Part shown: in pieces, positions 1 through 64,000 of the stretch
Numbering within the stretch: the stretch's first letter is position 1
How the letters are laid out: each line of letters begins with the position of its first letter
Assembly (NCBI RefSeq): GCF_026011795.1
Contig: NZ_BRVS01000003.1
Span: forward strand, 1 to 64,000
Source of the DNA: Arthrobacter mangrovi
GTDB lineage: Bacteria; Actinomycetota; Actinomycetes; Actinomycetales; Micrococcaceae
Direction: 5' to 3'
DNA length: 64,000 bases
Translations under genes and position numbers: made by a program
The notes under the pieces: generated by a model
Told to the model about the DNA's origin: nothing
Database searches by the model: none
The model's input: only the letters and a program-made list of their open reading frames with translations

Positions 1-1400
1 CGGTCCTGCACGGTCTCCCTCACCACGTTCCCGGCGCCGGGCAGCACCTGCGCCTCGTACTCGCCCAACAGGTTCGCGGGCAGGTCGCGGGAGCCGCGCA
101 CGATCGCGGTCGCCCTCCCCAGGTCGACCCGCCCCGCGTCCATCGCTTCCAGGGTGGCCGGGAAGTGCGCGCAGAGCTGGACCGCGTCGGCGAGGTCCGT
201 GTGGAGGGTTTTCTGGGACTGGTGCAGGTGCGCGGCCAGTTCCCGCACGGTGCCCCGGTCATGGCCCTCCGGCCCCATCAGCGGGGAGCCGGGTTCGGTG
301 CGGCGGGACGCGAACTCGTCCAGCCCCCGCACGCGGGCCGCCTGCCAGGACGCGGTCACCTTCTCCACCGCGGCCAGATACTCCAGCAGCACCCCGTCCG
401 CCAGGTCCTTGACGTCCTGCCGGGCGAGCACGACGGCCAGGTCCGCCGGTGTGATGTCCCGCCAGGCCTGGAACCATTCCACCGGCCCGTGCTCCACCAG
501 CGCCGGCGGCCGCGGCTTCGCCGCTTCCCTGGCTTTCTCCCGCTTGGCCCGCTGCGCCGGAGACAACGCCCAATCCGGTATCCCGTCCTCACCCTCATCC
601 TCAACCGGCCCGAAGACAGCCTCCAGATCAGCGGAAACCGGCTCCTCAGGCCCGGAAGCAGCCTGGGGATCGGCGGACGGCTCAACCGCATCGGTTGCTG
701 ATTGCGAGTCACGGGAAACCGGATCCGCTGGGTCGGATGCGGCTTGGGGATCAGGGGCAACCGGCTCCTCAGGTCCGGAAGCAGAATGGGGATCAGCAGG
801 CGGCTCCGCAGTCCCAGATGCAGTGTCGGGATCGGCGGCGTCCGCCGCTGTCCCGGACGTAGCTTGGACTTTATCGGAAACCGGTTCCGTCGGCTTGGAG
901 GCGGTCAGGGGGTCAGCTGAAACGCGCTCGGCGTCGCCCGAACCGTCAGGCTCGGCAGCGGGCACTGGAATGGGGTCCGGTTCCTCAGTGGCCTCTGTGG
1001 CTGGGGTTTCAGTTCCTTCGGCAGGCGGAGACGGAACAGCGATTGGTGCGGAATCAGCCCCAGCAGCAATCTGAGGCACATCGGGGTCGACTTGGGATCC
1101 TTCTGCAGGCGTACTGCAGTCCGCTGCAGCCGCGGCGTCCTCGTCGTTCGGCCCGTCGATGGGGACGGAAATTCCGCTGTCGTTTCGACGGGCGGCGATG
1201 GCCCGAGCGGACCGGCGCGGTGAGGGGTCCTGTGCACCCGTTGGGTTGGTGTCGCTGCCCGGGTACATACTGCGCAGCCACTGCTCGAGCAGGGCTTTGT
1301 GCAGCTGATATTCGAGGACTGAGAAACGACCCCCACGAGCGAGCGCGGGCGCGGGACTGATCATCCAGGCCTCATGCTGCTCTTCAGGAACCTTTTCCAT
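1..1400 (-). CDS. DUF222 domain protein (HNH endonuclease family), C-terminal part cut by window edge
   Basis: The frame is open from an ATG at 1400 to the window edge: 466 codons with no stop. Residues 1-40 are an ordinary N-terminus (MEKVPEEQHEAW...). Residues ~50-265 form a long acidic, Pro/Ala/Ser/Glu-rich tract with imperfect repeats of the type DPQAASGPEEPV. The remainder, from about residue 270 (IPDWALSPAQRAKREKARE), reads as the conserved DUF222 region: EWFQAWRDITPADLAVVLA, then KVTASWQAARVRGLDEFASRR, then ATLEAMDAGRVDLGRATAIV. Proteins of this family are abundant in Arthrobacter and Mycobacterium and usually end in an HNH nuclease domain, which would lie outside the window. Their role is poorly understood. 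The low-complexity spacer is unusually long. Confidence 0.85.
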   Translation of the reverse strand, partial: MEKVPEEQHEAWMISPAPALARGGRFSVLEYQLHKALLEQWLRSMYPGSDTNPTGAQDPSPRRSARAIAARRNDSGISVPIDGPNDEDAAAAADCSTPAEGSQVDPDVPQIAAGADSAPIAVPSPPAEGTETPATEATEEPDPIPVPAAEPDGSGDAERVSADPLTASKPTEPVSDKVQATSGTAADAADPDTASGTAEPPADPHSASGPEEPVAPDPQAASDPADPVSRDSQSATDAVEPSADPQAASGPEEPVSADLEAVFGPVEDEGEDGIPDWALSPAQRAKREKAREAAKPRPPALVEHGPVEWFQAWRDITPADLAVVLARQDVKDLADGVLLEYLAAVEKVTASWQAARVRGLDEFASRRTEPGSPLMGPEGHDRGTVRELAAHLHQSQKTLHTDLADAVQLCAHFPATLEAMDAGRVDLGRATAIVRGSRDLPANLLGEYEAQVLPGAGNVVRETVQD

Positions 1401-1611
1401 GTCCCAACGCTATAAGCCGGTACTGACAGTATTCGGCCGGCTTCTTTGAATGTGGAGAGTCTGCCAACCGATGGCCATGTGGAGGCACAACGGAATCGGC
1501 GGAGCCTTTGGCGGGGTCGGGAGACACGGGGGTAGGGGTGGGCGGAACGCTGGGCGGGCGGGAGGATTGAGCCGCTGCCGGGTGCATGCCACCATGGAGG
1601 AGTGAGCGGCG

Positions 1612-2319
1612 ATGAATGAGCTCTTCTCGGATGGTTTTCCTTGGTGGATGATCTGGGTGGGCTTCGCCGTGTTCTCGGGCATGGGGCAGAAGTTCCACCG
1701 CACCCGCCGGAAGCACCTGAAGCACAGGGCGCGCCGCGAGGCGGAGGGGCGTGCGGAGCGTGAGCGCAGGGAAAGCGCGGCGGCGTGGGTGGACCAGCTT
1801 CGCCGTGACACGGCAGCGGTGATGGCGGACCATGCTGCGGTGAACGCCCGCTGGCTGGAGTACGAGCTGGACGTGGCCAAGCTGATCGATTACCCGATGA
1901 TGTCCGACGTGCGCGAGCCCCTTACTGTCGGGTTCCTCCGGGCCAAGCGCGTTGCTGATGGGCTGAGACCTGTGGTCGTCGAGGACATCTCGACGGCGGA
2001 ACGGCTGCAGGAGTACCGCGATGCGGTGCGTGCCTACGAGGTTGCATTCGAGATCGCCGAGCGTGAGGCCCGCCGGGTCAAGGACCAGCATTTCACCGGG
2101 CCGGAGCGCCAGAGGCTCAACACGGCCCGGCGTTTGCTGACCATTGCGGTGGATAGCGCGGGCACTTCGGCTGAGCGGCAGCTCGCCTATCGCAGGGCGC
2201 GGAAGGAATTGGACGGGTTGCTGGCCCTGCCGCCCGAGGCCGTGGCCGCGCTTGAGCGGCGGGTGGCTCCGGAGTTGGCGCCGCTGCGGGACGGCCCGGA
2301 TGGCGCCCGCGCCTCGTAG
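1612..2319 (+). CDS. hypothetical membrane-anchored coiled-coil protein
   Basis: The product is 235 aa and belongs to no family I recognise. The start is an ATG preceded by GGAGGAGTGAG. A short aromatic hydrophobic segment (FPWWMIWVGFAVFSGMG, residues ~9-25) looks like an N-terminal membrane anchor. It is followed by a strongly basic stretch (RRKHLKHRARREAEGRAERERRE, ~32-55) and then mostly charged, helical sequence that could form coiled coils. The likely topology is one membrane segment with a cytoplasmic helical domain. It is monocistronic, with a spacer of about 165 bp before the GNAT gene. No function can be assigned. Confidence 0.7.
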   Translation: MNELFSDGFPWWMIWVGFAVFSGMGQKFHRTRRKHLKHRARREAEGRAERERRESAAAWVDQLRRDTAAVMADHAAVNARWLEYELDVAKLIDYPMMSDVREPLTVGFLRAKRVADGLRPVVVEDISTAERLQEYRDAVRAYEVAFEIAEREARRVKDQHFTGPERQRLNTARRLLTIAVDSAGTSAERQLAYRRARKELDGLLALPPEAVAALERRVAPELAPLRDGPDGARAS

Positions 2320-2484
2320 CGGTTGTGTTGGCTGAAGGGCGTGCGTGGGACGGCGCTGACCGGACGGTTTGGCCGGCAGGGGCTGCGGGGGCACTCGCTG
2401 GCCGCTGCCTGGGGTGAGGCAGAATGGAACGGCGGCAGGCCGCCGTCGTACTTCCCCCGATTGCCGAAGGACTTTTGCCGTTTC

Positions 2485-2985
2485 ATGAGCATCACCATCC
2501 GCCCCGCTACTGCGCTTGATTACGACGACGTTGCCCGGATTACCCGGCAGGCGTACCTTGCCGGCGGGCATCTGCGGGAGGAGGACGAATATCTTGAGAT
2601 ATTGGGTGACGTTGCCCACCGTGCAGAGCATGCCATTGTGTGGGTGGCCGAGGTGGACGGGCGGGTTGCCGGCTCAGTCGCATTGACGCTGGAGGGCCAG
2701 GAATATTCGGATATCGCGCGTCCGGGGGAGCTGGAGTTCAGGATGCTTGCGGTGGATCCGCAGTTGCAGCGCGGCGGCGTGGGGAGGGCGATGGTGAAGG
2801 CCATCCTCGATTATGCGCAGACCCTTCCTGGCATCCATTCGGTGAGCTTGACCAGCGTGGACAATATGCGCGGGGCCCACCGGCTCTACGAATCGCTCGG
2901 GTTCGTCCGCGTGCCCGAGCGGGACTGGAAGGTGCCGGACGAGGATATTGCGCTGCTGGTGTTCGTGAAGCCGCTGGCCCGCTGA
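2485..2985 (+). CDS. GNAT family N-acetyltransferase
   Basis: The product is 166 aa. The start MSITIRPAT was chosen because it begins directly at the first GNAT strand; an upstream in-frame start at 2323 would add an unconserved leader. The acetyl-CoA binding motif A is visible as LAVDPQLQRGGVGRAM (residues ~88-103), and motif B as NMRGAHRLYESLGF near the C-terminus. It should transfer an acetyl group from acetyl-CoA to an amine, but the substrate cannot be predicted. It lies 74 bp upstream of gatC on the same strand and could be cotranscribed, although GatC has its own RBS. Confidence 0.85.
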   Translation: MSITIRPATALDYDDVARITRQAYLAGGHLREEDEYLEILGDVAHRAEHAIVWVAEVDGRVAGSVALTLEGQEYSDIARPGELEFRMLAVDPQLQRGGVGRAMVKAILDYAQTLPGIHSVSLTSVDNMRGAHRLYESLGFVRVPERDWKVPDEDIALLVFVKPLAR

Positions 2986-3059
2986 ACCGCGCGCCCGGCG
3001 CATCCGGCGCGCAAGTAGACTGGTTGGTAGAAAACCCAATCAATCCGCGTAGGAGACTC

Positions 3060-3356
3060 ATGTCTGAGATCAACCGTGAGGCTGTGGCGCATCTAGCGCG
3101 GCTGGCCCACATTGAGATGACCGACGCTGAGCTGGACCGTATGGCCGGCGAGCTCGATGTCATCGTTGACTCGATCAAATCCGTCCAGGAGGCCGCCGGC
3201 GACGACGTGCCGGCCACATCCCACCCGATCCCGCTGACCAACGTCTTCCGCGAGGACGTTGTCGGCGAGACGCTGACCAACGAGCAGGCACTGTCCGGCG
3301 CGCCGGATTCGGCCGACGGCCGCTTCAAGGTCCCCGCCATCCTGGACGAGGAGTAA
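3060..3356 (+). CDS. gatC: Asp-tRNA(Asn)/Glu-tRNA(Gln) amidotransferase subunit C
   Basis: The product is 98 aa, the normal GatC length. ATG at 3060 follows TAGGAGACTC. The typical start [20 protein letters not shown] and the C-terminal region ([17 protein letters not shown]) match the family. GatC is the small subunit that wraps around GatA and GatB and stabilises the heterotrimer. The complex amidates misacylated Glu-tRNA(Gln) and/or Asp-tRNA(Asn), replacing GlnRS and/or AsnRS. It is first gene of gatCAB, with 4 bp between its stop and gatA. Confidence 0.96.
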
Positions 3357-3360
3357 AGAC

Positions 3361-4887
3361 ATGACAGAACTGATCCGCAACAGCGCCGCCCGGCTGGCCG
3401 AACTGCTGGCCGCCAAGGAAGTATCCTCCGTCGAGGTCACGCAGGCGCATCTGGACCGCATCGCCGAGGTGGACGGCAGCGTCAATGCCTTCCTGCACGT
3501 CAACACCGAGGAAGCGCTGGCCGTCGCGGCCGACGTGGACAAGGCCCGTGCCGCGGGCGAGGACCTGCCGGTGCTGGCCGGCGTGCCGATCGCCATCAAG
3601 GACCTGATCGTCACCGTCGGCCAGCCGACCACGGCAGGTTCGAAGATCCTCGAGGGCTGGATGAGCCCGTACGACGCGACGGTGATCAAGAAGATCCGCG
3701 CGGCGAAGATGCCGATGCTGGGCAAGACCAACCTGGACGAGTTCGCGATGGGCTCCTCCACTGAGCACTCCGCCTACGGACCGACCCGCAACCCGTGGGA
3801 CCTGGACCGGATCCCGGGCGGCTCGGGCGGCGGGTCCGCGGCTGCCGTCGCGGCATTCGAAGCTCCGCTGGCGCTGGGCACCGATACCGGCGGCTCCATC
3901 CGGCAGCCGGCGTCGGTGACCGGCTCGGTCGGCGTCAAGCCGACCTATGGCGGAGTCTCCCGCTATGGCGCCATCGCCATGGCCTCCTCGCTGGACCAGA
4001 TCGGCCCGGTCTCCCGCACGGTGCTGGACTCGGCGCTGCTGCATGAGGTTATCGGCGGCCACGATCCGCACGACTCGACGTCCCTGACCGATCCCGTGGG
4101 CGCCCTCGCCGAGGCCGCGCGGAACGGCGACGTGCGCGGGCTGCGGATCGGCGTGGTCCGCGAGCTTCAGGGCGAGGGGTACGACGCCGGTGTCCAGGAG
4201 CGCTTCGACGAGTCCCTTGAGCTGCTGCGCGGCGCGGGGGCGGAGATCGTCGAGGTTTCCTGCCCGAACTTCCGGTACGCGCTGGGTGCCTACTACCTGA
4301 TCATGCCGAGCGAGGCGTCCTCCAACCTGGCCAAGTTCGACGGCGTGCGGTACGGGCAGCGGGTGCTGCCGACGGACGGCCCGCTGACGATCGAGCGGGT
4401 CATGGGCGCGACCCGTGCTGCCGGTTTCGGCGACGAGGTCAAGCGCCGCATCATCCTGGGCACCTACGCCCTCTCGGCCGGCTACTACGACGCCTACTAC
4501 GGTTCGGCCCAGAAGGTCCGCACGCTCGTGCAGCGCGACTTCGACGCCGCCTTCGCGCAGGCGGACGTCCTGATCTCTCCGACGGCTCCGACCACGGCCT
4601 TCAAACTAGGGGAGAAGCTCGACGATCCGCTGGCCATGTACCTGAACGACGTCGCGACCATCCCGGCGAACCTGGCCGGCGTGCCCGGTATCTCCGTGCC
4701 CGGCGGCCTGGCGGACGGACTGCCGGTGGGCATCCAGTTCCTCGCCCCGGCGCGGGAGGACGCCCGGCTGTACCGGGTGGGCCACGTGCTCGAATCGCTG
4801 CTGGAGGAGAAGTGGGGCGGGCCGCTGCTGGCCCAGGTCCCCGACCTGAGCGCCAGCACCGCCGAAACCATGTCAGGAGCCAACTAA
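3361..4887 (+). CDS. gatA: Asp-tRNA(Asn)/Glu-tRNA(Gln) amidotransferase subunit A
   Basis: The product is 508 aa, an amidase-signature protein. The catalytic Ser-cisSer-Lys triad is present: Lys80 in IAIKDL, Ser155 in the GGSGGGSA loop and Ser179 in [10 protein letters not shown]. GatA hydrolyses glutamine and channels ammonia to GatB. The start ATG sits 4 bp after gatC. The stop overlaps the gatB start by one base (TAATG), which indicates translational coupling. Full length, nothing unusual. Confidence 0.97.
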
Positions 4888-6401
4888 TGACCGCTGTTAC
4901 GGACGAAATCCTGTCCTTCGATGAGGCCATGGAGAAGTACGACCCGGTGCTTGGTTTCGAGGTCCACGTGGAGCTCAACACCAAGACCAAGATGTTCTCC
5001 GCAGCCCCGAACATCTTCGGCGATGAGCCGAACACCGCCATTTCCCCGGTGGACCTCGGCTTGCCGGGCGTGCTACCGGTGGTCAACAAAGCCGCGGTCG
5101 AATACTCGATCATGATCGGCCTGGCCCTGAACTGCAAGATCGCCGAATCCTGCTTCTTCGCCCGGAAGAACTACTTCTACCCGGACACTCCGAAGAACTT
5201 CCAGACCTCGCAGTACGAGGACCCGATCTGCTACGACGGCTACCTGGACATCGAACTCGAGGACGGCGAAGTGTTCCGCGTCGAGATCGAGCGGGCGCAC
5301 ATGGAAGAGGACGCCGGCAAGCTCACCCATATGGGCGGCGCAACCGGCCGCATCCAGGGCGCCGAGTACTCGCTGGTGGACTACAACCGCGCCGGCGTGC
5401 CGCTCGTCGAGATCGTTACCAAGCCGATCGTTGGGGCGGGCTCCCGCGCACCCGAGCTGGCCAAGGCGTACGTCGCCGCCATCCGGGAGATCGTGAAGAA
5501 TCTCGGCGTGTCCGATGCACGCATGGAGCGCGGCAATGTCCGCTGCGACGCCAACGTCTCGCTGATGCCGAAGGGCACCAGCACGTTCGGCACCCGCTCG
5601 GAGACCAAGAACGTGAACTCGCTGCGGTCGGTCGAGCGCGCTGTCCGCTTCGAAATCCAGCGGCACGCCGCGGTCCTCGACTCTGGCGCCAAGGTCACGC
5701 AGGAAACCCGGCACTGGCATGAGGACACGCGCACCACCACCTCGGGCCGGCCCAAGTCGGACGCGGACGACTACCGCTACTTCCCGGAGCCGGACCTCGT
5801 CCCCGTCGTCACCACCCCGGAGTGGATCGAGGAGCTGCGCAGCCGGCTGCCCGAGCCGCCGGCTGAGCGGCGCAAGAAGCTCAAGGCCGCCTGGGGTTAC
5901 TCCGACGCCGAGTTCCGCGACGTGCTCAACGCCGGAGTGATGGACGCGATCGAGGAGACCATCGCCGCCGGCGCGTCCGCCGCCGTCGCCCGCAAGTGGT
6001 GGATGGGCGAAATCTCCCGCCGCGCGAAGGAAGCCGAAGTGGATCCGGTGGACGTGGGCGTCACCCCGGAACTGGTCGTCGAGCTGGACAAGCTCGTCCA
6101 GGCAGGCAAGATCAACGACAAGCTGGCCCGCCAGGTGCTCGACGGCGTCCTCGCCGGCGAGGGCACGCCCGAGGAGGTCATCGCCAAGCGCGGCCTGGCC
6201 GTGGTGTCCGACGACGGCCCCCTCCTTGAGGCCATCGACGCGGCCCTCGCCGCTCAGCCCGACGTGGCGGAGAAGATCCGCGGCGGCAAGGTACAGGCGG
6301 CCGGCGCCATCGTCGGCGGCGTCATGAAGGCCACCCGCGGCCAGGCCGACGCCGGCCGGGTCCGCGAGCTGATCTTCGAACGCCTCGGCGTCCAGGGCTA
6401 A
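4887..6401 (+). CDS. gatB: Asp-tRNA(Asn)/Glu-tRNA(Gln) amidotransferase subunit B
   Basis: The product is 504 aa. The start at 4887 ([11 protein letters not shown]) was chosen because it overlaps the gatA stop by 1 bp; an in-frame ATG at 4812 lies deep inside gatA. The N-terminal kinase/amidotransferase core is recognisable ([40 protein letters not shown]), with a helical middle domain and a C-terminal YqeY-like tail ([17 protein letters not shown]) that contacts tRNA. GatB phosphorylates the tRNA-bound Glu or Asp and amidates it. It is last gene of gatCAB. Confidence 0.97.
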
Positions 6402-6438
6402 GCAACCCGGATCCGCTGCGCCGGTGCTCCAGGCCGCC

Positions 6439-6614
6439 GCTTCGGTTTGGAATCGGCGCTCCGGTTCGGGCCACGGCTCCGGTTCGGAATGCGCGGTCAG
6501 GCTTGGCCGCCGCTCCGGTTTGGAATCGGCGCTCCGGTTCGGGTCACGGCTCCGGTCTGGAATGCGCGGTCAGGCTTGGCCGCCGCTCCGATTTGGGCTC
6601 CCGCTCCGGTTTGG
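6439..6614 (+). repeat. array of GCTCCGGTTYGG-like words, partly a 73-bp tandem repeat
   Basis: The spacer after gatB holds eight direct copies of a 12-mer close to GCTCCGGTTTGG. They start at 6439, 6458, 6476, 6512, 6531, 6549, 6585 and 6603. Spacing repeats as about 19, 18, 36, because positions 6451-6523 are duplicated as a 73-bp unit at 6524-6596. The last copy is the left arm of the hairpin at 6603-6660. No credible coding sequence was seen here. Confidence 0.85.
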
Positions 6615-6660
6615 ATTCCCTGCTCCGCTTCGAGGCGGAGCGGAAGAACCAAACCGGAGC
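6603..6660. repeat. long nested palindrome, copy A of an interspersed family
   Basis: The outer arms GCTCCGGTTTGG (6603-6614) and CCAAACCGGAGC (6649-6660) are perfect reverse complements. Inside are TTCC/GGAA and then GCTCCGC (6622-6628) paired with GCGGAGC (6635-6641) around a small loop. Two related hairpins occur at 33381-33438 and 34151-34208. This copy follows gatB and could act as a transcript end, but the T-tract after it is weak (GGTTTGCGTT). Confidence 0.85.
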
Positions 6661-6684
6661 GGTTTGCGTTAACCGGCGGGTTTA

Positions 6685-7668
6685 ATGGGGAGCATGGCCC
6701 TGATGCCCGCAGCCGACCTCGAGATCGACGCCCCGCTGGTACGCCGGCTGCTCGCCGAGCAGGCTCCGGCCCTTGCCGGGCTGCCGGTGCGGCTGGCGGC
6801 GAACGGCTGGGACAACGCCGTGTTCCGCCTCGGCATAGACCTCGCGGTGCGGTTGCCGCGCCGGGAAGCGGCAGTGCCGTTGCTGCGCCATGAACAGCGC
6901 TGGCTGCCGGAACTGGCAGCGGGACTGGCCGTCGCGACGCCGGCTCCGCTACGGTGCGGCGTCCCGTCGTCGTTCTTCCCCTGGCCGTGGTCCGTGGTCC
7001 CGTGGATCGAAGGTACGACGGCGGCACGCGTCGCCGCGGGTCAGCGTCGCGGGGCGGCGGGCGGGCTGGCGGAGTTCGTGGCCGCCTTCCACCGTCCGGC
7101 CCCGCCCGAGGCGCCGCGCAATCCCGTTCGCGGCGTGCCGCTGCCGGCGCGGGATCCGCAGGTGCGCCGACGGCTCGCGGGCGGGCTGGTTCCGCACGCG
7201 GCGGAGGCTGGCCGGCTTTGGCAGCAGCTCAGCGCGGCCCCGCCGTGGACCGGGGAGCCTCTGTGGCTGCATGGGGACCTGCACCCGGAGAACCTGATCC
7301 TGCGCGACGGCCGGCTCGCGGCGGTGATCGATTTCGGCGACCTGGCCGCGGGGGACCCGGCCACGGATCTCGCGGCGGCCTGGCTGGTCTTCGACGAGGC
7401 CGGCAGGCGCGACTTCAGGGACAGTCTCGGCGCGGCGCGGATCGACACCCAGTGGATCGGCTCGCCTCAAGTCGACACGTCGCGGATCGGCTCGGCGCGG
7501 ATCGACACGCCGCGGATCGGCTCGGTGGCCGCCGTCGACGAAGCGACGTGGATCCGCGCCCGCGGCTGGGCGCTGTCGATGGCCACCGCAATGCTGGACG
7601 CCTCGGAGGACAATGAGGTGATCCGGGCAATCGGAGAAGAGGCGCTGGACCAGGTTCTCGCTGACTGA
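6685..7668 (+). CDS. aminoglycoside phosphotransferase (APH)-fold kinase with in-frame repeat insertion
   Basis: The product is 327 aa from the first ATG; starts at 6694 or 6703 are equally possible. The APH catalytic loop is clear: HGDLHPEN with Asp198 and Asn203, followed by the metal-binding IDFGD (Asp216). The family phosphorylates small hydroxylated compounds such as antibiotics, sugars or choline; the substrate is unknown. Residues ~252-281 are three 10-residue repeats of the type RIDTPRIGSA, encoded by a 30-bp tandem repeat. They sit in a helical segment after the active site, where family members normally have no such insert. The gene converges on the glycosyltransferase at 7756. Confidence 0.85.
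   Translation: MGSMALMPAADLEIDAPLVRRLLAEQAPALAGLPVRLAANGWDNAVFRLGIDLAVRLPRREAAVPLLRHEQRWLPELAAGLAVATPAPLRCGVPSSFFPWPWSVVPWIEGTTAARVAAGQRRGAAGGLAEFVAAFHRPAPPEAPRNPVRGVPLPARDPQVRRRLAGGLVPHAAEAGRLWQQLSAAPPWTGEPLWLHGDLHPENLILRDGRLAAVIDFGDLAAGDPATDLAAAWLVFDEAGRRDFRDSLGAARIDTQWIGSPQVDTSRIGSARIDTPRIGSVAAVDEATWIRARGWALSMATAMLDASEDNEVIRAIGEEALDQVLAD
7438..7527 (+). repeat. 30-bp tandem repeat inside the kinase gene
   Basis: Three imperfect 30-bp units start at 7438, 7468 and 7498. Each carries the words ATCGACAC (or GTCGACAC) and GGATCGGCTCG. The unit length is a multiple of three, so the frame is kept. Confidence 0.85.
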
Positions 7669-7687
7669 GCCGGCGACAGGCTCCGCG

Positions 7688-7712
7688 AACGGGGCCGCGC
7701 CGGGCCCCCGTT
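7688..7712. terminator. possible bidirectional terminator between convergent genes
   Basis: AACGGGG (7688-7694) can pair with CCCCGTT (7706-7712), and the stem can be extended by internal GC pairs. It lies between the stops of the APH-fold gene and the glycosyltransferase. There is no good T-run, so the assignment is weak. Confidence 0.35.
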
Positions 7713-7755
7713 GCAGGGACGGGATACCTTCAACCGCAGCGGAAGGGGGCGGCTT

Positions 7756-8808
7756 TCAGCGAGCCGGGACGGGGCTGCCGCGGCGGCCGGGCTGGTGGTC
7801 GATCACTTCGGCAAACAGCCGCAAATGTTCTTCAGCCATACGCTCCGCGCTGAAGTACGTCTCGGTCACCTTGCGGCACCGGGCCCGGTCCAAAGTCTCC
7901 GCCTGCTGCAGAGCGGTGGCGAGCTGCCGGTTGCCGCTCCGGAGGAAACCGGTGCTGCCGTCTTCGATGATTTCGGGCGCGGAGCCCCGCAGCGTGGCGA
8001 CGACAGGTGTCCCGGCCGCCATCGCCTCGATCATCACCATTCCGAACGGCTCCGGCCACTGGATGGGGTTCAGCAGTGCCACTGCTCCGCCGAGCAGCTC
8101 GTATTTCTCGCGTGTCGTCAGCTCGCCGAGGAATTCGACCGGCGGCTGCAGCAACGGCTTGATGACCGATTCGAAGTACTCGCACTCGCAGTCGCCCTGC
8201 ACGCGGGCGGCGATCCGCAATGGCACGTCGGCTTCGCGGGCTATCTCGATGGCCTGGTGCAGGCCTTTGTCCGGATGCATGCGGCCGAGGAAGCAGGCGT
8301 AGCCCCCGTCGCCGCTGCCAACCGGGACCGCGGCGGCGTCGATGCCGTGGTGGATGACTTGGCGGATCCGCACCTCGGGAGCCGCGACCGCCTGGTGCCG
8401 CGCGATGGCGATCAGCGGCGCGTGCATGGCGATGGCCCGGTAGAGGGTGCGGAACGCTCCGGCCAGGGGACCATGCGCAGTGGTGACCAGTGGGATGCCG
8501 GGCGGTCGGTGGCGCGACAAGGGGCCGGCGAGGGTGTGGTCGTGGATGATGTCCACGCCGGAAAGCGCTTCGTGGGCCAGCACCGATTGTGCCAGTTCGT
8601 CGATGCTGGTCCCCAAACCGGTGAGCTGCCGGGCGGGAATGCCGGGAACCTGGTCGACGGGGCACATGCTGCCCTCGGCGGCTGCCAGGAGGACATCATG
8701 TCCGGCAGCGGCGAACTCCCGCGCCAGGGAGTCGACCACGGATTCGATGCCTCCGTAGCCGGAGGGCGGAACCCGGAGCCATGGTGGGGCGACGATACCT
8801 ATACGCAT
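7756..8808 (-). CDS. GT4-like glycosyltransferase
   Basis: The product is 350 aa. ATG at 8808 (MRIGIVAPPWLRVPP) follows AGGAG with proper spacing; longer in-frame readings start inside the upstream gene. The N-terminal glycine-rich loop (PPSGYGGIE, residues 14-22), GRMHPDKG (175-182) and the E-x7-E motif (EPFGMVMIE, 253-261) identify a retaining GT-B fold transferase of family GT4. It starts 14 bp after the stop of the debranching-like enzyme, so the two probably form an operon and act on the same glucan or glycoside. The acceptor is unknown. Confidence 0.85.
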   Translation of the reverse strand: MRIGIVAPPWLRVPPSGYGGIESVVDSLAREFAAAGHDVLLAAAEGSMCPVDQVPGIPARQLTGLGTSIDELAQSVLAHEALSGVDIIHDHTLAGPLSRHRPPGIPLVTTAHGPLAGAFRTLYRAIAMHAPLIAIARHQAVAAPEVRIRQVIHHGIDAAAVPVGSGDGGYACFLGRMHPDKGLHQAIEIAREADVPLRIAARVQGDCECEYFESVIKPLLQPPVEFLGELTTREKYELLGGAVALLNPIQWPEPFGMVMIEAMAAGTPVVATLRGSAPEIIEDGSTGFLRSGNRQLATALQQAETLDRARCRKVTETYFSAERMAEEHLRLFAEVIDHQPGRRGSPVPAR

Positions 8809-8822
8809 GGTGTTGCTCCTGC

Positions 8823-10985
8823 CTAAAGGCCGGCCTGGCCTGCGGCGTGGACGTCCAGCAGGTCTGCCAGCGGTTTTCGCGGCGCGTAGTGAAGTTCGAT
8901 GGAATCGGGGACGCCCTCCACCTCGGTTTGTCCGCCGGCAACCGAGATCGAGATGCGGGCGCCGGCCAGGGGGACGTTCGAGACCTTCAGGTCTCCGATC
9001 TCCTCGGGAACGGTCGGCGCGAGCCATACGCCGTTGTGCGTCATGCACGGGTCGAACCTGAGCATGACCCGCATCAGGTGCACCGGAGCGGCCGCCGCCC
9101 ATGCCTGCGGCGAGCAGGAGGTCGGGTACGGAACAGGCATCGGATAGGTCCGCCGGTCCAGGCCGCAGAACAGTTCCGGCAGCCGTCCGCCGAAAATGTT
9201 CGCTGCTGCGAAGAGCCCGCGCGTGATCTGGAGGGCTTCGTCCAGGAAGCCATAGCGCATCAGCCCGGCAGCGACCAACGCGTTGTCGTGCGGCCAGACC
9301 GAGCCGTTGTGGTAGCTGGCGGGGTTGTAGGCGCCCATGTCGGTCGCCAGCGTGCGCACGCCCCAACCGGAGAACATCTCCGGGGACAGCAGCCGCTTGG
9401 CCACCTGCGGCGCCTTCTCGCTATCCACGATGCCGCTCCACAGGCAGTGCCCCATATTGGACGCGCAGGAGTCGACCGGGCGCTTGTCCCGGTCCAAGGC
9501 GATGGCGAAGTAGCCGCGGTCTTCCAGCCAGAACCGCTCGTTGAACTCCTTCTTTAGCGCCGCGGCACGGGCTCCCCAGTCGGCGGCAAGCTGGAGGTCC
9601 CCGGCGGCCTGTGCCATGAGGGCGCGGCTGATGTAGGCGGCGTAGACGTAGCCCTGCACCTCGCAGAGTGCGATGGGTGCCTGGGCCAGGCTGCCGTCGG
9701 CAAAATTGATGCCGTCCCAAGAGTCCTTCCAGCCTTGGTTCAGCAGGCCCTTCTCGGTGGCCCTTGCATACTCCACGAAGCCGTCGCCGTCGGCGTCGCC
9801 GTACTCCATGATCCAGTCCAAGGCACGGTCGACCGCGGGCATGAGGGAAGCCTGGACCTCGGACCAGAAGCCCCAGCGGGTCAGTTCGCCCGCCAGCGTG
9901 ACGAATAGGGGTGTCGCGTCAATGGAACCGTAGTAGGCGCTGTCCCCGCCGAGCAGCCTGCCAACGCTCGCGCCGAAGCGTACCTCGTGCAGGATCTTGC
10001 CCGGCTGCTCCTCGCTGCGGGGATCCACCTCCGTGCCCTGGCGTTCGGCGAGGGTCTGCAGCGTCCCGAGTGCCAAGGACGGGTCCAGCGGCAGGCTCAT
10101 GAACGAGGTCAGCAGCGAGTCGCGGCCGAAGAGCGCCATGAACCAGGGTGATCCTGCGGCGACCACCACACGGCCGGGATGGTCGGGGTCGAAAATCCGC
10201 AGCGACCCCAGGTCCGACTGGCTCTGCTCGAGAACCTTCTCGAAGTCCGGATTGTCGAAACGGGCCAGCGGGGAGTTCCGGCGCCATTCCATCAGCCGCT
10301 CTTGCGGTAGCGATGAATGCACCTGCTGATGGGGAATGGCGAGCTCTTCGACAGGACTGCTGGCGTCCATGCCTGGGAGCGCCGAGATCGAGGCTGTCCA
10401 GCTCTGCTGGGCCGGGATCACCATGTCGTAGCTGATCCGGTTGCCGTCGACGCGGGCATCCTGCGCGGCCACAACGGTGCGTGCCTGCATTGGCAGGCCC
10501 TTGGATTCCACCACCAGCTTGTCACCGAGCAGCTCCGCACCTTGGGCATGGGCCACCTGGGTCAGCCCGGCCTTCACCTCGAACAGGTCCGCGAAGTCCG
10601 CTCCCACCGTCAGCGCGAGCTTGCAGGCTGCCGGCTCCCGCGAGTAGTTGGAGACCGTTACTTCCTCGTGGACGCCCACGTTGATGCTCCTGCGCCGTTC
10701 CACCAGCAGATGGCTGTCGGCCAGGCCATCAGTGCGTTGCGCGCGGCCGATGAACACCGCCCGGTACGGCTCGAAGACAATGGCCTCCAGCGCCTCGACC
10801 GGCCGCTCGTTGATGGTCAGCAGCCAGTCAGAAATGAACCGGGTGTCGCGGTAGAAGAAGCCGTGCGGCCGTTCGGAATTGATGTCGCCGTTGGCGAAGG
10901 AGATACAGAAGGACGTCCCTTCCAGCAGGGTCACCGCGCCTTCGCCGGCGGAACCGGCGGTGTTTTCCTCGCTCCAGCCGGTCAT
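8823..10985 (-). CDS. amylo-alpha-1,6-glucosidase / glycogen debranching-like enzyme
   Basis: The product is 720 aa. The N-terminal ~230 residues resemble the bacterial GDE N-terminal beta-sandwich (LLEGTSFCISFANGDINSERPHGFFYRDTRFIS). Residues ~270-620 form the alpha/alpha-toroid glycoside hydrolase region, with GRDSLLTSFMSL, DADGDGFVEYA, WKDSWDGINFADG and YHNGSVWPHDNALVAAG. This architecture is common in Micrococcaceae and is usually annotated as glycogen debranching; the true substrate may be a trehalose- or sucrose-type glucoside or an alpha-glucan. It is the first gene of the pair with the GT4 transferase. It has no signal peptide, so it is probably cytoplasmic. Confidence 0.85.
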   Translation of the reverse strand: MTGWSEENTAGSAGEGAVTLLEGTSFCISFANGDINSERPHGFFYRDTRFISDWLLTINERPVEALEAIVFEPYRAVFIGRAQRTDGLADSHLLVERRRSINVGVHEEVTVSNYSREPAACKLALTVGADFADLFEVKAGLTQVAHAQGAELLGDKLVVESKGLPMQARTVVAAQDARVDGNRISYDMVIPAQQSWTASISALPGMDASSPVEELAIPHQQVHSSLPQERLMEWRRNSPLARFDNPDFEKVLEQSQSDLGSLRIFDPDHPGRVVVAAGSPWFMALFGRDSLLTSFMSLPLDPSLALGTLQTLAERQGTEVDPRSEEQPGKILHEVRFGASVGRLLGGDSAYYGSIDATPLFVTLAGELTRWGFWSEVQASLMPAVDRALDWIMEYGDADGDGFVEYARATEKGLLNQGWKDSWDGINFADGSLAQAPIALCEVQGYVYAAYISRALMAQAAGDLQLAADWGARAAALKKEFNERFWLEDRGYFAIALDRDKRPVDSCASNMGHCLWSGIVDSEKAPQVAKRLLSPEMFSGWGVRTLATDMGAYNPASYHNGSVWPHDNALVAAGLMRYGFLDEALQITRGLFAAANIFGGRLPELFCGLDRRTYPMPVPYPTSCSPQAWAAAAPVHLMRVMLRFDPCMTHNGVWLAPTVPEEIGDLKVSNVPLAGARISISVAGGQTEVEGVPDSIELHYAPRKPLADLLDVHAAGQAGL

Positions 10986-11111
10986 GGCCGGGCCTTCCCT
11001 GGTACCGGGACGGGGTTGAAACGTCTACCCATGTCCGGCGGATCGTGGCGGCGAGCGGAACGAAAAATCCTGAACAGCTGACCGGCCACGTCGTGCTCCG
11101 ATGTCTCGGGT

Positions 11112-11126
11112 TTAGGGCCCCCCTAA
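11112..11126. promoter_or_regulatory. TTAGGG-CCC-CCCTAA inverted repeat upstream of the debranching-like gene
   Basis: This is a perfect 6-bp inverted repeat with a 3-bp centre, about 130 bp upstream of the start at 10985. A related CTTAGG-N4-CCTAAG repeat is at 34962. Either could be an operator, but no regulator is assigned. Confidence 0.4.
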
Positions 11127-11233
11127 CATAAAAGCACCAAAAGCAGCACAGCAAAAGGTGCACAGCCGCCGTCGCCAGCGCCCCGCGAATCGATGGAATC
11201 CACGGCTCGGTGCACACCTGAGATGGTGAAAAC

Positions 11234-11362
11234 AACGACGGCGGTGCGCCCCGGGATTGCGGGACCGACGACGGCGGTGCGCGCCGGGATTGGGGGAACG
11301 ACGACGGCGGTGCGCCCCGGGATTGGGGGAACGACGACGGCGGTGCGCGCCGAACGCGCCCT
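11234..11362 (+). repeat. 33-bp GC-rich tandem repeat in an intergenic spacer
   Basis: Almost four units have a 33-bp period; the word GCGGTGCG recurs at 11241, 11274, 11307 and 11340. The unit contains GACGACGGCGGTGCG and CCCGGGATTGGGGGAA. The spacer 10986-11469 otherwise contains only an inverted repeat (11112), a terminator (11421) and no supported gene. The period is a multiple of three, but neither strand gives a convincing protein. Confidence 0.9.
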
Positions 11363-11420
11363 CGGGCGGCTGTGGGCTGCGCCCAGCGAAGCGAGGGCAC
11401 CAAGCCGGCGGTACGCGTCA

Positions 11421-11455
11421 AAAAGGGCGGCCGGACCTTTCGGCCCGGCCGCCCT
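11421..11455 (-). terminator. intrinsic terminator of the aldehyde dehydrogenase cluster
   Basis: Read on the minus strand, AGGGCGGCCGG pairs with CCGGCCGCCCT and is followed directly by TTTT (11424-11421). It lies just beyond the stop of the DUF779 gene at 11470. Confidence 0.85.
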
Positions 11456-11469
11456 CACGGCGTCCCGGT

Positions 11470-11877
11470 TCAGCCCCGGTTGTCGATCAGCGCGGAGCGG
11501 ATGAGGAACCGCTTGCCCTCCGGCGCCTCCACGGAGAAGCCGCTGCCGCGTCCGTCCACCACGTCCACGGTCAGATGGGTGTGCTTCCAGTACTCGAACT
11601 GCTCGCGCGACATCCAGAAATCCAGGCTGTCGCCGCCGGGCATCCCGAAGGTCCCCAGCAGCACGTCGGCCTCGGCCGTGATGAAGTCCCCGGCCGGGTA
11701 GCACATCGGCGAGGAGCCGTCGCAGCAGCCGCCGGACTGGTGGAACATCAGCGGCCCGTGGCGGTCCCGGAGCTTCTCCAGCAGTGCCACCGCGGCCGGA
11801 GTCAGCGAGACCCGTGAGAAGTCCTCGCCGGGGATGACCGCGGCGGCCTGCAGGCCGGCGTCGGTATTGGGCTCCAT
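11470..11877 (-). CDS. DUF779 protein, partner of aldehyde dehydrogenase
   Basis: The product is 135 aa. The Cys-rich segment QSGGCCDGSSPMCY and the SREQFEYWKHTHLTVDVV region are typical of DUF779. These small proteins are almost always encoded immediately downstream of ExaC/AcoD-type aldehyde dehydrogenases, as here (16 bp gap). Their biochemical role is not established; the conserved cysteines suggest metal or redox chemistry. The likely start is the ATG at 11877. The gene is last in the cluster and is followed by a strong terminator. Confidence 0.9.
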   Translation of the reverse strand: MEPNTDAGLQAAAVIPGEDFSRVSLTPAAVALLEKLRDRHGPLMFHQSGGCCDGSSPMCYPAGDFITAEADVLLGTFGMPGGDSLDFWMSREQFEYWKHTHLTVDVVDGRGSGFSVEAPEGKRFLIRSALIDNRG

Positions 11878-11893
11878 CCCGGTGCCTCCGATC

Positions 11894-13417
<1,524 letters not shown>

Positions 13418-13518
13418 TGCTACTCCTTCAGCAGTCTCGAGCCGGGCATCGTTGACCTCGGACTCGTAGCAGACAGCCTAGGACGGGCAACGTTGCACAG
13501 ACGTTGCAACCACTGACG

Positions 13519-15120
13519 TCAGCGCCGCCTGGCCGCCCGTCCGCTGCCGGCATCGGGGGACGACGGCGGCCGCACGGATACGGGCGACGCGGACGGCGCC
13601 GGGTGCGCGGCACTGGGGGACGACGGCGGCCGCACGGCTTGGGCGGGGCCGGTCGCTTCTTCCTGGTCCCAGCCGGAGACCGGCTGGGGCTTGGCGAAGA
13701 AGACGGTAATGAGCGCGCCGGCGACCGCGACAGCCGCAGGCAGCAGCAGGGACTGGCCCATCGCCGCGGCGAACCCGTCATGCAGGGCATCCGGCAGGAC
13801 GGCGGAACCGCCCTCGGCTGGGACACCGGAGGCCGCGCCGGGCAGTTCAGCGCTGAGCCGGGCCTGCATGAGGGCGGCGATGGAGGCACTACCGAGCACG
13901 GCGCCGATCTGGCGGGTGGTGTTGTAGACGCCGGAGCCGGCACCGGCCAGGGCCGGCTTCAGGTTCCGGGTCGCCGTGGTGGAGAGCGGGCCCCAGATGC
14001 AGGCGTTGGCCAGGCCCAGCACCGCGGCGGGGAGCAGGAGCAGCCAGATGGCGGTCTGCGGGGCCAGCAGGAACGCGTACCAGGTGAGTCCGCCCGCCAT
14101 CAGCAGGAGGCCCGTGGTAGCGAAGTACTTGGGGTTGAACCGGTCGATCAGCCGGCCGACCACGGGAGCCAGCCCGGCTGAGATGATCGCGGTGGGCGCG
14201 AGCATCAGCGCGGACTGGGTCGGCGTGAGGCCGAGGACGCTCTGGTAGAAGAAGATCAGCGGCAGTGACATGCTCGTGACCGCGAACCCGACGGTGCTGA
14301 TGCCGCCGTTGGCCAGCGAGAAGTTCCGGTCGCGGAAAATCTTCAGCGGCAGCAGCGGCTCCCTGCGGTTGCGGGACTGCCAGAACACGAAGAGGGCCAG
14401 GATGACCAGCCCGCCGGCGATTAGGGTCCAGACCGTGATCGGTCCGGCGATGGTTCCCCAGTCGTAGGTCTCGCCCTGCTGGATGCCGAACACCAGCAGG
14501 AACATGCCTGCGGCGCTGAGCAGCACGCCGAGCACGTCAAATTGGTGGGCGTGCCGGGGAAGGGACGGTACGAAGCGCCAGGCCATCACGAAGGCCAGGA
14601 AACCCACGGGCACGTTGACGAAGAAGATCCATTCCCAGCCCAGCGAGTCGACGAGCAGGCCGCCGACGATCGGACCCGTGAGCGCGGCCAGGCCTGCCAC
14701 CGCGCCCCACAGGCCCATGGCCGCGCCGCGGCGGTCCGGCGGGAAGATCCGGGTGATGACCGCCATGGTCTGCGGTGTCATGATCGAGGCGCCGAGTCCC
14801 TGGAAGACGCGGGCGACGATCAGCATCCGGATGTCGCTGGCGAAACCGCACCAAGCCGAGGCCAGCGTGAACATGACCAGGCCGGTCAGGTACAGGTTCT
14901 TCGGGCCGAGCCGGTCGCCGAGCCGCCCGGTGATCAGCAGGGGGACGGCGTAGGCGAGCAGGTAGGCGCTGGTCACCCAGATCACCGAATTGATGTCGGT
15001 CGACAGGCCGCGCATGATGGCGGGATTGGCGACGGACACGATGGTGGTATCGACGAGGATCATAAAGAAGCCGATGACCAGTGACCACATGGCCGGCCAG
15101 GGGCGTACGGGAGTAGCCAC
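13519..15120 (-). CDS. MFS transporter, DHA2 (EmrB/QacA) family, with repeat-built C-terminal tail
   Basis: The product is 533 aa. The pattern of hydrophobic segments fits the 14-helix drug:H+ antiporter-2 family; motif A-like GRLGDRLGPKNLY and motif C-like GPIVGGLLVDSLGWEWIFFVNVP are clear. It is probably an exporter of toxic small molecules. The last ~55 residues are a hydrophilic Pro/Ser/Ala/Arg tail with a duplicated VRPPSSP, encoded by a perfect 23-bp repeat at 13555 and 13615 that resembles the 33-bp repeat at 11.2-11.36 kb. The regulator gene ends 33 bp upstream, and aldehyde dehydrogenase follows after about 100 bp. Confidence 0.9.
   Translation of the reverse strand: MATPVRPWPAMWSLVIGFFMILVDTTIVSVANPAIMRGLSTDINSVIWVTSAYLLAYAVPLLITGRLGDRLGPKNLYLTGLVMFTLASAWCGFASDIRMLIVARVFQGLGASIMTPQTMAVITRIFPPDRRGAAMGLWGAVAGLAALTGPIVGGLLVDSLGWEWIFFVNVPVGFLAFVMAWRFVPSLPRHAHQFDVLGVLLSAAGMFLLVFGIQQGETYDWGTIAGPITVWTLIAGGLVILALFVFWQSRNRREPLLPLKIFRDRNFSLANGGISTVGFAVTSMSLPLIFFYQSVLGLTPTQSALMLAPTAIISAGLAPVVGRLIDRFNPKYFATTGLLLMAGGLTWYAFLLAPQTAIWLLLLPAAVLGLANACIWGPLSTTATRNLKPALAGAGSGVYNTTRQIGAVLGSASIAALMQARLSAELPGAASGVPAEGGSAVLPDALHDGFAAAMGQSLLLPAAVAVAGALITVFFAKPQPVSGWDQEEATGPAQAVRPPSSPSAAHPAPSASPVSVRPPSSPDAGSGRAARRR
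13555..13637. repeat. 60-bp-spaced direct repeat in the 3' end of the MFS gene
   Basis: The sequence beginning GGGGGACGACGGCGG and ending CGCACGG occurs identically at 13555-13577 and 13615-13637. It shares the core GGGGGA-CGACGGCGG with the tandem repeat at 11234-11362. Confidence 0.8.
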
Positions 15121-15153
15121 TGCAGGAACCTATCACGCGTTCCGGTGCTGCGG

Positions 15154-16539
15154 TCAGGCGAGCTCGGCTTCGATCCGCTGCAGGTGTGCGACGACGGCGG
15201 ACCGCCTGGGCGACCGGGGCGGAAGGAGGCGGAGCGCGGCCCCCCACCCCTCGGCGTCGTACTCGGCTTCCGGGAGTTCGAGGTAGCGCAGGAGGGTGTC
15301 CGGCGACGCGTCGCTGAGCACCGCCTCGCGCAGGTTGGCGCTCACCTCCCGGCGGAGGCGGACGATGCCCGGCGCCTCGGACGCCGGCAGCACCGTGCCG
15401 CGGTAGTGGTTGAGGGCCAGCCGGTGCGCGCCGCGCCGCAGGTGGTCGAGCACCTGCCGCGCGTCGAGGAGCGGCGGGTCCGGCAGCCGGTAGGGCCGGG
15501 ACTGCGGAATGACCCGCGGATCCGCGGCGCCGAGGACCTTGCGCAGCCGCACCATTTCCGCCCGCAGGGTGATGCTGCTGGCATCCGGGTAGAGCAGCGC
15601 CGCCAGCTCTCCGGCGCTCAGCCCGGCCGGATGGAGCGCCAGCAGGGCCAGGATCTCGGTGTGCCGGAGCGTCAGTTCGATGGCGCGGCCGCCGATGTCC
15701 AGCAGGCCCTGGTCACGTCCGGTCAGCTGCAGGGTGGGTGCGGGCCGCCGCTGCCGGAGAGTGCCGGTGCCGGTGCCGGCGGCGGTGCGTGCGGGCCGGG
15801 GTTCGGGGCGGCGGGGACGCGCTCGCTGCTCGAGCCGGTGAATCCGCAATTGTGCCTCGGCGGCGGCGACGGTGGCCTGCACCAGCGACAGGGTGTGGGC
15901 GGCGACGGCCTGCTCCCGGCCGGTGATGTCCACGACGCCGATGACCGCGCCGGTGTCCGGATCGCGCACCGGCACGGCGGTACAGCTCCACGGGTGGACG
16001 ATCCGGCTGAAGTGCTCGGCCCCGGAAATCTGGACGCCGCGGCCCACGGCCAGGGCCGTGCCGGGAGCGCTGGTGCCGACGGTGCGCTCGGACCAGTCGG
16101 CGCCTGCGACGAAGCGCATAGCCTCGGCCTGGCGCTTCAGTGACGCGTCGCCATCCACCCAGAGCAGCCGCCCGTGCTCGTCGCCGACGGCCACCAGCAT
16201 GCCCGATTCGTGGCTGGGTTCGACCAGGAGCTTTTGGACGACCGGCATGATGCCGGCCATCGGGTGGTTCAGCCGGTACTCCCGGAAATCGTCCTCGGCC
16301 AGGTCCATCCGGGCCAGCGCGGAATCCGGGTCGGCGAACGACAGCGAACGCTGCCAGGAATCGCGGACCACCTCGCGGACGCCGTTCAACAAGGCGCCGG
16401 CCTCGGCCCCGTCATAGCGGACCAGCCGGCGGGCGCTGCCGCCGGCGGCCTGGTCCAGCACTTCATGGGCGGCGTAGGCCTGCCGCTGCGCAGGCCGCGC
16501 TCCGGATTGCAGTTGAGAACGCACCATTGCTCCACTCAC
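15154..16539 (-). CDS. GAF-domain transcriptional regulator of the aldehyde cluster
   Basis: The product is about 461 aa from a GTG at 16539, which has GGGGGA upstream; an ATG at 16527 is the alternative. The N-terminal half resembles the sensor region of AcoR-type regulators: VVRDSWQRSL, PVVQKLLVEPSHESGMLVAVGD, WSERTVGTSAPGTALA, VVDITGREQAVAAHTLSLV. There is no AAA+ sigma-54 domain. The C-terminal third carries a winged-helix-like segment (LTLRHTEILALLALHPAGLSAGELAALL) after an Arg/Pro-rich linker. Such proteins commonly sit upstream of acetaldehyde dehydrogenase in Actinobacteria and probably activate it in response to an aldehyde or ketone. The gene is first in the minus-strand cluster. 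Confidence 0.85.
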   Translation of the reverse strand: MSGAMVRSQLQSGARPAQRQAYAAHEVLDQAAGGSARRLVRYDGAEAGALLNGVREVVRDSWQRSLSFADPDSALARMDLAEDDFREYRLNHPMAGIMPVVQKLLVEPSHESGMLVAVGDEHGRLLWVDGDASLKRQAEAMRFVAGADWSERTVGTSAPGTALAVGRGVQISGAEHFSRIVHPWSCTAVPVRDPDTGAVIGVVDITGREQAVAAHTLSLVQATVAAAEAQLRIHRLEQRARPRRPEPRPARTAAGTGTGTLRQRRPAPTLQLTGRDQGLLDIGGRAIELTLRHTEILALLALHPAGLSAGELAALLYPDASSITLRAEMVRLRKVLGAADPRVIPQSRPYRLPDPPLLDARQVLDHLRRGAHRLALNHYRGTVLPASEAPGIVRLRREVSANLREAVLSDASPDTLLRYLELPEAEYDAEGWGAALRLLPPRSPRRSAVVAHLQRIEAELA

Positions 16540-16697
16540 ACAGTTCCCCCGCACCATCGTCAAAGTGGCACGCATCACAGTCTACCTGCGATGGCAAGGC
16601 CGCCGGCCGTCGTCGGCCGTGCACCGCGGAAGGCAGCAAGCCCGGGGCAGGGGCCGCCGGCGTCGAACGCTCCTGCCCGGCGGCCTGGAGATGACGC

Positions 16698-17906
16698 TCA
16701 GGCCGGAACCAGGCGCAGCGGCAGCGACTCCCAGCCCTTCAGGGTGCTGTGCAGGTAGGGGACCGGTTCGCCGGCCGGCTCGAGCCGTTCGACGTGCGCG
16801 CACAGCCAGTCCAGTACCACTTCCATTTCGAGCCGCGTGACCGGCTGCCCGACGCAGCGGTGGATCCCGGTACCGAACGCGATCATGCCCGAGGCGTCGC
16901 GCTCGACGCGGAAGCGGTCCGCGTCCGGGCCGAACTGCGCCGGATCCCGGTTGGCGGCGCCGAGGAAGAGCAGGATCTTGGTGCCGCCGGGGATGCTGAT
17001 CCCGCGGAACACGGTGTCCGCCGCGGTGGTGCGGAAAAAGGACTGGAACGGCGATTCGAAGCGGAGCACCTCGTCGATCGCGAACTTGGCAAGGCGGGGA
17101 TTCCCGCGGATGCGGGCCCATTCCTCCGGGTGCCAGGCCAGCAGCCTCAGGGCGTTGCCGATCCCGATGACCGTGGTGTCCAGCCCGGCGGAGAGGAGGG
17201 CGCGGACCAGCAGCGGCGCCTCGTCCGCGCCGATGCCGCCGGCGTCGGCGAGCTCCCACAGCCGGGCGCCCAGCCCGCCCGGCGCCAGGTTGTCGCGGGC
17301 GGTGCGGTCCATCACCCATTCGAAGGTGCCGGCGCCCCGCTCCACGAAGCGGCGCTGGCGTTCGTCCTCGGGCCCGAAGTAGCTGAAACTCATCGCGCCC
17401 TGGCTGATCAGGTTCTCGGCCCGCCCCTCCCGCGGAATGCCGACGGCGTCGCCGAAGACCCGCAGCGGAAAGGCCTCGGCCAGGTCCTTGACCCCGTCGA
17501 TCGTGCCGCGGGCCAGCAGTTCCGGCAGCAGTTCCGCGGCGTAGGCCTCGAACCCGGCCCGAAGCGCGCGGACGCCCTTCGGCGAGATGACCGAGGCCAT
17601 CGCCTTCCGCAGCCGGGTGTGCACCGGCGGGTCGGAGTCCAGGATGCCCTGCGGCTTCCAGGAGGGCTCCCGGTGCAGGTTCCGCGGACCCACGCCGGCG
17701 CCGCTGATGAACGTCGCGGGGTCGGCCAGGATGTCGCGGCACTCGGCGTAGCGGGTGAACGCGAGGACGCCGTACTTCTCCAGGTAGACAGCGGGCCCCG
17801 CCGCCCGCATCCGGTCGAACAGCGGGTACGGGTCCGCCAGGTTCGCGTCCGAATACGGGTCCTCGCGGCAGGCCGCCGCTGCCGTGTACTCCAGTACTTC
17901 CGCCAT
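16698..17906 (-). CDS. cytochrome P450
   Basis: The product is 402 aa. ATG at 17906 was chosen because GAGGGAGC lies at correct spacing; an ATG at 17939 has no better RBS. The heme ligand is Cys351 in FGTGIHRCVGQP, the I-helix oxygen-activation motif is SAGLDTT (239-245), and the ExxR motif is Glu279/Arg282. The N-terminal stretch GPAVYLEKYGVLAF and the whole layout recall CYP199-type bacterial enzymes acting on para-substituted benzoates, but this is from memory. No ferredoxin or reductase gene is adjacent. It is divergent from tdh. Confidence 0.9.
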   Translation of the reverse strand: MAEVLEYTAAAACREDPYSDANLADPYPLFDRMRAAGPAVYLEKYGVLAFTRYAECRDILADPATFISGAGVGPRNLHREPSWKPQGILDSDPPVHTRLRKAMASVISPKGVRALRAGFEAYAAELLPELLARGTIDGVKDLAEAFPLRVFGDAVGIPREGRAENLISQGAMSFSYFGPEDERQRRFVERGAGTFEWVMDRTARDNLAPGGLGARLWELADAGGIGADEAPLLVRALLSAGLDTTVIGIGNALRLLAWHPEEWARIRGNPRLAKFAIDEVLRFESPFQSFFRTTAADTVFRGISIPGGTKILLFLGAANRDPAQFGPDADRFRVERDASGMIAFGTGIHRCVGQPVTRLEMEVVLDWLCAHVERLEPAGEPVPYLHSTLKGWESLPLRLVPA

Positions 17907-18053
17907 GTGGGCTCCCTCAGCGTCGAAGAATGGCTCCACCCTAGCCCAGCCGCCGCTTCCGCCCCGCCTGGAGGGGGCGCGCGGGCGCCGTCTTTACGTA
18001 GAGTGGGTACAGGGTGACCAGCCTCACGGCCCGACCTCCCGGGAGGAAATTGC

Positions 18054-19100
18054 GTGAAAGCGTTGTTCAAGTCCGGTCCGCAGCCAGGCTTCGAGCTCGT
18101 CGACCGGCCCGAGCCGGTGCCGGGTGACCGGGACGTGAAGATCCGCGTCATGACCACAGGCATCTGCGGTACCGACCTGCACATCCAGGCGTGGGACCCC
18201 TGGGCGCAAGCGAATGTGCCCACGCCGCTGGTTCCCGGCCACGAGTTCTACGGCGAGGTGGTGGAGGCCGGGCCGCTGGTGCAGGACATCAAGGTCGGGG
18301 ACCGGGTCTCAGGCGAGGGCCACATCGTCTGCGGGACCTGCCGGAACTGCCGGGCCGGCCGGCGGCAGATGTGCATCCGCACCGTCAGTGTCGGCGTCCA
18401 GCGGGACGGAGCGTTCGCCGAGTACGTCGTCATCCCCGACACCAACGCCTGGGTCCACCACGACGAGTCGATCACGCCGGAACTGGGGGCGATCTTCGAC
18501 CCGTTCGGCAACGCGGTCCACACCGCGCTGAGCTTTCCGCTGGTCGGCGAGGACGTGCTGATCACCGGGGCCGGGCCCATCGGCCTGATGGCCGTGGCAG
18601 TGGCCCGCCACGCAGGGGCCCGCAAGATCGCCATAACCGACGTCTCCGCCTCGCGGCTGGAGCTGGCCAAGCGGATGGGCGCGGACATGGCCGTGGACGT
18701 CAGCCGCATGCACCTGGACGAGGCCCAGGCGCAGCTGCACCTGGCCGAGGGGTTCGATATCGGCCTGGAAATGAGTGGCCGCGCGTCGGCGCTGCGCGAG
18801 ATGATCGACAATATGACGCACGGGGGACGGATTGCGCTGCTCGGCCTGCCCGCCGAGGAGATCGCCGTCGATTGGGGCAAGGTGGTCACGCACATGCTCA
18901 CGCTCAAGGGCATCTACGGACGGGAAATGTTCGAGACCTGGTACGCGATGAGCGCCATGCTCCAGTCCAACCCGCAGCTGCATGAGGCGGTCTCCGGGGT
19001 CATCACCGATGTGCTGCCGGCTTCCGGCTGGGCCGCGGGCTTCGAGATCGCGCGCGAAGGCAGCGGCGGCAAAGTCGTCCTGGACTGGACCCGGATCTGA
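18054..19100 (+). CDS. tdh: L-threonine 3-dehydrogenase
   Basis: The product is 348 aa, a medium-chain zinc dehydrogenase. The start is GTG at 18054 behind GGGAGGAAATT. The catalytic zinc site ([16 protein letters not shown]), the structural zinc lobe ([15 protein letters not shown]) and the NAD-binding loop ([10 protein letters not shown]) are present. It oxidises threonine to 2-amino-3-ketobutyrate. The immediately downstream glycine C-acetyltransferase confirms the threonine assignment over a generic alcohol dehydrogenase. It is the first gene of a three-gene operon. Confidence 0.93.
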
Positions 19101-19110
19101 GGGAGGACCA

Positions 19111-20328
19111 ATGTACGCAGCCATGAAGGAGCAGCTCGCCGCCGAACTGCAGGGGATCCGGGACGCCGGGCTGTTCAAGGCGGAGCGGCCGATCACATCC
19201 CCGCAGTCGAGCCACATCACGGCCGGCAGCCCTGACTCGCCGCCGGCGCCGGTGCTGAACTTCTGCGCCAACAACTACCTGGGCCTGGCCGACCACCCGG
19301 AGCTGATCGCGGCCGCGAAGACGGCGCTGGACGAGCGCGGCTTCGGCATGGCCAGCGTGCGCTTCATCTGCGGCACGCAGGACAAGCACCTCGAGCTGGA
19401 GCGGCGGGTCTCGCAGTTCCTCGGCACCGAGGACACCATCCTGTTCTCCTCCTGCTTCGACGCCAACGGCGGCGTTTTCGAGGCGCTCTTCGGCCCGGAG
19501 GACGCCATCATCTCCGACGCGCTGAACCACGCATCGATCATCGACGGGATCCGGCTCTCGAAGGCGCAGCGGTACCGCTACGCCAACCGGGACATGGCGG
19601 AGCTGGAGGCGCGGCTGCGGGAAACCGCGGAAATGAACGACGGCGGCGGGGCCAGGCGGCGGATCATCGTCACCGACGGCGTCTTCTCCATGGACGGCTA
19701 CCTGTCCCCGCTGGGCGCCATCTGCGACCTGGCCGAGCAGTACGACGCCCTCGTGATGGTGGACGATTCGCACGCCGTCGGGTTCATGGGGGAGACCGGC
19801 GCGGGAACGCCGGAGCATGCCGGCGTCGCGGACCGGGTGGACATCTACACCGGCACGTTCGGCAAGGCGCTCGGCGGCGCCTCCGGGGGGTACGTGTCCG
19901 GCCGCGCCGAGATCGTCGCGATGCTGCGCCAGCGCGCCCGGCCCTACCTGTTCTCGAATTCCGTGGCCCCGGCGATCGTCGCCGCCACGCTGCGGGCCCT
20001 CGACCTGGTTGCCGGCTCCGGGGAGCTGCGCGGCCGGCTGCGGAAGAATGCAGCGCTGTTCCGGAGCCGGATGGCCGAGGAGGGGTTCGACCTGCTGCCG
20101 GGCGAGCACCCGATCGTCCCGGTCATGTTCGGCGACGCCGTGCTCGCCGCGAGGACCGCCGAGGAGATGCTGCGGCGCGGCGTCTACGTCACGGCCTTCA
20201 GCTTCCCCGTTGTGCCCCGCGACACGGCCCGGATCCGCGTCCAGCTGTCTGCCGCGCATAGCAGGGACGACGTCGAGCAGTGCGTCGCTGCCTTCGTTGC
20301 CGCCCGCGCGGCGTTAGGCGGGGGCTGA
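19111..20328 (+). CDS. kbl: glycine C-acetyltransferase (2-amino-3-ketobutyrate CoA ligase)
   Basis: The product is 405 aa, an alpha-oxoamine synthase with PLP. ATG at 19111 follows GGGAGGACCA, 10 bp after tdh. Signature segments are [35 protein letters not shown] and the PLP lysine in [10 protein letters not shown]. It cleaves 2-amino-3-ketobutyrate with CoA to glycine and acetyl-CoA, completing threonine breakdown. Its stop overlaps the next start (ATG within TGATG). Confidence 0.95.
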
Positions 20329-21371
20329 TGGGACTGCGGCACCGGCTCAGGAAGCGGCGGCCGTCGCAGGACGCGATGGTGCGGGCGTTCTGGCAGTGGT
20401 GGGAGTCCGAGGCTGCGGAGAAAATCTGCAGCGGCGGCGAGGTGTTCGCCGACGCCTACGTCAAGCGGCTGAACCAGCGGATCTCGCGGATCAGCCGGGG
20501 CCTGGCCTGGGAACTGGGCGCCGGCACGGTGGCCGAGCACGAACTGGTCATCTTCGCCGAGCAGCCGGCGCAGGCCGCGCTCGCGCGGCGCGTGCTGAAG
20601 GCGGCCCCGGCCCCGGACCTGCACTGGGAATACTCGGACCGGCGGCAGGCGGCGGCGGACTTCGAGGAGCTCACGCTGGGCATCTCCGGCCAGGACTTCG
20701 CGGCCGAAGACTTCCGGGTGCGGCTGTTGCTCAACCGCTACTCCGCCGACATCGCGGTCTACCACCCCAACCTCGCCCAACTGCCCGAGGACAAGCGGAT
20801 GCTGCCGGTCTCAGTAATGCTGGACCATGCCATCGGGCAGGCCGACGCCGCGGCCTGGATCGGCATCATCGAACCGGTGCTGCAGCCCCACCCGGAGGAC
20901 ATCCCGCTCACCGGCCTGCGCGAGGTCGTCGACCGGCTGCGTGCAGGCGCCCTGGACGAGCACGGGCAGCCCATCTGGGAGGAACTGCACGGGGTGGCCG
21001 CGGACGGGGAGCCGATCACCGCCGTCGTCCAGGTTCCGCTGGTTCCCGCCTTCTGGCCTGACTTCGACCAGCACGTGGCCATCAGGCTGGCCTACCAGAC
21101 GGAACTCGGCGGCGGCCAGCCCGGAGGCACCTCGGCGCAGCGGCTGCAGGAGCTGGAGGAAGCGCTCTCCGCCGGCCTGGGCGCCGACGGCAGGCTGGTG
21201 GCGACGGAGACCACGCCCGGCAGCCGGACCCTGCATTTCTACGTGGACTCCGCCACCGCGGCCGCGTGGCAGCTGGAGGCCGGCAGCGTGGACTGGCCGG
21301 AGGGGCAGGTCGGCGTGGGCGCCGAAATGGATCCGTCCTGGTCCTCGGTGAAGCACCTGCGGCTGCGTTGA
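20328..21371 (+). CDS. DUF695-like protein of unknown function
   Basis: The product is 347 aa. ATG at 20328 overlaps the kbl stop, so it is translationally coupled to the threonine operon. There is no signal peptide or membrane segment. The C-terminal part (SAGLGADGRLVATETTPGSRTLHFYVDS) resembles the DUF695 fold seen in small bacterial proteins; the N-terminal ~200 residues have no family I recognise. The role is unknown, and coupling to kbl may be incidental. Confidence 0.75.
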   Translation: MGLRHRLRKRRPSQDAMVRAFWQWWESEAAEKICSGGEVFADAYVKRLNQRISRISRGLAWELGAGTVAEHELVIFAEQPAQAALARRVLKAAPAPDLHWEYSDRRQAAADFEELTLGISGQDFAAEDFRVRLLLNRYSADIAVYHPNLAQLPEDKRMLPVSVMLDHAIGQADAAAWIGIIEPVLQPHPEDIPLTGLREVVDRLRAGALDEHGQPIWEELHGVAADGEPITAVVQVPLVPAFWPDFDQHVAIRLAYQTELGGGQPGGTSAQRLQELEEALSAGLGADGRLVATETTPGSRTLHFYVDSATAAAWQLEAGSVDWPEGQVGVGAEMDPSWSSVKHLRLR

Positions 21372-21377
21372 GTCCCG

Positions 21378-22466
21378 CTAGCTGAGGCCGCCGGTCAGCT
21401 TGCCGTAGGCGCGGAAGTAGCGCAGGCCCAGTTCGCGCGCACCGGCGGCGTCGTAGTGGATGATGTCGCCGGCCGTCGCGGCTCCCTGCGGCCCCTCGAC
21501 GAAGGCCGCCAGCGGCCGTTCCGAGGCGATCGAGCGGTGCACGCGGTCGATGCCGCGCGCCGACGGGCTGCCCGCGACCCACTCCGGCACCATCCCGCCG
21601 GCCAGGAACGGCACCGGTCCGAACTCCGCCCGGAACAGGTCGACTAGCTGCAGCAGCTTCCGCCGGTACCACCGCTCGTCCGCCCCGGCCATGGCGTCCG
21701 CCTCGCCCTGGTGCCAGAGGATCGCCGCGAGCCGGTGGGCCGGGTTCAGCGCCAGCGCGCGGGCGCAGGCGTCGGCGGCGCGGCGGGCGAGGTTGACCGC
21801 CGCGGCCTTGTTATCCGGGTCCCAGCTGTAGTCCGCGTTGCCCGTGAAGCCGGTCCCGCCGCGGGCGGCCGGCACGAGCAGGACTTTGCGGTCCGCCTCC
21901 TGGTGGAGCCAGAGCTGGCGGCCGAACTCCATCCCCGGCCCGACGGCAGGCGATCCGCCGAACAGGTACTGGGTGACGTGGAAGAGCGAGTCCTCGGCCG
22001 GGAGCACCTTGCCCGCGTGCGGCCCCGAGCCGGCGAACTGTTCGACGCCGTCGAACCCGATGTCGAGCGCGGGATCGTATGGCAGCCCGGCACCCTGCAT
22101 GTTGGACTGGCCGACCAGGAGCACGACGTCGGCGCCTGCCTTGCGCGGATCGGCGCGGCCGTTGTCCGGGGCGGGGAGGCCGGCGGCCCGGCTGTCCGAG
22201 GCGGCCGGCCGGAGGAGTTCCGCGAGGGCGCGGTGGGTGGCCGAGGACGGGTCGGCGACCAGCCGGGCGATGTCTTCGTCCGACGGGGCTGCGGCCAGCC
22301 CGCCGCCCGGGATCCCCGGGGCGCCCGTGGCGGCGTGGGTCGCGGCCGCGCCTGCCGTCCCGGCGCCCAGGCCGACGGCGATGATGGGAACGGCGCGCCG
22401 CAGCAGCGTGCGGCGGCTGGGACTCTGCCCGCCCTCTGCGGCCGGCTCGGACTTCTCTGGTTCCAC
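21378..22466 (-). CDS. secreted SGNH-type carbohydrate esterase (sialate O-acetylesterase-like)
   Basis: The product is 362 aa. The N-terminus has a twin-arginine-like motif (SRRTLLRRA, residues 17-25), a hydrophobic stretch and an Ala-rich cleavage region, so Tat export is likely. The catalytic serine is Ser121 in LLVGQSNMQG; the oxyanion block is WHQGEADAM and the Asp/His dyad lies in DIIHYDAAG near the C-terminus. These are the hallmarks of the SASA/DUF303 esterases that deacetylate sugars. It ends 3' of the threonine operon (convergent) and lies downstream of hutH on the same strand, with no apparent functional link. Confidence 0.85.
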   Translation of the reverse strand: MEPEKSEPAAEGGQSPSRRTLLRRAVPIIAVGLGAGTAGAAATHAATGAPGIPGGGLAAAPSDEDIARLVADPSSATHRALAELLRPAASDSRAAGLPAPDNGRADPRKAGADVVLLVGQSNMQGAGLPYDPALDIGFDGVEQFAGSGPHAGKVLPAEDSLFHVTQYLFGGSPAVGPGMEFGRQLWLHQEADRKVLLVPAARGGTGFTGNADYSWDPDNKAAAVNLARRAADACARALALNPAHRLAAILWHQGEADAMAGADERWYRRKLLQLVDLFRAEFGPVPFLAGGMVPEWVAGSPSARGIDRVHRSIASERPLAAFVEGPQGAATAGDIIHYDAAGARELGLRYFRAYGKLTGGLS

Positions 22467-22524
22467 GAAGCGCCCCTCCCGCGCAGCGACGGCCGGCGCT
22501 AGGGCTGCCGGCCGGAGACGGGAA

Positions 22525-24138
22525 TCAGTCTAGCGGCGAATCCAGCTCCTGCTCGACCGCCTCCAGGATCGTCCCGGCCGAGACAAGTGCACGGACGGCT
22601 TCGATCTCCGGGGCCAGGTAGCGGTCCGGACCCGGCCCCTCGACGACCTTGCGGATCCGGCGCCGGGCCGCGGTGATGGCGGTCGCACTGCGGGAGGTGT
22701 CGACGCCGCCGTCGCGCATGTCCAGGGCCCGGGCCGAGGTCAGCAGCTCGACCGCCAGCACGCGGGTGAGCCCGTCCACCGCCCGACGCAGCTTCAGCCC
22801 GGCGGCCCAGCCCATGGAGACGTGGTCCTCCTGCATCGCCGAGGACGGGATGGAATCGGCCGAGGCGGGGTTGGCCAGCCGCTTGAGCTCGGAGACGATG
22901 CCGGCCTGGGTGTACTGCGCGATCATGTGGCCGGAGTCCACGCCGGGGTCGCCGGCCAGGAAGGCGTTCAGCCCGTGGCTGCGCGCGGCATCCAGGAAGC
23001 GGTCGGTGCGGCGTTCGCTCATGGAAGCCAGGTCCGCCACCGCGATGGCCAGGAAGTCCAGCACGTAGCCGACCGGGGCGCCGTGGAAGTTGCCGTTCGA
23101 CTCCACGCGGCCGTCCACGGTGACCACGGGGTTGTCGATCGCCGAGGCCAGTTCGTAGCCGGCGACGGACTCGGCGTGCGCCAGGGTGGAGCGGGCGGCG
23201 CCGTGTACCTGCGGGGCGCAGCGCAGGGAGTAAGCATCCTGGACCCTGGTGAAGCGGTGCCCCTCGCCGCCGGCTTCCTTCTGCCGCGCGATCAGGTCCG
23301 AGCCGGCCAGGATCCGGCGCATGTTCGACGCCGCGCTGATCTGCCCCGGGTGCGGGCGCAGCGCGTGCAGGTCCTCGGCCAGCACGTCGTCGGTGCCGAG
23401 CAGGCCCTCGATGCTCATCGCCGCTGCGAGGTCCGCGGTCTTCAGCAGCCGGTGCAGGTCGTCCGCCGCCATGAGCAGCATGCCGAGCATGCCGTCCGTG
23501 CCGTTGATCAGCGCGAGGCCTTCTTTTTCCCGCAGTTCCACCGGCTCAAGTCCAGCGGCCGCCAGCGCCTCCGCGGCCGGCACCAGACCGCCGTCGTGCA
23601 TGCGCACCTGGCCTTCACCCATCAGGGCGAGGGCGCAGTGGGCCAGCGGCGCGAGGTCACCGGAACAGCCCAGCGAACCATATTCGCCGATCACGGGCGT
23701 GATCCCGGCGTTGAGGATGCCGGCATAGGCCTGCGCGACGGCGGGACGCACCCCGGTGCGGCCGGTCGCCATGGTGGCCAGCCGGTTGAGCATCAGCCCG
23801 CGGACCACTTCCCGGTCCACCTCGGCGCCGGAGCTGGCGGCGTGGCTGCGGATCAGGCTGCGCTGGAGCTGGGTCCGCTGCTCGATGGGGATCTGCCGCG
23901 TGGCGAGCGCACCGAAGCCTGTGGAGACCCCGTAGTGCGGCTTGTCGTCCGTGACCAGGGCCTCGATCACGGCGCGCGAGGCCGCCATCGCCGCCAGCGA
24001 AGCGTCGCTGAGCTCGACCCGGGCCCCGTGGCGGGCGACGGAGACCACGTCGGCGGGGGAGAGCGGACCGGTGGAGATTGTGACGGCGGCCGGAGCCGGG
24101 AGGGTGGCGGGGGCCGGAGGGGTAGCGGGCGTGGTCAT
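22525..24138 (-). CDS. hutH: histidine ammonia-lyase
   Basis: The product is 537 aa with an N-terminal Pro/Ala-rich extension of ~20 residues. It converts L-histidine to urocanate and ammonia. The MIO prosthetic group forms from an internal tripeptide; here it is Cys158-Ser159-Gly160 in GSLGCSGDLAPLAH rather than the usual Ala-Ser-Gly, a variant I recall from Streptomyces histidases. Other signatures are HYGVSTGFGALA and HEDHVSMG-like QEDHVSMGWA. It lies 55 bp downstream of a solute-binding protein gene, together divergent from the IclR-hutU operon. Confidence 0.95.
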   Translation of the reverse strand: MTTPATPPAPATLPAPAAVTISTGPLSPADVVSVARHGARVELSDASLAAMAASRAVIEALVTDDKPHYGVSTGFGALATRQIPIEQRTQLQRSLIRSHAASSGAEVDREVVRGLMLNRLATMATGRTGVRPAVAQAYAGILNAGITPVIGEYGSLGCSGDLAPLAHCALALMGEGQVRMHDGGLVPAAEALAAAGLEPVELREKEGLALINGTDGMLGMLLMAADDLHRLLKTADLAAAMSIEGLLGTDDVLAEDLHALRPHPGQISAASNMRRILAGSDLIARQKEAGGEGHRFTRVQDAYSLRCAPQVHGAARSTLAHAESVAGYELASAIDNPVVTVDGRVESNGNFHGAPVGYVLDFLAIAVADLASMSERRTDRFLDAARSHGLNAFLAGDPGVDSGHMIAQYTQAGIVSELKRLANPASADSIPSSAMQEDHVSMGWAAGLKLRRAVDGLTRVLAVELLTSARALDMRDGGVDTSRSATAITAARRRIRKVVEGPGPDRYLAPEIEAVRALVSAGTILEAVEQELDSPLD

Positions 24139-24193
24139 GGTGCCTTTCGGATGCTGCGGGCAGGGGAAGGGGTGCGCGTCCCGGGTCGGGTAA

Positions 24194-25222
24194 TTAGTCG
24201 GCGATCAGGGCCTGGTAGTCGGGCTCCTTTTCGAGGACGCCGTACGTCCGGGCGGCGGTGCCCAGCTTCTCGAGGGCGTCCATGTTGACGTCCTTGTGCC
24301 ACTTGGACATCTCCACCTCGCCGGCCAGCTCGGGTGTGATCTTCGCGTAGTCCTGGATGACGGTGCGGACCTCGTCGTCATTGGCGGCGGCGAACTCGAA
24401 GGACTTGGCCAGCGCCCGCCGGAAGCGGTCCACGAGTTCCGGATTCTCCTGCAGGGTCTGGCGCGAGGCGAAGTAGAAGGCGGAATCGAAGTTGTCCGCC
24501 AGGTCGGTCATCGGGCTGGCGACGATCGTGCCGCCGGCGTCCAGGATCTGCGTGCGGAACGGCTCGGTGGTCCAGGCGGCGTCCACGTCGCCGCGCTCAA
24601 GGGCGGCAGGCATGTTCGGGTAGGGCATCTCGACGAAGTCGACGCTCTGCGGATCGGCGCCGGCCTTCTCCATCGAGTTGCGGATGGTGACATCGGCGAA
24701 GTTGTTGAGGGCATTGACGGCCACGGTCTTTCCGGCCAGGTCCGCGGCGTCCTTGATGCCGCTGTCCGGCATGGCGGCGACCTCCGTGACGTCGGCCCCG
24801 GCTTCGTTCGTGGAACTGGAGCCGTTGGAGACGACGGACACCGGAAGCCCCTTGTCCTGGGCGACCAGCAGCGAGACGGCGTTCGAGTAGCCGAACTGGT
24901 ACTCGCCGGTCATGACCGCCGGCACGATGGCGGCCCCGCCCTGCGCCAGCTGGACCTCGAGGTCGATCCCTTCCTCCTCGAAGTAGCCCTCCTGGATGCC
25001 CAGGTAGACGGGGGCGACGTCGGTGATGGGGATGAGCCCGACGCTGACCTGTTCCAGGTTCCCGGCGCCTTCGCCGCCCTCCGCGGGAGCCGAATCGCCG
25101 GAGGACGGACTGCCTCCGCCGCAGCCCGCCAATACCAGGGCGGCTGCGGCTGCTGCGGCGGCCGCCGTGGTCCTGGCGGCTCGGCGGCGGAGGGACTTGG
25201 AGGCCGGGGGCTGTGTCAACAT
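24194..25222 (-). CDS. ABC transporter substrate-binding lipoprotein (NMT1/SsuA-like), orphan
   Basis: The product is 342 aa. The signal peptide ends in a lipobox (LVLAGC, Cys34), so it is a membrane-anchored lipoprotein. The fold segments GLIPITDVAPVYLGIQEGYFEEEGIDLEV and GDVDAAWTTEPF are typical of the NMT1/THI5-like periplasmic-binding family, which handles heterocycles, amines and sulfonates. No permease or ATPase gene is present nearby. Position upstream of hutH and divergent from the hut regulator suggests histidine, urocanate or an imidazole as ligand. Confidence 0.88.
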   Translation of the reverse strand: MLTQPPASKSLRRRAARTTAAAAAAAAALVLAGCGGGSPSSGDSAPAEGGEGAGNLEQVSVGLIPITDVAPVYLGIQEGYFEEEGIDLEVQLAQGGAAIVPAVMTGEYQFGYSNAVSLLVAQDKGLPVSVVSNGSSSTNEAGADVTEVAAMPDSGIKDAADLAGKTVAVNALNNFADVTIRNSMEKAGADPQSVDFVEMPYPNMPAALERGDVDAAWTTEPFRTQILDAGGTIVASPMTDLADNFDSAFYFASRQTLQENPELVDRFRRALAKSFEFAAANDDEVRTVIQDYAKITPELAGEVEMSKWHKDVNMDALEKLGTAARTYGVLEKEPDYQALIAD

Positions 25223-25256
25223 GTGTTCTCCCGATGTGCCGTAGGGCGGTAGGGGT

Positions 25257-25381
25257 ATTTCGTTCTGTAAAACGTCGAACTGCTAACTGAAAGGTACAGA
25301 GGGAGCGGTCCCGCGTCAATGCTTTTCGACCTGAAGTATTGCCGGACAATGAAATGGGTGTTTTACTGAGTGCAACGAAAT
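25257..25381. promoter_or_regulatory. paired inverted operator sites in the hut divergent promoter region
   Basis: ATTTCGTTCTGTAAAAC lies at 25257-25273. Its counterpart on the opposite strand lies at 25360-25381 (ATTTCGTT...GTAAAAC with a 7-bp rather than 2-bp centre). One copy flanks each divergent transcription unit, as expected for an operator pair bound by the adjacent IclR-family protein. Confidence 0.6.
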
Positions 25382-25404
25382 CCACGAGAATCCGGAGCGT
25401 GACC

Positions 25405-26103
25405 ATGGCCGCCGCCAACGGGCCCGATGCCACCACCCGCGCAGCAGACCGCGCCCTCGGCCTGCTGCGCGTGGTCTGCGAGCGCGACGGCGTCAAGCTC
25501 GCCGATGCTGCCAAGGAAGTCGATCTGTCGGCCAGCACGGCGCTGCGGCTGCTGCGCACCCTCGAGGCCAGCGGGTTCGTGGCGAAGCGAGGGGACGGGC
25601 TCTACCGGCCGGGTTTCCGGATGGTGCAGCTGGGCGTGCAGGCCCTGAGCCACGAGTCGCTGGTGGCGACGAGCCGGGCCTCGCTGCGGGCCCTGGTGGA
25701 GCGGACCGGCGAATCGGCCTATCTGAGCGTTGCCACCGGACCCGCCCACGGCCTGTACCTGGCCATCGAAGAGGGCACGCACACGGTCCGGCACGTCAAC
25801 TGGGTGGGCCGCACCTTCCCGCTGGACGGCAGCGCCGCCGGCCAGGCCCTGGCGGGCGGCGTGGAGCCGGGGTCGTTCGCCATCGTGGCCAACGGGGTGG
25901 AGCCGGACATCACCGCGGTGGCCGCGCCGGTCCTGGCCGGATCCAAAGTCGTGGCAGCCCTGAGCATCGTCGCACCCAGCTACCGGACCACCGAGGAGGC
26001 AGCCCGGTCGCTCGGCGAACTCGTCGCCGCGGAAGCCGGCCGCCTCTTCGCCAACCCCACGGTGGTCGATCCGGCCGCCGCCACCGCACCGTTCGCCTCC
26101 TGA
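25405..26103 (+). CDS. IclR-family regulator of histidine utilisation
   Basis: The product is 232 aa. ATG at 25405 follows GGAGCGTGACC; an upstream ATG at 25339 would run through the proposed operator. An N-terminal winged helix ([36 protein letters not shown]) is followed by an IclR ligand-binding domain ([35 protein letters not shown]). It is first gene of the operon with hutU, the M20 hydrolase, hutF and hutI, and is divergent from the binding-protein gene and hutH. It probably represses both arms until histidine or urocanate binds. Confidence 0.88.
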
Positions 26104-26134
26104 CAGCCCCGACGGACAGAAAGAGTTCGACACC

Positions 26135-27814
26135 ATGACGTTCACCCGGCACGATTCCTCCCGCTCCATCCGCGCGCCCCGCGGCACGGCCCTGACCGCC
26201 AAGAGCTGGCAGACCGAGGCGCCGTTGCGGATGCTGATGAACAACCTCGATCCCGAGGTCGCCGAGCGGCCGGAGGACCTGGTCGTGTACGGCGGCACCG
26301 GCCGTGCCGCGCGCAGCTGGGAAGCCTACGACGCGATCATCCGCACCCTCGAAACCCTGGAGAAGGACGAGACCCTGCTGGTCCAGTCCGGCAAGCCGGT
26401 CGGCGTGCTGCGCACCCACGAGTGGGCCCCGCGGGTGCTGATCGCCAACTCGAACCTGGTGGGGGACTGGGCCAACTGGCCGGAGTTCCGCCGGCTCGAG
26501 GCCGAGGGCCTGATGATGTACGGCCAGATGACCGCCGGCTCCTGGATTTACATCGGTACCCAGGGCATCCTGCAGGGCACCTTCGAAACCTTCGCCGCCG
26601 TGGCAGCGAAGAAGTTCGGCTCGACGCTCGCCGGCACGCTGACCCTGACCGGCGGCTGCGGCGGCATGGGCGGGGCGCAGCCGCTCGCCGTGACGCTCAA
26701 CGGCGGAGCCTGCCTAATCGTCGACGTCGACGAGTCGCGGCTGCGCCGCCGGGCCGGCAAGCGCTACCTGGACGAGGTGGAGACGGACCTTGACGCCGCC
26801 GTCGCAAAGGTTTTGAAGGCCAAGGAGGAGAAGCGTCCGCTCTCCGTGGGCTACGTGGGCAACGCCGCCGGGGTCTTCCCCGAGCTGCTGCGCCGGCACC
26901 GGGCGGGCGAGCTGACCGTCGACATCGTGACGGACCAGACGTCCGCCCACGACCCGCTGAGCTACCTGCCCGAAGACATCGCGTTCGAGGACTGGCGCGC
27001 CGAGGCCGAGGCGGACCCGGCCGGCTTCACCAAGAAGGCGCAGGCGTCGATGGCCCGGCACGTGCAGGCGATGGTGGAGTTCCAGGACGCCGGCGCCGAG
27101 GTGTTCGACTACGGCAACTCGATCCGCGATGAGGCCCGCAAGGGCGGCTACGAACGGGCCTTCGAGTTCCCCGGCTTCGTGCCGGCCTACATCCGCCCGC
27201 TGTTCTGCGAGGGCCTGGGCCCGTTCCGCTGGGTGGCGCTCTCCGGCGACCCCGAGGACATCCGGGTCACGGACCAGGCGATCAAGGAGCTCTTCCCGGA
27301 CAACGAGCACCTGCACCGCTGGATCGACGCCGCCGCCGAACACGTCGAGTTCGAGGGCCTGCCCGCACGCATCTGCTGGCTCGGCTACGGCGAGCGGCAC
27401 AAGGCGGGCCTGCTCTTCAACCGGCTTGTGGCCGAAGGCAAGGTCTCGGCGCCGATCGTGATCGGTCGGGACCATCTGGATTCCGGGTCGGTCGCCAGTC
27501 CGTACCGGGAAACAGAGGCCATGGCGGACGGCTCGGACGCGATCGCGGACTGGCCGCTGCTCAACGCGCTGGTCAACACGTCTTCCGGCGCCACCTGGGT
27601 CTCCATCCACCACGGCGGCGGCGTGGGCATCGGCCGCTCCATCCACGCCGGGCAGGTCTCCGTGGCCGACGGCACCGAGCTCGCCGCGCAGAAGCTGGAG
27701 CGCCTGCTCACCAACGACCCCGGCATGGGCGTCATCCGCCACGTCGACGCCGGCTACGAGCGCGCCGCGGAGGTTGCCGCCGAGCGCGGGGTGCGCATCC
27801 CGATGGGTGAGTAG
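26135..27814 (+). CDS. hutU: urocanate hydratase
   Basis: The product is 559 aa, normal length. It converts urocanate to imidazolonepropionate using tightly bound NAD as an electrophile. Signatures: [53 protein letters not shown] and [10 protein letters not shown]. It starts 32 bp after the IclR gene. Confidence 0.97.
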
Positions 27815-27824
27815 GGTAGTGCCC

Positions 27825-29024
27825 ATGGACACCGTGACATCGTTGCTGGACTCCATTGCCGACGTCGGACGCGACCCTGTGCGCGGGGGCTATACCCGGC
27901 CGGTCTACTCCGCGGCCGAACTGGACCTGCGCGCGTGGTTCAGCGAGCAGGCCGGACGCCGCGGGCTGGCGGTCGACACCGACCGTAACGGCATCCTCTG
28001 GGCCTGGTGGGGCGAACCCCAGCGGGGCGCCCTGGTCACCGGCAGCCACCTGGATTCGGTCCCGGGCGGCGGGGCCTTCGACGGGCCGCTGGGCGTCGCC
28101 TCGGCGCTGGTGGCCGTGGACGTGCTCAAGGCACGCGGCGTGGAGCCGAACCGGTCGCTGGCCGTGGCGGTCTTTCCCGAGGAGGAGGGCTCCAGGTTCG
28201 GCGTCGCCTGCCTCGGCTCACGGCTGCTCACCGGCGCCATCGACGCGGACAGGGCGAGGAACCTGAGCGACGACGACGGCAATACCCTGGCCGACGTGGC
28301 CCGCCGCAACGGGCTGGATCCCCGGCTGCTGGGCCGGGACGAGGAGGCGCTCGGGCGGATCGGGGACTTCATCGAACTGCACGTCGAGCAGGGCCGCGGC
28401 CTCGGAGAGGACGGGCCCGCCGTCGCCGTCGGAAGTTCCATCCTTGGCCACGGCCGCTGGAAGCTGAGCGTGCACGGCCAGGGCAACCACGCCGGCACCA
28501 CCCTGATGGAGGACCGGCAGGATCCCATGGTCGCCGCGGCGCAGATCGTGCTGGCCGTGCGGCAGGTCGCCGCCGGCCGCCGGGACGCGCGGGCCACGGT
28601 GGGGCGGCTCCAGCCGGTGCCGGGCGGGACCAACGTCATCGCCTCCCGCGTGGACCTCTGGCTGGACGTCCGGCATCCCGACGACGAGGTGACGGCCGGC
28701 CTGGTGGAGGCCATCCACGGCAAGGCGCAGAAAATCGCCGCTTTCGAGGGCTGCACGGCGACGCTCACCGAGGAGTCCTTCAGCGGGACGGTGCAGTTCG
28801 ACGCGGCACTGCAGCGGCAGGTCGGCAACGCCCTGCCCGGCGCCCCCGTGCTGGCCACCGGGGCGGGACACGATGCCGGCGTGCTGGCGGGCTTTGCGCC
28901 GTCGGCCATGGTCTTTGTCCGCAACCCGACCGGCATCTCGCATTCCCCCGAGGAACACGTGGAGGACGCGGACGCCGATGCCGGCGCCGAGGCGCTCGCG
29001 GACGTGCTGGAGGCCCTGCTGTGA
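27825..29024 (+). CDS. M20-family amidohydrolase, likely N-formylglutamate deformylase of the hut pathway
   Basis: The product is 399 aa. The start MDTVTSLLDS at 27825 lies 10 bp after hutU. It is an AllC/hydantoinase-type M20 metallo-amidohydrolase: GSHLDSVPGGGAFDGPLGV, FPEEEGSRFGVACLGSRLL and ELHVEQG provide the two-metal site, and GRWKLSVHGQGNHAGTT the dimerisation domain. By sequence it would be called allantoate amidohydrolase. The surrounding genes produce N-formyl-L-glutamate (HutF route) and no HutG-type deformylase is present, so hydrolysis of N-formylglutamate is the better guess. Streptomyces has, as I recall, the same gene in its hut cluster. The stop overlaps the hutF start by GTGA. 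Confidence 0.85.
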   Translation: MDTVTSLLDSIADVGRDPVRGGYTRPVYSAAELDLRAWFSEQAGRRGLAVDTDRNGILWAWWGEPQRGALVTGSHLDSVPGGGAFDGPLGVASALVAVDVLKARGVEPNRSLAVAVFPEEEGSRFGVACLGSRLLTGAIDADRARNLSDDDGNTLADVARRNGLDPRLLGRDEEALGRIGDFIELHVEQGRGLGEDGPAVAVGSSILGHGRWKLSVHGQGNHAGTTLMEDRQDPMVAAAQIVLAVRQVAAGRRDARATVGRLQPVPGGTNVIASRVDLWLDVRHPDDEVTAGLVEAIHGKAQKIAAFEGCTATLTEESFSGTVQFDAALQRQVGNALPGAPVLATGAGHDAGVLAGFAPSAMVFVRNPTGISHSPEEHVEDADADAGAEALADVLEALL

Positions 29025-30439
29025 GCGGCGTCTGGTGCGAGGCCGGCTGGATCCGCGGGCGCGGTGTGCTCCAGGGGGTCCGGCTGGAAGTCGACGAGGG
29101 CGGGATCGTGACCCGGATGAGGACCGGCGCGCAGCCGGAGCCGGCCGACGTCCGGCTGTCCGGAGTGGTGTTCCCGGCGGCGGCGAATGCGCACTCGCAC
29201 GCCTTCCATCGGGTGCTGCGCGGCCGCACCCACGACATGGGCGTGGGCAGCTTCTGGAGCTGGCGCGAGCAGATGTACAAGGCCGCCGGCGCGCTGACGC
29301 CCGAGGTCTACGAGCAGCTGGCCACGGCGGTCTTCGCCGAGATGGTCGTCGCCGGCTTCACCAGCGTGGCGGAATTCCACTACGTCCACCACCGGCCGGA
29401 CGGCACGCCCTACGGCCCGGACTCCGGCGGCGAACATGCCATGGAGCTCGCGCTGGCCCGTGCGGCGGTGAACGCGCGGATCCGGCTGACGCTCCTCGAC
29501 ACCTGCTACCTGGCCGGCGGCATCGGCCAGCCGCTGGCGCCCGAGCAGGCCAGGTTCGGGGACGCCGATGCGCAGGCATGGCTGACCCGGCTGCAGTCGC
29601 TGCGCGAGACGGTGGCGCGGAAGTTCGGGCCGGACCAGGTCACCGTCGGCGCGGCCCTGCACTCCGTCCGCGGGGTGCCGTCCGAGGCGCTGCCGGACAT
29701 CGCCGAACAGCTTCCGGCGGACCTGCCGCTGCACATCCACCTGTCCGAGCAGCCCGCCGAGAACCAGGCGTGCCAGCAGGCCACCGGCATGACGCCGACG
29801 GCCCTGCTGCACCGGCACGGACTGCTCACCGACCGGCTCAGCGCCGTGCACGCTACGCACCTGACCGAGGCGGACATCGCGCTGCTCGGCCGCGCCCACG
29901 CCACCATCGTGATGTGCCCGACGACCGAGGCGGACCTGGCGGACGGGATCGGCCCCGCCGCGAAGCTGCGCGACGCGGGCGCCCGGATCGCCCTCGGCAC
30001 GGACCAGCACGCCGTCGTCGACCCCTGGCTGGAGATGCGCGCGCTGGAACACGGCGAACGGCTGCGCTCGGGCCAGCGCGGCTGGTTCCGGCCCGAGGAC
30101 CTCCACCAGTCGGCCACGGACAGCGGCGCCTTGTCACTCGGACGGAAATCCGCGGGCTTCCGGCCGGGCAGCTACGCCGACCTGATGGCGGTGGACCCTG
30201 CCAGCGTGCGCACCGTCGGCTCCCGGCCCGACCAGCTGGCCCTCACCGCCACCGCGCAGGACGTCACCGCCGTCGTCGTGAGCGGGCGCCTGGCCGCGCG
30301 CCACGGCATACACGCCACGCTGGGCGACCCCGCACGCCTCCTCGCCGCGGCGATCGAGCGGGTGGACGCCGCGGGCGCACGCGCCGTCGGCCGCCACGGC
30401 GAGCCTTCGGTCTCCGCGGCGGACGGCGTTTCGGCATGA
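29021..30439 (+). CDS. hutF: formimidoylglutamate deiminase
   Basis: The product is 472 aa. The GTG start at 29021 overlaps the preceding stop by 4 bp. It is a zinc amidohydrolase: AHSHAFHRVLRG supplies the HxH metal ligands, LHIHLSEQPAEN a third histidine, and LGTDQHAVVD the metal aspartate. It deaminates N-formimidoyl-L-glutamate to N-formyl-L-glutamate and ammonia. The stop overlaps the hutI start (ATGA). Confidence 0.93.
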   Translation: MSGVWCEAGWIRGRGVLQGVRLEVDEGGIVTRMRTGAQPEPADVRLSGVVFPAAANAHSHAFHRVLRGRTHDMGVGSFWSWREQMYKAAGALTPEVYEQLATAVFAEMVVAGFTSVAEFHYVHHRPDGTPYGPDSGGEHAMELALARAAVNARIRLTLLDTCYLAGGIGQPLAPEQARFGDADAQAWLTRLQSLRETVARKFGPDQVTVGAALHSVRGVPSEALPDIAEQLPADLPLHIHLSEQPAENQACQQATGMTPTALLHRHGLLTDRLSAVHATHLTEADIALLGRAHATIVMCPTTEADLADGIGPAAKLRDAGARIALGTDQHAVVDPWLEMRALEHGERLRSGQRGWFRPEDLHQSATDSGALSLGRKSAGFRPGSYADLMAVDPASVRTVGSRPDQLALTATAQDVTAVVVSGRLAARHGIHATLGDPARLLAAAIERVDAAGARAVGRHGEPSVSAADGVSA

Positions 30440-31665
30440 CCGGGCCTTCGACGCTGATCACCAACATCGGGGAGCTTGCCACCGTGGATCCCGCCCGGGG
30501 CACGGAGGGCGTGCTGCGCGATGCCGCCGTCGTGATGGAGGGGGAGCGGATCAGCTGGCTCGGCCCCGCCGCGGGCGCCCCGGACGCGGACGCGCGGTTC
30601 GACGCCGAGGGCCGCGCCGTGCTGCCTGGCTGGGTGGACTCGCACACGCACTTGGTCTTTGCCGGGGACCGGACGGCCGAATTCGAGGCGCGGATGGCGG
30701 GGCAGGACTACGCCGCCGGCGGGATCGCGGTGACGGTCGCCGCCACCCGCGGCGCCAGCGACTACGACCTGACCCGGCTGCTGCTCGGCCGCGCCGCGGA
30801 GGCCGTCGCCGGTGGCACCACTTACCTGGAGACCAAGACGGGCTACGGGCTCTCCATCGAGCAGGAGGCCCGCAGCGCCCGGATCGCCTCCACCGTGGCG
30901 GACCAGGTGACCTACCTGGGCGCCCATCTGGTGCCTGCCGGCATGGACGCGGACGAGTACACGGACCTGGTCTGCGGCGGCATGCTGGCGGCGGTGCGGC
31001 CCTACGTGCAGTGGGCGGACGTCTTCTGCGAGCGCGGCGCGTTCACCGAGGCGCAGTCGCGCCGGGTGCTCGCGGCCTGCCGGGACGCCGGGCTGGGCCT
31101 GCGGGTGCACGGCAACCAGTTGGGCGAGGGGCCCGGGGTCCGGCTGGCGGTGGAGTTCGGCGCTGCCAGCGTCGACCACGTCAATTACCTTAACGACGAC
31201 GACGTGGACGCGCTCGCGGGCACGTGGTCCGGCTGGGACACACGCGGCGGGACGGGGCAGCGCGGCACCGTCGCCACGTGCCTGCCGGCCTGCGACCTGT
31301 CGACCCGCCAGCCGCTGGCCCCGGGCCGGCGCCTGCTCGATGCCGGCGTCGAAGTCGCGCTGGCCTCCAACTGCAATCCCGGCACCTCGTACACCAGCTC
31401 GATGAACTACTGCGTGGCCACGGCCGTGCTGCAGATGGGGTTGAGCGTGCAGGAGGCCGTCCGTGCGGCAACCTACGGCGGCGCACTCGCGCTGGGCCGG
31501 CACGTTGGCCCGGACGAGGACGGGCTGCGGGCGGTGGGATCGATCGCCGTCGGACACCGCGCCGACCTCCACCTGCTCAACGCCCCGTCCGCGACCCACC
31601 TGGCCTACCGGCCGGGCATGCCGATGACCGCGGCCGTGTGGCGGGCGGGCGAACGGGCTGTCTGA
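30436..31665 (+). CDS. hutI: imidazolonepropionase
   Basis: The product is 409 aa. ATG at 30436 overlaps the hutF stop. Metal-binding HTHLVFAGDR, ETKTGYGL, HGNQLGEGPG and the Asn-Cys-Asn segment ASNCNPGTSYTSSM are typical of HutI. It hydrolyses 4-imidazolone-5-propionate to N-formimidoyl-L-glutamate, which feeds HutF. It is last in the operon; a convergent gene ends 20 bp downstream with no obvious terminator between. Confidence 0.95.
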   Translation: MTGPSTLITNIGELATVDPARGTEGVLRDAAVVMEGERISWLGPAAGAPDADARFDAEGRAVLPGWVDSHTHLVFAGDRTAEFEARMAGQDYAAGGIAVTVAATRGASDYDLTRLLLGRAAEAVAGGTTYLETKTGYGLSIEQEARSARIASTVADQVTYLGAHLVPAGMDADEYTDLVCGGMLAAVRPYVQWADVFCERGAFTEAQSRRVLAACRDAGLGLRVHGNQLGEGPGVRLAVEFGAASVDHVNYLNDDDVDALAGTWSGWDTRGGTGQRGTVATCLPACDLSTRQPLAPGRRLLDAGVEVALASNCNPGTSYTSSMNYCVATAVLQMGLSVQEAVRAATYGGALALGRHVGPDEDGLRAVGSIAVGHRADLHLLNAPSATHLAYRPGMPMTAAVWRAGERAV

Positions 31666-31685
31666 GGCCCCGTCCGGCCCGGCGG

Positions 31686-32285
31686 CTACGGCGTCCAGCC
31701 CGGGTCGCGGCCTGCCAGGCCCAGGGTACGGTCCAGCAGCCGCGCATCCTCCGGCACCTCGATCACCGGCCCGAAGAGGCCCTCCCGGGCGGCGGGATCC
31801 TCCGCCGACTGCAAGGCGAAACCGTGGACGGCCTTCAGGCTGGCCGGATCGCAGCTGAACGGCTGGTCCGTGCCGCGGGAGAGGTCCCACCCGTGGAGGA
31901 CCAGCTCGTCCAGGGCGACCAGCCCCATCACATTGGCGGGCAAGGTGACGCCGCCGGCCCGCGCCATGCCCTCCCACGACGCGGGATCGGCCCATGCCGC
32001 CGCCAGCTCATCCAGCCGGAGCGGCAGCAGCCGGCGCCAATCCGGATCCAGCCGCTCGGCGGAGCCCCACATGTCCGTTGGTGTGCCCTGCAGCCGGTCA
32101 TCGTAGCCGGCGTCCAGGGAAGCCTTCGTCGCCGCATCGCGGAAGGCGACGGTGAGACCCATGAAATGGTCCAGCAGGTCCCCGACGGTCTTTCCTTCGC
32201 ACGGCGTCGCAGCGTGCAGCTGCCGGTCCTGGATGCCGACGGCCAACATGGCAACTTCGCGCGCTGCCGGAACTAGGTCGATCAT
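31686..32285 (-). CDS. TIGR03086-type DinB-like metal-binding protein
   Basis: The product is 199 aa. ATG at 32285 (MIDLVPAARE) was chosen; an upstream start at 32339 adds an unconserved Arg-rich leader. The layout (TPCEGKTVGDLLDHFMGL near the N-terminus, VALDELVLHGWDLSRGTDQP after the middle) is that of the actinobacterial TIGR03086 / mycothiol-dependent maleylpyruvate isomerase-like family. The His of LLDH and the His of LVLHGWD fit a metal site. Some relatives are mycothiol S-transferases; the substrate here is unknown. Confidence 0.8.
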   Translation of the reverse strand: MIDLVPAAREVAMLAVGIQDRQLHAATPCEGKTVGDLLDHFMGLTVAFRDAATKASLDAGYDDRLQGTPTDMWGSAERLDPDWRRLLPLRLDELAAAWADPASWEGMARAGGVTLPANVMGLVALDELVLHGWDLSRGTDQPFSCDPASLKAVHGFALQSAEDPAAREGLFGPVIEVPEDARLLDRTLGLAGRDPGWTP

Positions 32286-32480
32286 GCCGGTCCTCCCTGG
32301 ACGCTCGCGTGCCGTTGCTCCAGTGTGGACGCGGGCCACGCAGGCCGCAAGGGGCCCAACACCCGGCCGGCGCCCGGAATGAGCGCTGTCCAGGTGCCCG
32401 GACGGATCGCCGCACGTGCCTCAACGCACGGCCTGCGCCGCGTGCACGCCCCATGGCCGCCGGCTTGGCAAGATAGACCC

Positions 32481-33260
32481 ATGCAGAGCGAGACCGTGAC
32501 GACCGAGGCGATGCCCCGCACCCGCAAGTACTACAGGTACGAGGTCCTGATCGTGCTCGGCCTATCGCTGGGCCAGTCCGCCGTCTACTCCATCGTGAAC
32601 CTGGCCGACAAAATGACCCGCGGCCCGCTGGCCTCGCAGACCACGTCCCTGAACCCGGTGCTCAACGAGCGCGAGTTCTTCGACCTGCTCTACCAGTTGC
32701 TCGGCATCTTCTTCGCCCTCATGCCGGTGGCGCTCGTGGTGCTCCTGATGACCTCGCCCGGCAAGACCGCCTTCCGGAAGATCGGCTTCACGTTCTCCCG
32801 GCCGGGCATCGACTTCGGCCTCGGCTTCGGACTGGCCGCCCTGATCGGCGCCGGCACTTTAGGCGTCTACGCTGCCGGACGGGCCCTGGGAATAACGACG
32901 GCGGTGGTCCCGGCCGCCCTCGACCAGTACTGGTGGACGGTTCCCGTGCTCGTCCTCTCCGCCCTCCGCCACGCTGTCCTGGAGGAAGTCGTCATGGTCG
33001 GCTACCTGTTCGACCGGCTGGCCAGGCTCGGCTGGGGGACCTGGACCGTCATCCTCACCAGCGCCGCGATCCGCGGCAGCTACCACCTCTACCAGGGGAT
33101 CGGGCCCGGCGTCGGCAACTTCCTGATGGGCCTCATCTTCGGATACGCCTACACCCGCACCCGGCGCGTCATGCCGCTCGTCGTCGCCCACGCCCTCCTC
33201 GACATCGCAGGCTTCGTCGGCTACGCCCTCCTCGGCCCCGCCATCGGCATCGGCACCTGA
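32481..33260 (+). CDS. CPBP-family intramembrane protease-like protein
   Basis: The product is 259 aa with about six to seven hydrophobic segments. The start is ATG 32481. The CPBP active-site pattern is present: Glu168-Glu169 in LEEVVMVGYL, His202 in RGSYHLYQG, and His237/Asp241 in HALLD. The Arg usual after EExxx is replaced (EEVVMVG), which I believe is common in the actinobacterial branch. Members are Abi/CAAX-type membrane metalloproteases or scaffolds; no substrate is suggested by the neighbours. Confidence 0.85.
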   Translation: MQSETVTTEAMPRTRKYYRYEVLIVLGLSLGQSAVYSIVNLADKMTRGPLASQTTSLNPVLNEREFFDLLYQLLGIFFALMPVALVVLLMTSPGKTAFRKIGFTFSRPGIDFGLGFGLAALIGAGTLGVYAAGRALGITTAVVPAALDQYWWTVPVLVLSALRHAVLEEVVMVGYLFDRLARLGWGTWTVILTSAAIRGSYHLYQGIGPGVGNFLMGLIFGYAYTRTRRVMPLVVAHALLDIAGFVGYALLGPAIGIGT

Positions 33261-33280
33261 CCACCCCTCCTCGCCCACCC

Positions 33281-33345
33281 CGACCCTGCCCACCGACCCC
33301 GCACCCGCCCACCGACCCTGCCCACCGACCCCGCACCCGCCTACC
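33281..33345 (+). repeat. 32-bp C-rich tandem repeat
   Basis: Two near-identical 32-bp units begin CGACCCTGCCCACCGACCCC at 33281 and 33313, followed by degenerate C-rich sequence. This fills most of the spacer 33261-33483 together with palindrome copy B. Confidence 0.8.
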
Positions 33346-33380
33346 CCGCACTCGCGCACCCGACTCGCCCCGCCCAACCC

Positions 33381-33438
33381 GCTCCGTTTTGGCTGCATGG
33401 CTCCAGCTCGAGCGGGAGCCACGCAGCCAAAACGGAGC
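33381..33438. repeat. long nested palindrome, copy B
   Basis: The 16-bp arms GCTCCGTTTTGGCTGC (33381-33396) and GCAGCCAAAACGGAGC (33423-33438) are perfect reverse complements. They enclose TGGCTCC (33398-33404) and GGAGCCA (33415-33421). It lies between convergent genes and has no T-tract on either strand, so it is not a simple terminator. Confidence 0.9.
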
Positions 33439-33483
33439 AACAGCCCAAATCGGAGCAGCGGGAGGCCGCGGACGAAGACGTCG

Positions 33484-34056
33484 CTACATGTTGGTCCAGT
33501 AATTGCTCCAGCGATCCTGCCGTAGGCCTGCTCGGTGAAGGATGGACACCAAACAGGCCGGCTCGGTGGAATCCGACTGCCAGATGTCATCCCACATCCA
33601 GCGGGAAACCTGGATCCCGGTTGCTCTGATGCGGTCCTCGCGCCTTTTCTCCCGGACAACCGCGCCTGCCGGGGCGTTGCCCTTCAGGTATGCGTCCCGG
33701 GAGTATTTGACCGCTCCATCGAACTCGCCCGCCAGGTTTTGCAGCGGCCAATAGAAGTCCAGGATTCCGACTCTGCTGCCTTGCGGATCGTCGACCGGCT
33801 GGCGGATAACCGGGATGCCCCAAATCGCGGCGGCGGATTGTCGGATCAGGGCCCGGTCCCTCCTGCTGGTCCCGATGACAGCGTCGATGCGGATCCGCTG
33901 TTGCTCCCACCGCGGCAGCTGTTCAAAGGGCGCCGCCTCGGCATACACGCCGCGGCGCAGCCTGATGAGCTCTCCGCTTCCAACTCTTGCCGCCAAAGCA
34001 TGCCGGTCCTGGCCCGCAATCTCGATGTCCCGCGTGTAGATGAGCCGCATGTTCAC
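33484..34056 (-). pseudogene. AbiEi-like (type IV toxin-antitoxin antitoxin family) gene with internal deletion
   Basis: The product would be 190 aa and is in frame throughout. Residues 1-85 match the N-terminus of the ~300-aa AbiEi-like proteins common in Arthrobacter: a winged-helix start, ELIRLRRGVYAEA and SAAAIWGIPVI. Residues ~95-158 match their C-terminal nuclease-like domain: ILDFYWPLQNLAGEFDGAVKY, REKRREDRIRATG, VSRWMWDD. The ~110-130 residues normally between them are missing, with the junction near residue 85-95 (about 33,775-33,805). The product may be inactive or a minimal version. No partner toxin gene lies beside it. Confidence 0.65.
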
Positions 34057-34150
34057 AGACTGCCGCCAGGCAACATCGTCCGGGCATGGTCATGAACGCG
34101 TTGTGGATCCCATGGCATCTCGACGCAGCTGTGTAGGCCGGAAAGCAAAA

Positions 34151-34208
34151 GCTCCGCTTTGGTCGCCTCGCTCCAACTCGAAGCGGAGCAAGGCAACCAA
34201 AACGGAGC
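34151..34208 (-). terminator. long nested palindrome, copy C; likely terminator of the VOC gene
   Basis: Arms at 34151-34168 and 34191-34208 pair with two C/A mismatches on the plus strand, which become G-U pairs on the minus strand. The inner stem is GCTCC (34170-34174) with GGAGC (34185-34189). On the minus strand the stem is followed by TTTTGCTTT. Position is 78 bp after the VOC gene stop. It belongs to the same repeat family as 6603 and 33381. Confidence 0.65.
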
Positions 34209-34285
34209 CTCCTGCATAGAGGGGCGCGGGGCGCCGGGTATGAGGGCGCGGGGGGCCGGTAGTCAGATCCCCGACGACGCCGTTG

Positions 34286-34927
34286 CTAGAGTTCGACGAT
34301 GCCGTTGGGCGTCTCGAACCGCACGGACATGATGCCCGGCGTGCCGTTCGGCGCCGTCCACGCGACCTTGACATCGTCCAGGAGCGCGTCGACCGGGGTG
34401 CCCAGCCAGTCCGCCACGCGGGCCGACGAGCCGGCGATCGTCAGGCCGATCAGCTTGGCGGTCGCCTCGTAGGCCTTGGAGGGGTGCAGGTCCTCGGTGC
34501 CTTCGTCCCAACGCAGCATGTACGGCACCTGCGGGTCCGCGATCAGGCCCTTGATGCCGATCTGCTGCCAGGTCAGCTCACGGCCGTCCGGGAACTTGCG
34601 GTTGCCCGGGACGGCATTGCGGCCCAGCCGCTCCTCGAAGGGCGCCAGGTCGTCAACTTCGACGCACCAGCCCATCCAGCCGCCGCCGGCCTCGGACCGG
34701 GCGCGCACCGCCTGTCCGAAGGGTGCCTTGTCCGACGCCGGGTGCGCCAGGACCTCGACGACCTCGAGATAGTGGTGGTCCGTCAGGGGGAAAATCATGT
34801 TCCGGGTACCGAAGCGGGGGTGCACCCCGCCCTTGACTGCCTCGATGCCCAGGGCCGAGGCAATACGCTCGGTGGTGGCAGCCAGGCCATCGGGTTCACA
34901 TGCATAGGAAACGTGGTCGAAACGCAT
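34286..34927 (-). CDS. VOC-family (glyoxalase-like) protein
   Basis: The product is 213 aa. It begins MRFDHVSYACEPDGLAATTE, the first beta-alpha-beta unit of a vicinal-oxygen-chelate domain, with HHYLEVVEVL and GWMGWCVEVDDLAPFEERLG following. This matches the glyoxalase-like domain family common in Micrococcaceae. Substrate and activity are unknown. It is divergent from the SAM-IV/metYX unit. Confidence 0.8.
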   Translation of the reverse strand: MRFDHVSYACEPDGLAATTERIASALGIEAVKGGVHPRFGTRNMIFPLTDHHYLEVVEVLAHPASDKAPFGQAVRARSEAGGGWMGWCVEVDDLAPFEERLGRNAVPGNRKFPDGRELTWQQIGIKGLIADPQVPYMLRWDEGTEDLHPSKAYEATAKLIGLTIAGSSARVADWLGTPVDALLDDVKVAWTAPNGTPGIMSVRFETPNGIVEL

Positions 34928-34961
34928 AACTCATCTTGACATTTTGTGATGTGCCTCTCGA

Positions 34962-34977
34962 CTTAGGGTGACCTAAG
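34962..34977. promoter_or_regulatory. CTTAGG-N4-CCTAAG inverted repeat between VOC gene and met leader
   Basis: This is a perfect 6-bp inverted repeat with a 4-bp centre. A TTGACA box stands at 34936-34941, just upstream on the plus strand. It vaguely recalls DtxR/IdeR half-sites but is shorter than that consensus. Confidence 0.35.
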
Positions 34978-35036
34978 GGACATTCACACACCGTCACATA
35001 CTTGCCGATCCGAAGGCCTTCGCCGAACCTTGATAC

Positions 35037-35160
35037 AGGTCATGAGCGCCAGCATCGAGCCCCGGCTTGCTGGCCGGCAACCCTCCAACCGCGGTGGGGT
35101 GCCCCGGGTGAAGACCTGGTTTCCGCCATCAGGCGTGAAGCAAGCGCGGGTCGCAACCTG
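35037..35160 (+). ncRNA. SAM-IV riboswitch in the metY leader
   Basis: The core runs from GGTCATGAGCGCCAGC (35039) to GGGTGAAGACC (35116). It contains the hallmarks of SAM-IV as I know them: GAGCCCCGGCTTGCTGGCC, GGCAACCCTCC, GCGGTGGGGTGCC and the closing GGTC/GACC helix. Downstream sequence to ~35160 can supply the 3' pseudoknot hairpin. It binds S-adenosylmethionine and turns off the methionine genes, presumably by hiding the metY RBS. Confidence 0.9.
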
Positions 35161-35220
35161 CAGCCACGCCACCGGCGGGCGCAGTGCTGACCCCTTCATA
35201 TCAGCGAGGGAGTTGCAGTT

Positions 35221-36540
35221 ATGTCCAACAACTGGTCATTCGAAACCCGTCAGATCCACGCCGGCCAGGAGCCGGATGCGGCAACCGGAGCCCGGGCGCT
35301 GCCGATCTACCAGACCACGTCGTTCGTCTTCCCCAGCACCGACAGCGCGGCCGACCGCTTCGCGCTGCAGGAGCTGGCGCCTATCTACACCCGGATCGGC
35401 AATCCCACGCAGGAAGCCGTCGAAACCCGCATCGCCAGCCTCGAAGGCGGCGTTGGCGCGCTCCTGCTCTCCTCCGGCCAGGCCGCGTCCACGTTCTCCA
35501 TCCTGAACCTGGCCGAGGCCGGGGACCACATCGTCGCGAGCCCGAGCCTCTACGGCGGCACCTACAACCTGCTCCAGAACACCCTGCGGAAGTTCGGCGT
35601 GCAGGTGACCTTCGTAGCTGACCCGGACGATCTGGACCAGTGGCGCGCGGCCGTGCAGCCGAACACCAAGGCCTTCTTCGGCGAGGTCGTCTCGAACCCG
35701 CGCCAGGATGTCCTGGACATCGAGGGCGTCAGCGCCGTCGCCCACGAGGCCGGCGTGCCGCTGATCGTCGACAACACCCTGGCCACCCCGTACCTGATCC
35801 GCCCGATCGAATGGGGCGCGGACATCGTGGTGCACTCCGCCACCAAGTACCTGGGCGGCCACGGCAGCGCCATCGCCGGCGTCGTCGTGGACTCGGGCAA
35901 CTTCGACTTCGCCACGGATCCGGACAGGTTCCCGGGCTTCAACACCCCGGACGAGAGCTACAACGGCCTGGTCTTCGCCCGCGACCTCGGCGTCGGCGGC
36001 GCGCTTGGCGCAAACCTGGCCTACATCCTCAAGGCCCGCGTCCAGCTGCTGCGCGACCTGGGCTCCTCCGTGGCGCCGTTCAACGCCTTCCTCATCGCCC
36101 AGGGCCTCGAGACCCTGAGCCTGCGCGTGGAGCGGCACGTTTCCAACGCGCAGCAGGTGGCGCACTGGCTGGAAAAGAACGACGCCGTCGAGTCCGTTGC
36201 GTACGCGGGGCTGCCTTCCAGCCCGTGGTATGAGCGCGGCCGCAAGTACGGCCCGAAGGGAACCGGGGCCATCATTGCCTTCGAGATCGCCGGCGGGCTC
36301 GAAGCCGGCAAGCGCTTCGTCGACGGACTGGAACTCCACTCGCATGTGGCCAACGTCGGCGACGTACGCTCGCTGGTGATCCACCCGGCGTCTACCACGC
36401 ACGCGCAGCTGTCGCCCGAGGCCCAGGTCGCCGCCGGCGTCACTCCGGGCCTCGTCCGGCTCGCCGTCGGCATTGAACACATCGACGATATCATCGCGGA
36501 CCTGGAAGCCGGTTTCCGCGCGGCCAAGGGCGCAGCCTAG
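35221..36540 (+). CDS. metY: O-acetylhomoserine aminocarboxypropyltransferase (sulfhydrylase)
   Basis: The product is 439 aa, a Cys/Met-metabolism PLP enzyme. The start ATG 35221 follows GAGGGAGTTGCAGTT. Features: FETRQIHAGQEPD, YTRIGNPTQEAVETRIA, the PLP lysine in HSATKYLGGHG, and the C-terminal HPASTTHAQL. It makes homocysteine from O-acetylhomoserine and sulfide. It is controlled by the SAM-IV riboswitch and followed by metX, which supplies its substrate. Confidence 0.95.
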   Translation: MSNNWSFETRQIHAGQEPDAATGARALPIYQTTSFVFPSTDSAADRFALQELAPIYTRIGNPTQEAVETRIASLEGGVGALLLSSGQAASTFSILNLAEAGDHIVASPSLYGGTYNLLQNTLRKFGVQVTFVADPDDLDQWRAAVQPNTKAFFGEVVSNPRQDVLDIEGVSAVAHEAGVPLIVDNTLATPYLIRPIEWGADIVVHSATKYLGGHGSAIAGVVVDSGNFDFATDPDRFPGFNTPDESYNGLVFARDLGVGGALGANLAYILKARVQLLRDLGSSVAPFNAFLIAQGLETLSLRVERHVSNAQQVAHWLEKNDAVESVAYAGLPSSPWYERGRKYGPKGTGAIIAFEIAGGLEAGKRFVDGLELHSHVANVGDVRSLVIHPASTTHAQLSPEAQVAAGVTPGLVRLAVGIEHIDDIIADLEAGFRAAKGAA

Positions 36541-36573
36541 GCGCTTTGAGATGAAGGAACCACAGGCATCACT

Positions 36574-37701
36574 TTGACAACATTGCAACCACAGGAAGTG
36601 CTGAACACGGCAGCGGACGGCATCTTGCGCCACGCATCCATCGGAGCCCTGGAATTCGAGACCGGCGGCTACCTGCCGGAGGTTGTCCTCGGCTATGAGA
36701 CCTGGGGCACCCTGAACGAGGATGCCTCCAACGCCGTGCTCATCCAGCATGCCCTGACCGGCAGCACGCATGTTGCCCGTGGAGATTCCGACGAGCCGGG
36801 CTGGTGGGATCCGCTGGTGGGCCCAGGGGCCACCATCGATACGGACAAATACTTCGTGGTGGCCGCCAACATGGTTGGCGGCTGCTACGGGTCCACCGGC
36901 CCGGCCTCGCCGGCTCCCGACGGGCGTCCCTGGGGCTCCCGCTTTCCGATGGTCACCATCCGTGATTCGGTCCATGCCGAGGCCCGGCTCGCGGACCTGC
37001 TCGGCATCCGCCGCTGGCACGCCGTCCTCGGCGGCTCCATGGGCGGGGCGCGGGCGCTTGAATGGGCCGCGACTTATCCCGAGCGCACGGCCCGCTGCGC
37101 CGTGATTGCCTGCGGCGCCGCCAGCACGGCCGAGCAGATCGCCTTCGCCCAGGCACAGGTCCTGGCCATCCGGCTCGACCCGAACTTCAACGGCGGCGAC
37201 TACTACGAGGGCCAGGCCCCGGTGGACGGCCTCGGCATTGCCCGCCGGATCGCGCACATCAACTACCGCTCCGAGCCGGAGTTCGAGTACCGCTTCGGCC
37301 GCAACGCCCAGGGCACGGAGCAGCCCTTCGGCAGCGTCACCGCCGCCGGCCGCGGCCGCTATGCTGTGGAAAGCTACCTGGACCACCAGGCCACCAAGCT
37401 GGCCGGCCGCTTCGACGCGAACAGCTACATCCACATGACGGAGGCCCTGATGAGCCATGACGTGGCCCGCGGACGCGGTTCGGTCGCCGAGGCGCTGGCC
37501 GGAGTGGATTCCGAGTTCCTGGTCGCCGCAGTCGACTCGGACCGGCTGTACTTCCCGGAGCAGTCGCGGCAGCTCGCCGCGGCCCTGCCCAACCCCGTGA
37601 AGGTCCACATGATCCAGGTGCCGACCGGCCATGATGGCTTCCTGACGGACATCCACCAGCTGCACGACGAACTCAGCGCCAGCTTCTTCCCGCGCGGCTA
37701 G
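36574..37701 (+). CDS. metX: homoserine O-acetyltransferase
   Basis: The product is 375 aa from a TTG at 36574 (MTTLQPQEVL), with AAGGAA somewhat far upstream. No in-frame ATG occurs before the conserved region, so the exact start is uncertain. Alpha/beta hydrolase fold: the nucleophile is in GGSMGGARALEWA, the catalytic Asp in VDSDRLYFPEQ and the His in TGHDGFLTD. It acetylates homoserine with acetyl-CoA. It is 33 bp downstream of metY and probably cotranscribed. Confidence 0.93.
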   Translation: MTTLQPQEVLNTAADGILRHASIGALEFETGGYLPEVVLGYETWGTLNEDASNAVLIQHALTGSTHVARGDSDEPGWWDPLVGPGATIDTDKYFVVAANMVGGCYGSTGPASPAPDGRPWGSRFPMVTIRDSVHAEARLADLLGIRRWHAVLGGSMGGARALEWAATYPERTARCAVIACGAASTAEQIAFAQAQVLAIRLDPNFNGGDYYEGQAPVDGLGIARRIAHINYRSEPEFEYRFGRNAQGTEQPFGSVTAAGRGRYAVESYLDHQATKLAGRFDANSYIHMTEALMSHDVARGRGSVAEALAGVDSEFLVAAVDSDRLYFPEQSRQLAAALPNPVKVHMIQVPTGHDGFLTDIHQLHDELSASFFPRG

Positions 37702-37739
37702 GTTCGCGCCACCGCCGGCCGAGCCGGCATCGGAGGCCG

Positions 37740-38927
37740 CTATCTCGCGGGGGCGCGCACGGAGATGTTCGCGCTCAGCGGCCGGGCGAGGAACGTCCGG
37801 TAGCGTTCCAGCGCACTGTGCAGCGCCTGCTCTTCGCCATCCTCCAGCGTCCGGTGCAGCAGGAGATTGACGACGGCGGCGCCCGGCTTGAGCGCGTGCT
37901 GCCAGTTCCCGATCATCCGCCCGTCCAAAAGCACAACGTGGCTGGGCACCTTCGCGTTGGCCGGGGCCGGAGCAGCGCCGCCGAGATAGTTACGGGTCGG
38001 GGTGTAGCCCATGACGTATTCGTCGTAGCACTGGATCAGGTCGACCCGGGGACTGCGCGGACCCCGCGCGGGTGGTCCGCCGCCGTCGAACCAGAGGAAT
38101 TCGTGGCCGTCGACCGCGGCAGACTCAACAGCGGCGGCACCGTCAGTGCAGCTGGCCGCAACCGCGAGTCCGCGCCGGACGTCCGACTGCGTCAGGCCGG
38201 ACCACAGCGCGCAGTCCTTGACAATGGCCGGGCCGTGGCCGGAAAAGTAGCGGCGGACCAGCATCGCGAGCGCCGCGTCCCGGTCGAAGCCGCAGGGCAG
38301 CCGGGGCACACGCTCGTCGAAGGCGGCATAGGTCTGCCGCACCGTGCCGCCGGAGGCCGGCCGTGGCACGCCGCTGACCAGCACCTCGTCCAGCTCCGCG
38401 TGGTAGACCAGATGGGCCAGCCGCTGGTTGCGCAGCGGGGAGCCCATGAGTTTCTCTCCGGTGTCCGGCAGGAGTCCGGCCCGTTCCAAGGCGCCGGCGA
38501 GGTCCTCCCGGGTACCGTGCCGGCCGCCCGCGACGACGGCGCCAACCACCTCGTTGCTGCGGCGCACCGTTTCGGCGTCGATCCCCAGCTGGCCGTCCCG
38601 CGACTTGTTGACGGCCCGCAGCCGCGGGGCGGAAAGCATCATCAGCCAGCGCAGGTCCCCTCGGTGCACGAAGTGCCAGGTCGGTCGAAGTACATGAGTG
38701 CGCAGGATGGTTCCGTCCTCGATGGCCGAGTCGACGGCCCCCGCGTCGTCCTTCCCCGGACCGGCGCACCGCTGGGCCAGGGACCAGCGCGCGTATGCGT
38801 ACTCCTGGGCCTGGACAGCCAGCAGGGCCTTCACCGCGGCGGGTGCGTCCGCGGCTCCGGGGCCCCAGAGCCGCTGGGCCAGCAGCCGCCGGCGCGGAAT
38901 CGCAGCGGAGGTCAGCGGCCCCGGCAT
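37740..38927 (-). CDS. winged-helix protein of the HTH_42 / AlkZ-like DNA glycosylase family
   Basis: The product is 395 aa. It belongs to the HTH_42 (DUF1006, YcaQ/AlkZ) superfamily by layout: an N-terminal LLAVQAQEYAYARWSLAQR, THVLRPTWHFVHRGDLRWLM, and a C-terminal VDLIQCYDEYVMGY and HVVLLDGRMIGNW. The catalytic Q-x-Q of the family is retained as Gln39-Ala40-Gln41. Characterised relatives unhook interstrand crosslinks or excise alkylated bases, often self-protecting against natural products. It starts 6 bp after the SGNH hydrolase on the same strand. Confidence 0.85.
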   Translation of the reverse strand: MPGPLTSAAIPRRRLLAQRLWGPGAADAPAAVKALLAVQAQEYAYARWSLAQRCAGPGKDDAGAVDSAIEDGTILRTHVLRPTWHFVHRGDLRWLMMLSAPRLRAVNKSRDGQLGIDAETVRRSNEVVGAVVAGGRHGTREDLAGALERAGLLPDTGEKLMGSPLRNQRLAHLVYHAELDEVLVSGVPRPASGGTVRQTYAAFDERVPRLPCGFDRDAALAMLVRRYFSGHGPAIVKDCALWSGLTQSDVRRGLAVAASCTDGAAAVESAAVDGHEFLWFDGGGPPARGPRSPRVDLIQCYDEYVMGYTPTRNYLGGAAPAPANAKVPSHVVLLDGRMIGNWQHALKPGAAVVNLLLHRTLEDGEEQALHSALERYRTFLARPLSANISVRAPAR

Positions 38928-38933
38928 CCGGCG

Positions 38934-39788
38934 CTACTCGGCCGCGCCCGGCGGCATGCCCGGGCCGAAAATGGGGCCCGCCGTCGGACGCTTCGGCGAG
39001 ATGCCGTCGCCGGAGGACCGGTGCCGCAGCCGGCGCAGCACCCAGGGGACCAGATGCTGCCGCGCCCAGACCAGGTCCTCGGCCCGGGCCGTCCGCCAGT
39101 GCTTCGGCGGCAGCGGCTTCGGGATTTCGGGGTGCAGCGTGTGCCGGACATTCAGGGCGTCGAGCACCATCGCTGCCACCGTGTGATGGCCCAGCGGGGA
39201 GAAATGCAGCCGGTCCGGCGCCCACATCCGCGCATCCTTGAGCTGGCGCAGCGCCCACATATCGGCGATGATCGCGTCGTGCCGGGCGGCCACGGTGCGC
39301 AGGTTCTCGTTGTAGATGGCGGCCTTGCCGCGGACGCTGCCGATGACGGGCGTGTCGCCGATATCCGGGGCTGTGAAGAGCACGATCGTGGCCCCCGAGT
39401 CGGCCAGCTTGGCAATGGCGACGTCCATTTTCTCGGCCAGCGCATCCGGGTCCCCGCTGCGCCGGATGACGTCGTTGCCGCCGGCACAGATGGAAATCAG
39501 GTCAGGCGACAGGTCCAGCGCCGGCTGCAGCTGCTCGTCGATGATCTGCTGCAGCAGCCGGCCGCGGATGGCCAGGTTGGCGTAGGCGAAGTCGGCGTGG
39601 CCGCGGCTGAGTTCCTCTGCCACCCGGTCCGCCCAGCCGCGGTGGCCGCCGGGGCTGCCGGGGTCGGGATCGCCGATGCCTTCGGTAAAGGAATCGCCGA
39701 TCGCGACGAAGCGGCTCCACGGATGGTCGGCAGCGGAGTCCGGAGAAGACAATCGTTCGGCACGGCTCAGGTTGGTCACAAGCACCAT
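38934..39788 (-). CDS. SGNH/GDSL-family hydrolase
   Basis: The product is 284 aa. GDSL block I is FVAIGDSFTEGIGD (Ser33), block III is ICAGGNDVIRR, and the catalytic dyad is DRLHFSPLGH. There is no signal peptide, so it is cytoplasmic. It is an esterase or lipase of unknown substrate. The C-terminal ~70 residues are Arg/Pro-rich and poorly conserved. It heads a two-gene unit with the AlkZ-like gene. Confidence 0.88.
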   Translation of the reverse strand: MVLVTNLSRAERLSSPDSAADHPWSRFVAIGDSFTEGIGDPDPGSPGGHRGWADRVAEELSRGHADFAYANLAIRGRLLQQIIDEQLQPALDLSPDLISICAGGNDVIRRSGDPDALAEKMDVAIAKLADSGATIVLFTAPDIGDTPVIGSVRGKAAIYNENLRTVAARHDAIIADMWALRQLKDARMWAPDRLHFSPLGHHTVAAMVLDALNVRHTLHPEIPKPLPPKHWRTARAEDLVWARQHLVPWVLRRLRHRSSGDGISPKRPTAGPIFGPGMPPGAAE

Positions 39789-39941
39789 GGTCTCTCCGGC
39801 CTGCGGACTTTGCCACCGAAACGGTTGGCCAAATACCTGAATCGCCTTTCAGGAAAATGCTGGCGCCCCGGGCGGGAGCGGCGCTAATGTGGGGGTCCAC
39901 GGGGGCCGACGGGGGCCGCCGCCAAGCCCTCGGGAGGAACC

Positions 39942-41003
39942 ATGACGCTGCTCGACGGCATCACTGCCCGCCTACTGCCCACGGACCGGCTGGCCGTCAA
40001 CGTGCTGGAACGGCAAGGGGACAGTCCCGGGGGAATACCGGTGCTCCTGGTCCACGGCAACGTCTCGTCGGCGCTCTTCTGGCAGGAGCTGATGCTCCGG
40101 CTGCCGGCGAACTACCGGGTCATCGCGGTCGACCTGCGCGGATTCGGGGAGACCGACCCGGCGCCCGTCGATGCCACCAGGGGACTCGGCGACTTCAGCG
40201 ATGACCTCGCCGCCACCCGGGAGGCCCTGGGGCTGGCCTCGGTTCACCTGGTCGGCTGGAGCATGGGCGGCGGCGTCGTGATGCAGTACGCACTGGAGCA
40301 CCCGGCGCGCTCGATCACGCTGCAGGCGCCGGTCCCTCCGTACGGGTTCGGCGGCACGGCAGGCCCCGAGGGCCGGCGGCTCACCGACGACGACGCCGGG
40401 TGCGGGGGCGGGGGAGTAAACCCGGATTTTGTGGCCCGGCTGCGTGCCGGCGACCGGAGCGCCGAGGCGCCGACGTCGCCGCTGAACGTCTACCGCTCGG
40501 CCTACGTGCACGCGGGCTTTAGCTCCCCGCTCGAGGGTGTTTGGGTGGACTCGATGCTCAGCACCCGAACCGGCGATGACCATTACCCGGGCGACTCGGT
40601 GCCCTCGGACAACTGGCCGGGCTTCGCGGCGGGCAAGCGGGGCATAGCGAATGCGATGGCGCCCGGGTACTTCAATGTCGGCGCCCTCGCCGGACTGGCG
40701 GAGAAGCCGCCCGTCCTGTGGATCCGCGGAGACGCGGATGCCATTGTCTCGGACGCGTCGTTCTTCGATGTCAACCAGCTGGGCAAAGCCGGCATCATCC
40801 CGGGCTGGCCCGGCGAAGACGTGGCGCCGCCGCAGCCAATGGTCACTCAGACCCGCGCCCTGCTGGAGGAGTATGCGGCCGCCGGCGGCAGTTCGCGGGA
40901 GGTAGTGCTGCCCAACTGCGGGCATTCGCCGCACCTTGAGTATCCGGCCGAATTCCTGGCCGAGCTGACCGCCCATATCGAAGCGGCCGAGGGAGCGCAT
41001 TAG
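39942..41003 (+). CDS. alpha/beta hydrolase
   Basis: The product is 353 aa. ATG at 39942 follows GGGAGGAACC. The oxyanion region VLLVHGNVSSALFW, nucleophile elbow GWSMGGGVVM, acidic residue in WIRGDADAIVSDASFF and histidine in CGHSPHLEYP are all present. The family includes esterases, epoxide and C-C bond hydrolases; no specific substrate is indicated. It is divergent from the SGNH hydrolase gene and appears monocistronic. Confidence 0.88.
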   Translation: MTLLDGITARLLPTDRLAVNVLERQGDSPGGIPVLLVHGNVSSALFWQELMLRLPANYRVIAVDLRGFGETDPAPVDATRGLGDFSDDLAATREALGLASVHLVGWSMGGGVVMQYALEHPARSITLQAPVPPYGFGGTAGPEGRRLTDDDAGCGGGGVNPDFVARLRAGDRSAEAPTSPLNVYRSAYVHAGFSSPLEGVWVDSMLSTRTGDDHYPGDSVPSDNWPGFAAGKRGIANAMAPGYFNVGALAGLAEKPPVLWIRGDADAIVSDASFFDVNQLGKAGIIPGWPGEDVAPPQPMVTQTRALLEEYAAAGGSSREVVLPNCGHSPHLEYPAEFLAELTAHIEAAEGAH

Positions 41004-41039
41004 CCCCGCCGCGGAAGGGCGGGGACGCCCCGCGAGCTA

Positions 41040-41055
41040 ACTTGAAGCTTCAAGT
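41040..41055. promoter_or_regulatory. perfect 16-bp palindrome, likely operator
   Basis: ACTTGAAGCTTCAAGT is a perfect palindrome that ends 22 bp upstream of the hydrolase start at 41078. The TTGAA...TTCAA pattern resembles MarR-family operators. No MarR gene is in the window. Confidence 0.65.
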
Positions 41056-41077
41056 AGTTCTGTGGGATGATGGCGGC

Positions 41078-41728
41078 ATGACCGAAACTACTTACAAGCC
41101 CGTCGTTGTCTGGTCCAAGCCGGAGGCCGAGCGCGCCGGCACGCCGCTGCTCGTGCTCTTCCACGGCTACCTCTCCAACGAACAGGACCTCATGGGCCTG
41201 GTTCCCGGCCTTCCAGAAGAGTTTACCGTTGCCGCCGTGCGCGCGCCGGTTGCGCTGGGTCCGGGCTTCAGCTGGTTCCCGCTGATGCATGAGCCCGACT
41301 TCTCCGTGGACAAGGTGACCAGCGCCGTGGCGGACGTGTGGGGCTGGCTCGACTCCGTCAAGGACCAGCATTCCAGCGTCTCGGTGCTCGGCTTCTCCAT
41401 GGGCATGGCCGTGGCTACCTCCGTCATGCGCCACCGCCCGGACGAGATCGCCGCCGTCGTCGGGCTGTCCGGCTTCGTCGTCCCCGCCGACGGCGACGCC
41501 TTCTTCCAGGACGAAGCGGTCAAGTCGCTCAAGCCCGCCGTGTTCTGGGGCCGCGACCAGGCAGACCAGGTCATCACGCCGGACAAGATCGAGTACACGC
41601 ACGCCTGGCTCAATGAGAACGTCAACCTGACCAAGGTGCTCTACGCTGGCACCGGCCACGGGATCAACGCCCAGGAGCTGGCACACGTCAAGGAGTTCCT
41701 GACCTACAAGGTGCTCAACGCCAAGTAG
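41078..41728 (+). CDS. phospholipase/carboxylesterase-type alpha/beta hydrolase
   Basis: The product is 216 aa. ATG at 41078 was chosen over a start at 41042 because the latter would lie inside the palindromic operator. LLVLFHGYLSNEQDL is the oxyanion strand, Ser107 sits in LGFSMGMA, and the acid and His are in WGRDQADQVI and GTGHGIN. This matches the small carboxylesterase family (YpfH/MhqD-like). MhqD-type esterases are controlled by MarR regulators in Bacillus, which fits the palindrome, but the link is inference. Confidence 0.85.
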   Translation: MTETTYKPVVVWSKPEAERAGTPLLVLFHGYLSNEQDLMGLVPGLPEEFTVAAVRAPVALGPGFSWFPLMHEPDFSVDKVTSAVADVWGWLDSVKDQHSSVSVLGFSMGMAVATSVMRHRPDEIAAVVGLSGFVVPADGDAFFQDEAVKSLKPAVFWGRDQADQVITPDKIEYTHAWLNENVNLTKVLYAGTGHGINAQELAHVKEFLTYKVLNAK

Positions 41729-41740
41729 CCGCAGGACACA

Positions 41741-41772
41741 GGCGAGGGGACGGCTCAAGACGTCCCCTCGCC
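41741..41772. terminator. bidirectional terminator between convergent genes
   Basis: GGCGAGGGGACG (41741-41752) and CGTCCCCTCGCC (41761-41772) form a perfect 12-bp stem with an 8-nt loop. It lies between the stops at 41728 (+) and 41788 (-). The following sequence GTCGTTAATGTT is only moderately T-rich. Confidence 0.75.
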
Positions 41773-41787
41773 GTCGTTAATGTTCCG

Positions 41788-42024
41788 TCAGCCGCGGGCG
41801 ACGCGCACCGTTCGCCCGCCGAAGCTCACCGTGTCTCCGGGGTGGAGCTGCCGGCCGCGGCGGGTCTCGGTCTCGCCGTTCACCTGGACCTGGGCGTCCT
41901 CGATGAACTCCTTGGCCTGCAGGCCGTCCTCGGCCAGGTTGGCCAGCTTCAGCAGCTGGCCCAGGCGGATCATCTCGTCTCGAATGTGGACATCTTCAAT
42001 TCCGTCAATATCGTCGGCAGCCAT
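41788..42024 (-). CDS. S4-domain RNA-binding protein
   Basis: The product is 78 aa from ATG 42024 (MAADDIDGIEDV); an upstream ATG at 42063 lacks family support. It consists essentially of one S4 fold: IRLGQLLKLANLAEDGLQAKEFIEDAQVQVNGE and LHPGDTVSFGGRTVRV. It resembles the YbcJ/YaaA-type small S4 proteins that associate with ribosomes or rRNA. Confidence 0.88.
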   Translation of the reverse strand: MAADDIDGIEDVHIRDEMIRLGQLLKLANLAEDGLQAKEFIEDAQVQVNGETETRRGRQLHPGDTVSFGGRTVRVARG

Positions 42025-42086
42025 GGTTCCATCATGCCGTGTCGCGCACTCCCGGGGAGCCACGCGCCGGGCGATAGGGTGAATGT

Positions 42087-43076
42087 GTGCCGATGAACCC
42101 CAAGATGCCCCTTGCCGTCGGCCTGCCCCTGTCCCTGTTCGCGGGGTTGTCGATGCCGGTCCAGGGGCGGATCAATGGTGCGCTCGGGGCGAGGCTCGAC
42201 GACGGACTGGCGGCCGCCGTCGTCAGCTTCAGCACGGGACTGGTGCTGATGGTCCTGATCTGCGTCCTCGCGCCCGGCGCGCGCTCCGGGATGCGCCGCG
42301 TGCTGCCGGCCATCCGGGCCAGGAAGTTTCCGTGGTGGTACCTGCTGGCCGGAGCCAGCGGAGCCATCCTGGTGCTGAGCCAGGGCGTCACCGTCGCGCT
42401 CATCGGCATCGCGCTCTTCACCGTCGCCGCCGTCACCGGACAGTCCGTCAGCGGCCTGCTCGTGGACCGGCTCGGCCTTGGACCGGCGGGAAAAAAGAGC
42501 ATCACACCCCTCCGCGTCCTCAGCGCCCTGCTCACCGTGGCCGCCGTCGCCTGGGCCGTTTCGCCGAAGTTTTCCGCCGGCACGGATCAGGCCGGCCTGC
42601 TCGCCCTCGTGCTGCTGCCGCTGGTGGCCGGGTTCCTGCAAAGCTTCCAGCAGGCCTTCAACGGCACCCAGTCCGCGCACTACGGCTCGCCATTCCCGGC
42701 CACGATGGTCAACTTCATCGTCGGAACCGTGCTGCTGTACATCGCGTGGCTGGTCAAGGTCGCCGTGGCCGGCCCGGGCAATCCGCTGCCGGCCGAGTGG
42801 TGGTACTACCTCGGCGGTCCCATCGGCTGCCTCTTCATCAACTTCGCCACCGTGCTGGTCCGGTCCCTCGGCGTCCTGCTCACCGGCCTCGGCATGATTG
42901 CCGGACAGGTGCTCGGTTCGCTGCTGCTGGACGTGCTCTTTCCCGCACCCGGGACCATTATTACGACGGCGACCGTCCTGGGTACGCTGCTGACCCTGGC
43001 TGCGGTGGTGCTCGCCACCCTGCCCTGGCCCCGCAACTCCTTCGCCGTCCTGCGGCGGCGGAAGGGGCAGCGGTGA
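42087..43076 (+). CDS. DMT-superfamily membrane protein (DUF606/YdcZ, duplicated)
   Basis: The product is 329 aa from GTG 42087 (AGGGTGA upstream); ATG 42093 is an alternative. It has ten hydrophobic segments in two homologous halves: the first begins LPLSLFAGLSMPVQGRINGALG and the second PLVAGFLQSFQQAFNGTQSA. This is the fused form of the DUF606 family of putative transporters. The substrate is unknown. Its stop overlaps the next GTG start by 4 bp. Confidence 0.88.
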   Translation: MPMNPKMPLAVGLPLSLFAGLSMPVQGRINGALGARLDDGLAAAVVSFSTGLVLMVLICVLAPGARSGMRRVLPAIRARKFPWWYLLAGASGAILVLSQGVTVALIGIALFTVAAVTGQSVSGLLVDRLGLGPAGKKSITPLRVLSALLTVAAVAWAVSPKFSAGTDQAGLLALVLLPLVAGFLQSFQQAFNGTQSAHYGSPFPATMVNFIVGTVLLYIAWLVKVAVAGPGNPLPAEWWYYLGGPIGCLFINFATVLVRSLGVLLTGLGMIAGQVLGSLLLDVLFPAPGTIITTATVLGTLLTLAAVVLATLPWPRNSFAVLRRRKGQR

Positions 43077-44215
43077 GCGAAGCCGTGGCCGACTTCGACG
43101 GGCTGCGGCCGCACCTGGTAAACCTGGCCAGCGGCCAACTGTCTCCGGGCGGCCTGGTCTCGACCACGGCCGCGGACGTGGACCGGATCTTCGAGGAGCA
43201 CCTGCCCCGGTTCATGTCCGGGCGGCCGGGGCCGGTCCCCGTGCTGTTCTGGGCGCACGGCGGGCTGGTGGATGAGCGGACCGGCCTGGAGGCTGCGGCC
43301 CGGCAACTGCAGTGGTGGCTGGCCAACGGGGTCTACCCGGTCTACTTCGTCTGGGAGACCGGCCTGCTGCAGGTCCTGGCCGACCGGATCCGCCGCGGCG
43401 CCCAGCGGTACCGGCTGTTTCCGGCACTGAGCCTGATGAGGGCCGGCAGCGAGGGAGCCGCCGCCGCGGTGCCTGCCCTCATGCCGCGGGCGCTGCCGCC
43501 GCTGGCGGAAGCCGCCGACGCATTCGTTGAATGGCTGGCCCGGCACGCCGGCGGCCCGGCGGTCTGGGCGGACATCAAGGCCAACGCCGCCCGGGCCGGG
43601 GCCACGGCCGGCAGCCTGACCGGCGAAGGAGGTGCCCGCCACGTCGCCCGCCGGCTCGCGGCCTTCAACCGGGCACACACCGGGGCCATCGGGCTGCATG
43701 CAGTCGGCCACAGCGCCGGTGCCATCTTCCAGTCCGGCTTCCTGCGGGCGGCCTTCGAAGAGGGCGTCGGGGCCTTCGATTCCCTGGCGTTGCTGGACCC
43801 GGCCCTGGCCACTGAGGACTTCAAGACCGGGCTGCTGCCGCTGCTAGGGGACCGGATCAGGGGCCTGTCGCAGTTCAGCCTCGGCCGGCAGCGGGCCCTC
43901 GACGACGTCTGCGAAGTCCGGGGAGTCAGGTTCTACAACAAGTCGCTGCTGTACCTGATCCACCACGCCCTGGAAGAGCAGCCGGATACCCCGCTGCTCG
44001 GCCTTGAGGAGAATGTCGCGGCCGACCCGGAACTTTCGGCACTCTTCGCCGGCGGGACGTTGGCCGAGGCTGTCTGGTCGCCCCGGTTGCGCGGATCCGC
44101 GGACAGCCTGAGTGATGCGCGCAGCCACGCCGGGATCGACAGCGACCGGCTGACCATGGAGAGCCTGGCCCGCCGCGTCACCGGCCGCGGCGCCGTCGTG
44201 CCCTTCCCCGGGTAG
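43073..44215 (+). CDS. alpha/beta-hydrolase-like protein of unknown function
   Basis: The product is 380 aa. GTG at 43073 (GGTGAGC overlap with the DMT stop, GGGGCAGC upstream) was chosen; the same frame is open much further upstream only because of GC bias. FWAHGGLVDERTGLEAAARQL resembles an oxyanion strand, and GLHAVGHSAGAIFQSGF a Gly-His-Ser-Ala-Gly nucleophile elbow. I do not recognise the family beyond the hydrolase fold. It is translationally coupled to the transporter. Confidence 0.75.
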   Translation: MSEAVADFDGLRPHLVNLASGQLSPGGLVSTTAADVDRIFEEHLPRFMSGRPGPVPVLFWAHGGLVDERTGLEAAARQLQWWLANGVYPVYFVWETGLLQVLADRIRRGAQRYRLFPALSLMRAGSEGAAAAVPALMPRALPPLAEAADAFVEWLARHAGGPAVWADIKANAARAGATAGSLTGEGGARHVARRLAAFNRAHTGAIGLHAVGHSAGAIFQSGFLRAAFEEGVGAFDSLALLDPALATEDFKTGLLPLLGDRIRGLSQFSLGRQRALDDVCEVRGVRFYNKSLLYLIHHALEEQPDTPLLGLEENVAADPELSALFAGGTLAEAVWSPRLRGSADSLSDARSHAGIDSDRLTMESLARRVTGRGAVVPFPG

Positions 44216-44370
44216 GCTGCCCGTCCGGACGCACCCGGCTCGTCATCCTGCGGCCGCCATACCTGCGCCGTGCCGCCGTTTCGGTAGGCTAACGTTGTAG
44301 TTTCGCTTCGCACCAACCACACGCCACGGACCGCACCCAGCGGCCCTTGCAGAGACTGGAGAACCACCTG

Positions 44371-45759
44371 ATGGCAGCTGCCAAATCCAAGCTCGATCCG
44401 ATCATCTCGCTGGCCAAGCGCCGCGGCTTTGTCTTCCAAGCCGGCGAGATCTACGGCGGATCCCGCTCGGCCTGGGACTACGGCCCCCTGGGCGTCGAGC
44501 TCAAGGAGAACATCAAGCGGCAGTGGTGGCAGTCCGTGGTCCGCGGCCGCGAGGACGTCGTCGGCCTCGATTCCTCCGTCATCCTGCCCCGCCAGGTCTG
44601 GGAGGCCTCCGGCCACGTCGAGGTCTTTTCCGACCCGCTGGTGGAGTGCCTGAGCTGCCACAAGCGCTACCGCGCCGACCACCTCGAGGAAGAGTACGAG
44701 GAGAAGAAGGGCCGGCCGGCCGAGAACGGCCTGAAGGACATCGCCTGCGCCAACTGCGGCACCAAGGGCGAATGGACCGAACCGCAGGAATTCTCCGGCC
44801 TGCTCAAGACCTTCCTGGGACCCGTGGCCAGCGAAGAAGGCCTGCACTACCTTCGCCCGGAAACCGCGCAGGGCATTTTCGTGAACTTCAACAACGTGCT
44901 CACCACGTCGCGGCGGAAGCCCCCGTTCGGCATCGGCCAGATCGGCAAGAGCTTCCGGAACGAAATCACCCCCGGCAACTTCATCTTCCGCACCCGCGAG
45001 TTCGAGCAGATGGAGATGGAGTTCTTCGTCGAGCCCGGCACCGATGACGAGTGGCACAAGTACTGGATCGAAACCCGCCTGCAGTGGTACACCGACCTGG
45101 GCATCAACCCGGAGAACCTGCGCCTCTTCGAGCACCCGCTGGACAAGCTCAGCCACTACTCCAAGGGCACCACGGACATCGAATACCGCTTCGGTTTCCA
45201 GGGCTCGGAATGGGGCGAGCTGGAAGGCATCGCCAACCGCACGGACTTCGACCTGAGCACCCACTCCAAGCACTCCGGCACGGACCTGAGCTACTTCAAC
45301 CAGGCCACGAACGAGCGCTACACCCCGTACGTGATCGAGCCGGCGGCCGGCCTGACCCGCTCCTTCATGGCCTTCCTCGTCGATGCCTACGCCGAGGACG
45401 AGGCCCCGAATGCCAAGGGCGGTGTGGACAAGCGCACCGTGCTGAAGCTCGACCCCCGGCTGGCGCCGGTCAAGGCCGCGGTCCTGCCGCTGAGCCGCAA
45501 CGAGGACCTCTCGCCCAAGGCGAAGGAACTCGGCGCGCAGCTGCGCCGGAACTGGAACATCGAGTTCGACGACGCCGGCGCGATCGGCCGCCGCTACCGC
45601 CGGCAGGACGAGATCGGCACGCCGTTCTGCATCACGGTGGACTTCGACACGCTCGAGGACCAGGCCGTGACCATCCGCGAGCGGGACACGATGTCGCAGG
45701 ACCGGGTCAGCCTGGACAAGGTGGAAAGCTACCTGGCCGGCCGCCTCGTCGGGGCCTGA
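44371..45759 (+). CDS. glyS: glycyl-tRNA synthetase, alpha2 type
   Basis: The product is 462 aa. The start [10 protein letters not shown] at 44371 follows GACTGGAGAACC. This is the homodimeric class II form: ARRGF-type start ([17 protein letters not shown]), motif 2 [26 protein letters not shown] (positions ~195-220), and a zinc-binding insertion with CLSCHKRY and CANCG. It attaches glycine to tRNA-Gly. It heads a co-directional run to dnaG, although promoters may exist between the genes. Confidence 0.96.
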
Positions 45760-45797
45760 CCTGCAGCGCCGAAGCGACGCAACTTCCTAGGAGCAAC

Positions 45798-46709
45798 ATG
45801 GCAGAGCTGAACTACCGGCAATGGCGCGACGGCGACGACCTCGCCCTGCTGGAAATCTGGGGCGACCCGGAAACCGCCCAGGTGGAGCACTTCCGCGCGA
45901 TCCTGCGCCCCTCCTCCGACGCGCCCTGGTCCCGCTGCATCGTGGCCGAGGACCAGGGGGTTCCGGTCGCCGCGGGCGTGGTCTACGAGACGAGCCTGCA
46001 CCCGGAGCGGCTCTGGGCCTACGTCGAAGTGGCCAAGGACCACCGCCGCGCCGGGGTGGGGTCCACGCTCCTGGGCATGCTGCGCGGGGAAGCCGAACAC
46101 TCGCCGTCGGGCGTGAAAAGGCTGCGCGCGAAGGTGGTGCCGGAGAGCTCCGGCGCCGGTTTCGCCGCCGCCGCCGGGCTCAGCCCGATCCAGACCTCGC
46201 GGGTGGTCACGGTCCAGCCCGGCGCCCTGCCGCTGCCGGACCTGGCCGCGGAGGGAGGCCCGCGCCTGGAAGAAGCTGCCACCGGTTCGGTGGAACTGAC
46301 GACGGCGGTCACGGACTTCTACAATTCCGTGCACGTGTGGGACCGGGCGGACATGACCCTGGGCCGCGCCCAGCAGATCCTGCTCAACGACGCGGCCGGC
46401 GCATCCGGAGCGGTGGTGCTGCGGAGCGCGCCGAAGGACCAGGGCGGCACCATCAGCGCATTCGCCGTCAGCTATACGCAGCAGCGGACCGATGCCCCGG
46501 CCGACGTGCTGCTGGGCTATGACACGTCACTGGCTCCGGCGGAGGCCGAGCAGGCCGTACGCAGCCTGCTCGCGATGCTGGTCCACCAGTACCCCGTGCA
46601 GGTGGAGGTCGATGACTCGATGACCGCCGTCGTCGCCGTGCTCGAGCCGCTGCTGGCGGCGGGCACGGCGGCCAGGACCGGCCCGGCAACCGCCATCGTC
46701 AGCGACTAA
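45798..46709 (+). CDS. GNAT-family acetyltransferase
   Basis: The product is 303 aa. ATG at 45798 follows TAGGAGCAAC. The acetyl-CoA site is AYVEVAKDHRRAGVGSTLLGML (residues ~74-95). The C-terminal half is a second, degenerate GNAT-like domain. Similar two-domain GNAT genes lie downstream of glyS in related genomes as far as I recall. The substrate is unknown. Confidence 0.85.
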   Translation: MAELNYRQWRDGDDLALLEIWGDPETAQVEHFRAILRPSSDAPWSRCIVAEDQGVPVAAGVVYETSLHPERLWAYVEVAKDHRRAGVGSTLLGMLRGEAEHSPSGVKRLRAKVVPESSGAGFAAAAGLSPIQTSRVVTVQPGALPLPDLAAEGGPRLEEAATGSVELTTAVTDFYNSVHVWDRADMTLGRAQQILLNDAAGASGAVVLRSAPKDQGGTISAFAVSYTQQRTDAPADVLLGYDTSLAPAEAEQAVRSLLAMLVHQYPVQVEVDDSMTAVVAVLEPLLAAGTAARTGPATAIVSD

Positions 46710-46712
46710 GGC

Positions 46713-48158
46713 GTGGGACACGGGCACCCCCACACGCATGACGCGGCGGCCCCTCCGGATCCGGGGACGCTGGCTGCCCGGCGCAAGGCCAACCTGCTGC
46801 TCGCGGCCATCCTGCTGCCGGTCACCGTCCTGACCCTGGTCGGCATGATCGCCCTGTGGCCGTCGGGGGACCGCTCCGGCGTGACCGTGGTGGACCCGTA
46901 CGCCACGGCCCCGGGCGTCTCCTTCGAGACCGGCACGGTGCAGCGCGTGGAAACCGAGACCTGTCCGTCCTCGCAGTCCGCGATCGACGCCGGCGGCGAA
47001 GGCCAGCAGTGCATGGTGGCCTACACCGAGCCGACGTCGGGAGGCACGCTCCAGCCGGTCGAAATCACCCCGGAAATCGCGCAGTCCCGCGGCGTGGAGG
47101 CCGGGGATACCATCCGCTACCTGGACCTCAGCCGGATCATGCCGGACCAGCCGAACACGCTGATCTTTGTCGACTTTGTCCGCAGCGTGCCGATGGTGCT
47201 GCTCGCCGTGCTGTACGCCGTCGTCGTCGTGGCGGTGGCGCGCTGGCGCGGCTTCCGGGCGATCCTGGGCCTGGCCGGCGCGTTCGTGGTGCTGGCGCAG
47301 TTCGTCCTGCCCGGCCTGGTCGAGGGCAAGCCGCCGCTGCTGCTGGGGCTGATCGGCTCGGTGGTGATCATGGTCGGGGTCCTCTACTTCGCCCACGGCT
47401 TTTCGGCGCGGACCTCCACGGCCCTGCTCGGCACCATGTTCGGCCTGGGCGTGACGGCCCTGATGGCCGGCTGGGCCACGGACGCCGCCTACCTGACCGG
47501 CGTGGGGGATGAGGACACCTACCAGCTGGTCAACATGGCCGACACGATCTCGCTCTCCGGGGTCATCATGTGCGGACTGATCATCTCGGGCCTCGGCGTG
47601 CTCAACGACGTGACCATCACGCAGTCCTCGGCCGTCTGGGAAATGTACGAACTGGCTCCGCAGGCTTCCGCGCGCCGGCTGTTTACCGGGGCCATGCGCG
47701 TGGGCCGCGACCATATCGCCTCCACCGTGTACACGATCGCGTTCGCGTATGCCGGTGCCGCACTTCCGGTGCTCATCCTTGTCTCGCTCTACGAGCGGCC
47801 CCTGTTCGACACACTCTCCAGCGGGGAACTGGCCGAAGAGATCGTCCGGACCCTGGTCGGCTCCATTGGCCTGGTGCTGGCCATCCCGATGACCACGCTG
47901 ATCGCCGTCCTGGTAGTCAAGGCCACCGGCATCCGCCGCGCCTCGGACGTCACGGTGGACGTGGCGGGAGGCGAACCGGCGATGGTTTCTTCGCCCCCGG
48001 GGCACGGCACCGCGGTACGGTATCCGGGCGGCGACGGCGCCGGTGCCTCCCTTCCCGGCGGGGCGGACGACGGCGGCGCCCCGGTTCCGGTGCCGGCGGG
48101 CAAGCCCGCGGAACAACCGCTGAGCCGCAGGGCCCGGCGGCGCGCCGAGCGGGATTGA
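46713..48158 (+). CDS. YibE/F-family membrane protein
   Basis: The product is 481 aa from GTG 46713, 3 bp after the GNAT stop. The His-rich N-terminus (MGHGHPHTHD) is followed by one membrane segment, an extracytoplasmic domain (~50-145) and about seven further helices. The conserved DVTITQSSAVWEMYE and GRDHIASTVYTIAFAYAGA blocks identify YibE/F. Function is unknown; a transport role is often assumed. The last ~75 residues are Pro/Gly/Ala-rich and cytoplasmic. Confidence 0.9.
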   Translation: MGHGHPHTHDAAAPPDPGTLAARRKANLLLAAILLPVTVLTLVGMIALWPSGDRSGVTVVDPYATAPGVSFETGTVQRVETETCPSSQSAIDAGGEGQQCMVAYTEPTSGGTLQPVEITPEIAQSRGVEAGDTIRYLDLSRIMPDQPNTLIFVDFVRSVPMVLLAVLYAVVVVAVARWRGFRAILGLAGAFVVLAQFVLPGLVEGKPPLLLGLIGSVVIMVGVLYFAHGFSARTSTALLGTMFGLGVTALMAGWATDAAYLTGVGDEDTYQLVNMADTISLSGVIMCGLIISGLGVLNDVTITQSSAVWEMYELAPQASARRLFTGAMRVGRDHIASTVYTIAFAYAGAALPVLILVSLYERPLFDTLSSGELAEEIVRTLVGSIGLVLAIPMTTLIAVLVVKATGIRRASDVTVDVAGGEPAMVSSPPGHGTAVRYPGGDGAGASLPGGADDGGAPVPVPAGKPAEQPLSRRARRRAERD

Positions 48159-48224
48159 GGCCGCGCCTGCGGCGCCGTCCACAGGTAGGCGCATGGATTT
48201 GCCCGGATTTGAGAGAATAGGCAG

Positions 48225-49406
48225 GTGACTGTTACCGCTGTACCCGCCTCCGCCACCCGACTGGAGCTCCCTCCGCTGAAGCTCGGGCCGCTGACCATCG
48301 ACACCCCGGTGGTCCTGGCTCCCATGGCCGGCATCACCAACAAGGCCTTCCGCCGGCTCTGCCGCGAGTACGGCGGCGGCCTTTACGTGGCCGAAATGGT
48401 CACCTCCCGGGCACTGGTGGAGCGCAACCGCGAATCGATGCGGATCATCTCGCATGACGAGGATGAGAAGGTCCGGTCGGTCCAGCTGTACGGCGTCGAT
48501 CCCAAGACGGTCGGAGCCGCCGTGCGGATGCTGGTCGAGGAGGAGCGGGCGGACCACATCGACCTCAACTTCGGCTGCCCGGTGCCCAAGGTCACCCGCC
48601 GGGGCGGCGGCTCGGCGCTGCCGTGGAAGACGGAACTGTTCACCGCGATCGTCCAGGCGGCCACCCGGGAAGCCGGCCGCGGCAACATCCCGCTGACCAT
48701 CAAGATGCGCAAGGGCATCGACGAGGACCACCTGACATATATCGATGCCGGCAGGATCGCGCGCGACGCCGGTGTCGCCGCCGTGGCACTGCACGGCCGC
48801 ACCACCAGCCAGTTCTACTCGGGCACGGCGGACTGGGACTCGATTGCCCGGCTCCGGGAAGCCCTGCCGGACATCCCCGTCCTCGGCAACGGGGACATCT
48901 GGAGCGCGGAGGACGCCGTGCGGATGGTGCGCCAGACCGGCGTGGACGGCATCGTCGTCGGCCGCGGCTGCCAGGGGCGGCCCTGGCTCTTCGGCGATCT
49001 GCAGGCCGCGTTCGAGGGGACGGACCGGCGCTTCCGGCCCGGGCTGAAGGAGGTGGCGGACAGCTTCTACCGGCACGCCGAACTGCTGGTCGACTACTTC
49101 GAGGACGAGGGCAAGGCCCTGCGCGACATCCGCAAGCACGTGGCCTGGTATTTCAAGGGCTACCAGGTCGGCGGCGAACTGCGGGCTGCCCTGGCCGCCG
49201 TGCCCACGCTCGAGGTCCTGCGCGGCCTGCTGGACCAGCTGGATCCGTCCGCGCCGTACCCCGGCGCGGACGCCGAAGGGCCGCGCGGGCGGGCCGGTAC
49301 GCCTAAACGGCCGGCCCTGCCGGACGGCTGGCTGAACAGCCGGGAGCTGGACGAGAACCACCGGGCCATGATCGCCGCGGCCGAACTGGATGTTTCCGGT
49401 GGCTGA
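48225..49406 (+). CDS. dusB: tRNA-dihydrouridine synthase B
   Basis: The product is 393 aa from GTG 48225 behind a weak AGGCAG. It is an FMN-dependent TIM-barrel enzyme: PVVLAPMAGITNKAFRRLC, DLNFGCPVPKVTRRGGGSAL with the catalytic Cys, LHGRT and NGDIWSAEDA. It reduces uridines in the tRNA D-loop. The C-terminal tail is extended. It overlaps dgt by 17 bp. Confidence 0.94.
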   Translation: MTVTAVPASATRLELPPLKLGPLTIDTPVVLAPMAGITNKAFRRLCREYGGGLYVAEMVTSRALVERNRESMRIISHDEDEKVRSVQLYGVDPKTVGAAVRMLVEEERADHIDLNFGCPVPKVTRRGGGSALPWKTELFTAIVQAATREAGRGNIPLTIKMRKGIDEDHLTYIDAGRIARDAGVAAVALHGRTTSQFYSGTADWDSIARLREALPDIPVLGNGDIWSAEDAVRMVRQTGVDGIVVGRGCQGRPWLFGDLQAAFEGTDRRFRPGLKEVADSFYRHAELLVDYFEDEGKALRDIRKHVAWYFKGYQVGGELRAALAAVPTLEVLRGLLDQLDPSAPYPGADAEGPRGRAGTPKRPALPDGWLNSRELDENHRAMIAAAELDVSGG

Positions 49407-50694
49407 GCAGGTGGCGCTGACGCCGGCCCCGCTGATGCCGGGCTACACAGAGACGGACCAGGAACGCTGGGTCGCGGAGCCCGCCAAGAGCACCTACCGC
49501 ACGCACTTCGAGCGGGACCGCGCCCGCGTGCTGCATTCCTCCGCGCTCCGCAGGCTCGGTGCCAAGACGCAGGTCGTTTCGCCGTCCACGGACGACTTCG
49601 TCCGGACACGCCTGACCCACAGCCTCGAGGTCGCCCAGGTCGGCCGGGAGCTGGGACGCAGCCTGGGCTGCGATCCGGACGTCGTGGACACCGCGTGCCT
49701 CGCCCATGACCTCGGCCATCCGCCGTTCGGCCACAACGGCGAAGCCGCGCTCAACGCGGCGGCCCACGCGGTCGGCGGCTTCGAAGGCAACGCCCAGACC
49801 CTGCGCCTGCTGACCCGGCTGGAGCCGAAGGTCGTCCGTCCGGACGGCACCCCCGCGGGCCTGAACCTGACCCGCGCCAGCCTGGACGCCGCCAGCAAGT
49901 ACCCCTGGTCCGCGGCGGATGCCCCGGTGATCCATGGCAAGCGCACCAGCAAGTTCGGTGCCTACGAGGATGACCTGCCGGTCTTCCAGTGGCTGCGCGA
50001 GGGAGCGCCCGAGCGTCGGTCCTGCATCGAGGCCCAGGTGATGGACCTTGCGGACGACATCTCCTATTCGGTACACGACGTCGAGGACGCCATCGTCGCC
50101 GGCCGCGTCCAGCTCAAGTGGATGGATACCGCCGACCACCGCAGCCGCGTCATCGGCTACACCCGGCAGTGGTACCTGCCGCACACAGACCCTGCGGAAG
50201 TGGACGCCGCGCTGAGCAGGCTCCAGGAGTCCGGCGTCTGGGTGCCGGAAGCGGACGGCAGCCGCAGGTCCATGGCGGCGCTGAAGGACATGACCAGCCA
50301 GCTCATTGGCCGGTTCTGTTCCAGCGCGCTGGAAGCCACGCGCGCGATTTACGGGCCGGACCCCCTGACCCGCTATGCCGCCGAACTGGTGGTCCCGCAG
50401 GAGACAGTGCTGGAAATCGCCGTCATGAAGGGCCTGGCGACCACGTTCGTCATGACCGCGGACCTTCGCCAGCCGATCTACGAGCGCCAGCAGGAAATCC
50501 TGACGGACCTGGTCCACGAACTGCACGCCACGGGGGCCCGCCACCTGGAGCAGGCCTTCGCGGCGGACTGGCAGGCCGCGGCCGACGACGGTGCGCGCCT
50601 TCGCGTGGTCATCGACCAGATCGCGTCCCTCACCGACGTTTCCGCGATCGCGCTGCACGAGAGGCTCATGGGATCGCACCGCACCCTGCTCTAA
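49390..50694 (+). CDS. dgt: deoxyguanosine triphosphate triphosphohydrolase-like protein
   Basis: The product is 434 aa from ATG 49390; GTG at 49399 is an alternative start. HD-domain metal residues are visible: His77 in RTRLTHSLEV and His106-Asp107 in CLAHDLGHPPFGHNGE. It hydrolyses dNTPs to deoxynucleosides and triphosphate. It ends 112 bp before dnaG, the common actinobacterial order dusB-dgt-dnaG. Confidence 0.93.
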   Translation: MFPVAEQVALTPAPLMPGYTETDQERWVAEPAKSTYRTHFERDRARVLHSSALRRLGAKTQVVSPSTDDFVRTRLTHSLEVAQVGRELGRSLGCDPDVVDTACLAHDLGHPPFGHNGEAALNAAAHAVGGFEGNAQTLRLLTRLEPKVVRPDGTPAGLNLTRASLDAASKYPWSAADAPVIHGKRTSKFGAYEDDLPVFQWLREGAPERRSCIEAQVMDLADDISYSVHDVEDAIVAGRVQLKWMDTADHRSRVIGYTRQWYLPHTDPAEVDAALSRLQESGVWVPEADGSRRSMAALKDMTSQLIGRFCSSALEATRAIYGPDPLTRYAAELVVPQETVLEIAVMKGLATTFVMTADLRQPIYERQQEILTDLVHELHATGARHLEQAFAADWQAAADDGARLRVVIDQIASLTDVSAIALHERLMGSHRTLL

Positions 50695-50806
50695 AGGGGC
50701 GGTGCCTGCCCCGGCGTTCCTGCTCGGCCGTGCCTGTGCCGTGACCTGTCCTACACGGGCCGGGGCGGCGGACCTCGGATTTGGCCGGGTTGCCTAAACT
50801 ATTCTC

Positions 50807-53077
50807 ATGGCCGGACTGATCAAACGCGAAGACATTGACGAGGTCCGCCAGCGCACGGATATCAAGGAGATCGTCGACGGCTACGTCACGCTCAAGTCCG
50901 CCGGCATCGGCTCCTTCAAGGGCCTGTGCCCCTTCCACGACGAACGTTCGCCGTCGTTCCATGTCCGGCCGCAGGTGGGCACCTACCACTGCTTCGGCTG
51001 CGGTGAAGGCGGAGACGTCATCTCCTTCGTGCAGAAGATGGACCACACCACCTTCAGCGAGACGGTGGAGAAACTCGCGCACCGGATCAACTACACGCTG
51101 CGCTACGAAGACGGCGGGACCGGGCCGCGCCGCGAAGACGTCGGCAAACGGCAGCGGCTGCTTGACGCGCACAAGATCGCCGCGGAATTCTTCCGCGCAC
51201 AGCTTCTCACGCCGGGCGGCGCCGCCGGCCGGCAGTTCCTCGAGGGGCGGGGCTTCGACCAGGCGGCGGCCGAGCACTTCGGAGTGGGATACGCCCCGCA
51301 GGGGTGGGACGGGCTGCTCAAGCACCTGACCGGCCGCGGCTTCAGCCAGGACGAGCTCAAGCTCACGGGCATGTTTTCCGAGGGAAACAGGGGAATCTAC
51401 GACCGCTTCCGCGGCCGGCTGATCTGGCCCATCCGTGACATCTCCGGGGACACCATCGGTTTCGGCGCGCGCAAGCTGTTCGAGGACGACCAGGGCCCGA
51501 AATACCTGAACACTCCCGAGACCACGCTGTACAAGAAGTCCCAGGTCCTCTACGGCATCGACCTGGCCAAGCGCGACATCGCGCGGAACCGGCAGCTGGT
51601 CGTCGTCGAGGGGTACACGGACGTCATGGCCTGCCATCTGGCCGGCATCACCACCGCGGTGGCCACCTGCGGCACGGCCTTCGGCGCCGACCACATCAAG
51701 ATTGCCCGGCGCCTGCTGTCCGACGATGGCAGCGGGGGAGAGGTCGTCTTCACGTTCGACGGCGACGAGGCCGGACAGAAGGCGGCCCTGCGCGCATTCG
51801 AGGAAGACCAGCGGTTCATCGCCCAGACGTTCGTGGCCGTCGAGCCGACCGGCGCGGACCCCTGCGACCTGCGGATGACCCGCGGCGAACCGGCGGTCAG
51901 GGAACTGATCTCCTCCCGCCGGCCATTGTTCGAATTCGCCATCAAGGCGACCTTGAAGCGGTTCGACCTCAACACCGTGGAAGGCCGCGTCCAGGCCTTG
52001 CGCGCGGCCGCACCCGTAGTGGCGCAGATCCGGGACCCGGCGATGCGGCCCGCCTACTCGCGCGAGCTCGCCGGCTGGCTCGGAACTGAAGTCGAGGACG
52101 TGCTGCGGGCGGTTGCCGCGGCGGGCAAGCGGGCCAAGGACCAGCAGGACACGGTGGCCTCCGGTGGCACGCAACGTCCCGGTGCCCAGCAGCGCCAACC
52201 CGCGCGGCAGCATTCCGGCCCGGGCCAGCACTACCGCGGGGACGGACAGCACGGAGGGAGCCAGCACCAGGACCGAGGCCGGCCGCGGGGTTACTCGGGC
52301 GGCCCGGGCCGTCCCGACGGCCCCGGGTATGGCGGCCAGGGTGACCGCGGCCGGTATGGCGGTCAGGGTGACGGCGGCCGGTACGGGGGTCAGGGTGACG
52401 GCGGCCGGTACGGGGGTCAGGGTGACGGTGGCCGGTACGGCGGCCAGGGTGACGGTGGCCGGTACGGCGGCCATGACCGTGCGGTCGAGCGCGGCGAGCA
52501 GCAGCATTCCCAGTATCCGGGGGAAGCCGGGTATCCGGGTGAGGCCGGCTACGCGACCCCGGGCGCCGGGTATCCGGAAGAGGCTGCCCCGTCGGAGCCG
52601 GCAGTCAGCCTGCCCGACCTGCGGGATCCCTCGGTACGAATGGAACGCGACGCCTTGATCGTCGCACTGCAGCAGCCGGGACTGCTCGACGCCGAGCAGT
52701 GGCAGCACTTCACGGAAGCAAACTTCCGAGCCCCGGCGCATGCCCTGGTGCACGAGGCCATCCGTGCAGCCGGTTTTGCCGGGGCGACGCCCTCGCAGTG
52801 GGTCGAGAGCGTGCGGCAGGCGGTCCCCGAGGAACTTAGGGGGCTGGTCTCCGAACTTGCCGTCACGCCGCTGCCGGCCCATAACGACGATGCTGTCCGG
52901 CTCTACTGCCGGGGCATCCTGAACCGGCTCTTCGACGTCCAGATCACGCAGCTCAAGGCGGACAAGATGGGCCAATTGCAGCGCACCGATCCTGCGGCGG
53001 ACCCCGAGGCGTTCCAGCGCCTGAACCGCGAACTGATGGAGCTGGAGATGCAGCGACGGGCGCTGCGCAGCGAGTAG
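50807..53077 (+). CDS. dnaG: DNA primase with expanded Gly/Tyr repeat linker
   Basis: The product is 756 aa, longer than the usual 600-650. The N-terminal zinc ribbon (Cys41, His44, Cys62, Cys65) binds the template. The primase core follows, with TOPRIM acidic residues in VVEGYTDVMA and TFDGDEAGQKA. The C-terminal helicase-binding domain spans roughly 600-756. Between core and C-terminal domain lies a ~150-residue Gln/Gly-rich linker containing five and a half 9-residue units of the type YGGQGDGGR. It synthesises RNA primers for replication. The linker is the only unusual feature. Confidence 0.96.
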   Translation: MAGLIKREDIDEVRQRTDIKEIVDGYVTLKSAGIGSFKGLCPFHDERSPSFHVRPQVGTYHCFGCGEGGDVISFVQKMDHTTFSETVEKLAHRINYTLRYEDGGTGPRREDVGKRQRLLDAHKIAAEFFRAQLLTPGGAAGRQFLEGRGFDQAAAEHFGVGYAPQGWDGLLKHLTGRGFSQDELKLTGMFSEGNRGIYDRFRGRLIWPIRDISGDTIGFGARKLFEDDQGPKYLNTPETTLYKKSQVLYGIDLAKRDIARNRQLVVVEGYTDVMACHLAGITTAVATCGTAFGADHIKIARRLLSDDGSGGEVVFTFDGDEAGQKAALRAFEEDQRFIAQTFVAVEPTGADPCDLRMTRGEPAVRELISSRRPLFEFAIKATLKRFDLNTVEGRVQALRAAAPVVAQIRDPAMRPAYSRELAGWLGTEVEDVLRAVAAAGKRAKDQQDTVASGGTQRPGAQQRQPARQHSGPGQHYRGDGQHGGSQHQDRGRPRGYSGGPGRPDGPGYGGQGDRGRYGGQGDGGRYGGQGDGGRYGGQGDGGRYGGQGDGGRYGGHDRAVERGEQQHSQYPGEAGYPGEAGYATPGAGYPEEAAPSEPAVSLPDLRDPSVRMERDALIVALQQPGLLDAEQWQHFTEANFRAPAHALVHEAIRAAGFAGATPSQWVESVRQAVPEELRGLVSELAVTPLPAHNDDAVRLYCRGILNRLFDVQITQLKADKMGQLQRTDPAADPEAFQRLNRELMELEMQRRALRSE
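52328..52477 (+). repeat. 27-bp tandem repeat in the dnaG linker
   Basis: Units start at 52328, 52355, 52382, 52409 and 52436, with a partial one at 52463. Each encodes YGGQGDGGR or a close variant. There is no spacer between units, so it is not CRISPR-like. Confidence 0.92.
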
Positions 53078-53098
53078 CCGACGGCCGCGGGAGCCGAT

Positions 53099-53128
53099 TT
53101 GGTGTTTCCCGCAGCTCTTTAGTAAACT
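53099..53128 (+). promoter_or_regulatory. candidate promoter of tRNA-Asn
   Basis: TTGGTG (53099-53104) and TAAACT (53123-53128) are separated by 18 bp. The site is located between the dnaG stop and the tRNA. It fits a housekeeping sigma factor. Confidence 0.45.
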
Positions 53129-53247
53129 CGTTGAGGCCCGAGGGAGCCCGAGAGGTTCGGAAAAAAGGGGTCCTGCACGGCGGTTTTCTACCGCTCGACA
53201 GGATTTCATTTCCGGGAAAAAGCCTTGTAAGGTTGTCTCTGCTGCTT

Positions 53248-53320
53248 TCCCCCGTAGCTCAATTGGCAGAGCATTCGACTGTTAATCGAAGGGTTACTGG
53301 TTCGAGTCCAGTCGGGGGAG
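53248..53320 (+). tRNA. tRNA-Asn (anticodon GTT)
   Basis: A 73-nt cloverleaf: acceptor TCCCCCG pairs with CGGGGGA, D-arm GCTCAATTGGCAGAGC, anticodon loop CTGTTAA with anticodon GTT, and T-arm ACTGGTTCGAGTCCAGT. The discriminator is G; CCA is not fully encoded. A strong terminator follows. With GatCAB in the window, its charging could go through Asp-tRNA(Asn). Confidence 0.97.
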
Positions 53321-53328
53321 CAAAAGAT

Positions 53329-53366
53329 AAAGAGCCCGTCCTGATTCGTCAGGACGGGCTCTTTTG
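53329..53366. terminator. strong bidirectional terminator after tRNA-Asn
   Basis: AAAGAGCCCGTCCTGA (53329-53344) pairs perfectly with its complement at 53349-53364 around a TTCG loop. A-rich and T-rich flanks serve both strands, between tRNA-Asn (+) and the beta-glucosidase gene (-). Confidence 0.95.
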
Positions 53367-53412
53367 TCTGGTGGCAGCCAATCTGTTTGGCGGCGAGGGA
53401 GGACTTCCAGGA

Positions 53413-54834
53413 CTACGTGCCGTCGGCAACGCTATTGGCGGCAGCTGTCCGGCCGAACCACTCCCCGCTGGCCTTGATGGTCCGGATGAGGGTGTCGTAG
53501 TCCACACGGACAAGGCCGAAGCGCTGGGCGTAGCCCCACGCCCATTCGAAATTGTCCAGCAGCGACCATGCAAAGTAGCCCCGCAGATCGGCTCCCGCCC
53601 GGATGGCCCGGTGGCACTCGGCCACGTGGGCCCGGACGAATTCCAGCCTGTCCAGGTCCTGGATTGAACCGTCCGCAGAGACACGGTCGTCGTAGGCGGC
53701 GCCGTTTTCCGTGACATAAAGCGCCGTTCCGGCGGGGCCCGCATACTCGTCCTGCAGACGCATCAGCAGCCGGAACAATCCCTCCGGCTGGACCTCCCAG
53801 CCCATCGCCGTCGTCGGAAATCCCCGCGGCACCACTGAGACTTCGTCGGCGGCCGGGTACGGCGAGGCCGCCGGCCGCTCCACAGGAGCGCCGTGGGCGA
53901 GCAGCCGGTCGGTGGCCTGATGCCCGGTCACGGCTTCACCGTGATAGTAGTTGACGCCCAGGAAGTCGATAGGGGTGCCGATCAATTCGAGGTCTCCCGG
54001 GCGGACATGCCGTTCCAGCCCGTACGCTGCGACGTCGGCGAGGAAGTCAGAGGGGTACGACTGGCGGAACACCGGATCGAGGAAGGCCCGGTTGAACTGC
54101 CCGTCGATGCGCCGCGCGGCGTCCCGGTCGACCGGGTCCGCGGGATCCGCCGGGTCCGGGACCGTCAGGTTGAGCGTCAGCCCCAGTTGGGCCTCGGGAT
54201 CCCGTTCGCGCAGCGCGGCCGCCGCCAGTCCGTGGCCCAGCAGGAGGTGGTGCATGGCGGCCAGGGCATCCGGCCTCGACTGCCGGCCCGGGGCATGGAC
54301 GCCGGAGCAGTAGCCGAGGAAGGCCGAACACCACGGTTCGTTCAAGGTGGTCCACATCCGGACCCGATCGCCCAGCCGGTCGTGCACGCTCAGCGCGTAC
54401 TCCGCAAAGGCATACGACGTGTCCCTGCTGGCCCAGCCCCCGCTGTCCTCCAAGGCCTGGGGAAGGTCCCAGTGATAGAGCGTCAGCCAGGGCGTGATGC
54501 CGGCCTCGAGCAGTCCGTCGACGAGCCGGGAATAGAAGTCCACGCCCCGGGGATTGACCGGTCCGCCGTCGGGACGGATCCGGGCCCACGACGTTGAGAA
54601 GCGGTAGGCTCCGAGGCCCATCCGGCGCATCAGGGCGATGTCTTCCGCGTAGCGATGGTAATGATCGCAGGCGGTGCTCCCTGAGTCGGAGCCGGCAACG
54701 GCCCCCGGCAAACGGCAGAAAGTGTCCCAGATGGAGTCGCGCCTGCCGTCCTCTGCCGCCGCGCCCTCGATCTGGTAGGCCGCAGTGGCCGCGCCCCAAA
54801 CAAACTCGTCCGGAAACTGCAATTGTGCGGTCAT
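53413..54834 (-). CDS. GH1 beta-glucosidase
   Basis: The product is 473 aa. The start MTAQLQFPDEFVWGAATAAYQIEG at 54834 begins at the family's first strand; the frame stays open upstream without conservation. The acid/base is Glu166 in TLNEPW and the nucleophile Glu376 in YVTENG. It has no signal peptide, so it is an intracellular glycosidase acting on imported beta-glucosides. No sugar transporter or LacI regulator is adjacent. Confidence 0.94.
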   Translation of the reverse strand: MTAQLQFPDEFVWGAATAAYQIEGAAAEDGRRDSIWDTFCRLPGAVAGSDSGSTACDHYHRYAEDIALMRRMGLGAYRFSTSWARIRPDGGPVNPRGVDFYSRLVDGLLEAGITPWLTLYHWDLPQALEDSGGWASRDTSYAFAEYALSVHDRLGDRVRMWTTLNEPWCSAFLGYCSGVHAPGRQSRPDALAAMHHLLLGHGLAAAALRERDPEAQLGLTLNLTVPDPADPADPVDRDAARRIDGQFNRAFLDPVFRQSYPSDFLADVAAYGLERHVRPGDLELIGTPIDFLGVNYYHGEAVTGHQATDRLLAHGAPVERPAASPYPAADEVSVVPRGFPTTAMGWEVQPEGLFRLLMRLQDEYAGPAGTALYVTENGAAYDDRVSADGSIQDLDRLEFVRAHVAECHRAIRAGADLRGYFAWSLLDNFEWAWGYAQRFGLVRVDYDTLIRTIKASGEWFGRTAAANSVADGT

Positions 54835-55048
54835 TCGTTTCCCCCGGAGGCTCTGCGCTGGGCAATTGCCCGCCAGCATAGCGCCCGGGACAGCTTTGGT
54901 CATGGCTTTCGGCCCCGTGACCTGCTGCAATGGACGGATTGGGGGCGCAGACGTACTTCCTTCGGCTGACCGGTTCCGGCTGCGCCGAATGATAATTTTA
55001 GACACAGGCATCACGAGCACTACCGATCTAGCAATGGAGGCAGGGTCC

Positions 55049-55861
55049 ATGACTCGCGTAGACAACAACAGGACCATTGCGGTCGCCGACAGGTCGTCGC
55101 TGGTGGGACTTGTCCAAGTGGCGGGCCGCCTGCTGCCCCGCCAGCTGAGTGATGAAGTCTCACTGGCCGTTGCCGAGCTTAGGGCCAAGGGCGTCAAGGT
55201 AGGGGTTGCCGCCGGCCTGCTCGCCGGGGCCCTGCTCCTGCTGGCGGCCATGGCGGTTTCCCTGCTCGTTGCCGCGATTCTCGGCCTGGGCGAAGCCATC
55301 GCCCCGTGGTTGTCCGCGCTGCTGTTCGCCGCCTTTTTCCTGATCGTCGGCGGCATCCTGGGACTCATCGGGGCCCTGCGGGTCAAGAAGGAACTGCCGC
55401 TACTGCCCGAGAATGCGATCCGCGGCATCAAGCACGACATCGGCGTGCTGAAGGAAGGGCGCAGCTTCGATCCGTCGACTCTGGACCAGAAGCCCGAGCC
55501 GAAGGAAGAGCCCAGGAAGGAGAAGGAGGAGGCGCAGGTCCCGAAGGAGCCGGCTCCCTCGCTGGAGGAGCTGCGGGCCCGCGCAGGCGAACGCCGCGAA
55601 CATTTGGCCCGGATCCGTGACGGACTGGGCCAGAAACTGGACGTCAAGCCGCAGTCCGAGAGGATCAAGTCGGACGCAGCCTCGGCCGCTTCCCGCGCCA
55701 GGCACGCAGCGGAGCTGCGGATTGCCGCCGTCAAGCGCAGCGCCGGCAGCGGTTCCGCCGGTGCGGGCTACGACCTGCAGGAGCGGTGGAAGCCGCTGGC
55801 CGCCCTGGCCGCCTCGCTGGCCACGTTCGCGGTCCTGCTGCGGCGCCTGCTGCGCAAGTAG
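55049..55861 (+). CDS. actinobacterial holin-X / phage-holin-family membrane protein
   Basis: The product is 270 aa from ATG 55049 (GGAGG 8 bp upstream); an ATG at 55034 is possible. Two membrane helices (about 51-79 and 84-110) form the holin-superfamily-III domain. After them come a Lys/Glu/Pro-rich linker (~150-180), an amphipathic segment and a last hydrophobic stretch (~250-265). Despite the name these are usually chromosomal envelope proteins, not phage genes. Confidence 0.8.
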   Translation: MTRVDNNRTIAVADRSSLVGLVQVAGRLLPRQLSDEVSLAVAELRAKGVKVGVAAGLLAGALLLLAAMAVSLLVAAILGLGEAIAPWLSALLFAAFFLIVGGILGLIGALRVKKELPLLPENAIRGIKHDIGVLKEGRSFDPSTLDQKPEPKEEPRKEKEEAQVPKEPAPSLEELRARAGERREHLARIRDGLGQKLDVKPQSERIKSDAASAASRARHAAELRIAAVKRSAGSGSAGAGYDLQERWKPLAALAASLATFAVLLRRLLRK

Positions 55862-55934
55862 CTGCATCACAGTCGGGGAACCCGCCTGGCCTGCCCTTGC
55901 AGGACAGGCAGCATGCCGGGAGGGGAGGGGCAGC

Positions 55935-56576
55935 ATGAGGATCATCGGGGCCGGGACACGCGAAGACCACGAATACCGCGAACTCCACACCTTCTGGACC
56001 GTCCCCAACCTGATCACGGTCCTGCGCTTCCTGGCGGTGCCATTGTTCGTCTGGCTGGTGGTCCGGGGGGACTACCTCGAGGCGACGATCGTGCTGGCAG
56101 TCCTGGGATCGACCGACTGGGTGGACGGGTACATCGCCCGGCGTTTCGACCAGATCTCAAGCGTGGGCAAATGGCTGGATCCGCTGGCGGACCGGCTGGC
56201 GATGATCGTCGTCGCCGTGACGTTCTTCGCCACAGGCATTGCGCCGCTGTGGCTGCTGCTCGTCCTCGTGATACCCGATGCGATCCTGCTGGTCTACGCG
56301 CTGGTGCTGTTCCGGGGAATCCCGGACCTGCCCGTGACGTACATCGGCAAGATCCGGACGGCGCTGCTCCTGGCCGGGACGCCGCTGCTGTTGCTCCACC
56401 GGGCCCTGGAACCCGGGCATGAATGGCTGCAGGTCCTCGCCTACGTCCTGCTGGTGCTGGGCTGCCTGGGGCACCTGGTCGCCTGGTGGGGGTACATGCG
56501 CGCCGCGCGGCTCAAGCACCGCACGCTGCGGCCGACCCTGGGCGACGATGTTCCGGAAGCCCGGGCACATGAGTGA
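55935..56576 (+). CDS. CDP-alcohol phosphatidyltransferase
   Basis: The product is 213 aa from ATG 55935 (GAGGGGCAGC upstream). The full CDP-OH motif is present: Asp61, Asp64-Gly65, Ala68-Arg69, Gly78, Asp82 and Asp86 in DWVDGYIARR...GKWLDPLADR. Four to six helices follow. It transfers a phosphatidyl group from CDP-diacylglycerol to an alcohol. PgsA-type phosphatidylglycerophosphate or cardiolipin synthesis is plausible; the acceptor is not determined. Confidence 0.9.
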   Translation: MRIIGAGTREDHEYRELHTFWTVPNLITVLRFLAVPLFVWLVVRGDYLEATIVLAVLGSTDWVDGYIARRFDQISSVGKWLDPLADRLAMIVVAVTFFATGIAPLWLLLVLVIPDAILLVYALVLFRGIPDLPVTYIGKIRTALLLAGTPLLLLHRALEPGHEWLQVLAYVLLVLGCLGHLVAWWGYMRAARLKHRTLRPTLGDDVPEARAHE

Positions 56577-56624
56577 CCCCGGAACCGGGCGCCCCGCGGG
56601 AGCGCCGGCCGCAGTCAGGACCGC

Positions 56625-57542
56625 ATGGTCTGGCTAGCCATCCTCAGCGCCCTATGCGGCGCCTTCTTCCTGGCGCTGGGAACGCAGCGCCAGGCGAGCG
56701 CCGTCCAGGCGAACACCGGAGGGCTGTCGCTGACGGTGGGCGGCCTCCTGCGCATGCTCCGCAATCCGCGGTGGGTCCTCGGACTATTGATGCTGGGCGT
56801 CGGCATGGGCCTGAACGTCTTCGCACTGGTGAGCGCGCCGCTCACCGTGGTCCAGCCCATAGGCGCCATCGCGCTGGTCATTACGACGATCATCAACTCC
56901 AAGGACCAGGGGATCCGGCTCAACCGGATCACCGTCGTGGCCATCACCGCCTGCGTTGCCGGCAGCGCGGGTTTCGTGCTGCTGGCCGTGAACGTCACGG
57001 GCGAAAACCATCCGGTCACCCCCGCAGAGGAGCTGTCGACGGTACTTCTGCTCGCCGTCGTCGTTGCCGTGTTCCTCACACTGCAGCTGACATTCAGGCG
57101 TCGCCTGAACGCGTTCACCTACATCCTGGGCGCGGGCATGCTGTTCGGTTTCGTGGCCGTGCTGGTCCGGATCATCGGCCTGAACCTGTTCAATCCGGAC
57201 GGCGGCTTCCTAGCCAATGTCCCGGTCTTCAGCGTCATCGCCATCGCCGCCGCTGCAGGCCTCGGTTCCTGGTTCGTCCAGAGCGCCTATTCGAGCGGGC
57301 CGCCGGACCTGGTGATCGCCGGGCTTACCGTCATCGACCCGCTCGTCGGTATCGCCATCGGCATTTTCGTGCTCGGCGAACTGCGACCCGACGTCGAACC
57401 CGTGATCGCAATTGCCATGGTTGGCATGGGGTTGGTTGCTATTGTGGGGGTCATCGTTCTATCCCGCCACCATCCTGACGTCCTGCAGAAGCAGGAAGAA
57501 GCACGACGGCGGGCACAGTCCGCCGCCACGAGGAAACCCTAG
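56625..57542 (+). CDS. DMT-superfamily (EamA-like/NIPA-like) transporter
   Basis: The product is 305 aa with about nine to ten hydrophobic segments. It starts MVWLAILSALCGAFFLALGTQ, and later has SAPLTVVQPIGAIALVITTII and GLTVIDPLVGIAIGIFVLGE, the paired-repeat layout of DMT permeases. The C-terminal ~25 residues are charged. The substrate is unknown. It lies between a phospholipid enzyme and a GT4 mannosyl/glucosyltransferase-like gene, so a link with envelope synthesis is possible. Confidence 0.82.
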   Translation: MVWLAILSALCGAFFLALGTQRQASAVQANTGGLSLTVGGLLRMLRNPRWVLGLLMLGVGMGLNVFALVSAPLTVVQPIGAIALVITTIINSKDQGIRLNRITVVAITACVAGSAGFVLLAVNVTGENHPVTPAEELSTVLLLAVVVAVFLTLQLTFRRRLNAFTYILGAGMLFGFVAVLVRIIGLNLFNPDGGFLANVPVFSVIAIAAAAGLGSWFVQSAYSSGPPDLVIAGLTVIDPLVGIAIGIFVLGELRPDVEPVIAIAMVGMGLVAIVGVIVLSRHHPDVLQKQEEARRRAQSAATRKP

Positions 57543-57557
57543 GTACGAACAGAGCAT

Positions 57558-58796
57558 ATGAACAGCATTGCGATTGACCAGCAGGGAGTTCTGCAAGAGG
57601 CGGACAACGGCAAGGGGCAGCGGCCGCTGAAGATCCTCATCGCGGCCGATACCTACCTGCCGGACGTCAATGGTGCCGCGGTTTTCGGCCTTCGGCTGGC
57701 ACAGGCCATGACGCGGAGGGGCCACGATGTCCATGTGATCGCGGCCCGTCCGGGCAAGGGCGCCAGCTACCTCGAGGAACGGCAGGAGGCCCGCGTCCAC
57801 CGGCTGCGGTCGCACTCGGTTCCCACGCACGAGAGCTGGCGAATCTGCTTCCCCTGGGAGATCAAGTCGGAGATCCGGCGGATTTTCGATGACGTGCAGC
57901 CCGACGTCGTGCACATCCAGTGCCACTACATGATCGGCCAGGCCACCATCGCGGAGTCGGTCCGGCGCGGCATCCGAACGATCGCCACCAACCACTTCAT
58001 GCCGGAGAACCTGGAACCGTTCCTGCCATTCCCGCAGTGGTTCCTCGATATCGTCGCGCGGAATTCCTGGCGCGACATGGGCAAGATCATGGGCAGGGCC
58101 GCCGTGGTGACCACGCCGACGCCGCTGGCGGCCAAGGCGATGAAGGACCACGCGCGCCTGGAAAGCGTGCTGCCGCTGTCCAACGGAATCGACTCTGCGC
58201 ATTACGAGCCCGCGGACGGGGAGGTCATCGACAGGCCGGAGCATCCCACGGTGCTCTTCGTCGGCCGCCTGGCCCAGGAGAAGCACGTGGATGTATTGAT
58301 CGAGGCGCTGGCCAAGACGGACCCGGCCCTCAACGTGCACGCCGAGATCGTTGGCGACGGCGAGGTGCGGCCCCAGCTCGAGGCCAAGGTCTCCGAACTG
58401 GACCTCGGCGGACGGGTGAAGTTCCTCGGCTACGTCGATGATGACGAACTGCGCCGCGCGTACCTGCGTGCCACGGTCTTCTGCCAGCCCGGCACGGCGG
58501 AACTGCAGTCGCTGGTCTCGCTGGAAGCGATGTCTGCCAGTAAGCCCGTGCTCCTGGCCAACGCCATGGCGCTGCCGCACCTGGTGGACGACGGCGTGAA
58601 CGGCTACCTGTTCGCGCCCCGTGATGCGACGGACCTGGCGGCGAAACTGGAACTGGTCCTCGGGCAGTCCGAGGCGGAGCTCGAAGCGATGGGGGAGGCC
58701 AGCCACGCCAAGGCCGCCCGACACGCGATCGACAAGACGATGGATACTTTCGAGAGGCTCTACCGGGGTGCTTCAGCGGAGGACTTCAGGCCCTGA
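57558..58796 (+). CDS. GT4 glycosyltransferase (PimB-like)
   Basis: The product is 412 aa. LKILIAADTYLPDVNGAAVFGLRLAQAM is the N-terminal nucleotide-sugar domain entry, FVGRLAQEKHVDVLIEAL the second domain, and AELQSLVSLEAM carries the E-x7-E motif. This resembles actinobacterial glycolipid mannosyl- or glucosyltransferases such as PimB and related enzymes. Together with the CDP-alcohol transferase it suggests glycolipid or lipoglycan synthesis, but the acceptor is unproven. Confidence 0.87.
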   Translation: MNSIAIDQQGVLQEADNGKGQRPLKILIAADTYLPDVNGAAVFGLRLAQAMTRRGHDVHVIAARPGKGASYLEERQEARVHRLRSHSVPTHESWRICFPWEIKSEIRRIFDDVQPDVVHIQCHYMIGQATIAESVRRGIRTIATNHFMPENLEPFLPFPQWFLDIVARNSWRDMGKIMGRAAVVTTPTPLAAKAMKDHARLESVLPLSNGIDSAHYEPADGEVIDRPEHPTVLFVGRLAQEKHVDVLIEALAKTDPALNVHAEIVGDGEVRPQLEAKVSELDLGGRVKFLGYVDDDELRRAYLRATVFCQPGTAELQSLVSLEAMSASKPVLLANAMALPHLVDDGVNGYLFAPRDATDLAAKLELVLGQSEAELEAMGEASHAKAARHAIDKTMDTFERLYRGASAEDFRP

Positions 58797-58903
58797 TTCG
58801 GCGTCCGCCGCGGGGCGAAGTGCATCCGGGAGTTGGGAGCCACTAGTATGTCTACGTTGGCTTGTGCGCCGGACGCGGTCCGTGTGCGGCCTGCAGCTGG
58901 CAG

Positions 58904-58977
58904 GGGGCGGTAGCTCAGCCGGTCAGAGCAGAGGACTCATAATCCTTTGGTCCTGGGTTCAAGTCCCAGTCGCCCTA
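58904..58977 (+). tRNA. tRNA-Met (anticodon CAT, elongator type)
   Basis: A 74-nt cloverleaf: acceptor GGGGCGG pairs with TCGCCCT (two G-U), D-arm GCTCAGCCGGTCAGAGC, anticodon loop CTCATAA, and T-arm CTGGGTTCAAGTCCCAG; discriminator A. It lacks the initiator's unpaired first position and GGG/CCC anticodon stem. A TilS-modified tRNA-Ile(CAU) cannot be fully excluded. Confidence 0.93.
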
Positions 58978-58981
58978 CAGC

Positions 58982-59035
58982 AGAACGCCTAGTCGGTCCC
59001 GGATTCGGGGGAACCGGCTGGGCGTTCTCTTTTTC
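58982..59035 (+). terminator. terminator after tRNA-Met
   Basis: AGAACGCC (58982-58989) pairs with GGCGTTCT (59021-59028), with further internal pairing (GTCGGT/ACCGGC region). CTTTTT follows. Confidence 0.88.
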
Positions 59036-59087
59036 CCTCCGCTGCCTCCCCGGTTCCGGGCCTTCATTGCCCTGCAGCCGCTCATCG

Positions 59088-59113
59088 ACTATGTTACTCA
59101 TGAGTAACATAGT
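59088..59113. promoter_or_regulatory. perfect 26-bp palindrome, TetR-type operator of the acyl-CoA dehydrogenase gene
   Basis: The left half ACTATGTTACTCA is followed directly by its exact reverse complement TGAGTAACATAGT. It lies 43 bp upstream of the acyl-CoA dehydrogenase start. Size and symmetry fit a TetR-family repressor; none is encoded in the window. Confidence 0.8.
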
Positions 59114-59155
59114 GGTGCGGCGGCAGTCGCGCCGGCGAGCGGCAAAGGAGCAGCA

Positions 59156-60346
59156 ATGGGGCGACCCCCGATCGATCTGAACAACCTTCCTTATTCCGAC
59201 GGAGACTTCTTCGGCTTCGAGCGGCAGCTGGAGCCGGCCGAACGCGAGCGGCTCCAAGAGGTGCGCGGATGGCTGGACAAGGAGGTCCGGCCAATTGCAG
59301 TGGACTGCTGGAACAGGGCCGAGTTTCCGATGGAAATCATTCCCAAACTGGCTGAACTGGACGTTGTCTCGCCGGTCCGGCGGCAGGGCTACTCCAATCT
59401 GCTGGCCGGCATGATCCACGCCGAGTTCACCCGGGCCGACACCTCCATCGCGACCTTCATGGGGGTCCACGACGGTTTGTTCACCGGCTCCATCGAAGCG
59501 CTGGCGTCGGAGGAGCAGAAGCAGGCCTGGCTGCCGGACATCTACGCGCTCAAGAAGATCGGGGCCTTCGGCCTGACCGAGCCTCTGGGCGGATCCGACG
59601 TTGCCGGCGGCACCCGCACCACGGCCAGGCGCGACGGCGGCCAATGGATCCTCAACGGGGCCAAGCGGTGGATCGGCAACGCCACCTTCTCCGACTGGGT
59701 GGTCATCTACGCCCGCGACGTCCAGGATGACCAGGTCAAGGGCTTCCTCGTCGACACCACGCTTCCGGGCTTTTCCGCGACCAGGATCGAGAACAAGATC
59801 AGCCTGCGTACCGTGCAGAACGCCGATATCCTCCTGGACAATGTTGCCGTTCCGGATGAGTTCCACCTGAAGGGCGCCAACAGCTTCAAGGACACCAACA
59901 AGGTGCTGAAGGTCACCCGGCTTGCTGTCGCGTGGCAGGCGGTCGGACAGCAGCTGGCAGCCTTCGATGTGGCCCGCCGCTACTCGCTGGAGCGCCAGCA
60001 GTTCGGCAGGCCGCTGGCATCCTTCCAGCTCGTGCAGGACCAGCTTGTGCAGATCCTCGGCAATGCCGTCGCGTCCATGGGGATGATGGTGCAGCTGGCG
60101 CGGCTGGAGGATGCCGGGGCCGCGCGCGACGAACAGTCCGCCCTCGCCAAAGCATTCACGACGGCGCGCATGCGGGAAAGCGTAGCGTTGGGGCGCAGCA
60201 TCCTGGGCGGCAACGGCATTGTCACCGACTATGAGATGGCCAAGATCTTCGCCGATGCGGAAGCCATCTACTCCTACGAGGGAACGCACGAGATCAACAG
60301 CCTGGTCGTCGGCCGCTCCGTCACCGGCATTCCCGCCTTCGTTTAG
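59156..60346 (+). CDS. acyl-CoA dehydrogenase (GCDH-like branch)
   Basis: The product is 396 aa. ATG at 59156 follows AAAGGAGCAGC. The FAD-binding block is AFGLTEPLGGSDVAGG, the C-terminal helix bundle begins at the RQQFGRPLASFQ-like ERQQFGRPLASFQLVQ, and the catalytic base is Glu375 in YSYEGTHEIN. Overall it resembles glutaryl-CoA dehydrogenase. However, the arginine that binds the glutarate carboxylate (Arg94 in the human mature enzyme) aligns with an Ala in RADTSIATFM. So a neutral or branched acyl-CoA substrate is more likely. It is probably repressed through the adjacent 26-bp palindrome. Confidence 0.9.
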   Translation: MGRPPIDLNNLPYSDGDFFGFERQLEPAERERLQEVRGWLDKEVRPIAVDCWNRAEFPMEIIPKLAELDVVSPVRRQGYSNLLAGMIHAEFTRADTSIATFMGVHDGLFTGSIEALASEEQKQAWLPDIYALKKIGAFGLTEPLGGSDVAGGTRTTARRDGGQWILNGAKRWIGNATFSDWVVIYARDVQDDQVKGFLVDTTLPGFSATRIENKISLRTVQNADILLDNVAVPDEFHLKGANSFKDTNKVLKVTRLAVAWQAVGQQLAAFDVARRYSLERQQFGRPLASFQLVQDQLVQILGNAVASMGMMVQLARLEDAGAARDEQSALAKAFTTARMRESVALGRSILGGNGIVTDYEMAKIFADAEAIYSYEGTHEINSLVVGRSVTGIPAFV

Positions 60347-60352
60347 GCCCGG

Positions 60353-60880
60353 CTAGCTACCCTGCCCGGGGCGGGGGAGGAGTACGGAGGGGCGCAGGTC
60401 GATGACGAACTGCAGCGGGTTGACGTACTCCTCGCCCAGCCTGACACCCCAGTGGAAGCAGCCGGGGGAGCAATGGGTGGTTCCGGCTATGGTGCCTAGG
60501 ATGTCCCCCGCCGCCACCGAATCACCCTTGCGCAGGCCGCTCTCCACGGGCTCGAAGCTGCTGCGCAGTCCGCCGCCGTGGTCGATAGTGACGACTCCGC
60601 GGTCGACGACAGTGCCGACGAAGCTGACCCGGCCTGCCTCGGGAGCCAGCACGTCGCTTCCGTCCGCCCCGGCCAGGTCCACTCCGCGGTGGCCGCTGAG
60701 CCACGGCTCCGGCGGTGGGTCGAAAGTGCCCAGGACCTCGGGGGCAGGATCCGCCGGCCAGTCCCAGTCGGGTGCGAAGCCGGCGGCTGCGGCTCCGGTC
60801 CCGGCAGCTGGCATCGGTAGTACCAGGGCCGCGGCCAGGAGGGGCGCGGCCGCCCGCATTGCCATTGCATGAATCGCCAT
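60353..60880 (-). CDS. exported M23-type (LytM) peptidase-like protein
   Basis: The product is 175 aa with an N-terminal signal peptide (hydrophobic 8-24, Ala-rich cleavage region ~25-34). The LytM zinc ligands are His64 and Asp68 in HRGVDLAG and His143 in CFHWGVR. The usual HxH is Cys141-Phe-His143: the metal ligand is kept but the first, catalytic His is replaced by Cys. It may cleave peptidoglycan weakly or serve as an activator. It is convergent with the acyl-CoA dehydrogenase gene. Confidence 0.85.
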   Translation of the reverse strand: MAIHAMAMRAAAPLLAAALVLPMPAAGTGAAAAGFAPDWDWPADPAPEVLGTFDPPPEPWLSGHRGVDLAGADGSDVLAPEAGRVSFVGTVVDRGVVTIDHGGGLRSSFEPVESGLRKGDSVAAGDILGTIAGTTHCSPGCFHWGVRLGEEYVNPLQFVIDLRPSVLLPRPGQGS

Positions 60881-61325
60881 GCTCCGATCCTGCCGGCCGG
60901 GCTGTCCGGGCGGGCATGGCGTGTGCCGGAATGTGGGCGGGCGTCACCTCTGGCAGGCCTGTGCAGGGGGAGTGCGGAGAGGTCCGGAGGCTGCGGTCCG
61001 GCCGGGCTCTCCGTAAGTTGGTGCCCTCGCGCTGTAGTACACTAGGCGGAGCAGTTTCCTGTCTCCATGAGTCATGTCCAAACGAAGTGCGGATCTGAGA
61101 TGAAGAACGAACTGACTACGCGCATCTGTTACCCGCCGGGGATTCTCCCCGATCGGGGTATGTCCAGGCGGTCCGGCTCGGCCGGTCCGGACGTGCGCCC
61201 TGATCCTCGTTGACCAGGGCTGGCCGGTGCCAGGAGCCCCGCCCAACCGGGCTGCGGGCTGACAACCGTCTATAGGCAGTATGGCCTGCGCGACGCGCGC
61301 GGATACTGCCGGAAGGAGTGACGAC
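60881..61325 (+). other. intergenic region and leader of rpsB
   Basis: No supported gene lies in these 445 bases, which hold the divergent promoters of the M23-type gene and rpsB. A candidate -10 (TACACT, 61038-61043) lies about 280 bp before rpsB, implying a long structured leader. GC-rich inverted segments occur (CCCCGATCGGGG at 61149), but I recognise no known ribosomal leader. Confidence 0.4.
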
Positions 61326-62198
61326 ATGCCAGTCGTTACCATGCGCCAGCTGCTCGACAGCGGCGTTCATTTTGGCCACCAGACCCGTCGCTGGAACCCG
61401 AAGATGAAGCGCTTCATCTTCACCGAGCGCAACGGCATCTACATCATCGACCTGCAGCAGTCGCTGTCCTACATCGACCGCGCCTACGAGTTCGTCAAGG
61501 CCACCGTGGCCCACGGCGGCACCGTGCTGTTCGTCGGCACCAAGAAGCAGGCGCAGGAAGCCATCGCCGAGCAGGCCACCCGCGTTGGCCAGCCGTACGT
61601 CAACCAGCGCTGGCTGGGCGGCATGCTCACCAACTTCTCCACGGTCTCCAAGCGCATCCAGCGCCTGAAGGAGCTCGAAGAGATCGACTTCGAAGATGTA
61701 GCCGGTTCCAGCCACACCAAGAAGGAACTCCTGCTGCTGCAGCGCGAGAAGACCAAGCTGGAAACCACCTTGGGCGGCATCCGCAACCTGACCAAGGCTC
61801 CGTCCGTGGTCTGGATCGTGGACACCAAGAAGGAGCACCTGGCCGTTGACGAGGCCAAGAAGCTGAACATCCCCGTGGTGGCCATCCTCGACACCAACTG
61901 CGACCCGGATGAGGTCGACTTCCCGATCCCGGGCAACGACGACGCCATCCGCTCCGTAAACCTGCTGACCCGCGTCGTGGCCGACGCCGTTGCCGAGGGC
62001 CTGATCGCGCGCAACAACCGTGCTGCGGGCGGCGGCGCTGCTGCCGGCGGCACCGAAGAGCCGCTGGCCGAGTGGGAACGCGAGCTGCTCGAGGGTTCCG
62101 CTTCCGCCGAGGCTCCGGCTGCGGAGGCTCCGGCTGCCGAGGCCGCTTCGGCCGAAGCATCCGCCGAAGCCCCGGCCGAGGGCGAGACCGAAAAGTAA
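61326..62198 (+). CDS. rpsB: 30S ribosomal protein S2
   Basis: The product is 290 aa. ATG at 61326 ([19 protein letters not shown]) follows GGAAGGAGTGACGAC. The S2 core runs to ~residue 235. The C-terminal ~45 residues are an Ala/Glu-rich tail built of EAPAAEA-type units, common in actinobacterial S2. It joins the 30S head via S1/bS21-side contacts late in assembly. Confidence 0.98.
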
Positions 62199-62244
62199 AT
62201 CCGATCTCCCCGGCACTCCGTTCGCGGCCTGCCGGGTCTCCACT

Positions 62245-62277
62245 GCTGCGGCTGGCCGGTACCCGGCCAGCCGCAGC
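62245..62277 (+). promoter_or_regulatory. perfect 15-bp hairpin between rpsB and tsf
   Basis: GCTGCGGCTGGCCGG (62245-62259) pairs perfectly with its complement at 62263-62277 over a 3-nt loop. No T-run follows, so it is more likely a partial terminator, processing site or stabiliser between the two cotranscribed genes. Confidence 0.8.
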
Positions 62278-62321
62278 GGCGGAACAGCATTAGTACTTAC
62301 TACGGAGGGACTGGAGTCCAA

Positions 62322-63161
62322 ATGGCGAATTACACCGCTGCTGATATCAAGGCTCTGCGCGAGCGCACCGGCGCCGGCATGATGGATGTGAAGAAGGCTC
62401 TCGACGAGGCCAACGGCGATGCCGACAAGGCCGTGGAGCTTATCCGTATCAAGGGCCTGAAGGGCGCAACCAAGCGCGAAGGCCGTTCCACCGCCGAGGG
62501 CCTGGTAGCTGCCAAGGTCATCGACGGAACCGTCGGCGTCATGGTCGAGGTCAACTGCGAGACCGACTTTGTGGCCAAGTCCGCCAAGTTCATCGACCTC
62601 GCCGACAAGGTCCTGTCCGTCGCCGTCGATTCCGGCGCTTCGGACCTGGAATCGCTGCTGGCCGCCCAGGTGGACGGCAAGCCGCTGAACGAGGTCGTCG
62701 TCGAAGAGGGCGCCGTGCTGGGCGAGAAGGTCGTTGTCCGCCGCCTGGCCCGCGTCGAGGGCAAGACCGTCGATGCCTACCTGCACAAGACGTCCAAGGA
62801 CCTCCCGGCCCAGGTCGGCGTGCTGTTCGCCGTCGACGCCGAGGGTGACGCGGCTGTGGCGGCCGCCCACGACGTGGCCGTCCACACCGCTGCCTTCGCT
62901 CCGACCTACCTCACCCGCGAGGAAGTTCCGGCCGAGACCGTCGAGAACGAGCGCCGCATCGCCGACGAGACCGCACGCGCCGAGAACAAGCCCGAGGCCG
63001 CGCTGCCGAAGATCGTCGAAGGCCGGCTGAACGGCTTCTTCAAGGAGATCGTGCTGCTCGACCAGCCGTTCGCCAAGGACCCGAAGGTCTCCGTTGGCAA
63101 GGTCCTCGAGCAGGCCGGCGCCAACGCAACCGCTTTCGCGCGTTTCCGCGTGGGTGCCTGA
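62322..63161 (+). CDS. tsf: elongation factor Ts
   Basis: The product is 279 aa. ATG at 62322. The N-terminal UBA-like domain (KALRERTGAGMMDVKKALDEANGD) and the TDFVAKS motif (CETDFVAKSAKF) are clear. It exchanges GDP for GTP on EF-Tu. It follows rpsB and precedes pyrH, the standard order. Confidence 0.98.
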   Translation: MANYTAADIKALRERTGAGMMDVKKALDEANGDADKAVELIRIKGLKGATKREGRSTAEGLVAAKVIDGTVGVMVEVNCETDFVAKSAKFIDLADKVLSVAVDSGASDLESLLAAQVDGKPLNEVVVEEGAVLGEKVVVRRLARVEGKTVDAYLHKTSKDLPAQVGVLFAVDAEGDAAVAAAHDVAVHTAAFAPTYLTREEVPAETVENERRIADETARAENKPEAALPKIVEGRLNGFFKEIVLLDQPFAKDPKVSVGKVLEQAGANATAFARFRVGA

Positions 63162-63224
63162 TAGCATCGCGGATAGCATCTAGAGGATCCGGCGCCGACA
63201 GGCACTGATCCGACCAGCGAGGAG

Positions 63225-63256
63225 GGGGTGGTCACCAGCGGTGGCCGCCCCTTTTT
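63225..63256 (+). terminator. intrinsic terminator between tsf and pyrH
   Basis: GGGGTGGTCACC (63225-63236) pairs with GGTGGCCGCCCC (63240-63251), including two G-U pairs, and is followed by TTTTT. It should end the rpsB-tsf transcript, so pyrH probably has additional transcription from elsewhere or relies on readthrough. Confidence 0.85.
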
Positions 63257-63320
63257 CCTGCCCGAAACCGTCAACGAACCCAGCTACAACTGTCGAACCA
63301 AAGCACGCCCGGGAGGCACG

Positions 63321-64000
63321 ATGGAATCCCAGACCGTAACCGAAACCAAGCACGCAGACGTTCTTCCCAAGAGGCGGCGGGTCCTTCTCAAGCTCTCCGG
63401 TGAGGTCTTCGGCGGCGGCAAGCTCGGCGTCGATCCCGATACCGTGCGGGGGATCGCCAAGCAGATCGCGGCGACCGTCGGTGAGGTCGAAGTCGCCATC
63501 GTCGTCGGCGGCGGGAACTTCTTCCGCGGTGCGGAGCTCTCCCAGTCCGGCATGGACCGGTCCCGCGCCGACTACATGGGCATGCTCGGCACCGTGATGA
63601 ACTGCCTGGCCCTCCAGGACTTCCTGGAGCAGGCGGGCGTGGACACCCGCGTCCAGAGCGCCATCACCATGGGCCAGGTAGCCGAGGCCTACATTCCGCG
63701 CCGCGCCATCCGCCACATGGAGAAGGGCCGGGTCGTGATCTTCGGCGCCGGCGCCGGTCTGCCTTATTTCTCCACCGACACCGTCGCAGCCCAGCGCGCG
63801 CTGGAAGTGCATGCCGACGTCGTACTCATGGCGAAGAACGGGGTGGACGGGGTCTACACGGCCGACCCGAAGAAGGACCCGCAGGCGCAGAAGCTCGACA
63901 CGCTGACCTACGACGACGCCATGCGGCGGAACATCCGGGTCATGGACCAGACCGCTTTCAGCCTCTGCAAGGATTACAAGCTGTCCATGGTCGTCTTCGG
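63321..64000 (+). CDS. pyrH: uridylate kinase, truncated at window edge
   Basis: The frame is open from ATG 63321 (GGGAGGCACG upstream) to the edge: 226 codons of an expected ~240-245. Amino-acid-kinase signatures: [34 protein letters not shown] and [23 protein letters not shown]. It phosphorylates UMP to UDP. Its N-terminus carries ~16 extra residues ([16 protein letters not shown]). Confidence 0.96.

Follow-up and report, generated by a model that had tools for sequence, protein, structure and literature searches.

Two palindromes, B and C, bracket a single gene in the 64-kb stretch of DNA analysed here (the window), and as cognate palindromes they probably mark the boundaries of a small selfish cassette, whose one gene encodes an AbiEi-nuclease. 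Palindrome A, located elsewhere in the window, would be a copy that settled away from the gene. The cassette would be REPtron-like and possibly a homing element, with a nuclease that bears no likeness to the RAYT transposases. The direct basis of this reading is the association between gene and palindromes, the match between the left and right flanks, the co-divergence of palindrome and protein, the repeated presence or absence of the gene at one site, the existence of solo copies, and the predicted fold of the protein.

The palindromes of the window and their copies

Palindrome B (33381-33438, 58 bp) is real and lies far beyond chance. It is situated 3' of the AbiEi-nuclease gene, where two genes converge, and consists of a nested GCTCC..GGAGC hairpin inside perfectly complementary 16-bp outer arms, with no T-tract behind it on either strand, as the earlier note had described. 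With a score of 23 it is the top inverted repeat of the window, where the next best scores 16; none of 40 simulated windows of 64 kb each (first-order Markov) went above 14. As single-stranded DNA, B is predicted to fold at -30.8 kcal/mol (z = -10.2), and 0 of 200 shuffled sequences came that low. Elsewhere in the window, a strong inverted repeat at 53329-53364 (AAAGAGCCCGTCCTGA..TCAGGACGGGCTCTTT) has the look of an ordinary terminator, and two further inverted repeats are found at 62245-62277 and 59088-59113; of these, one exceeds the simulated maxima and the other falls within their range.

Palindromes A (6603-6660) and C (34151-34208) are likewise 58 bp long and share with B the common frame GCTCCGnTTTGG-N7-GCTCC..GGAGC-N7-CCAAAnCGGAGC, which bears out the relationship proposed for the three. 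Their sites had also been called unlinked, but B and C flank one gene, their starts being only 770 bp apart, with C on the 5' side. An Rce1-like CAAX protease gene (32325-33260, plus strand) follows on the B side and a Glyoxalase_3 gene (34286-34927, minus strand) on the C side. Palindrome A is a dispersed copy downstream of gatB, without an adjoining nuclease gene. An array of 18/19-bp units, made up of GCTCCGnTTTGG and its variants, runs into A (6439-6614, plus strand) and contains, by eye, a duplicated four-unit block of 73 bp. This array seems to grow by unit addition, since the site is shorter in genome G003 and minimal in G006. An extra GCTCCGATTTGG unit with a period of 18 bp is also located beside B (33445-33456, minus strand). 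Behind C, a TTTT stretch is present on the minus strand alone, so that C may also end the glyoxalase transcript. A consensus terminator scan of 33200-34350 passed over both B and C, and a comparison of 32900-34400 with Rfam returned nine matches, all of them sub-threshold (eight microRNA models and one mraW).

Further copies were located with a covariance model trained on 15 copies, among them those of the window's genome (G000), those of G003 and two of G004. Counted as places at E <= 0.01 (the raw tally takes both strands), the model found 6 in G000, 7 in G003 and between 0 and 4 in eight others: 4 in G007, 3 in G004, 2 each in G006 and G002, and 1 in G001, with no match at this threshold in G005, G008 and G009, each of which carries a diverged palindrome at the locus. 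Palindrome B, as part of the training set, was recovered in its own genome by model R1 with E 1e-16. The earlier note had named a genome scan without further copies as evidence against its reading; the dispersed copies found in this genome and genus instead agree with the common mobile, REP-like origin that it suggested. A half-palindrome pattern, searched with up to 3 mismatches in 39 genomes, occurred at several places in G000 and G003, at one in G007 and at one (3 mismatches) in G030, and a reversed control pattern at none. Judged by flanking sequence, all six G000 copies have counterparts in G003, and the seventh G003 copy has a counterpart in G002 and none in G000. Site G (G003, G002) was considered as evidence of insertion and proved uninformative, the G000 intergene having collapsed to about 21 bp. 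Copy numbers are low, with at most 7 per genome in the genus, and the idea of an uptake sequence was dropped for this reason. A confinement of the copies to gene 3' ends, which had also been raised, is not borne out: on a reading of the sequence, the two frames on either side of copy D start away from it, and palindromes are present upstream of the nuclease gene in 21 of 80 loci.

The inner stems had been said to differ in sequence while keeping complementarity through compensatory change. By hand count, the inner 7-bp segment pairs at 6/7 positions in B and at 5/7 in C, and in A only with a shift. Across 14 copies, some measures lie above shuffles, namely the share of paired inner-stem cells (79.2% vs 77.0% shuffled; 12/500), the covariation score (0.109 vs 0.084; 13/500) and the cells changed on both sides (23 vs 15.0 +/- 3.1; 3/500), all of them overstated because the copies are related. 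Others are unremarkable (pairs with both-side changes, 158/500; further pair types, 108/500), and the covariation term of RNAalifold is unfavourable at +0.53. Compensatory change is thus weak and mixed overall and was rejected as the main support. Symmetry is kept between clades, in that entire palindromes differ and stay palindromic. Taken together, the mobile origin put forward in the earlier note is supported, the inner-stem covariation is weak, and the gene between B and C had been missed.

The bracketed gene and its flanks

The gene between B and C (33484-34056, minus strand) encodes a protein of 190 aa with a Pfam match to AbiEi_4 (E 1.5e-6). Intact orthologs are about 320 aa long, with open frames of 323-345 codons in G003, G004, G005 and G001, and combine an AbiEi antitoxin-like part with a nuclease domain of the Vsr/I-Bth0305I type. 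Relatives match the G000 protein in two separate segments, which indicates that about 130 residues (about 84-215 of the 320-aa ortholog) were lost in frame from the gene as assembled. The deletion takes out the conserved stretch holding E197 to R201, and from it we infer that the window's gene is probably inactive. At E <= 1e-20, relatives are present in 219 of 395 sampled genomes of the family.

The structure of the G003 protein was modelled with AlphaFold (pLDDT 91.1). In this model, residues 194-309 resemble I-Bth0305I (3r3p; Z 10.5, 94 aligned, 2.6 Å), and within the range 190-309 there are further matches to the Vsr fold in 3hrl (Z 9.7) and 1cw0 (Z 9.4). Residues 1-189 resemble AbiEi 6y8q (Z 10.1, 170 aligned) as well as Rv2827c; the high rmsd to 6y8q (7.3 Å) indicates that the domains of this part are placed differently. 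Across 47 proteins, no variation is seen at E197, S198, R201, Q215, D230, E241, D243, G244, K247, R269 and R282, of which E197, D230, E241, D243 and K247 are candidate catalytic residues. Among 17 proteins compared with profile collections, Pfam recognised AbiEi_4 in 12 and, weakly, DUF559 in 1, the PADLOC AbiEi model matched 16 at E <= 0.01, and NCBIfam and PHROGs matched none. A sequence search against solved structures gave a best E of 0.065 and was set aside as not credible. By Pfam and by fold, the bracketed gene is not a Y1/HUH tyrosine transposase.

Inverted repeats cluster around this gene. The 80 named loci come almost entirely from Arthrobacter and neighbouring genera, and in them the density of the repeats within 300 bp of the nuclease gene is about 10x that farther away, with 55 repeats in 159 adjacent bins of 300 bp (0.346 each) vs 138 in 3820 bins farther out (0.036). 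An inverted repeat lies within 450 bp of a gene end in 52 of the 80 loci and on both sides in 12, and a strict palindrome near the gene is absent from 28; binned by repeat midpoints, repeats are found 3' in 37 loci and 5' in 21. The gatB control weakens plain palindrome enrichment at gene ends as an argument. Hairpins at 3' ends are common in these genomes (a 3' inverted repeat is present in 19 of 30 gatB loci, and repeats on both sides in 0 of 30), so that a single 3' palindrome proves little, and the argument therefore rests on left-right matching and co-divergence.

When the strongest palindrome of a locus was compared with the opposite flank, the match beat all control windows of the same locus in 36 of 49 testable loci, where about 1.35 would be expected, and failed to do so in 13; 51 of the 80 loci were scored, and those with at least 20 controls were taken as testable. 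In a phylum sample of 30 loci from 23 genomes, with 4-5 control windows per locus, the two flanks matched above controls in 23 loci (e.g., L265, L268, L270 and L278), two of them marginally, and a match was absent from 7. Outside the window's family, which accounts for 27 of these 30 loci, 20 match from left to right. At gatB, 16 of the 19 hairpins could be scored and matched the opposite flank at 21 or less, in what is a limited control because the 5' side of gatB adjoins gatA.

The palindromes diverge together with the protein. Among many Actinomycetota relatives, they are alike within a locus and unlike between protein clades, and in genome G017 two paralogs are accompanied by different palindromes (L260, L287). 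Over 70 loci, namely those named loci that have both an open frame and a palindrome, together with 18 phylum loci selected from the 30 because they had palindromes, palindrome similarity follows protein similarity (Mantel 0.44, 0/2000). At a shared site in genus g9, with flank divergence held constant over a measure of 360 bases only, the partial Mantel correlation is 0.70 (0/2000; n = 16 of 23 gene-bearing alleles, with 3 left out for lacking a palindrome within the limit and 4 for short or broken frames). On these sequence comparisons, the cognate pairing of palindrome and protein appears well supported.

Presence and absence of the gene at fixed sites

At the window's locus, G000, G003 and G004 share the arrangement palindrome-gene-palindrome, G002 and G008 hold one palindrome with similar outer arms and no gene, and in G006 gene and palindrome are both absent and an ordinary hairpin with a T-run (TTTT) is present. 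At the gatB site, the GCTCCGGTTTGG type occurs in G000, G003 and G006, with a short form in G006 and an array of at least nine units in G000 as the extremes. A different palindrome, of the CAGATAACGCCC, CAGGTAACGCCC or CAGATCACGCCC type, is found there in G001, G002, G004, G005 and G008 (L033, L034, L035, L036 and L039), and neither palindrome type in G007 and G009. Judged from this distribution, the GCTCCG type is probably a newcomer at gatB, since the other palindrome is present also in G001, a more remote relative of G000 by gatB identity.

For the shared g9 site, 61 genomes were searched and the alleles of 58 compared, those of G302, G425 and G436 being left out; the gene or a remnant of it is present in 23 of the 58 alleles. 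The flank tree of this site requires the gene to have been gained or lost at least 12 times, with 8 of the changes on starred branches. A palindrome is kept in 28 of the 35 gene-less alleles, and none was seen in the other 7. The kept palindromes resemble nuclease-gene palindromes (some from the same site) in 26 of the 28 alleles, and so do 6 of 128 other inverted repeats located farther from nuclease genes. Loss could explain many of the gene-less alleles.

The closest pair of occupied and empty alleles is G443/G381, where the flanks are 97.5% and 94.9% identical and a block of about 1.5 kb is present in one genome and absent from the other. The block contains the gene together with one palindrome and, by eye, two degenerate copies. 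The pair fits deletion as well as insertion, because the block is simply absent from the empty allele, which holds no scar of that palindrome type; no exact insertion with a target duplication was seen. At the same chromosomal site of these two genomes (L452 in G381, L421 in G443), a second palindrome family (GGACAGCCGCTACGTGGATCC) adjoins the first. In G440, palindromes of this second family accompany a nuclease gene of their own.

Solo copies are found in G438, G428 and G427, where 17 palindromes lie in 16 of 20 regions with no nuclease gene within the fetched stretch of up to about 2.5 kb on each side; two of the regions are the shared g9 site. It was from the surroundings of one solo palindrome in G427 that this shared site, which holds the nuclease gene in other species, was recognised. 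The g9 pattern search matched 46 of the 61 genomes, and only paired matches were used, since lone matches with 3 mismatches overlap the background given by a reversed control (up to 4 matches in a genome).

Alternative readings, mechanism and related systems

The palindromes could be read as operators of a non-mobile AbiEi-like regulator that represses itself at the 5' copy and other genes at scattered copies, with the nuclease serving defence or repair. In Streptococcus agalactiae, AbiEi represses its own expression and binds inverted repeats of its promoter, according to PMC3985639; the protein here has an AbiEi-type fold and profiles, and some copies do lie upstream of genes. We nonetheless regard this reading as unlikely, as copies are commoner 3' of the gene than 5' of it (37 and 21 of the 80 loci, respectively) and an operator would be expected at the 5' end, the gene changes state at least 12 times at one site, and gene-less alleles mostly keep the palindrome. 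Ordinary bidirectional terminators or mRNA 3' hairpins, with a sequence shared by descent or gene conversion, seem more doubtful still. Such hairpins would account for the 3' inverted repeats of the gatB loci, for the position of B between convergent genes, and for the TTTT after C behind the glyoxalase gene, at which position G006 has its ordinary hairpin with TTTT. However, B itself lacks a T-tract, the gatB hairpins neither occur on both sides nor match the opposite flank above 21 (within the limits of that control, given gatA on the 5' side), and the palindromes of the nuclease gene match from one side of it to the other, vary with protein similarity and are found 5' of genes as well.

Very improbable, in our view, is a REP family of the classical kind, mobilised by a RAYT (Y1/HUH) transposase encoded elsewhere in the genome, with the AbiEi-nuclease gene as a bystander. 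The anatomy is indeed REP-like, being short, palindromic, intergenic and dispersed, and REPtron genes are also flanked by palindromes, as described in PMC3733652. Yet the gene bracketed here is not a Y1 transposase, neither GTAG nor CGTC is found within about 10 bases of the ends of A, B and C (which read GCTCCG...CGGAGC), and the palindromes co-diverge with the AbiEi-nuclease protein.

With slightly less than even confidence, we propose a phylum-wide class of selfish element of the Actinomycetota in which the AbiEi-nuclease fusion recognises, maintains and spreads its own palindromes under lock-and-key co-evolution, some palindromes growing by 18-19-bp units. In the mechanism proposed for the cassette itself, the AbiEi part would bind the repeated half-sites of the palindrome, the nuclease would nick or cut the palindrome, perhaps as a cruciform, and repair would copy it, alone or together with the gene, into target sites or into alleles nearby. 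Binding by the AbiEi part is plausible, given that the S. agalactiae AbiEi binds inverted repeats near its own gene (PMC3985639). Spread by break repair or homing appears more likely than single-strand transposition, since the modelled nuclease fold gives no hint of RAYT-like tyrosine chemistry. Because the G000 gene is internally deleted, the palindromes of the window are probably relics, some of them perhaps reused as transcript-end hairpins.

The cassette shares with REPtrons (REP and RAYT Y1/HUH) and with TIRYT/TIRtrons the layout of one enzyme gene between palindromic repeats and of solo copies dispersed between genes. It differs from REPtrons in its enzyme, which combines an AbiEi-like part with a Vsr-like nuclease fold in place of a tyrosine transposase, and in its few copies per genome, low for a REP family. 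With the AbiE type IV toxin-antitoxin systems, it has in common the AbiEi winged-helix fold (residues 1-189) and, through the known AbiEi, the binding of inverted repeats near the gene. It departs from them in the extra C-terminal nuclease domain, in palindromes that stand on both sides of the gene and elsewhere, and in that no AbiEii nucleotidyltransferase toxin gene adjoins it in the window, where the neighbours encode the CAAX protease and the Glyoxalase_3 protein. The predicted fold of the C-terminal domain is that of Vsr/EDxHD homing endonucleases (I-Bth0305I). Homing genes pass through a cycle of gain, decay and loss, which the presence or absence of the gene at a fixed site, with decayed copies, resembles. 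In contrast to homing endonucleases, neither intron nor intein was seen at the loci read, and the target site would not be disrupted in the usual homing way, as the palindromes on both sides may be complete in occupied alleles.

Actinobacterial proteins with DUF559/AbiEi domains probably belong to the same broad annotation group. Among the open-licence PMC papers searched, none combines 'DUF559' and 'inverted repeats', and the titles and abstract starts of the matches listed there hold no description of palindromes that bracket an AbiEi- or Vsr-type gene. One table row among the REP counts of PMC12306157 names an Arthrobacter genome, and RAYT, transposase and nuclease are absent from the main text of that article. 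The best-known bacterial enzyme tied to a dispersed palindrome family is RAYT with its REPs (PMC3733652).

That versions of this gene in many actinobacteria stand between distinctive palindromes of their own suggests a small mobile element of a little-known kind. With 58 genomes compared at a single site, gain, decay and loss can be measured. If the reading is true, a second, unrelated enzyme type with the layout of a REPtron would mean that this arrangement evolved more than once. It would also give a testable function to a common actinobacterial protein group so far named after an antitoxin domain, and would offer many natural enzyme-target pairs with divergent specificities.
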